From positions 1 through 33,238 of the forward strand of contig NZ_JAMXRU010000025.1 in NCBI RefSeq assembly GCF_024124745.1: 33,238 nt of DNA, read 5' to 3'. Shown here piece after piece: positions 1 to 33,238 of the stretch. The notes under the pieces are model-generated. The model was not told the DNA's origin, made no database searches, and saw only the letters and a list, made by a program, of their open reading frames with translations. Both the position numbers and the translations under genes were made by a program. Every line of letters starts with the position of its first letter. The stretch's first letter is position 1. The DNA comes from Aeromicrobium sp. CnD17-E (GTDB lineage: Bacteria > Actinomycetota > Actinomycetes > Propionibacteriales > Nocardioidaceae).

Positions 1-1
1 C

Positions 2-682
2 CAGCTGGCCCGCGCCGGCTACCGCGTGGTGTGCGCGGCGCGCCGGGTCGAGCGGATCGAGGCGCTGGCCGCCGAGATCGACGGCCTGGCCGTGCCCTGC
101 GACGTCACCGACGCCGAGCAGGTGGCGGCGCTGGCCGAGGCCGCCGGGCCGGCCGTGAGCCTGCTGGTCAACAACGCCGGCGGGGCGATCGGGCTCGACC
201 CGGTCGCCGACGCGAACCCGGACGACTGGCGCTCCATGTACGAGACGAACGTCATCGGGACGCTGCAGGTCACCCGCGCACTGCTGCCCGCGCTCGAGGC
301 GAGCGGCGCAGGCACGGTGCTCAACGTCGGCTCGACCGCGGGTCGCATCGCCTACGAGGGCGGCGGCGGGTACACGGCCGCCAAGCACGGCGTGGCCGTC
401 ATGACCGAGACGCTGCGCCTCGAGCTCCTCGGCCGTCCCGTGCGAGTGTGCGAGGTCGCGCCCGGCATGGTGCGCACCGAGGAGTTCGCGCTGACCCGCT
501 TCGACGGCGACACCGAGCGCGCCGACGCCGTCTACCGGGGTGTCGACGAGCCGCTCACGGCCGACGACGTCGCCGACGTGGTCACCTGGGTCGCCACCCG
601 ACCGCAGCACGTCAACGTCGACCTCGTGGTCGTGAAGCCGATCGCGCAGGCGTCGCAGCACAAGGTGCACCGCACCTCCTGA
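2..682 (+). CDS. Short-chain dehydrogenase/reductase (SDR), 5' end cut by window
   Basis: Classical SDR, an NAD(P)-dependent oxidoreductase with a Rossmann fold; the substrate cannot be told from sequence. The reading frame is open from base 2, so the N-terminus with the glycine-rich cofactor motif lies outside the window. Seen in what remains: an RR pair after the second beta strand (CAARRVERIEAL), CDVTD for adenine contact, the structural NNAGG motif near residue 57 of the fragment, the catalytic Ser in LNVGSTAGR, and catalytic YTAAKHG (YxxxK) near residue 124, followed by the PG motif in EVAPGMVRTEEF. Length after the missing start fits the usual 240-260 residues. It ends at a perfect hairpin terminator shared with the convergent efflux gene. 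It resembles YdfG/serine-3-dehydrogenase-type SDRs, but I would not assign that activity. Confidence 0.9.
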   Translation, partial: QLARAGYRVVCAARRVERIEALAAEIDGLAVPCDVTDAEQVAALAEAAGPAVSLLVNNAGGAIGLDPVADANPDDWRSMYETNVIGTLQVTRALLPALEASGAGTVLNVGSTAGRIAYEGGGGYTAAKHGVAVMTETLRLELLGRPVRVCEVAPGMVRTEEFALTRFDGDTERADAVYRGVDEPLTADDVADVVTWVATRPQHVNVDLVVVKPIAQASQHKVHRTS

Positions 683-704
683 CCGACCTCCCAGGGGTAG
701 ACGT

Positions 705-740
705 ACGAGGGCCCCGCACCGACCGGTGCGGGGCCCTCGT
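705..740. terminator. Bidirectional hairpin terminator between SDR and efflux genes
   Basis: Perfect 16-bp inverted repeat (705-720 with 725-740) around the tetraloop GACC, placed between two convergent stop codons. There is no T-tract, as is common for actinobacterial hairpin terminators. It can serve both genes. Confidence 0.85.
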
Positions 741-756
741 CCGTCCGACGCGGTGC

Positions 757-2340
757 TCAGTGCACGACGACGGGCGGACGACCCTCGTCGTCGAGCAGGT
801 GCGACGCCTCGCGCTTGCGGGGCATGAACGCCACGGGCACGAGGGCGACGACGATCAGCGCGAGCGCCACCAGGTAGGTGTGGTGGAAGGCGTCGGCCGT
901 GTCCTGCAGGACGGTCGGCAGGAAGCTGTCACCGAGGCGTTGCGCGGTCTCGGCGGCGTCGGCCGGCGGCTGCTGACCGGCGGCCTGGGCCGTCCCGATC
1001 TCCTGGGCGGCGCTGGCGGCGGCCGAGTTCTTGATGCCGTTGGTGAGCAGCACCGTCATGATCGCGACGCCGATGGAGCTGGCCACCTGCTGCACCACGT
1101 TGATCAGCGTCGAGCCGCGGGCGACGTCGTGGGCCTTGAGCGTCTTCAGCGCCGACGTGAAGATCGGCATCATCGTGCCGCCCATGCCGAGGCCCATGAT
1201 GAACAGCCAGGCCATGATGTGCCAGACCGGCGTGCTCGGGTCGGTGCTGAACGCCAGGCCGGTGACGCCGACGATGATGCCGACGAAGCCGAACGGGACG
1301 ATGCGGCCGACCGGCATGCGGTCGACGAGCGTGCCGGCGATCGGCATGGTCAGCATGGCGCCGATGCCCTGCGGGGCGACGAGCAGGCCGGCCTTCAGGA
1401 CGCTCTCGCCACGCACCTGCTGGAAGTAGGTGGGGACGAGCAGCAGGGCGCCGAAGAACGCGCCGACGAACAGGAACATCGTGATGGTCGCGACGGCGAG
1501 GTTGCGGTCCTTGAACAGGCGCAGGTCGAGCAGCGGGTGCTTGGGCTTGAAGGCCCAGAACACGAAGCCGACGATGAGCAGCGCGCCCACGATCGAGGGC
1601 AGCAGCACGCGGGTCGACTCGACGGTGCCGGTCTCCGGGATGGAGGAGACACCGAACAGGAAGAGCGCGAGGCCGGGCGACATCAGCAGCATGCCGACGA
1701 CGTCGAAGGACTCGCTGGGCTCGGCGTGGTCCTTCGGCAGGATCACCAGCGCGTAGACGAACGCGGCGATGCCGAGCGGCAGGTTGATGAGGAAGATCCA
1801 GTGCCACGAGGCGATCTCGATGAGCCAGCCGCCGAGGATCGGGCCCATGATCGGGCCGAGCAGCATCGGGATGCCGAGGATCGCCATGAGGCGTCCCATG
1901 CGGTGCGGGCCCGCGGCCCGGGTCATGATCGTCATGCCGAGCGGCATCAGCATGCCGCCGCCGAGGCCTTGCAGCACGCGGAACGCGACGAGCGACTCGA
2001 TGCTCCAGGCGGAGGCGCAGAGGACCGAGCCGATCGTGAACAGCGCGATCGCGGTCATGTAGAGCCGCTTGGTGCCGAAGCGGTCGGCGGCCCAGCCGGT
2101 CAGCGGGATGACGGCCGCGAGCGCGAGCGTGTAGCCGGTGACCGACCACGCGACCGTGGACAGCTCGGTGACGTCGAAGGCCTTCTGGAACGTCGGCAGC
2201 GCGACGTTGACGACGGTGATGTCGAGGATCGACATGATGGCGCCGAGCACGACGACACCGGCGACCTTCAGGATCTCGGGCGTGATGCGGTCGTCGTCCG
2301 GGACGGACGTCGAGGCATCGACGGTGGTCTGGTCAGACAT
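757..2340 (-). CDS. MFS drug efflux transporter, DHA2 (EmrB/QacA) family, 14 TM
   Basis: Inner-membrane proton-coupled exporter, probably of toxic compounds; the substrate is unknown. The 527-residue length and hydrophobic pattern fit the 14-helix DHA2 family. Visible motifs: LDITVVNVALP (residues 39-49, DHA2 motif D1), GWAADRFGTKRLYM (82-95, motif A) and LGPIMGPILGG (161-171, motif C of antiporters). I chose the ATG at 2340 (MSDQTT) over an upstream in-frame ATG at 2370 because GGAGAAGG lies just before it. The start overlaps the end of the marR gene by 8 nt, so the two are a translationally coupled operon. The MarR partner suggests induction by the exported ligand. Confidence 0.93.
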   Translation of the reverse strand: MSDQTTVDASTSVPDDDRITPEILKVAGVVVLGAIMSILDITVVNVALPTFQKAFDVTELSTVAWSVTGYTLALAAVIPLTGWAADRFGTKRLYMTAIALFTIGSVLCASAWSIESLVAFRVLQGLGGGMLMPLGMTIMTRAAGPHRMGRLMAILGIPMLLGPIMGPILGGWLIEIASWHWIFLINLPLGIAAFVYALVILPKDHAEPSESFDVVGMLLMSPGLALFLFGVSSIPETGTVESTRVLLPSIVGALLIVGFVFWAFKPKHPLLDLRLFKDRNLAVATITMFLFVGAFFGALLLVPTYFQQVRGESVLKAGLLVAPQGIGAMLTMPIAGTLVDRMPVGRIVPFGFVGIIVGVTGLAFSTDPSTPVWHIMAWLFIMGLGMGGTMMPIFTSALKTLKAHDVARGSTLINVVQQVASSIGVAIMTVLLTNGIKNSAAASAAQEIGTAQAAGQQPPADAAETAQRLGDSFLPTVLQDTADAFHHTYLVALALIVVALVPVAFMPRKREASHLLDDEGRPPVVVH

Positions 2341-2800
2341 GGTCTTCCTTCTCCGGTACTCGCAGAGCATCGCTCTCGAGGATCTGGCCGAGGACCCGGT
2401 GCAGGTCCTCGGCGTGGTCGGGCTGGAGCTGCTCGGCGACGACCCGCAGGGCGCGCCGCTTGTGCTCCATCTGCTGGTCGACGGCGTCGAAGCCGCGCTT
2501 CGTCAGGGCGACGAGCTTGACGCGACGGTCGTCGGGGCTCTCGTGACGCTCCAGGCAGCCGAGCCTCACCAGCTGGTCGACGGTGCGGCCTGCGGCCGCG
2601 ACCGACAGGCCGATGGACGTCGCGATCTCGTTGATCGCGAGGGGTCGGTCGGCGAGCGCGACGGTGAACATCGCGCGCGCCTGCGACATGGAGAGGTCGA
2701 GCTCGACCAGCTGGTCGAGCCCCTCCGCGTGCACGCAGCTCATGAGGCGCTGGACGAACAGCTCGAGCCGCTCGTACACGTCGTTCCGGTCGGTGGTCAC
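2333..2800 (-). CDS. MarR-family transcriptional regulator
   Basis: Winged-helix MarR-type repressor of 155 residues, the usual family size. The wing-helix region is visible as LAINEIATSIGLSVAAAGRT followed by VDQLVRLGCLERHESPDDRR (about residues 53-92), where the DDRR turn is the classic MarR wing. It dimerises through N- and C-terminal helices and is normally released from DNA by small aromatic ligands. It is first in the operon with the efflux pump, the standard repressor-pump pairing, so I infer that it controls that pump and itself. The start is GTG at 2800. It lies 6 nt from a good -10 box with no Shine-Dalgarno in between, which points to leaderless translation. Confidence 0.9.
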   Translation of the reverse strand: MTTDRNDVYERLELFVQRLMSCVHAEGLDQLVELDLSMSQARAMFTVALADRPLAINEIATSIGLSVAAAGRTVDQLVRLGCLERHESPDDRRVKLVALTKRGFDAVDQQMEHKRRALRVVAEQLQPDHAEDLHRVLGQILESDALRVPEKEDHV

Positions 2801-2806
2801 CGGTCG

Positions 2807-2836
2807 ATGCTAACGCACACGCAACCATTGCAGCAA
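2807..2836 (-). promoter_or_regulatory. marR-efflux promoter, leaderless, with candidate operator
   Basis: On the minus strand: -35 TTGCTG (2836-2831), 18-nt spacer, -10 TAGCAT (2812-2807), then 6 nt to the GTG start. The -35 lies inside the palindrome TTGCAGCAA (2828-2836). A looser inverted pair CAACCAT/ATGATTG (2822-2828 and 2841-2847) surrounds it. Both are plausible MarR operators; the binding is inference. Confidence 0.6.
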
Positions 2837-2995
2837 CGCGATGATTGTGACCTGCATCTAGTTTCGGAGCTGCAGAGCGTCCAGGTGGCAGGAGCACGGC
2901 CACGGCACGACTAGACTTCTCGAGGCCGCACTCCGTGCCAGGCCCGTCGCGCTCGGTCCGAGCGCTCCTGATCATCCAGCGCGAGGAAGTTCCGC

Positions 2996-4867
<1,872 letters not shown>

Positions 4868-4880
4868 CCCGCACCACCCC

Positions 4881-4918
4881 CCGACGGGGCGCCTCCCACC
4901 CGGGAGGCGCCCCGTCGG
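4881..4918 (+). terminator. typA terminator
   Basis: Perfect 17-bp GC-rich stem (4881-4897 with 4902-4918), loop ACCC, beginning 14 nt after the typA stop. No T-tract follows. Confidence 0.85.
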
Positions 4919-4955
4919 CGTACGTGGGCGGCACGACGACGTGTCGGGGCGTCGA

Positions 4956-5080
4956 GGCGGTAGGTGACCTGCGGAACCGCGCGGTTCGACGGTGCGGTTG
5001 GTAGGTGACCTGCGTCGTTCCGCTCCTGATCCGCCGCCCTCCTACCGTTCGCGTCCACGAGCCGCGGCTCACCTACCGCC
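4956..5080. repeat. Cluster of direct and inverted GGTAGGTGACC repeats
   Basis: Two identical 15-bp direct repeats GGTAGGTGACCTGCG (4959-4973 and 5000-5014, period 41) and an inverted partner: 12 bp of GGCGGTAGGTGA at 4956-4967 returns as its reverse complement at 5069-5080. Between the direct copies is a perfect 14-bp palindrome GAACCGCGCGGTTC (4974-4987). The stretch 4919-5112 has no credible gene. It lies downstream of both typA and the convergent hypothetical gene. Confidence 0.7.
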
Positions 5081-5112
5081 CACCCCTCCTCCGGGCGGTC
5101 GGGTCCTGCCGG

Positions 5113-5463
5113 TCAGTGCTGGTACCGGACGACGTACGCCGGGCCGACCTCGTCCTGCACGCGTCGGGCGAGGTCCTCGCCTACCAGGCGGAGCTCCTCG
5201 AACTCGCGCCGTCGCTGCCGGGCGGCCCCAGTCCGCAGGTCGGAGATGGCGTACTTCCAGCGCACCCACCTCTGCATGAGGAAGACGCCGTCCCAGCGGT
5301 CGTCGTACACCTGGGGCGGGACGTTGGCCTCGCACCGGTCCCCGAAGGCCTGGAGGTCGCGGCGCAGGCCGTCGCTCAGGCCGAACTCCTCGCCGTCGGT
5401 CCCGCCCTCGTCGCCCCAGAGGCACTCGCCCGCGCCGTAGTCCCACATGACGCGGATCTCCAT
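5113..5463 (-). CDS. Conserved-looking hypothetical protein, 116 aa
   Basis: I do not recognise a family. The product is soluble, acidic in the first half and Arg-rich in the second, and rich in aromatic residues (MEIRVMWDYGAGECLWG; YDDRWDGVFLMQRWVRWKY; a charged helix RRREFEELRLVGEDLARRVQ; terminal VGPAYVVRYQH). No signal peptide or membrane segment is seen. G/C at third codon positions matches neighbouring genes, supporting a real gene. I prefer ATG at 5463; an in-frame GTG at 5508 would add 15 residues but has no ribosome-binding site. It lies downstream of the metallo-hydrolase gene on the same strand but behind a hairpin, so it probably has its own transcript. Confidence 0.65.
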   Translation of the reverse strand: MEIRVMWDYGAGECLWGDEGGTDGEEFGLSDGLRRDLQAFGDRCEANVPPQVYDDRWDGVFLMQRWVRWKYAISDLRTGAARQRRREFEELRLVGEDLARRVQDEVGPAYVVRYQH

Positions 5464-5520
5464 CGGTTCGTCCACGACCTCACCCTCGCATCCGACGTGC
5501 CGCTCCACCCACGGATTTTC

Positions 5521-5566
5521 GGACCGTTCCGGGGCACCGAAGGCGCCTCAACCGCCCCGGAAGTGT
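5521..5566 (-). terminator. Hairpin terminator after the metallo-hydrolase gene
   Basis: Perfect 9-bp arms TTCCGGGGC/GCCCCGGAA (5527-5535 with 5554-5562), extending to 15-bp arms with two mismatches (5521-5535/5552-5566). It starts 15 nt beyond the stop at 5581 and separates it from the hypothetical gene downstream. Confidence 0.6.
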
Positions 5567-5580
5567 CCGAGACGTAGGGA

Positions 5581-6351
5581 CTAGGACTGCTGCAGGTACT
5601 CGAGCTGGGCGCGGACGCTGAGCTCGGCGGCGTCCCAGAGCACCGGGTCGACGTCGGCGTAGACGTGCTCGACGACGGCGCGGGGGGTGTCGTGGCCCGC
5701 CGCGACCGCGGCGCGCACCTGGTCGAGACGCTCCTCGCGGTGGTCGAGGTAGTGGTCGAGCACCGCGCCCGGGTCGTCGACGACGGGACCGTGGCCGGGG
5801 AGGATGCGGTCGGCGCAGCCCTCCTCCACGAGCTGGCGCAGCTGCGCCAGGGAGTCGAGGTAGGGGCCCAGCTGCCCGTCGGGGTGCGCCACCACCGTCG
5901 TGCCGCGACCGAGCACGGTGTCGCCGGTGAGCACGGTAGCCTCGTCGGCCAGGCGCAGGCAGGCCGAGTCGCGCGTGTGGCCCGGCGTCAGCAGCACCAC
6001 GAGCCGCAGCCCGTCGACCTCGAGCTCCTCGCCGTCGGTCAGCGGCATCGCGTCGGCGCAGAACCGGTCGGTCACCGCCCGGGCCGGGGCACCCGTGCGC
6101 TCGCGCATCGTGTCGAAGGCGTCGGTGTGGTCGCCGTGGTGGTGCGTGTACAGCACCAGCCCGACGTCGCCCGCCGCCGCCAGCACCGCGTCGAGGTGGG
6201 CGGGATCGTCGGGGCCGGGGTCGACCACGACCGACCGACGCGCACCGGGCTCCCGCAGGATCCACGTGTTGGTCCCCTCGAGCGTCATGATGCCCGGGTT
6301 GTCCGCGCGCACCACGCTGGCGCGCTCGGTGACCTCGATCGGCTCAGCCAT
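5581..6351 (-). CDS. Metallo-beta-lactamase-fold hydrolase (LACTB2-like)
   Basis: Zinc-dependent hydrolase of the MBL superfamily, 256 residues. The zinc site is intact: H70xH72xD74H75 in THHHGDHTD, a His in LLTPGHTRDS, the bridging Asp in GDTVLGRGTT, and a last His in RILPGHGPVVDD. An early NPGIMTLEGTNTWIL segment and a C-terminal helical part (about 190-256) match LACTB2-type proteins, which include RNA endonucleases; the substrate here is unknown. The ATG at 6351 has AGGAG 4 nt upstream and overlaps the NUDIX gene end by 8 nt, so the two are translationally coupled. It is the fourth gene of the DUF4177-ridA-NUDIX-MBL operon. Confidence 0.9.
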   Translation of the reverse strand: MAEPIEVTERASVVRADNPGIMTLEGTNTWILREPGARRSVVVDPGPDDPAHLDAVLAAAGDVGLVLYTHHHGDHTDAFDTMRERTGAPARAVTDRFCADAMPLTDGEELEVDGLRLVVLLTPGHTRDSACLRLADEATVLTGDTVLGRGTTVVAHPDGQLGPYLDSLAQLRQLVEEGCADRILPGHGPVVDDPGAVLDHYLDHREERLDQVRAAVAAGHDTPRAVVEHVYADVDPVLWDAAELSVRAQLEYLQQS

Positions 6352-7165
6352 GGGTCTCCTCCTCGATCGGGTTGTCCAGGAACCACTCGCCGTCGACCTT
6401 GACCAGCCGGGGCTCGATCGGGCGGACCTCCCGGGCCCGCGCGTCGTCGACCAGCGTGGCCGGGTCGGCCTGCGCCAGCTCGCGGCAGGTGATCCAGGTG
6501 GGCGGCAGCATGGCCGCCTCGTCCGCCTTGACGGCCTCGAGCACCGACGCGATCGACGCCCATGTCGCACGGTCCGCCTCGCCGGGCAGCGTGCCGACGC
6601 TCTGCCCCCGCGGCACGGCGGCGACGAAGAAGCGCGTGTCGTAGCGGCGCGGCTCGAACGCCGGGGTGATCCAGTGCGACCACGCGCCGAGGAGGTCCGA
6701 GCGCAGCACCAGGTCGCGCGCGCCCAGGAAGTCGCCGAAGCTCAGCTCGCCGGCGTCGAGGTCGAGCCGGGCCTTCTGCAGCTCGGGCGAGGAGGTGTCG
6801 GCGACGACGGAGTGCTCGTCGGCGCCCGCGAACAGGATCCCGGACTCCTCGAACGTCTCCCGCACCGCCGCGACGACGAGGGCGCGCGCGGTGTCGGGGT
6901 CGCAGCCGAGCCGCTCGCCCCACTGGCTCGACGACGGGCCGACCCAGCCGACCACCTCGCGGTCGGACTCCTGCAGACCTCCGCCGGGGAAGACGTACAT
7001 GCCGGGCGCGAACGCCATCGTCTGCTGACGACGCAGCAGGTAGGTCTCGGGCCCGCCGACGCCGGGTCGCACGAGGGCGATGGTCGCCGCGGCGCGCGTC
7101 GGCGCCGGGCTGCCGTCCCACGTGGCGACGCGGTCGCGGAACACGTCCGGGATCGGCACCCGCAC
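6344..7165 (-). CDS. NUDIX hydrolase with a split Nudix box (NUDT19/CoA-diphosphatase-like)
   Basis: Hydrolyses a nucleoside diphosphate linked to another moiety, with divalent metal. In this 273-residue protein the Nudix box is interrupted. The glycine part FPGGGLQESDRE (59-70) is separated from the metal-binding helix VRETFEESGILF (101-112; RExxEExG intact) by about 30 residues. Such an insertion is known in the NUDT19 subfamily, some members of which act on CoA and its esters; that activity here is inference. I chose GTG at 7165, 2 nt after the ridA stop, preceded by GAGGTCGA. Longer in-frame extensions run into ridA. The end overlaps the MBL gene by 8 nt. Confidence 0.88.
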   Translation of the reverse strand: MRVPIPDVFRDRVATWDGSPAPTRAAATIALVRPGVGGPETYLLRRQQTMAFAPGMYVFPGGGLQESDREVVGWVGPSSSQWGERLGCDPDTARALVVAAVRETFEESGILFAGADEHSVVADTSSPELQKARLDLDAGELSFGDFLGARDLVLRSDLLGAWSHWITPAFEPRRYDTRFFVAAVPRGQSVGTLPGEADRATWASIASVLEAVKADEAAMLPPTWITCRELAQADPATLVDDARAREVRPIEPRLVKVDGEWFLDNPIEEETHG

Positions 7166-7167
7166 GG

Positions 7168-7635
7168 TCAGTCGACCTCGACGACGAGCTCGACCTCGAC
7201 GGGTGCGTCGATCGGCAGCACGGGCACGCCCACGGCGCTGCGAGCGTGCCGTCCGGCGTCGCCGAACACGTCGCCGAGCAGCTCGCTGGCCCCGTTCGCC
7301 ACCACGGGCTGACCGGTGAAGTCCGGGGTGCTGGCCACGAAGACGGTGACCTTGACGACCTGGCGCACGGCGTCGAGCGAGCCGACGACCGACTTGACCG
7401 CCGCGAGCGCGTTCAGGGCGCACTGGCGCGCGGCAGCCTGGGCCTCCTCGGCGGACACCTCGCCGCCGACCTTGCCGGTCGCGACGAGCTCGCCCGACGA
7501 CAACGGCAGCTGGCCGGCCGTGAACACGTGGGCACCGGAGCGCACCGCGGGCACGTACGACGCGAGCGGTGCCGCCACCTCCGGCAGCGTCAGGCCGAGG
7601 TCGGCCAGACGCCGCTCGACGGTGCCGTCGTTCAC
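7168..7635 (-). CDS. RidA/YjgF-family protein
   Basis: Member of the trimeric RidA/YER057c/UK114 family; the founding member hydrolyses reactive enamines/imines made by PLP enzymes. It has 155 residues, slightly longer than the 125-130 of E. coli RidA because of an N-terminal segment (VNDGTVERRLADLGLTLPE). Family features: VFTAGQLPLSSGEL (entry loop), VKVTVFVASTPDFTGQP, and an Arg before the last strands (HARSAVGVPVLPIDAPVEVE), at the position of the catalytic Arg. The start is GTG at 7635, overlapping the DUF4177 stop by 4 nt (GTGA). It may be a RidA-paralogue subgroup rather than strict RidA, so no symbol is given. Confidence 0.9.
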   Translation of the reverse strand: MNDGTVERRLADLGLTLPEVAAPLASYVPAVRSGAHVFTAGQLPLSSGELVATGKVGGEVSAEEAQAAARQCALNALAAVKSVVGSLDAVRQVVKVTVFVASTPDFTGQPVVANGASELLGDVFGDAGRHARSAVGVPVLPIDAPVEVELVVEVD

Positions 7636-7790
7636 GACTGGACCGGCCGCTTGAAGTAGGCCACGAGGTTCTCGGGGTTCATGCCCGGCACGATCTGCAC
7701 GAGCTCCCAGCCGTCGCGGCCGAAGTTGTCGAGGATCTGCTTGGTCGCGTGCACCAGCACCGGTGCGGTCAGGTACTCCCACTGCGTCAT
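7632..7790 (-). CDS. DUF4177-like small protein, 52 aa
   Basis: Very short gene. Its product begins MTQWEYLTAPVLVHATKQIL and ends with GWELVQIVPGMNPENLVAYFKRP; the pattern WEY...L...G.xGWELV...AYFKRP is that of the DUF4177 family of small beta-alpha-beta proteins of unknown function. The start ATG at 7790 lies 6 nt behind a TACAGT -10 box with no Shine-Dalgarno, consistent with leaderless translation. Its TGA overlaps the ridA GTG (GTGA), making it the first gene of the ridA-NUDIX-MBL operon. Codon use is like the neighbours. Confidence 0.85.
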   Translation of the reverse strand: MTQWEYLTAPVLVHATKQILDNFGRDGWELVQIVPGMNPENLVAYFKRPVQS

Positions 7791-7796
7791 GGACCG

Positions 7797-7802
7797 ACTG
7801 TA
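7797..7802 (-). promoter_or_regulatory. -10 box of the DUF4177-ridA-NUDIX-MBL operon (leaderless)
   Basis: TACAGT on the minus strand with 6 nt (CGGTCC) to the ATG at 7790. The -35 is poor (ACACCG-like, 17-18 nt upstream). Spacing implies transcription starting at or next to the ATG. Confidence 0.5.
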
Positions 7803-7893
7803 GCGGCGGGCGGTCCGTACCGGTGTCGGCGAGGGTGGTCACATCCTCGCGGTTCGCGGGACAGGAGGGGCACGGTCGTGGAAGGCTCACCCC

Positions 7894-8322
7894 ATGTCGA
7901 TCTTCCCCCCGACACGGATCGGTCGTGCCCTCGTGGTCTCGGCCGTGCTCGTCGGGGTGACGAAGGTGCTGCCGTTCCTCCTGCAGGTCGTCTCCATGAC
8001 GGGCGACGAGCGCACCGAGCTGCCTCCGCTGACCCCCACCGGGACGACCCGCGACTTCCTGCTGGGCAACCCGGTCACCTGGTTCCTCGCGGTGGCGGCT
8101 GCCGCCTACGTCCTGCTCGTCGTGGTCGACGTCGTGGTGTTCCTGGCGCGACCGCGCCCCGCACGCTCGAGGCAGACCGGACGGTCGGGACGGTCCACCG
8201 CCCGGAACCCTCCGGCCCGGGCGCCGCGCCGCACGGCGACCGCCTCCGCCGGCCGACCACGGTCGACGAGCACGAAGCGCACGGCACCCGCCCGCCGTCC
8301 GGCCCCGGTGCCGTCGCGCTGA
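7894..8322 (+). CDS. Small membrane protein with basic tail, 142 aa
   Basis: No recognised family. The N-terminal half has two predicted membrane segments: about residues 12-34 (ALVVSAVLVGVTKVLPFLLQ) and 60-84 (VTWFLAVAAAAYVLLVVVDV), joined by a polar loop with TGDERTELPPL. After residue 87 the sequence becomes a low-complexity Arg/Ser/Thr/Pro/Ala tail of about 55 residues that would lie in the cytoplasm by the positive-inside rule. GGAAGG 8 nt before the ATG supports the start. The tail overlaps the end of the convergent fahA frame by 248 bp, so one or both C-termini may be altered or mis-assigned. The N-terminal part is convincing; the exact end is not. Confidence 0.65.
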   Translation: MSIFPPTRIGRALVVSAVLVGVTKVLPFLLQVVSMTGDERTELPPLTPTGTTRDFLLGNPVTWFLAVAAAAYVLLVVVDVVVFLARPRPARSRQTGRSGRSTARNPPARAPRRTATASAGRPRSTSTKRTAPARRPAPVPSR

Positions 8323-9412
8323 CGGTGACCTCGTCGCCGTCGTGCAGGAACGCGCGGGTGGAGCCGTCGCGCAGCACGACCGGCTCGGCACCGTTCGCGG
8401 TGAGCTCGATGAGCGCGCCGCTCTCCCCGCGTGCCGGTCCGCTCACGGTGCCCGACGCGAACAGGTCGCCCGGGCGCACCGACGCACCGTTGACGCACAG
8501 GTGCGCCAGCATCTGGGCCGGGGTCCAGTACATCGCGCGGTACGGCGGCCGCGACACGACCTCGTCGTCGATCCGCACCTCGAGCGCGAGGTCGAGCGCG
8601 CCCGCCGGCACCGACGTGTCGTCGAGGTAGGGCAGCAGCGGGACGTCGCGCGGTGGTGGTGCGGTCCGGGCGTGCCGCAGCGCCTGCATCGGGACGACCC
8701 AGGCCGAGACCGACGTCGCGAACGACTTGCCCAGGAACGGTCCGAGCGGCACGTACTCCCACGCCTGCAGGTCGCGCGCCGACCAGTCGTTCACCAGCAC
8801 CACGCCGAACAGCCGGTCCTCGGCCTCGGCCAGGGTGAGCGGGCCTCGGGTGGCCGGCCCGGCGACGACGAACCCGACCTCGGCCTCCAGGTCGAGCCGC
8901 GTCGAGGGGCCGAACGTCACGGCGCCGTCGGGCTCGCGACGCTGGCCGCTCGGACGACGGACGTCGGTGCCCGAGACGACGACGGTGCCCGCACGCCCGT
9001 GGTAGCCGATCGGCAGGTGCTTCCAGGCCGCCGGCAGCGGATCGGCGCCGGGGCGGAAGAGCCGGCCGACCGCGGCGGCGTGGTGCTCGGACGCGTAGAA
9101 GTCGACGTAGTCGCGCACCGTCCACGGCAGGTGCAGGGTCGCGTCGGCCACCGGCACGAGAGGGAGGTCGTCGGTCCGCGTGCCCACCAGGTCGGCGACC
9201 TCCCGACGTACCTCGTCGCGGCGGTCGGGGCCGTGTGCCAGCAGCGCGTCGAGCGTGCCGTCGGCCACCTCGTCGGCGAGCCACGGCAGCGCCGCGCCGA
9301 CGTCGAGCACCGAGCGGCCCACGCCGACGCCGACCCGGCGCGAGCCGTCGTCGACGCTGAACGAGCACCAGGGCAACGTCGTCGTGCCCCAGTCCGGCGC
9401 CGCCGACGTCAT
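8075..9412 (-). CDS. fahA: Fumarylacetoacetase, with abnormal C-terminal extension
   Basis: Last step of tyrosine/homogentisate breakdown: fumarylacetoacetate to fumarate and acetoacetate. Catalytic and metal residues are intact: D104 and H111 in DYVDFYASEHHA, E176 and E178 in DLEAEVGFVV, and D209 in VNDWSARDLQAWEYVP, followed by GPFLGKSFATS and FASGTVSGP. Similarity to the family is clear to about residue 375 (GPDGGRV). The usual ending (LGEVxGRVLPA-like) is missing; instead the frame continues about 70 residues as an Arg/Pro/Ser-rich sequence to a TGA at 8075, antisense to the membrane-protein gene. No stop exists in any minus-strand frame between about 8110 and 8340. A frameshift, a lost stop or a real extension are all possible. 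The ATG overlaps the hmgA stop (ATGA). Confidence 0.9.
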   Translation of the reverse strand: MTSAAPDWGTTTLPWCSFSVDDGSRRVGVGVGRSVLDVGAALPWLADEVADGTLDALLAHGPDRRDEVRREVADLVGTRTDDLPLVPVADATLHLPWTVRDYVDFYASEHHAAAVGRLFRPGADPLPAAWKHLPIGYHGRAGTVVVSGTDVRRPSGQRREPDGAVTFGPSTRLDLEAEVGFVVAGPATRGPLTLAEAEDRLFGVVLVNDWSARDLQAWEYVPLGPFLGKSFATSVSAWVVPMQALRHARTAPPPRDVPLLPYLDDTSVPAGALDLALEVRIDDEVVSRPPYRAMYWTPAQMLAHLCVNGASVRPGDLFASGTVSGPARGESGALIELTANGAEPVVLRDGSTRAFLHDGDEVTVSATAPGPDGGRVPCASCSSTVVGRRRRSPCGAAPGPEGSGRWTVPTVRSASSVRGAVAPGTPRRRPRRAGRRRQPPPRGTR

Positions 9413-10664
9413 CGCGACCAGGAGCGGTGGTAGACGCCGTCGTCGACCGCGCGCCCGCCCTCGCCCAGCTCGAGCGGCCGGAACGTGTCGACCATGACGG
9501 CCAGCTCGTCGAAGGACTCCGCGCCGAGGCTCGCCTCGATCGCCGCGGGGACCGGACCGTGCGAGTGCCCGCCGGGGTGCACGCTGACCGAGCCCCTGCC
9601 GATGCCGGAGCCCTTGCGGGCCTCGTAGTCGCCGTCCACGTAGAACATGATCTCGTCGCTGTCGACGTTCGCGTGGTAGTACGGCACGGGGATCGCAAGG
9701 GGGTGGTAGTCGACCTTGCGGGGCACGAAGTTGCAGACCACGAAGCTGTTCCCCTCGAAGACCTGGTGCACCGGCGGCGGCTGGTGGATGCGGCCCGTGA
9801 TCGGCTCGAAGTCGTGCACGCTGAGCGCGTAGGGGTACAGGCAGCCGTCCCAGCCGACCACGTCGAACGGGTGCTCCGGCACCACGTGCACGGTGCCTGC
9901 GAGGCCTCCGGGTCCGCTGCCGCGGTGCTTCACGAGCACCTCGACCTCGGTCTCCTGGCGGACCTCGGGCTCGCCCGGGCCGCGCAGGTCGCGCTCGCAG
10001 TAGGGCGCGTGCTCCAGCAGCTGGCCGTAGCGCGACAGGTAGCGCCTCGGCGGGGCCACGTGGCCGTTCGCCTCGATGCAGTACAGGCGCGACGGCTCCG
10101 CGGCAGGGGTGCCGGGCCCTGGGCGGCGCGACGAGTCCGGGACGTAGCGGTGCGTCGTCGCGCGGGGCACGACCAGGTAGTCGCCCGGCCCGTAGGTCAG
10201 GTGGCCGAAGACGGTCTCGAGCACGCCCGTGCCGGCCTCGACGAACACGATCTCGTCGCCCGTGGCGTTGCGGTACAGCGGCGACGCCGCGCCCGCCACC
10301 ACGTAGGAGATCCGCACGTCCCCGTTGGCCAGCACCAGCCGTCGGTGCTCGACCGGGTTCGATCCCTTCGCCGCCCACGGCCCGGCACCCCCGCCGGCGG
10401 CGCCGGCCGGGTCGTCGGTGAAGAGGTCGTGCAGCCGCAGGTGCCGGGGGAGCAGCGGCTCGTTCGGCGTTGTCGCCTGGTCGGGCAGCTCCCACCGCCG
10501 CGCCTCGAGCACCGCCGACGGCACGCCCACGTGGTAGAGCAGCGAGGAGTCGGAGCTGAAGCCCTCCTCGCCCATCAGCTCCTCGCGGTAGAGCCGGCCG
10601 TCGGGGGAGCGGTGCTGGGTGTGCCGCTTCGGCGGCACCGACCCGGCGCGCCGGTAGTGGGCCA

Positions 10665-10665
<1 letters not shown>
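9409..10665 (-). CDS. hmgA: Homogentisate 1,2-dioxygenase
   Basis: Fe(II)-dependent ring-cleaving dioxygenase turning homogentisate into maleylacetoacetate; cupin fold, 418 residues. Candidate iron ligands are H331 and E338 in YYHANVDSDEIMFYVDG and a His in SVHPGGHSHGP (near 367-369). Further family features are the N-terminal RHTQHRSPDGRLYREELMG and VGWDGCLYPYALSVHDFEP. Two surface-loop segments look inserted: AGAAGGGAGPWAA (about 87-99) and RRPGPGTPAAE (180-190). Both are encoded by copies of the 26-bp repeat also found in hppD. The ATG shares one base with the hppD stop (TGATG) and its own stop overlaps fahA (ATGA), so the three genes form one coupled operon. Confidence 0.94.
10101..10126 (-). 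repeat. 26-bp repeat, copy A (in hmgA), opposite orientation to B-D
   Basis: The plus strand reads the reverse complement of the repeat found at B, C and D, sharing the core GGCCCGGCACCCC. It differs from C/D at 3 of 26 positions. In hmgA it is translated as RPGPGTPA, a different peptide from copies B-D. Confidence 0.75.
10371..10396 (+). repeat. 26-bp repeat, copy B (in hmgA)
   Basis: Differs from copies C/D at 2 of 26 positions and shares CCGCCC..GGCCCGGCACCCC. In hmgA (minus strand) it encodes GGGAGPWA, using a different frame from hppD. Confidence 0.78.
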
Positions 10666-12078
<1,413 letters not shown>

Positions 12079-12564
12079 GTGGATGCTCTCGACCTCGCCC
12101 TCGTCGAGGCGCTGCGTGAGCACCCGCGCGCGGGTGACCTCGAGCTGTCGCGGGTCGTCGGCGTCGCCCGCGCGACCGTGCAGTCGCGGCTGGCGAAGAT
12201 GGAGGCGTCGGGCGTCATCACGGGCTACGGCCCCGACGTCGACCTCGCCGCCGCCGGCCACACCGTCCTCGCCTTCGCGACGCTGGAGATCGCGCAGGGC
12301 CGCCTCGACGACGTGCGCGCCGAGCTCGAGTCGCTGCCGAACGTGCTCGAGGCCTACGTCACGAGCGGCACCGCCGACGTCGTCTGCAAGATCGCCGCGT
12401 CCTCGCACGCCGACCTGCAGGACGTGCTGCTCCACATGAGCACCTCGGGCTCGATCGTCCGCTCCACGAGCATCGTCGTGCTCAGCGAGCTCGTCGCCCC
12501 CCGCGTCCTCCCCGTCCTCGCCCGCGACGTCCAGGCCGGCGGCCGCGCCCCCCGCTACCGCTGA
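12079..12564 (+). CDS. Lrp/AsnC-family transcriptional regulator
   Basis: 161-residue Lrp/AsnC protein: N-terminal helix-turn-helix (about residues 6-50, ALVEALREHPRAGDLELSRV then GVARATVQSRLAKMEASGVI) joined to a RAM/AsnC ligand-binding and oligomerisation domain (about 65-140, VLAFATLEIAQG ... NVLEAYVTSGTADVVCKIAA). The start is GTG at 12079 with CAGGAG upstream. Divergent transcription from hppD suggests that it senses tyrosine, phenylalanine or a pathway intermediate and controls hppD-hmgA-fahA; the link rests on position only. It ends 12 nt before a palindromic repeat that may act as terminator. Confidence 0.9.
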   Translation: MDALDLALVEALREHPRAGDLELSRVVGVARATVQSRLAKMEASGVITGYGPDVDLAAAGHTVLAFATLEIAQGRLDDVRAELESLPNVLEAYVTSGTADVVCKIAASSHADLQDVLLHMSTSGSIVRSTSIVVLSELVAPRVLPVLARDVQAGGRAPRYR

Positions 12565-12575
12565 GCGACCGGCAC

Positions 12576-12662
12576 GGTTTACCACGGTCCCGTGGTAAAC
12601 CCCGTCCCCCCGAGGCAAAATTCCCCCGGGAGGACGACGTTCACCACGGGACCGTGGTAAAC
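12576..12662. repeat. Dispersed palindromic element, solo copy (P-H-P' form)
   Basis: 87-bp imperfect palindrome between the convergent ends of the Lrp gene and the aminotransferase gene. P: 12-bp perfect arms GGTTTACCACGG/CCGTGGTAAACC around TC (12576-12601). Middle: an imperfect C/G-rich hairpin (12602-12638). P': GTTCACCACGG/CCGTGGTAAAC around GA (12639-12662, one mismatch). Its right half, reverse-complemented, matches the repeats framing the AbiEi-like gene at 27084-28338. It could also terminate both converging transcripts. Confidence 0.85.
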
Positions 12663-12664
12663 CG

Positions 12665-13834
12665 TCAGACCCGCAGCGACCTGAGCCGACGCACGGCCTC
12701 GTCGATCACCTCGGGACGCTTGCAGAACGCCCACCGGACGTAGGGGCGGCCGGGGTTGTCCTCGAGGGGGGTGTCGGGGTCGTGGAACACCTGGTGGGGG
12801 ACGGCGACGACCCCGGCCAGCTCGGGCAGGCGCAGGCAGAAGTCGAGGCCGTCCTCGAACCCGAGCGGGCGGATGTCGGTGGTGGCGAAGTACGTGCCGT
12901 CGGGCACGACGACGCCGAGGCCGACGTCGGCCAGCCCCGCGCAGAGCCGGTCGCGACGTGCGCGCATCCCCGCGCGGAAGTCCGCGAAGTAGTCGTCGTC
13001 GAGCCGCAGGGCCGCGGCGACGGCGGGCTGCAGCGGCGACCCCGACGTGAAGGTCAGGAACTGCTTGGCGCCGAGCACCGACGCGACGAGGGGCGCCGGC
13101 CCGCTCGCCCACCCGACCTTCCAGCCGGTGAAGGAGAACGTCTTGCCGCCGCTGGAGATCGTGAGCGTCCGCTCCCACATGCCCGGCAGCGTCGCGATCG
13201 GCACGTGGGGGACGTCGAAGGTGAGGTGCTCGTACACCTCGTCGCTGATGACGACGAGGTCGTGCTCGCGCGCCACCTGCGCGACGGCCGCGAGCTCGTC
13301 CGGGGTCAGCACGGTGCCGGTCGGGTTGTGCGGCGTGTTCAGCAGGATCGCGGTCGTCCGTGGCGTCACGGCGGCGCGCAGCTGCTCGCGCGGGAGCCGG
13401 AAGTCGGGCGCGCGCAGCGTCACGGGTCGACGCACCGCGCCGGCCATCTGGAGCACCGCGACGTAGGAGTCGTAGTACGGCTCGAGCACGACGACCTCGT
13501 CGCCGGGCTCGACGATGCCCAGCACCGCGGCGGCGATCGCCTCGGTGGCGCCGGTCGTCACGACGACCTCGGTGTCGGGATCGACGTCGAGGCCGTACCA
13601 GCGGCGCTGGTGCTCGGCGACGGCCTCGCGCAGGGCGGGCACGCCGACCCCGGGCGCGTACTGGTTCGCGCCGCCGCGCAGCGCCTCGACCGCTGCCTCG
13701 CGCACGACGTCGGGCCCGTCGGTGTCGGGGAAGCCCTGACCGAGGTTCACGGCGCCCGTCGCGGCGGCGAGCGCGCTCATCCGCGCGAAGATCGTGGTGC
13801 CCAGGCCGTCGATCCGGCTGCTCTGCGTCCTCAT
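12665..13834 (-). CDS. PLP-dependent aminotransferase, class I/II (DapC/KAT-like)
   Basis: 389-residue fold-type I aminotransferase. It resembles the actinobacterial group that includes mycobacterial N-succinyldiaminopimelate aminotransferase (DapC) and kynurenine/methionine aminotransferases: MSALAAATGAVNLGQGFPDT, GANQYAPGVGVPALR, TTGATEAIAAAVLGIVEPGD, EPYYDSYV, LNTPHNPTGTVL, ISDEVYEHLTF, the PLP-lysine motif ISSGGKTFSFTGWKVGW, and a conserved Arg for the substrate carboxylate in YVRWAFCKR. Substrate choice (lysine pathway or a broader role in methionine or aromatic amino acids) cannot be read. Start ATG at 13834; a TAGGGT box lies 8 nt upstream (13843-13848), suggesting a very short or absent leader. 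It ends against the palindromic repeat. Confidence 0.9.
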   Translation of the reverse strand: MRTQSSRIDGLGTTIFARMSALAAATGAVNLGQGFPDTDGPDVVREAAVEALRGGANQYAPGVGVPALREAVAEHQRRWYGLDVDPDTEVVVTTGATEAIAAAVLGIVEPGDEVVVLEPYYDSYVAVLQMAGAVRRPVTLRAPDFRLPREQLRAAVTPRTTAILLNTPHNPTGTVLTPDELAAVAQVAREHDLVVISDEVYEHLTFDVPHVPIATLPGMWERTLTISSGGKTFSFTGWKVGWASGPAPLVASVLGAKQFLTFTSGSPLQPAVAAALRLDDDYFADFRAGMRARRDRLCAGLADVGLGVVVPDGTYFATTDIRPLGFEDGLDFCLRLPELAGVVAVPHQVFHDPDTPLEDNPGRPYVRWAFCKRPEVIDEAVRRLRSLRV

Positions 13835-13842
13835 CCCTCGCG

Positions 13843-13848
13843 ACCCTA
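13843..13848 (-). promoter_or_regulatory. -10 box of the aminotransferase gene
   Basis: TAGGGT on the minus strand, 8 nt before the ATG at 13834; no clear -35. The short distance suggests a leaderless or near-leaderless transcript. Confidence 0.4.
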
Positions 13849-13879
13849 CGCGCCCGCGGGACGGCGAGCCGGGCACCAC

Positions 13880-13916
13880 TTGACGCGTTTCCCTGACGAC
13901 CAGGGACTTTGGTCCC
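13880..13916 (+). promoter_or_regulatory. Promoter-like -35 and DosR-like palindrome upstream of the DUF1800 gene
   Basis: TTGACG (13880-13885) is followed by the palindromic GGGACTTTGGTCCC (13903-13916). The latter differs at one base from the core GGGACTWWAGTCCC of the mycobacterial DosR/DevR box. The outer TT/AA flanks of that box are not present. Placed about 90-125 bp before the DUF1800 start. Confidence 0.35.
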
Positions 13917-13948
13917 ATGATGGTGCGTGGGTCGAGGGAGCGGCCCGC

Positions 13949-13990
13949 GGACCGGGGGGAGCCGGTCCGGGTCGGACGTCCTCGACGTCC
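13949..13990 (+). other. Two adjacent leader hairpins before the DUF1800 gene
   Basis: GGACCGG/CCGGTCC (13949-13955 and 13962-13968) and GGACGTC/GACGTCC (13974-13980 and 13984-13990). They end directly before the purine-rich ribosome-binding site GAGGGAGAGGGGG of the ATG at 14007. They may shield or present that site. Confidence 0.5.
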
Positions 13991-14006
13991 GAGGGAGAGG
14001 GGGACC

Positions 14007-15467
14007 ATGGCCACGCGCATCTCCGCGTCGGTGCGGCCGTACACGCTGACCGAGCGCGACCGTCACCTCGTGACCCGCTTCTCCTTCGGCGTCGACGAGC
14101 AGCTCACCGCCGCGGTGCGGGCGGCCGGGGGCGCCGAGCGCTGGTTCGCGACGCAGCTGACCCCGACGTCGGTCGCCGACCCGTCCGCCACCGTGCACAC
14201 CTGGTGGCCGCGGCTCGGGCACACGCCCGCGAAGGCCTGGGCCGAGGTCAGGTCCGGACGGTCGGGCGCCTGGCAGTACGGCTTCGACCTCGCGCAGTAC
14301 TCGATGGTGCAGAAGATCCTCACGCGCCGGCAGCTGCAGGAGGTGCTGCACGACGTGTGGTCAAACCTGCTGTACGTGCCGGTCGGCCACGACCGCAGCT
14401 TCCCGTGGCGCTTCCACTACGACCAGACCCTGCGCGGCCTCGCCCTGACGAGCTACCGGCAGCTGCTGCGCGCGGCGGTCGTGCACCCGGCCATGTCGGG
14501 CTGGCTCAACAACGACCTCAACACCAAGCGCGGCATCAACGAGAACCTCGGCCGTGAGCTCCTCGAGCTGTACACGGTCGGGCGCGCGTCGGGCTACACC
14601 GAGGACGACGTGAAGGACTCCGCCCGTCTGCTCACGGGTCACAAGGTCAAGGTGTTCGACACCTTCGCGGCCTCCTACGCGCCGGAGGACCACTGGACGG
14701 GTCGCGTGCGCGTGCTCGGCTTCACCCACGCGAACGCCGCCGCCGACGGTCGACCGGCCCTGGCGGCCTACCTCGACCACCTGGCGCTGCACCCCGCCAC
14801 CGCCGAGCGGGTGGCGCGCCGGCTGTGCGTCCGGCTCGTCGGCGACGACCCGTCGCCGTCGCTCGTGCGCAGCGTGACCGCCGCCTACCGGGCCTCGCGC
14901 AGCGACGTCCGCGCGACGCTCAAGGCGCTCCGGACCCACCCGGAGTTCCTCGCGGCCCGGCGCCGCACGCTGCGGGCGCCGGTCGAGGACGTCGTGGCGT
15001 CGGTGCGGGCGCTCGGCATCCGCCCGGTCCGCTTCCGGGGCAAGGACGCGTTCCCCGCCAACCTCGTGTGGGCCGCGGGCCGCCTCGGCCAGGAGCCGTA
15101 CGGCTGGCCGCGCCCCGACGGCTACCCGGAAGGGTCCACGACGTGGGCCTCGCCGTCGCGCATGCTCGGCGCCTGGAACCAGCACTACAGCCTGGCGGGG
15201 CGCTGGAACTCCGCCGACGGACAGGCGTTCCCCGCCCCCGCCTCGGTGCTCCCGACCGCCTTCCCGCGCACGCTCGCGGAGATCGTCGACCACCAGTCGC
15301 GGCTGCTCGTGGGCCGACCCGCCGACGCCACCACCCAGGCCGCGGTCGCGACCATGCTCAACCGTGCCTCGGGGTCGGTCTACAAGACCGTGGCCGACGT
15401 GTCGGGCTGGCACCTGACCCTCATCCGCGGCACCGTGCTCAACACCCCGGAGGGGATGCTGCGATGA
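14007..15467 (+). CDS. DUF1800 domain protein
   Basis: 486 residues. DUF1800 is a family of unknown biochemical function usually encoded beside a DUF1501 gene, as here. Seen: an N-terminal RHLVTRFSFGVDEQL, central FPWRFHYDQTLRGLALTSYR and WLNNDLNTKRGINENLGRELLELYTVG (the most conserved part of the family, about residues 168-192), then GYTEDDVKDSARLLTGH and the C-terminal GRLGQEPYGWPRPDGYPEG. There is no clear signal peptide. I chose ATG at 14007 (MATRISASVRPYTL), which follows an excellent ribosome-binding site; the frame is open from 13917, but the extra 30 residues are Arg/Gly-rich and look non-coding. Its stop overlaps the DUF1501 start by 4 nt (ATGA), so the two are coupled. Confidence 0.88.
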   Translation: MATRISASVRPYTLTERDRHLVTRFSFGVDEQLTAAVRAAGGAERWFATQLTPTSVADPSATVHTWWPRLGHTPAKAWAEVRSGRSGAWQYGFDLAQYSMVQKILTRRQLQEVLHDVWSNLLYVPVGHDRSFPWRFHYDQTLRGLALTSYRQLLRAAVVHPAMSGWLNNDLNTKRGINENLGRELLELYTVGRASGYTEDDVKDSARLLTGHKVKVFDTFAASYAPEDHWTGRVRVLGFTHANAAADGRPALAAYLDHLALHPATAERVARRLCVRLVGDDPSPSLVRSVTAAYRASRSDVRATLKALRTHPEFLAARRRTLRAPVEDVVASVRALGIRPVRFRGKDAFPANLVWAAGRLGQEPYGWPRPDGYPEGSTTWASPSRMLGAWNQHYSLAGRWNSADGQAFPAPASVLPTAFPRTLAEIVDHQSRLLVGRPADATTQAAVATMLNRASGSVYKTVADVSGWHLTLIRGTVLNTPEGMLR

Positions 15468-16717
15468 CCGGCACCGACGACTGCGGGTGCGTCGACTACG
15501 GCCTCACCCGACGCTCGCTCCTCGCCTCCGGCGCGGCCCTCGGGCTCGGCGGGGTCGTCACGTCGATGGTCGGCGACGTCCTGACGTCGGCCGTCTACGG
15601 CGCCACCGGCGGGAACGTCCTCGTCGTGCTGTCGCTGCGCGGTGGGGCCGACGGCCTGTCGATGGTGGTGCCGCACGCGGAGGCGGCCTACCACGCCGCC
15701 CGCCCGACCACGGCGCTCAAGGCCACCGAGCTGCTGCACGCCGACGCCACGTTCGGCCTGCACCCGAAGTTCGCGCCGCTGTCGCGCTGGTGGCAGGCCG
15801 GCAGCCTCGCCGCGGTGCACGCCGTCGGGCTCCCGGCCCCCAACCGCAGCCACTTCGAGGCGATGGAGGAGCTCGAGGACGCCGACCCCGGCAGCAGCGC
15901 CCGCGTGGGCTGGATCAACCGCATGATCACCGGGCTCGGCACGCAGCCCGACGTGCTCGACGCGATGCAGCTCGGCAGCACGACCATGCCGACGTCGCTG
16001 CTCGGTCCCGCGCCGGCCGTCGCCACCGAGACGGTCGACGACCTCGGTCTGCCGTTCGCCGACGACGCGCGGCTGAGCGGCGCCCTGGGCAGCTTCCTGC
16101 AGACGACCTACGGCCGCCGTGGCGGCGTCGTCGGCTCCGCGGGACTCGACGCCTACGCCCTGTCCCGACGCACCCGCAGCATCGCCGACGCCGCGCGGAG
16201 ACCGCCCGCCAACGGTGCGCGCTACGCCTCCGGCGACACGGGCCGCGCCATGGCGCACGCCGCCGGCCTCGTCACGTCGGGCCTCGGCGTGCGCGCCATC
16301 GCCATCGACGCCGGCGGGTGGGACCACCACATCGGTCTGCGCTGGAACGTGGCGGCCCGCATCGAGGAGCTCGCCACGAACCTGGCCGCGTTCTTCACCG
16401 ACCTCGGGCCGGCGGCCGACCGCGTCACGCTCGTGACGATGAGCGAGTTCGGACGTCGGCTGCGCGAGAACGGCGCCAACGGCGTCGACCACGGGTACGG
16501 CAGCTGCGCCCTGCTCATGGGCGCGGGAGTCAGGGGCGGTCGCGTGCACGCCCGGTGGCCCGGGCTCGGCACGGAGCAGCAGGTCGACGGCGACCTGGCC
16601 GTCACCACCGACTACCGCGACGTCGTGGCCGAGGTGCTGCGCTCGCGCTTCCCGGAGGTCGACGTCTCCGCGGTCTTCCCGGGGCTGGTGCAGCGGCCGC
16701 TCGGCATCATGGCCTGA
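15464..16717 (+). CDS. DUF1501 domain protein with Tat-type signal
   Basis: 417 residues. DUF1501 proteins share a fold with alkaline phosphatase/sulfatase-like enzymes, but their activity is not known. The N-terminus carries a twin-arginine signal, LTRRSLLASGAALGLGGVV (residues about 14-32), so the folded protein is probably exported by Tat. Conserved segments are NVLVVLSLRGGADGLSMVVP, HPKFAPLSRWW, NRSHFEAMEELEDADPG, DAGGWDHHIG, MSEFGRRLRENGANGVDHG and TTDYRDVVAEVL. The Asp/His-rich elements are where metal ligands would be expected. Co-translated with DUF1800; a hairpin terminator follows. Confidence 0.88.
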   Translation: MTGTDDCGCVDYGLTRRSLLASGAALGLGGVVTSMVGDVLTSAVYGATGGNVLVVLSLRGGADGLSMVVPHAEAAYHAARPTTALKATELLHADATFGLHPKFAPLSRWWQAGSLAAVHAVGLPAPNRSHFEAMEELEDADPGSSARVGWINRMITGLGTQPDVLDAMQLGSTTMPTSLLGPAPAVATETVDDLGLPFADDARLSGALGSFLQTTYGRRGGVVGSAGLDAYALSRRTRSIADAARRPPANGARYASGDTGRAMAHAAGLVTSGLGVRAIAIDAGGWDHHIGLRWNVAARIEELATNLAAFFTDLGPAADRVTLVTMSEFGRRLRENGANGVDHGYGSCALLMGAGVRGGRVHARWPGLGTEQQVDGDLAVTTDYRDVVAEVLRSRFPEVDVSAVFPGLVQRPLGIMA

Positions 16718-16745
16718 GGGCAGCGTCGAGGCGTGGAGGCATGAA

Positions 16746-16785
16746 GCTGCCCCGCCGTTCTCGGGGGGTGAAACGGCGGGGCAGC
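16746..16785 (+). terminator. Terminator of the DUF1800-DUF1501 operon
   Basis: Perfect 14-bp stem GCTGCCCCGCCGTT/AACGGCGGGGCAGC (16746-16759 and 16772-16785) with a 12-nt loop, 28 nt after the DUF1501 stop. Confidence 0.8.
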
Positions 16786-16914
16786 GACTTCACTATAGGC
16801 ACGCGCCGCGAGCGTCTCCACCGGAACGGCCAGAAATGTCCGCTCGCGGGCTGAGATGTGGGTCACATCGACGATCGGTCGGGGCGTCAGGCAGGGGATG
16901 ACACAATCTCCGAC

Positions 16915-17619
16915 ATGAGCACCGTGGCCCCTCCGCGCCCCGCCCCCGGCGGTGGACGTCGGGGTCCGCGGCGCCGGTTCTCGGTCGTCGGGGCGATCGG
17001 CCTCGTCCTCGTGCTCGCCGGGCTGAGCGTGCTCGGCTACGTCGCCTGGCAGTACTGGGGCACCAACATCGTCTCCAAGCAGCAGCAGGCCCAGGTGCGC
17101 GAGGCGATCTCCGAGGACTGGAAGAACGGCACCGACGGCAAGAACATCGGTCTGCTGCGCGTGCCCCGCTTCGGCAAGGACTACGAGGTCCCCATCGTCA
17201 AGGGCTTCGACCCCGGCTCGCTCGCGAAGGGCGTCGGCTTCTACCCCAAGGGCGACCTGCCGGGCGAGCTCGGCAACTTCGCCATCGCCGGCCACCGGGT
17301 CACGCACGGCGAGCCGTTCCGCGACTTCCTCAAGCTGCGCAAGGGCGACCGCGTGTACGTCGAGACGCGCACGGCCGTCTTCACCTACGTCCTGCGCAAC
17401 GCGGGCGACTCGATCACGGTCGACTTCACCGAGGGCTGGCCGCTGCAGCAGGTGCCCGACCCGACGCTGCGCGGCGAGCCGCCCACCAAGAACGTCCTGA
17501 CCATGCTCACCTGCTCGGAGCTGTTCCACACCGACAACCGCAACGTCGTGGTCGGCGACCTCGTCCGGATCGTCGACAAGTCGGACCCGGAGCGCAAGAT
17601 CCCGCTTCCCAGCGCCTAG
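16915..17619 (+). CDS. Class E sortase
   Basis: Membrane-anchored transpeptidase that joins sorting-signal proteins to the cell wall or cleaves them; class E is typical of high-GC Gram-positives. 234 residues: short cytoplasmic Pro/Arg-rich start, one membrane helix (about 22-45), then the sortase barrel with catalytic H127 ([13 protein letters not shown]), C200 in the TLTC-like motif [11 protein letters not shown] and R209 (HTDNRN). No LPXTG/LAXTG substrate gene is in the window. ATG 16915 (MSTVAPP) is preferred over an in-frame codon at 16858. A CACAAT -10-like box lies 7 nt before the ATG and no Shine-Dalgarno is seen, so translation may be leaderless. Confidence 0.9.
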
Positions 17620-17633
17620 GAGCCCCTGCCCCG

Positions 17634-18275
17634 ATGCACGACTACCAGCGCGCGTTCGTCGAGTTCGCGATCGGTCACGACGTCCTGCGCTTCGGCTCGT
17701 TCACGCTGAAGTCCGGCCGCACGTCGCCCTACTTCTTCAACGCCGGCGGCTTCGACACCGGCGCCCGGCTCGCGGGTCTCGGACGCTTCTACGCCGCGGC
17801 GATCACCGAGCGTGCCCCGGCGTTCGACGTCCTGCTCGGCCCCGCCTACAAGGGCATCCCGATCGCGGCGGCCACGGCCGTGCAGCTCGCCGAGGCGCAG
17901 GACCGCGACGTCCCCTGGAGCTTCAACCGCAAGGAGGCGAAGGACCACGGGGAGGGCGGTGTCGTGGTCGGCGCCCCGCTGCGCGGCCGGGTGCTGCTCG
18001 TCGACGACGTCATCACCTCGGGCAAGGCGATCCGCGAGGTCGTGCCGATCGTGGAGGCCGCCGGCGCCGAGCTGGCCGGCATCGTCGTCGCCGTCGACCG
18101 CCAGGAGCGCGGCACGGGCGAGCTGTCGGCGGTCGACGAGGTGCGCCGCGACCTCGGCGTCCCGGTCGAGGCGATCGTGACCTTCGACCACGTCATCGAG
18201 TACCTCGAGGAGTCCGGCCGGCACGCCGAGCACCTGCAGGCGGCCCGGGCGTACCGCGACCAGTACGGCGCGTGA
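17634..18275 (+). CDS. pyrE: Orotate phosphoribosyltransferase
   Basis: De novo pyrimidine synthesis: orotate plus PRPP to OMP. 213 residues, E. coli-type PyrE. Features: [21 protein letters not shown] (19-39, flexible and substrate region), [12 protein letters not shown] (69-80, cis-peptide loop), [13 protein letters not shown] (mobile catalytic loop with Lys/His, about 97-109) and the PRPP-binding motif [13 protein letters not shown] (120-132). It starts 14 nt after the sortase stop, so it may be co-transcribed; AGGAG lies about 12 nt before the ATG. Its TGA overlaps the next gene (GTGA). Confidence 0.95.
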
Positions 18276-18901
18276 GCGAGCAGCACGAGCGCAGCGACGA
18301 GGTCGGCGTCGGCCCCTGGGTGGGACCCGTCCCCGACGACCCACGCCTCGACCCTGCGCTGCTCGCCGACGGCGACCGCCGCAACGTGGTCGACCGCTAC
18401 CGCTACTGGACCGTCGACGCGATCGTCGCCGACCTCGACACCCGACGACACCCGTTGCACGTGGCCGTCGAGAACTGGCAGCACGACTTCAACATCGGCT
18501 CCGTCGTGCGCACGGCGAACGCGTTCAACGTCGCGGCCGTCCACGTCGTCGGCCGGCGTCGGTGGAACCGTCGGGGCGCGATGGTCACCGACCGCTACCT
18601 GCACGTCGAGCACCACGCCGACGCAGCCGACCTCGCCTCCTGGGCGGCGACGCGTGGCCTGCCGCTGCTGGGCGTCGACAACCTGCCCGGTGCGGTGCCG
18701 CTCGAGACGACCTCGCTGCCGCGTGCCTGCGTCCTGCTCTTCGGCCAGGAGGGCCCCGGCCTGAGCGACGCTGCCCGCGAGGCCTGCGCCACCACCCTCT
18801 CCATCGCCCAGTTCGGCTCGACCCGCTCGATCAACGCCGGAGCGGCCGCCGCCATCGCCATGCACGCATGGATCCGTGAGCACGCCGAGGAGTCGCCTTG
18901 A
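18272..18901 (+). CDS. TrmH-family (SPOUT) RNA methyltransferase
   Basis: SAM-dependent 2'-O-methyltransferase of the SpoU/TrmH group with the knotted SPOUT fold, 209 residues. The three SpoU motifs are present: motif 1 [13 protein letters not shown] (73-85), motif 2 [12 protein letters not shown] (154-165), motif 3 [23 protein letters not shown] (178-200, read in two parts: IAQFGSTRS and [13 protein letters not shown]). Whether the target is tRNA or rRNA cannot be told. The start is GTG at 18272, overlapping the pyrE stop by 4 nt. Position after pyrE is common in actinobacteria. The first about 45 residues are an acidic extension. Confidence 0.9.
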
Positions 18902-19410
18902 CCGCCCCCACCGTCCCGTCCGTCCGCCTCGACGTCGTCGACCCCGACGACCCGCGCGCCCACGCCGCGCTGACGTCGTACCTGGGCGAGGTCGACGCCA
19001 CCCTCGCGGACGGCTACGCGCCGGGGCCCGACGACCTCGACCCCTACCGCGGGCCGACGGGCGTCTTCCTGCTCGCCACGGCCGGGGGCGGCGAGCTCGA
19101 CGGCGAGGTGCTCGGCTGCGGGGCGCTGCGCGACCTCGGCGACGGGTCGGCCGAGGTGAAGCGCATGTGGGTCGACGCGCGGGCGCGCGGCACCGGCCTG
19201 GGGCGTCGGCTGCTGGCCACGCTCGAGGAGCACGCCCGCGCCCTCGGCTACCGCCGCGTTCGGCTCGACACCAACGACCAGCTCGTCGCCGCCCTGACCC
19301 TGTACCGCTCCGCCGGGTACGCGGAGATCGAGCGCTACAACGACAACCCCCACGCCCGGCACTGGTTCGAGAAGGGGTTCGGGACTGCGGACGACGCGGA
19401 CCGACTTTAG
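18898..19410 (+). CDS. GNAT-family N-acetyltransferase
   Basis: 170-residue GNAT fold protein. The acetyl-CoA site is visible as VKRMWVDARARGTGLGRRLL (about 90-110; motif A R/QxxGxG/A), followed by EHARALGYRRVRLDTNDQ and ALTLYRSAGYAEIERYNDNP (motif B). The substrate is unknown. The start is TTG at 18898, an unusual codon supported by GAGGAG upstream, the TTGA overlap with the previous stop, and absence of a better in-frame start. It is the last gene of the pyrE-trmH-gnat run. Its TAG stop forms part of the -10 box of the next gene. Confidence 0.85.
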   Translation: MTAPTVPSVRLDVVDPDDPRAHAALTSYLGEVDATLADGYAPGPDDLDPYRGPTGVFLLATAGGGELDGEVLGCGALRDLGDGSAEVKRMWVDARARGTGLGRRLLATLEEHARALGYRRVRLDTNDQLVAALTLYRSAGYAEIERYNDNPHARHWFEKGFGTADDADRL

Positions 19411-19413
19411 GCT
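19408..19413 (+). promoter_or_regulatory. -10 box for the FAD oxidoreductase gene (leaderless)
   Basis: TAGGCT, whose first three bases are the stop codon of the GNAT gene, 6 nt before the ATG at 19420. No -35 and no Shine-Dalgarno are seen. Same spacing as at the marR and DUF4177 genes. Confidence 0.45.
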
Positions 19414-19419
19414 CGAGCC

Positions 19420-20796
19420 ATGACTCGCGTCGTCGTCGTCGGGGGTGACGCGGCCGGGATGACCGGCGCCTCCGCCGTCCACCGCCTCCTCCCGGACGTC
19501 GAGGTCGTCGTCCTCGAGCGGGGCCACCACACGTCCTACTCCGCGTGCGGCGTGCCCTACTGGGTGGCCGGCGAGATCGACGGGCCGGACGGCCTCGTGG
19601 CCCGCTCGCCCGAGGAGCACCGCGAGCGCGGCATCGACGTGCGCCTCGGCAGCGAGGTGGTGGCGGTCGACGTCGACGCCCACGAGGTGCGCTACCGCGA
19701 CCTGGCGGGCGAGCACACGCTCGGCTACGACCGCCTGCTCGTCGCGACGGGGGCCGGCTCGATCCGGCCGGACCTCCCGGGCGTCCACGCGCCCGGCGTC
19801 ATGAGCGTCAAGGACCTCGTCGACGGCCAGCAGGTCATCGACCGCATCCACGCCGGCGCCCGGCGGGCCGTCGTCGTCGGCAGCGGCTACATCGGCATCG
19901 AGATGGCCGAGGCCTGCCTGGCACGAGGACTCGACGTGACGGTCGTCGAGCGCGAGTCGACACCTCTGCCCATCGTCGAGGACGAGATCGGCGAGGTCAT
20001 CGCCGACGCGATGCGCGAGAAGGGTGCGCACATGGTCACCGAGGCCGCGGTCACCGGCTTCGACGTCGGCGACGACGGTGCGGTGACCGCCGTGCGCACC
20101 GACGAGGACACGTTCGCGGCCGACCTCGTCGTGGCGGCCTTCGGCGTCGTCCCCCGCAGCGAGCTGCTCGCCGACGTCGCCGACCTCGGCACGAAGGACG
20201 GCATCGTCACCGACGACCAGCAGCGCGTGCTCGCGCCCGACGGCTCGCTCGTCGCCGACGTGTGGTCGGCGGGTGACTGCGTCGTCACCCACGACCGGCT
20301 CACGTCGTCCCTGATCCACCTGCCCCTCGGCACGCACGCGAACAAGCAGGGCATGGTCGCCGGCGAGTCGATCGCCGCGTCGCTCGGTGCGGACTGGTCG
20401 GGGCGGACCTTCCCCGGCGTCGTGCAGACCGCCATCACCAAGTTCTGCGACCTCGAGATCGCCCGCGCCGGCCTCGGCCGCGCCCAGGCCGACGACGCGG
20501 GCCTGGACACCGTGAGCGCCGACGTCGAGACGACGACCGTCGCCGGCTACTACCCCGGCGCGGAGCCGATGACCCTCTGGGGCCTCGCCGAGCGCGGCAC
20601 CCGGCGGCTGCTCGGCGTGCAGCTCGTCGGTCGCGGGGGAGCGGTGCGCATCGACACCGCCGCGATGGCCCTCTGGTCGGGGATGACCGTCGACGAGCTC
20701 GTCATGACCGACCTGTCGTACGCGCCGCCGTTCTCGTCGGTGTGGAGCCAGGTGCAGGTCCTCGCCCGTGCGCTCGTGAAGCAGCTCGACCAGTAG
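19420..20796 (+). CDS. FAD-dependent pyridine nucleotide-disulfide oxidoreductase, CoA-disulfide reductase/NADH oxidase-like
   Basis: 458 residues in the group of CoA-disulfide reductases and NADH oxidases with a single active-site cysteine. Domains: FAD-binding VVVVGGDAAGM (4-14), a redox Cys at 43 in TSYSACGVPYW, NAD(P)H-binding AVVVGSGYIGIEMAEA (150-165), a second FAD segment VWSAGDC, and the C-terminal dimerisation domain (about 340-458). The lone Cys at this position fits CoADR/Nox/Npr proteins; which substrate is used (CoA disulfide, polysulfide, O2 or peroxide) cannot be settled. The GGDAAGM motif is typical of actinobacterial members. Confidence 0.88.
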   Translation: MTRVVVVGGDAAGMTGASAVHRLLPDVEVVVLERGHHTSYSACGVPYWVAGEIDGPDGLVARSPEEHRERGIDVRLGSEVVAVDVDAHEVRYRDLAGEHTLGYDRLLVATGAGSIRPDLPGVHAPGVMSVKDLVDGQQVIDRIHAGARRAVVVGSGYIGIEMAEACLARGLDVTVVERESTPLPIVEDEIGEVIADAMREKGAHMVTEAAVTGFDVGDDGAVTAVRTDEDTFAADLVVAAFGVVPRSELLADVADLGTKDGIVTDDQQRVLAPDGSLVADVWSAGDCVVTHDRLTSSLIHLPLGTHANKQGMVAGESIAASLGADWSGRTFPGVVQTAITKFCDLEIARAGLGRAQADDAGLDTVSADVETTTVAGYYPGAEPMTLWGLAERGTRRLLGVQLVGRGGAVRIDTAAMALWSGMTVDELVMTDLSYAPPFSSVWSQVQVLARALVKQLDQ

Positions 20797-20837
20797 GCTG
20801 GGCGCACCGCCGTCCGGCCGCCCTGCAAGGAGACTCC

Positions 20838-21857
20838 ATGCCCGTCGCCACCCCCGAGACCTACGCCGCGATGCTCGACAAGGCCAAGAGCGAGTCGTTC
20901 GCCTTCCCGGCCATCAACGTGTCGTCGTCGCAGACGCTCAACGCCGCCCTCGCCGGCTTCGCCGAGGCCGAGTCCGACGGCATCATCCAGGTCTCCACCG
21001 GCGGCGCCGACTACTTCTCGGGCCCCACGGTCAAGAACATGGTCTCCGGCTCGCTCGGGTTCGCGGCGTTCGCGCACGAGGTCGCCAAGAAGTACCCGAT
21101 CAATGTCGCCCTGCACACCGACCACTGCCCGAAGGACAAGCTCGACGGCTTCGTCCGCCCGCTCATCGAGGCCTCCACGGAGCGCGTGAAGGGCGGCGGC
21201 CTGCCGTACTTCCAGTCGCACATGTGGGACGGCTCGGCCGTGCCGCTCGACGAGAACCTCGTCATCGCGCAGGAGCTGCTCGCCAAGGCCGCTGCCGCGC
21301 ACATCATCCTCGAGGTCGAGATCGGTGTCGTCGGCGGCGAGGAGGACGGCGTCGAGGGCGGGATGGGCGAGCACCTCTACACGACCCCCGAGGACGCCCT
21401 GGCCACGGTCGAGGCGCTCGGCCTCGGCGAGAAGGGCCGCTACCTGACCGCGCTCACGTTCGGCAACGTGCACGGCGTGTACAAGCCCGGCAACGTCAAG
21501 CTGCGCCCCGAGGTGCTGAAGGCCGCGCAGGAGGCCGTCGCCGCCAAGTACGGCAAGGAGGACGCGTTCGACTTCGTCTTCCACGGCGGCTCCGGCTCCC
21601 TGCCCGAGGAGATCTCCGCCGCCGTCGACTACGGCGTCGTCAAGATGAACGTCGACACCGACACCCAGTACGCGTTCACGCGCCCCGTCGCCGACCACAT
21701 GTTCAGCAACTACGACGGCGTGCTCAAGGTCGACGGCGAGGTCGGCAACAAGAAGGCCTACGACCCGCGCGCCTGGGGCAAGGCCGCCGAGGCCGGCATG
21801 GCCGCCCGCGTCGTCGAGGCCTGCCAGGACCTCCGCTCCGCCGGCACCACCCTCTGA
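20838..21857 (+). CDS. fba: Class II fructose-bisphosphate aldolase
   Basis: Zinc-dependent glycolytic/gluconeogenic aldolase: fructose 1,6-bisphosphate to DHAP plus glyceraldehyde 3-phosphate. 339 residues, as in mycobacterial Fba. D95 and H96 (ALHTDHCPKDKL, catalytic Asp and zinc His), the EVEIGVVGGEEDGVEGG loop, H212 (GNVHGVYKPG) and H249 (VFHGGSGS) complete the zinc and phosphate site. ATG 20838 has AAGGAG upstream. A TAGGCT box overlapping the preceding stop (20794-20799) is a candidate -10, giving a leader of about 30 nt. A perfect terminator follows. Confidence 0.96.
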   Translation: MPVATPETYAAMLDKAKSESFAFPAINVSSSQTLNAALAGFAEAESDGIIQVSTGGADYFSGPTVKNMVSGSLGFAAFAHEVAKKYPINVALHTDHCPKDKLDGFVRPLIEASTERVKGGGLPYFQSHMWDGSAVPLDENLVIAQELLAKAAAAHIILEVEIGVVGGEEDGVEGGMGEHLYTTPEDALATVEALGLGEKGRYLTALTFGNVHGVYKPGNVKLRPEVLKAAQEAVAAKYGKEDAFDFVFHGGSGSLPEEISAAVDYGVVKMNVDTDTQYAFTRPVADHMFSNYDGVLKVDGEVGNKKAYDPRAWGKAAEAGMAARVVEACQDLRSAGTTL

Positions 21858-21867
21858 CCCACCCCGC

Positions 21868-21904
21868 ACCGCAGCCCCGACCTCGCCGAGGTCGGGGCTG
21901 CGGT
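21868..21904 (+). terminator. fba terminator
   Basis: Perfect 17-bp stem (21868-21884 with 21888-21904), 3-nt loop GCC, 10 nt after the fba stop; no T-tract. Confidence 0.88.
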
Positions 21905-21976
21905 ACGTCGGGGGGGCGCCGCCGCAGGACGTCCGGACTTGCTGGTGCGCTGCCTCGGCTGGCGCTGGGGGTGGCC

Positions 21977-22403
21977 TCCGCAAGGGCCTCGACCGGGCGG
22001 CTGGGCGGGCCCGTGGGCTGGGTCCTCGGGCTGTGGCCCGCGCTGTGGACGCAGGATTCGGCGTTCGTGTGCGGGAGGGCCAAGGCTTCTGCGATTGCTC
22101 CGGGATCCCGTAGCAGTCGCAGAAGCATCCGGGCTTCAGCGCACGAAGGGAGAATCGTAGGTGCGCTCGGGGTGGGGTGGGCAGCGCTTCTCCCTTCTCG
22201 TGGCACGGTCCACGAGAAGGGAGAAGCACTGCCCCGTCCGACCCGCTCAGCGGTGGATCCACCACCTGAAGGGCGCTCAGAAGGTGGCAGATCCACCGAT
22301 GGGACGCGCCAACGCAGGTTCCTGCGTCCACCCCAGCACAAACCGGCAGCCCGAGACCCCAGACCAGCGCGGTCGCCAGCCGCCCGGTCGAGGCCCTTGC
22401 GGA
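21977..22403. repeat. 427-bp nested palindromic element with four internal hairpins
   Basis: Outer arms: 28 bp perfect (21977-22004 with 22376-22403). The stem continues inward with pairs 22014-22022/22358-22366 (one mismatch), 22025-22033/22347-22355 (9 bp), 22045-22056/22320-22331 (12 bp, GTGGACGCAGGA) and 22061-22065/22311-22315. Between the arms stand four hairpins: 22085-22099/22112-22126 (15 bp, one mismatch, with palindrome CGGGATCCCG in its loop), 22139-22144/22161-22166, 22186-22203/22210-22227 (18 bp perfect) and 22251-22267/22282-22298 (14 of 17). Frames are open here on both strands but show no conserved protein, so I treat it as non-coding: a dispersed repeat, a non-autonomous mobile element or a structured RNA. 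Confidence 0.85.
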
Positions 22404-22565
22404 ACCCGCCGCCACGACGAGCCGCGCCGACGCAGCCCCACCCGAGAGGGAAACCGCACCGACGCAGCCGCGGCCGAGCGCTCAGCCAGCCCGAGGCGCC
22501 CGCAGCCCACCCCCACCACAGCCCGAGCCCACCAGCACGACGACGGCGACCGCGCACCCCGGAAT
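22404..22565. other. C-rich intergenic stretch, no gene seen
   Basis: Between the palindromic element and the rpsL promoter. The plus strand is strongly C-rich, with short direct repeats (CCGACGCAGCC at about 22427-22437 and 22459-22469). No credible ORF, hairpin or promoter was found. Confidence 0.5.
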
Positions 22566-22594
22566 TTGCCCGGGCTGGTGCCGGGAGGTACTGT
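22566..22594 (+). promoter_or_regulatory. Promoter of the rpsL-rpsG-fusA operon
   Basis: -35 TTGCCC (22566-22571), 17-nt spacer, -10 TACTGT (22589-22594). Predicted start near 22601 gives a leader of about 110 nt that begins with a 6-bp hairpin CCTGGA/TCCAGG (22606-22620). The best sigma-70-type promoter in the window. Confidence 0.75.
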
Positions 22595-22710
22595 TGAGTG
22601 CTGTGCCTGGATTGTCCAGGACGCTGCGCGCATCCCGCCACCTCGCACCAGTTCCGGCGGCGAGTGCAGCACGACTCAGAGTCCTTCTCGCCTGAAGAAA
22701 GAAGTTCGTA

Positions 22711-23085
22711 GTGCCCACGATCAACCAGTTGGTCCGCAAGGGTCGCCAGAGCAAGGTGACCAAGACCAGCACGCCGGCCCTCAAGGGCTCGCCGCAGCGC
22801 CGCGGTGTGTGCACCCGCGTGTACACCACCACGCCGAAGAAGCCGAACTCCGCGCTGCGCAAGGTTGCTCGCGTGCGCCTGTCCTCGGGCACCGAGGTCA
22901 CGGCCTACATCCCCGGTGAGGGTCACAACCTCCAGGAGCACTCCATCGTGCTCGTGCGTGGTGGTCGTGTGAAGGACCTCCCGGGTGTGCGCTACAAGAT
23001 CGTCCGCGGCTCCCTCGACACCCAGGGTGTCAAGGGCCGCAAGCAGGCTCGCAGCCGTTACGGCGCGAAGAAGGAGAAGAGCTGA
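22711..23085 (+). CDS. rpsL: 30S ribosomal protein S12
   Basis: Decoding-centre protein of the small subunit, 124 residues, standard length. The [16 protein letters not shown] and [13 protein letters not shown] segments are diagnostic. K43 and K88 (in [10 protein letters not shown]), the usual sites of streptomycin-resistance changes, are both the sensitive-type lysine. The start is GTG at 22711 behind GAAGAAAGAAG. Its stop shares one base with the rpsG start (TGATG). First gene of the str operon. Confidence 0.98.
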
Positions 23086-23555
23086 TGCCTCGCAAGGGCC
23101 CCGCGCCGAAGCGGATTCCCGAGACCGACCCGGTCTACAACAACCAGCTCGTCACGCAGCTGATCAACAAGATCCTCGTGGACGGCAAGAAGCAGACCGC
23201 GCAGCGCATCGTCTACACCGCGCTCGAGGGCACCCGCGACAAGTCCGGCACCGACCCGGTCGTCACGCTCAAGCGTGCGCTCGACAACGTCAAGCCGGCC
23301 CTGGAGGTCAAGTCCCGTCGTGTCGGCGGTGCGACCTACCAGGTCCCGATCGAGGTGCGCCCCGCGCGTCAGACCACCCTCGCGCTGCGCTGGCTGGTCA
23401 AGTACGCCGGCGAGCGTCGCGAGAAGACCATGGCCGAGCGCCTCATGAACGAGCTCCTCGACGCCAGCAACGGCCTCGGCGGCAGCGTCAAGAAGCGCGA
23501 GGACACGCACAAGATGGCCGAGGCCAACCGCGCCTTCGCCCACTACCGCTGGTGA
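23085..23555 (+). CDS. rpsG: 30S ribosomal protein S7
   Basis: Primary 16S-binding protein that organises the 30S head; 156 residues, standard for bacteria. Recognised by [10 protein letters not shown] at the start, [38 protein letters not shown] and the C-terminal [20 protein letters not shown]. The ATG overlaps the rpsL stop by one base; AAGGAG lies 10 nt upstream within rpsL. In E. coli S7 represses its own operon through the rpsL-rpsG junction; the 1-nt overlap here leaves no such spacer. Confidence 0.98.
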
Positions 23556-23599
23556 TTCCAGCAGCATCCATCTTCGACGTAAGGAACTGGTAGCTCACC

Positions 23600-25711
<2,112 letters not shown>

Positions 25712-25819
25712 CCAACGGCGTCATCGGTAAGGTGGCCTAGGTCTCCCAGCGGGACCCGACGGCTTTCAGACCCAGCACCACATCAGACAGCGCAACACTC
25801 AACCCAGGAGGAGCCCACA

Positions 25820-27013
25820 GTGGCTAAGGCGAAGTTCGAGCGGACCAAGCCGCACATGAACATCGGCACCATCGGTCACATCGACCACGGTAAGACGACG
25901 CTCACGGCGGCGATCACCAAGGTGCTGCACGACAAGTACCCCGACCTGAACGAGGCCTCGGCCTTCGACCAGATCGACAAGGCTCCCGAGGAGCGTCAGC
26001 GCGGCATCACGATCTCGATCGCGCACGTGGAGTACCAGACGGAGAACCGTCACTACGCCCACGTCGACTGCCCCGGCCACGCCGACTACGTGAAGAACAT
26101 GATCACGGGTGCGGCGCAGATGGACGGCGCGATCCTCGTGGTCGCCGCCACCGACGGCCCCATGCCGCAGACGCGTGAGCACGTCCTCCTGGCCCGCCAG
26201 GTCGGCGTCCCGGCCATGGTCGTCGCGCTCAACAAGTGCGACATGGTCGACGACGAGGAGATCCTGGAGCTCGTCGAGCTCGAGGTCCGTGAGCTGCTCT
26301 CCGACCAGGAGTTCGACGGCGACAACGTCCCCGTCGTGAAGGTCGCGGCCCACCCCGCGCTGCAGGGTGACGCCAAGTGGGGCGAGTCGATCCTCGAGCT
26401 CATGAACGCGGTCGACGAGTACATCCCGCTGCCCCCGCGTGAGACGGACAAGCCGTTCCTCATGCCGGTCGAGGACGTCTTCACGATCACCGGTCGTGGC
26501 ACCGTCATCACCGGTCGTATCGAGCGCGGCATCATCAAGGTCAACGAGACCGTCGACATCGTCGGCATCCGTGAGACCAAGCAGACCACGACGGTCACCG
26601 GCATCGAGATGTTCCGCAAGCTCCTCGACGAGGGCCAGGCGGGCGAGAACGTCGGCCTCCTGCTCCGTGGTACGAAGCGCGAGGACGTCGAGCGCGGCAT
26701 GGTCATCATCGCCCCCGGCTCGACCACCCCGCACACGGAGTTCGAGGGCCAGGTCTACATCCTGTCCAAGGAGGAGGGTGGCCGTCACACGCCGTTCTTC
26801 AACAACTACCGTCCGCAGTTCTACTTCCGGACCACGGACGTCACCGGCGTCGTCACGCTGCCCGAGGGCACCGAGATGGTCATGCCCGGCGACAACACCG
26901 AGATGAGCGTCCAGCTCATCCAGCCGATCGCCATGGAGGAGGGCCTGCGCTTCGCCATCCGCGAGGGCGGCCGTACCGTCGGCGCCGGCCGTGTCACCAA
27001 GATCAACAAGTGA
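25820..27013 (+). CDS. tuf: Elongation factor Tu
   Basis: GTPase that delivers aminoacyl-tRNA, 397 residues, standard length. G1 GHIDHGKTT (19-27), G2 [16 protein letters not shown]3 [21 protein letters not shown]4 NKCD; domains II and III are complete, with [13 protein letters not shown] and [12 protein letters not shown] at the end. The start is GTG at 25820 with AGGAGG 7-8 nt upstream. The 108-nt gap from fusA may hold a separate weak promoter (TAAGGT at 25728-25733, no good -35). It ends in an intrinsic terminator with a UUCG loop. Confidence 0.98.
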
Positions 27014-27041
27014 TCTGACGACACACCAGCACTGCTGAGCG

Positions 27042-27073
27042 AAGCCCCTCGGACCTTCGGGTCCGAGGGGCTT
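27042..27073 (+). terminator. Terminator of the str operon
   Basis: Perfect 14-bp stem AAGCCCCTCGGACC/GGTCCGAGGGGCTT (27042-27055 and 27060-27073) closed by the very stable TTCG tetraloop, 28 nt after the tuf stop. Confidence 0.92.
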
Positions 27074-27083
27074 CGTCGTGTTC

Positions 27084-27156
27084 TGCGGTTTACCACGGGA
27101 CCGTGGTGAACGTCGTCCTCCCGCGGCATGCTTGCCGCGGGAGGACGACCTTTGCC
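27084..27156 (+). repeat. Dispersed palindromic element, left copy (P-H), framing the AbiEi-like gene
   Basis: P: GGTTTACCACGG (27087-27098), GA, CCGTGGTGAAC (27101-27111), one mismatch. H: perfect 17-bp arms GTCGTCCTCCCGCGGCA/TGCCGCGGGAGGACGAC (27112-27128, 27133-27149), loop TGCT. The 73-bp unit is the inverted counterpart of 28266-28338 with 66 of 73 positions identical. It starts 10 nt after the tuf terminator stem. Confidence 0.92.
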
Positions 27157-27266
27157 CAGGGAAGCGTGTCCACAGGCCTGCCTCGGACCAGCGCCTCGCC
27201 CCGCGTTCGTGCACAGGCCGGCGTCGGGTGCTGTCCTGACGTGGCCAGGTCGACGAGTGTCGAACC

Positions 27267-28238
27267 ATGCTCGACGACCTCGTGACCATCGCGACCGCTC
27301 AGGGTGGGTACCTGTTCCGGCACCAGCTGAACGCTTCAGGTGTCTCCGACGCCCAGATCCGGCAGGCCTGCGCGAGCCGTCTCCTCGCACGGGTGCGGCA
27401 CGGCACCTACGTCCCCTACGACCTCTGGCAGCTCGCGGACGCTGTCGAGAGGCATGCCATCGTCGCCAAGGCGGTGCTCGACAAGCTCGGACCGACCGTC
27501 GCCGCGTCCCACGTGACGGCCGCCGTCCTCCACGGGCTCGACGTCTGGAACGTGGACCTCGAACTCGTCCACCTGACGCGCGTCGACGGGGGAGGCGGGC
27601 GACGGGAGGCCGGTGTGGTGTTCCACGAGAACCGGCTCGAGGACGCCGACGTCGTGGAGGTCGACGGCCGGCTGGTCACGGCTCCGACGCGCACCGTGCT
27701 CGAGTGCGCCTGCACGGTCGGCATCGAGGAGGGCATGGTGATCGCGTCGAGCGGACTCCGCTCGGCCGTCGTCGACGTCGAGCTCGAGCCGCGTCTGGAG
27801 GAGATCGGGCACTGGCCGGGTGCCCGGCACGCTCGGCTGTCGTTGCGGATGAGCGACGGGCGCGCCGAGACGGTGGGCGAGGTGCGCTCGTTGTACCTCA
27901 TGTGGCGCTTCGACCTGCCGCGCCCCGAGCTGCAGCGCACGCTGGTCCTGAGGGACGGTCGCTCGGCGCGGCTCGACTTCCTGTGGGAGGAGAGTCGGCA
28001 CTGCGGCGAGTTCGACGGGATGGTCAAGCTCGGCAGGCTCAACCCGTTCGGGGACGGCGACGTGCGCGCGCTCGTCCAGGAGAAGCAGCGCGAGGACGCC
28101 GTGAGGGACAGGCGGTGGGGCATGTCGAGGTGGGGATGGGTCGACCTGGGTCCGGCCCGACGCGCGGCGACCGCGCGCATGATCCTCGAGGGTCTCGCGC
28201 AGTCGAGACGGCTCTACGTGCCTCTCGCCACCCGCTGA
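27267..28238 (+). CDS. Orphan AbiEi-family protein with PD-(D/E)xK-like C-terminal part
   Basis: 323 residues. The N-terminal half matches the actinobacterial AbiEi-like proteins: a winged-helix start ([21 protein letters not shown], read as [10 protein letters not shown] then [11 protein letters not shown]), [28 protein letters not shown] and [15 protein letters not shown]. The C-terminal part (about 195-300) has the layout of the DUF559/Vsr-like nuclease fold: [28 protein letters not shown] (D237), GEFDGMVK (E248, K254) and a late RWGWVDLG. AbiEi proteins are antitoxins of type IV systems, but no AbiEii nucleotidyltransferase toxin gene is present. Function unknown: a solo DNA-binding or DNA-cutting protein is possible. 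The ATG at 27267 lacks a strong ribosome-binding site. Framed by inverted palindromic repeats and alien to the ribosomal neighbourhood. Confidence 0.8.
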
Positions 28239-28265
28239 GCGACGGCGCGAGCGCCCACTTCCCGC

Positions 28266-28338
28266 GGCAACGGTCGTCGTCCCGCGGGAAGTTTGCCGCG
28301 GGCGGACGACGTTTACCACGGTCCCGTGGTAAACCGCA
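28266..28338 (-). repeat. Dispersed palindromic element, right copy (H-P), framing the AbiEi-like gene
   Basis: P: GTTTACCACGG (28311-28321), TC, CCGTGGTAAAC (28324-28334), perfect. H is degenerate: 13 of 15 arm positions match. Extra pairings CTTCCCGCGG/CCGCGGGAAG (28258-28267, 28282-28291) and CCCGCGGCAA/TTGCCGCGGG (28261-28270, 28293-28302) offer alternative folds. It begins 28 nt after the AbiEi-like stop. Confidence 0.92.
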
Positions 28339-28358
28339 GGTCCGCGCCGGGGGCCGAT

Positions 28359-28388
28359 TTGTGTTCCGGCGGGGGAGTCTGTCAGACT
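28359..28388 (+). promoter_or_regulatory. Candidate promoter of the S10 operon
   Basis: -35 TTGTGT (28359-28364), 18-nt spacer, -10-like CAGACT (28383-28388). It lies directly after the palindromic repeat. Predicted start near 28395. Confidence 0.5.
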
Positions 28389-28394
28389 AGTGCG

Positions 28395-28681
28395 GTTGCT
28401 CCGGCCGGATCGCTGGGGCGTGCCCGCCCGGAACTCACGCCGGGGTCGACGAGCGCGCTGCACGGTGTCCGGCCTGACTGCTGGAAGCGACGTGACGCGG
28501 ACTCCCTGGAGGCCGCGGCCCGCGACCGGAAGTCCAACCACCCAACTCCAGAAGGTTCGCGCACGCTCGTGGTCACCACCGCGACACGCCCGACCTCGGG
28601 GGGCGGAGGGGAGCGATCCCCTCCAGGGAGAACAAGCCCCAGGGGCACACCAAGCTGACGAAGAGTAAGGACGACCAGAGC
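28395..28681 (+). other. Long 5' leader of the S10 operon, no gene
   Basis: About 285 nt before rpsJ without a credible ORF. It contains GTGGT/ACCAC (28569-28579) and a stable hairpin GGAGGGGA/TCCCCTCC with the GNRA loop GCGA (28605-28624), followed by GCCCCAGGGGC-type self-complementary sequence near 28636-28646. The length is compatible with regulation by a ribosomal protein (L4 in E. coli), but I do not recognise a known leader class. Confidence 0.5.
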
Positions 28682-28990
28682 ATGGCGGGACAGAAGATCC
28701 GTATCCGGCTCAAGGCCTATGACCACGAGGTGATCGACACCTCGGCGCGCAAGATCGTCGACACGGTCACGCGCACCGGAGCCTCCGTGGCCGGCCCCGT
28801 GCCCCTGCCGACCGAGAAGAACGTGTTCTGCGTGATCCGGTCGCCGCACAAGTACAAGGACAGCCGCGAGCACTTCGAGATGCGTACGCACAAGCGGCTC
28901 ATCGACATCATCGACCCGACGCCGAAGACCGTCGACTCGCTCATGCGACTCGACCTGCCGGCCGGTGTCGACATCGAGATCAAGCTCTGA
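28682..28990 (+). CDS. rpsJ: 30S ribosomal protein S10
   Basis: 102 residues, standard. It binds 16S rRNA in the 30S head and doubles as NusE in transcription antitermination. Recognised by [39 protein letters not shown] and the [20 protein letters not shown] loop. First gene of the S10 operon, 17 nt before rplC. Confidence 0.98.
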
Positions 28991-29007
28991 GGGAGGACGA
29001 GAACACC

Positions 29008-29688
29008 ATGAGCACCTCCTCCACCGTCAACGCGCGCGGCCTCCTCGGCCGCAAGCTCGGCATGACGCAGGTCTGGGACGACGAGGGCAAGATCGTCCCC
29101 GTCACCGTCCTCGCCGCCGAGACGAACGTGGTCACGCAGGTCCGCACCGCCGAGACCGACGGCTACACCGCCGTCCAGATCGGCTTCGGCGAGATCGACG
29201 GCCGCAAGATCACCAAGCCGCAGGCCGGCCACTTCGCGAAGGCCGGCGTCACGCCGCGTCGTCACGTCGTCGAGATCCGCACCGAGGCGATCGGTGACTA
29301 CACGCTCGGCCAGGAGATCTCCCCGGAGATCTTCGCCGCCGGCGACGAGATCGACGTGACCGCCACCAGCAAGGGCAAGGGCTTCGCCGGCGTCATGAAG
29401 CGTCACGGCTTCGCCGGTGTCTCCGCCTCGCACGGCGCGCACCGCAACCACCGCAAGCCCGGCTCGATCGGTGGCTGCGCCACCCCGGGTCGCGTCTTCA
29501 AGGGTCTGCGCATGGCCGGCCACATGGGCGCCGAGACCGTCACCACCCAGAACCTGACCGTCCACGCCGTGGATGCCGCCAAGGGCGTCATCCTCGTGAA
29601 GGGTGCGGTCCCCGGCCCGAAGGGTGGACTCGTCGTGGTCCGCTCCGCGGCCAAGTCCGCCTCCAGCACCGGCGCGAAGGGAGCCTGA
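29008..29688 (+). CDS. rplC: 50S ribosomal protein L3
   Basis: 226 residues. One of the first proteins to bind 23S rRNA; its long loop reaches the peptidyl-transferase centre ([51 protein letters not shown]). GGGAGGACGAG precedes the ATG. It carries a short N-terminal extension ([10 protein letters not shown]) and a modest Ser/Ala-rich tail. It is 3 nt from rplD, so coupled. Confidence 0.97.
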
Positions 29689-29691
29689 TCC

Positions 29692-30663
29692 ATGGCTGTC
29701 AAGACCATCGATGCCGCGCTGCCCGTCGACATCTTCGGCGTGCAGACGAACATCCCCCTGATCCACCAGGTCGTCACCGCGCAGCTCGCCGCCGCCCGTC
29801 AGGGCACGCACGACGTCAAGTCGCGCGGCGAGGTCCGCGGCGGTGGCAAGAAGCCGTACCGCCAGAAGGGCACCGGCCGCGCCCGCCAGGGCTCGATCCG
29901 CGCCCCGCACTACACCGGCGGTGGTGTCGTGCACGGCCCGACGCCGCGCAGCTACGACCAGCGCACGCCCAAGAAGATGAAGGCCGCCGCCCTGCGCGGA
30001 GCCCTCTCGGACCGGGCCCGCTCGGGTCGCCTGCACGTCGTCGAGTCGCTCGTCACGGGCGAGGCGCCCTCCACCAAGGCCGCCGTCGCCGCGATCGCCG
30101 AGCTGACCACGCGTCGCCGGGTGCTCGTCGTCGTGCGTCGTGAGGACGCCGTCACGGCCCTCAGCCTGCGCAACGTCACCGACCTCGTCGTGCTGACCTT
30201 CGACCAGCTGAACACCTACGACGTCGTGCTCAGCGACGACGTGATCTTCACGCAGGAGGCCTTCGAGGCCTTCGTCGAGGCGCGCTCCACCGAGGGTGCC
30301 GAGACGATCGCGCTCAGCGCGGCCGTCGTCGAGGCCGACGCCAAGCCCGCCGCGAAGCCGGCGAAGAAGGCGTCCGCGAAGAAGGCTCCGGCCGCCCAGG
30401 AGGCTCCGGCGCAGGCCGAGGCCGCCCCGGCGACCGAGGAGTCCGGCGCGGAGGGCGCGACCAAGACGCAGCCCTACGGCCCCGGCTCCAAGGCCCCGCT
30501 CAAGAGCGGCAACGCGCCCAAGGGTCACGAGATCAAGGGCAACGTCGACTCGATGAAGTTCCACACGCCGGACAGCCCCTGGTACGACCAGACGGTCGCC
30601 GAGGTCTGGTTCGACACCGAGGAGACCGCGCAGGCCGCCGGTTTCGAGAAGGCTGGTGAGTGA
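29692..30663 (+). CDS. rplD: 50S ribosomal protein L4 with C-terminal extra domain
   Basis: Residues 1 to about 210 are a normal L4 ([19 protein letters not shown] tentacle loop lining the exit tunnel, [39 protein letters not shown]). L4 usually ends at 200-225 residues; this one has 323. The extension has an Ala/Lys/Pro/Glu linker (about 212-258) and a compact terminal module (about 261-320): [57 protein letters not shown]. Its KGN...H.P.S..Y..T..E.WF....A..AGF pattern resembles a small domain (called sunset domain in some annotations) found at the ends of actinobacterial ribosomal and secreted proteins. Its role is unknown; it should project from the ribosome. Confidence 0.95.
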
Positions 30664-30667
30664 CCGC

Positions 30668-30970
30668 ATGAGCACCCTGCACAAGGACCACCGCGACGTC
30701 CTGATCGCGCCCGTCGTCTCCGAGAAGACGTACGCGCTCATCGACGACAACAAGTACACGTTCCTGGTTCACCCCGACGCGAACAAGACGGAGATCAAGA
30801 TCGCCGTCGAGAACGTGTTCGGCGTCAAGGTGACGGCCGTGAACACGCTGAACCGCAAGGGCAAGACGCGCCGCACCCGCAACGGGCTCGGAAAGCGCAA
30901 GGACACCAAGCGGGCCATCGTGAGCGTCGCCGCCGGCCAGAGCATCGACATCTTCTCGAGCCCGAGCTGA
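30668..30970 (+). CDS. rplW: 50S ribosomal protein L23
   Basis: 100 residues, standard. It sits at the exit of the peptide tunnel and docks trigger factor and SRP. Recognised by [40 protein letters not shown] and the loop [21 protein letters not shown] start at ATG 30668 rather than the in-frame GTG at 30656, which would overlap rplD and has no better ribosome-binding site. Confidence 0.97.
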
Positions 30971-30983
30971 GGACTGATCAGAC

Positions 30984-31811
30984 ATGGCTATCCGTAAGTA
31001 CAAGCCGACCACGCCGGGCCGTCGTGGCTCCAGCGTCGCCGACTTCGCCGAGATCACCCGGACCACGCCGGAGAAGTCCCTCGTCGAGCCGCTGCCCAAG
31101 AAGGGTGGCCGCAACAACCAGGGTCGCATCACCACGCGTCACCAGGGTGGCGGTCACAAGCGCGCCTACCGCGTGATCGACTTCAAGCGCTACGACAAGG
31201 ACGGCGTGCCGGCCAAGGTCGCTCACATCGAGTACGACCCCAACCGCACCGCGCGCATCGCGCTCCTGCACTACGCCGACGGCGAGAAGCGCTACATCAT
31301 CGCGCCCGACGGCATCCGCCAGGGCCAGGCCATCGAGGCCGGCCCGACCGCGGACATCAAGGTCGGCAACAACCTGCCGCTGCGCAACATCCCCGTCGGC
31401 ACGCAGATCCACGCCGTGGAGCTGCGTCCGGGTGGCGGCGCCAAGATGGGCCGCTCCGCCGGTGTGCGCGTGCAGCTCGTCGCCAAGGAGGGCTCGCGCG
31501 CCCAGCTGCGTCTGCCCTCCGGCGAGATGCGCTACGTCGACGTCCGCTGCCGCGCCACCATCGGCGAGGTCGGCAACGCCGAGCAGTCCAACATCAACTG
31601 GGGCAAGGCCGGCCGCAACCGCTGGAAGGGCAAGCGCCCGACCGTCCGTGGTGTGGCCATGAACCCGATCGACCACCCGCACGGTGGCGGTGAGGGCAAG
31701 ACCTCGGGTGGTCGCCACCCGGTCTCGCCCTGGGGCAAGCCCGAGGGCCGTACGCGCAAGCGCAAGGCCAGTGACCAGATGATCGTCCGCCGCCGCAAGT
31801 CCGGCCGCTGA
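30984..31811 (+). CDS. rplB: 50S ribosomal protein L2
   Basis: 275 residues, standard. Needed for subunit joining and peptidyl-transferase activity; the functionally important His lies in the conserved [15 protein letters not shown] near the C-terminus. Also seen: [58 protein letters not shown]. It starts 13 nt after rplW. Confidence 0.98.
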
Positions 31812-31844
31812 GCCTCGACGAGCTCAGGAATCCAGGAGTAGAGA

Positions 31845-32126
31845 ATGCCCCGTAGTTTGAAGAAGGGTCCCTTCGTCGACGGCCACCTCGAGAAGAAGGT
31901 GGACGCTCAGAACGATGCCGGAACCCACACCGTGATCAAGACCTGGTCGCGTCGCTCGATGATCCTGCCGTCCTTCATCGGACACACGATCGCCGTGCAC
32001 GACGGCCGCAAGCACGTCCCGGTGTTCATCACCGACGCGATGGTCGGGCACAAGCTGGGCGAGTTCGCCCCCACCCGCACCTTCCGCGGTCACGAGAAGG
32101 ACGACCGAAAGGCCAAGAGGCGATGA
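31845..32126 (+). CDS. rpsS: 30S ribosomal protein S19
   Basis: 93 residues, standard; 30S head protein near the A-site finger. [39 protein letters not shown] and [17 protein letters not shown] are diagnostic. AGGAG lies 8 nt upstream. Its stop overlaps rplV by 4 nt (ATGA). Confidence 0.98.
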
Positions 32127-32560
32127 GTGCAGCTACCCGAGAGAACGTCAGCGCGCGCCGCGAGCGCCTGCTCGGCGACGCCGCGGGCGCGTTCGCCGTG
32201 GCCCGCTTCGTGCGGGTCACCCCGCAGAAGGCGCGCCGCGTCGGCGACCTGGTCCGCGGCATGGACACGCAGGAGGCGCTCGCCATCCTGCAGTTCGCCC
32301 CGCAGGCCGTCGCGTCCAACTTCTACAAGCTGGTCGAGTCCGCCGTCGCGAACGCCGTGACCACCGAGGGTCTGGACGCGTCCGACCTCGTGATCTCCAC
32401 GGTGCTCGTCGAGGAGGGCCCGACGATGAAGCGGTGGCGTCCGCGCGCGAAGGGTGCGGCCAACCGCATCCTCAAGCGCACCAGCCACCTCACCGTCGTC
32501 GTGCAGCCGTCCGCCGACGTGCCGCAGTCGCGCAAGAACACGAAGAAGGGCGGTCGCTGA
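32123..32560 (+). CDS. rplV: 50S ribosomal protein L22
   Basis: 145 residues; lines the exit tunnel with a long beta-hairpin ([20 protein letters not shown], site of macrolide-resistance changes in other bacteria; nothing unusual here). The core starts at [20 protein letters not shown]. An N-terminal extension of about 24 residues ([20 protein letters not shown]) and a basic C-terminal tail ([10 protein letters not shown]) make it longer than the 110 of E. coli, as usual in actinobacteria. Coupled to rpsS by overlap; rpsC follows after 2 nt. Confidence 0.97.
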
Positions 32561-32562
32561 CC

Positions 32563-33238
32563 ATGGGCCAGAAGATCAACCCGCACGGCTTCCGCCTGGG
32601 CATCTCCACCGACCACAAGAGCCGCTGGTACGCCGACAAGCTGTACAGCAGCTACGTCGGCGAGGACGTCAAGATCCGCAAGCTCCTGACCAAGGGCATG
32701 GACCGCGCCGGCATCAGCCGCGTGGAGATCGAGCGCACGCGTGACCGCGTCCGCGTCGACATCCACACCGCGCGTCCGGGCATCGTCATCGGTCGCCGTG
32801 GCGCCGAGGCCGACCGCATCCGCGGCGAGCTGGAGAAGCTCACCGGCAAGCAGGTGCAGCTCAACATCCTCGAGGTCAAGCAGCCCGAGCTCGACGCCCA
32901 GCTCGTCGCGCAGGGCGTGGCCGAGCAGCTGAGCGGTCGCGTGCAGTTCCGTCGCGCGATGCGCAAGGCGATGCAGACGACCATGCGCTCCGGCGCCAAG
33001 GGCATCCGCATCCAGTGCTCGGGCCGTCTCGGCGGTGCCGAGATGAGCCGCTCGGAGTTCTACCGCGAGGGCCGCGTGCCCCTGCACACGCTCCGCGCCG
33101 ACGTCGACTACGGCTTCTACGAGGCCAAGACCACCTTCGGTCGCATCGGCGTCAAGGTGTGGATCTACAAGGGCGAGGTCGCGGGCACGCGCGCCGAGCG
33201 CGAGGCCGAGGCCGCGCGTCGCGCCGCCGCCCCCGGCA
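32563..33238 (+). CDS. rpsC: 30S ribosomal protein S3, 3' end cut by window
   Basis: The first 225 codons are present. [20 protein letters not shown] opens the protein; the KH domain contains the GxxG loop in [14 protein letters not shown] (about residues 73-87), and the C-terminal domain shows [20 protein letters not shown] and [20 protein letters not shown]. The last visible part is an Ala/Arg/Glu-rich stretch, the start of the extended actinobacterial tail. S3 lines the mRNA entry channel and has helicase activity there. Confidence 0.97.

Follow-up and report, generated by a model that had tools for sequence, protein, structure and literature searches.

REP-type palindromes are common bacterial repeats whose spread is tied to one class of enzyme, and the RAYTs associated with them are Y1/HUH enzymes. 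To our knowledge, a layout of scattered palindromes around a gene is known only from an enzyme kind quite different from the protein considered here. Insertion sequence families and their MITEs comprise an autonomous copy and miniatures with common ends. Two publications describe RAYT genes as flanked by REPs, with the repeats mostly between tandem or convergent ORFs and downstream of genes (PMC3733652), and REPs as singlets and inverted doublets, with RAYTs being single-copy and distinctive and excision junctions of REPINs being counted by deep sequencing (PMC3116915). CGTC-tagged REPs are dispersed palindromes which, in PMC3733652, are stated to lack a dedicated transposase; the five phyla from which it reports them do not include Actinobacteria. 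In the type IV toxin-antitoxin system AbiE, the abiE promoter contains inverted repeats of up to 23 bp to which AbiEi binds (PMC3985639).

We analysed a 33-kb contig of Aeromicrobium sp. CnD17-E (the window, 33,238 nt over the whole stretch), which belongs to an assembly of 3.57 Mb in 219 contigs. This genome is designated G000, and the other G numbers denote further genomes of the genus. Between tuf and rpsJ, the window carries a gene for a 323-aa AbiEi-like protein, P0001, framed by two arms that are composed of a palindrome (P), a hairpin (H) and a half-site (p'):

27083 to 27164, plus strand: left framing arm P-H-p', inverted repeat I1, 89% complementary to 28258-28339
27088 to 27111, no strand: left P palindrome with the 24-mer core GTTTACCACGGNNCCGTGGTAAAC, a pattern match with 1 mismatch
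27113 to 27148, plus strand: left H hairpin, the middle 36 bp, placed from the sequence and the 26-36-26 geometry
27150 to 27161, plus strand: left p' half-site CTTTGCCCAGGG, exactly 62 bp from P
27267 to 28238, plus strand: AbiEi-like gene, one ORF of 323 aa, with a winged-helix (AbiEi_4-like) N-terminus and conserved E205, D237, E248-F-D250-G-x-x-K254 and E272-K
28258 to 28339, minus strand: right framing arm p'-H-P, inverted repeat I1
28261 to 28272, minus strand: right p' half-site CGTTGCCGCGGG, 62 bp from P
28274 to 28309, minus strand: right H hairpin, the middle 36 bp, placed from the sequence
28311 to 28334, no strand: right P palindrome, 0 mismatches to the 24-mer
12576 to 12663, no strand: dispersed gene-less P-H-P element of 88 bp between two convergent genes, with P starts 62 bp apart

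The 73-bp inverted pair that the original prediction had placed around the AbiEi-like gene is real, the arms being 89% complementary over 82 nt with a 73-bp match at 90% identity. The proposed order, P-H-gene-H-P, was right for P and for H, which lies between P and the gene on each side, but the ends are better given as P-H-p': p' is a diverged half-P that starts exactly 62 bp away, at the position taken by the second P in P-H-P elements. Only one gene lies between the window arms, with no second gene and no AbiEii nucleotidyltransferase toxin gene among them, and the arm positions across the genus fit one gene only. Among known RNAs, the best Rfam match was sbcD RNA, rejected at 38.4 bits against a cut-off of 40; this sub-threshold match (window 27037-27176, minus strand) covers the tuf hairpin together with the left arm and probably reflects hairpin likeness.

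PADLOC AbiEi profiles matched the N-terminal half of P0001 (E = 4.1e-19). The Pfam domain AbiEi_4 was matched (E <= 0.1) in 37 of 39 relatives and fell below the cut-off in P0001. E205, Q223, D237, E248-F-D250-G-x-x-K254 and E272-K-x-R were invariant in 39 sequences, and the C-terminal residues of P0001 were nearly invariant in the 80 loci of a wider search, the motif of which included positions 247-255. We take these conserved C-terminal residues to be a PD-(D/E)XK-type active site, as judged from general knowledge of the motif. Pfam gave no nuclease domain in P0001 and, among the 39 relatives, one weak REase match (E = 0.079) with none above the cut-off; PDB relatives were discarded at a best E of 0.38. 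The Y1/HUH (RAYT-type) transposase PF01797 was found in 0 of 49 genus genomes, with 5 of 14 control genomes positive.

The profile match could mean that the locus is a defence or toxin-antitoxin locus of the AbiE kind, its palindromes acting as recombination or regulatory borders. It resembles AbiE in the winged-helix N-terminus, and AbiEi is itself a binder of inverted repeats. We find this reading scarcely credible, as the unit has no partner gene, whereas in AbiE the gene for the AbiEii toxin forms a bicistronic pair with that for AbiEi (PMC3985639), the protein has an extra nuclease-like C-terminus, and the dispersal of the palindromes would be left unexplained.

Allowing at most 3 mismatches, a search of the G000 assembly gave 21 P sites against 0 for the reversed control, and the repeat is therefore distinct from chance. 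The gene-less copy predicted 15 kb from the gene exists, as the 88-bp P-H-P element at 12576-12663, but the copies are not limited to three: a search of the rest of the genome placed the 21 P sites in 11 loci, comprising 7 compact P-H-P elements, 1 solo P-H (C66) and 3 opened pairs. The opened pairs are the gene unit, a 258-bp gene-less pair (C164) and a pair around another gene (C74). G000 also carries one-sided P-H-p' copies resembling the gene ends. One chained element, P-H-P-H-p', has three sites in a row (L012, G000:C146:8473-8605).

Scattered arm matches were also found in genomes of other genera. Nocardioides sp. TF02-7 has at least 85 at about 44 places, two framing ones included (40 of 41 first-look candidates scored); Jiangella ureilytica has at least 49, with 16 pairs in inverted orientation no more than 300 bp apart, always plus before minus (40 of 57 scored); and Blastococcus sp. 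TML/M2B has at least 12 at 8 places, two of which are the frame (40 of 84 scored). Within the genus, GTTTAC-N12-GTAAAC without mismatches is present in 19 of 49 genomes, the reversed control giving one hit in one genome. The original prediction had named as a counter-case palindromes conserved in species lacking the gene; this did not hold, since the pattern was present in 1 of 13 genomes without a homologue vs 18 of 36 with one (Fisher p = 0.007). G009 has one imperfect P and none by this pattern. G005 has three elements and no homologue, and G007 has three TTTACCACGG-type elements and another palindrome at the examined one of its two homologue units, showing that elements can outlive or lack a matching gene.

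The setting of the elements was determined from GC3-heuristic gene calls at 27 loci, of which 24 had both neighbours called (L012 is probably miscalled): 12 lay between convergent genes, 12 between tandem genes and 0 between divergent genes, usually close behind a stop codon. Often the element starts directly after the stop codon as TGACGGTTTACC (L150, L151, L152, L141, L146); where elements begin in this way, the gene upstream may owe its stop codon to the extension of the palindrome.

Strong hairpins, often a few bp past stop codons and half of them between convergent genes, could be bidirectional terminators or mRNA-stability hairpins unconnected with the protein. We regard this as very improbable. 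No T-run-type intrinsic terminator made by the repeats was scored in 26990-28700, where the sole terminator match (28339-28355) adjoins the right arm and is not formed by its hairpins; sister species lack the hairpins at the corresponding sites; and they frame a gene family and are scarcer in genomes without the gene. A REP/RAYT-like explanation would also allow for termination as a side effect. A role as operators, with the AbiEi-like protein a repressor that binds the palindromes at its own gene and at scattered sites, fits the AbiEi-type N-terminus and the binding of promoter repeats by AbiEi. It is nevertheless unlikely: the repeats also lie downstream of the gene, the scattered ones are convergent or tandem and never divergent by the heuristic gene calls, elements are gained and lost among sister genomes, an operator has no need of an 88-bp double-site hairpin, and nuclease-like residues are conserved. 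The palindromes beside the AbiEi-like gene may also act as its operators.

The elements of Aeromicrobium and of a Nocardioides follow one frame, P(26)-H(36)-P(26), which makes 88 bp with 62 bp from P to P. All 7 compact elements of G000 had a P-to-P distance of 62 bp, as did 10 of 10 in G017 and 3 of 3 in G007; in TF02-7 it was 62 bp at 9 of 10 loci and 63 bp at the tenth. This spacing is kept despite different sequences (GGTTTACCACGG... vs GATTCATCAAGGTATG...). Among the 67 of 132 arms with a recognisable P start, the best offset of the inner half-site p' was 62 in 30.3 (ties weighted) and 61, the next best, in 6.8 (binomial 3.5e-30 with 40 offsets). From end to end the elements are nearly palindromic, with positions i and 89-i pairing in 74-86%, and each of three that were folded formed one long hairpin. 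A single dyad length for all framing arms was rejected, lengths being mixed with 28 the most frequent (13 of 79), partly because the outer limits of the arms vary. None of 30 P-H-P elements had GTAG/CTAC within the terminal 10 nt at either end (7 of 30 had it internally), and CGTC/GACG was at the ends of 0 of 30.

Comparison of sister genomes revealed gain and loss. G007, 99.4% identical to G000 over 1.5 kb beside tuf, has three of the eleven G000 loci in common; elsewhere it shows a clean empty site (C143), a half-P relic (C160) or sequence without P. C143 provides one clean junction, compatible by reading with a target duplication of 0-4 bp. In G039, a single P stands at a place where G000 and G007 carry P-H-P, the difference being 62 bp. 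G005 and its sister G017 are 98.9% identical beside tuf, and of 16 scattered G017 elements 3 are common to G005, 1 is decayed (L147) and 12 are absent, one of which leaves a P-like relic (L145). The whole 1226-bp gene unit is also present in G017 and absent in G005. In G017, one long open frame has its stop 6 bp ahead of the unit, that of a convergent frame follows 1 bp behind it, and G005 has the two TGA triplets one base apart at this site. Only four G017/G005 sites have five bases or fewer between the matched flanks, so clean junctions are few, and no definite target duplication emerged. At the site of the G017 unit, G009 has a different composite hairpin of ~70 bp (GAGATCTGTAGCGTTTCCCACC...GGTGGGAAACGCTACACATCTC; L277, G009:C10:16150-16630), which may belong to another family of palindromes occupying this site.

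The empty sites expected in relatives were thus found for individual elements and for one gene unit but not at tuf-rpsJ, where a clean empty site was sought and the gap proved to be filled by other DNA. The filling is a reading frame in G007 and G039, which from its sequence we take for a MarR-type regulator, and apparently non-coding DNA in G019.

At C74 of G000 (L305, G000:C74:1500-2900), an inverted P-H...H-P pair frames an unrelated gene, whose product, judged by its sequence, we take for a hexapeptide-repeat, carbonic-anhydrase-like protein. This gene is 85% identical to, and reversed relative to, its copies in G007, G039 and G019 (L237, L303, L304), none of which has P there, and its flanks match G007 at 96-97%. 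The segment therefore appears to have been inverted, perhaps imported, between elements, and two elements came to surround the gene in G000. Framing alone consequently proves no partnership. The AbiEi-like gene as a chance neighbour, a possibility suggested by C74, was rejected on the framing of its homologues in 27 of 30 genus loci.

These findings also bear on an ordinary insertion sequence with a PD-(D/E)XK-type transposase, in which P-H-p'-gene-p'-H-P would be the autonomous copy and P-H-P its MITE, and pairs could carry passengers. Inverted ends and gene-less miniatures would be expected of it, and it could accommodate the unit that is whole in G017 and absent in G005, the clean empty site C143 and the C74 gene inverted or imported between two elements. 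The distribution of the gene family, set out below, speaks against it.

Homologues of P0001 (E <= 1e-10) are present in 36 of 49 genus genomes. Framing was scored at 30 genus loci by aligning the 450 bp upstream to the reverse complement of the 450 bp downstream. Scores of 56-149 were obtained at 27 of the 30, compared with 18-31 for shuffles and 18-27 for 30 tuf loci used as a control. The three exceptions are L066, which is cut by a contig end and whose public copy, L161, scores 71; L084, which scores 42; and L060, which scores 22 and looks unframed. The framing palindromes vary widely (GTTTACCACGG, GTTTACCAGGAGAACC, GTTTACCCGGCCGG, GTTTACGTGGGG, GTTTCCCCGGTTAACC, AGTTACGGAGT, CACCCTTTGGGTTGGG and others). 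The unit is reversed relative to its neighbours in G002 (L084) as compared with G025, G041 and G046 (L062, L063, L068). A general inversion of the unit was dismissed, as high cross scores reflected contig orientation and, after re-orientation, only G002 was reversed.

GTDB was scanned with one motif, GEFDG[LMR]xKY, and 78 of the best 80 loci were testable. At a score of at least 50, 52 of these 78 were framed vs 0 of 124 neighbouring ORFs (maximum 37), and the predicted occurrence of the repeats near AbiEi-like genes is thus borne out in both sets. Among loci not named Aeromicrobium, 37 of 63 were framed, at least one of the 63 (L162) being the genus genome G039. Within the best 80, the numbers of framed loci by group were Nocardioides (13 of 16), Marmoricola (3 of 3), Pseudonocardia (6 of 8), Blastococcus (2 of 7), Geodermatophilus (1 of 2), Jiangella (1 of 1), Jiangellaceae (1 of 1), Phytoactinopolyspora (1 of 1), Rhodococcus (1 of 11) and Nocardia (0 of 1). 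The 26 unframed loci belong above all to Rhodococcus and Nocardia, whose homologues (L170-L230) keep the conserved residues and are mostly unframed (1 of 12 framed); they may represent a lineage that lost its repeats. A tree built from the 80 loci together with P0001 gave framing as the reconstructed state at the midpoint root, with 11 changes vs at least 17 in 300 label shuffles. P0004 and P0093, from short metagenomic contigs, contain pieces 98% identical to P0001 fused to unrelated domains, and probably represent assembly joins or other insertion places.

The gene occupies one locus common to ten genomes, framed on one side only in G047 and unframed in G035, and the palindromes have changed among the genomes that share it. 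Two framed units each were examined in three genomes, G000 (C137 and C7), G022 (= Root495) and HQM.2, and the palindromes differ between the units. Relatives of the protein on plasmids are few (5 of 72,556 records, all with <60% identity). For an ordinary insertion sequence, the differing palindromes of the two-unit genomes, the gene kept at a common locus in ten genomes, the scarcity of plasmid relatives and the fixed 62-bp register of the long composite palindromes at the ends are all adverse. A difference from IS/MITE families is that amplified gene-bearing copies were not seen in the genomes examined. We consider such an insertion sequence a possible explanation, though a rather improbable one.

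The scattered copies resemble the gene ends of their own genome. For 59 non-framing copies from 11 genomes (a set from which G034, G035, G039, G041, G046 and part of G033 are missing), identity to the framing P of the same genome averaged 21.4 of 24 positions vs 18.1 when permuted (p = 5e-5). The own genome ranked best or tied for 43 of the 59, and 16 were nearer the framing P of another genome; own-genome ranks were 0 of 8 in G000, 0 of 1 in G010 and 0 of 2 in G032. For G000, the cause is the perfect palindrome of G017, whose score is higher by one letter. The left arm was matched best by its own right arm in 63 of 66 units (13 rows were dropped as genus copies, L161 included, although its copy L066 lies outside the set). 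Similarity between palindromes tracked protein identity across 27 genus units (Mantel r = 0.54, p = 5e-4), a correlation that shared ancestry alone could explain.

The layout predicted as REP/RAYT-like with a different protein is thus supported at the level of layout, by framing, dispersal and empty sites. As with REPs and RAYTs, the gene is framed by inverted repeat copies, the repeats are dispersed, inverted doublets included, and elements are gained and lost. In the three genomes of which two framed units were examined, each repeat type was seen with one gene. The two differently framed units of G000 and the locus shared by ten genomes agree with RAYTs being single-copy and distinctive. Unlike in REP/RAYT systems, the protein is AbiEi-like with a PD-(D/E)XK-like end, a Y1/HUH enzyme was found in none of the 49 genus genomes, P measures 26 nt within a fixed 26-36-26 frame, and the GTAG end tag is absent from the 30 elements. 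The elements differ from CGTC-tagged REPs in lacking CGTC/GACG ends and in having a candidate partner gene. A defining feature of each of REP/RAYT systems, AbiE toxin-antitoxin systems and intrinsic terminators is therefore missing here. No literature linking AbiEi-type or PD-(D/E)XK proteins with dispersed palindromes was found in a search whose coverage mostly excluded subscription journals and preprints. Our results suggest a repeat-spreading system of a new kind in soil actinobacteria.

We judge it reasonably likely that the locus is a REP/RAYT-like repeat-and-partner system in which the partner is an AbiEi-type winged-helix protein with a PD-(D/E)XK-like C-terminus that may bind, cut and copy or spread the palindromes. 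Against it speak the 26 unframed GTDB loci, elements that outlive or lack a gene, the 16 scattered copies nearer the framing P of another genome, the scarcity of clean junctions, the framed unrelated gene at C74, and similarities of protein and palindrome that also follow common descent. The winged helix would read P, and two subunits would engage two P sites 62 bp apart, or both arms of an extruded 88-nt hairpin; we propose that the fixed 62-bp spacing reflects about six helical turns between two engaged P sites. The nuclease region would nick or cut at the palindrome, and excision with re-insertion, or repair copying, would spread or replace elements, mostly just downstream of genes. Mismatched elements would be lost. 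If cutting depends on recognition, as we propose, the gene ends and the scattered copies would change sequence together. The gene unit itself would move rarely and would often be inherited at one locus, like RAYT genes, without jumping to many copies.

More broadly, we think it on balance probable that a widespread actinobacterial protein family annotated as "type IV AbiEi antitoxins" consists of repeat-associated nucleases, each recognising its own palindrome, acting on pairs of sites 62 bp apart and spreading or maintaining the palindrome in the genome without an HUH enzyme, and that they represent a second, independent invention of the REP/RAYT kind. Owing to the fixed 26-36-26 frame, short DNA substrates would suffice for a direct test of the mechanism. 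If this explanation is true, the annotation of proteins called AbiEi antitoxins would be corrected, the family would be a source of palindrome-specific nucleases whose targets could be deduced from the sequences flanking their own genes, and a lifestyle of the REP/RAYT type would have evolved more than once.
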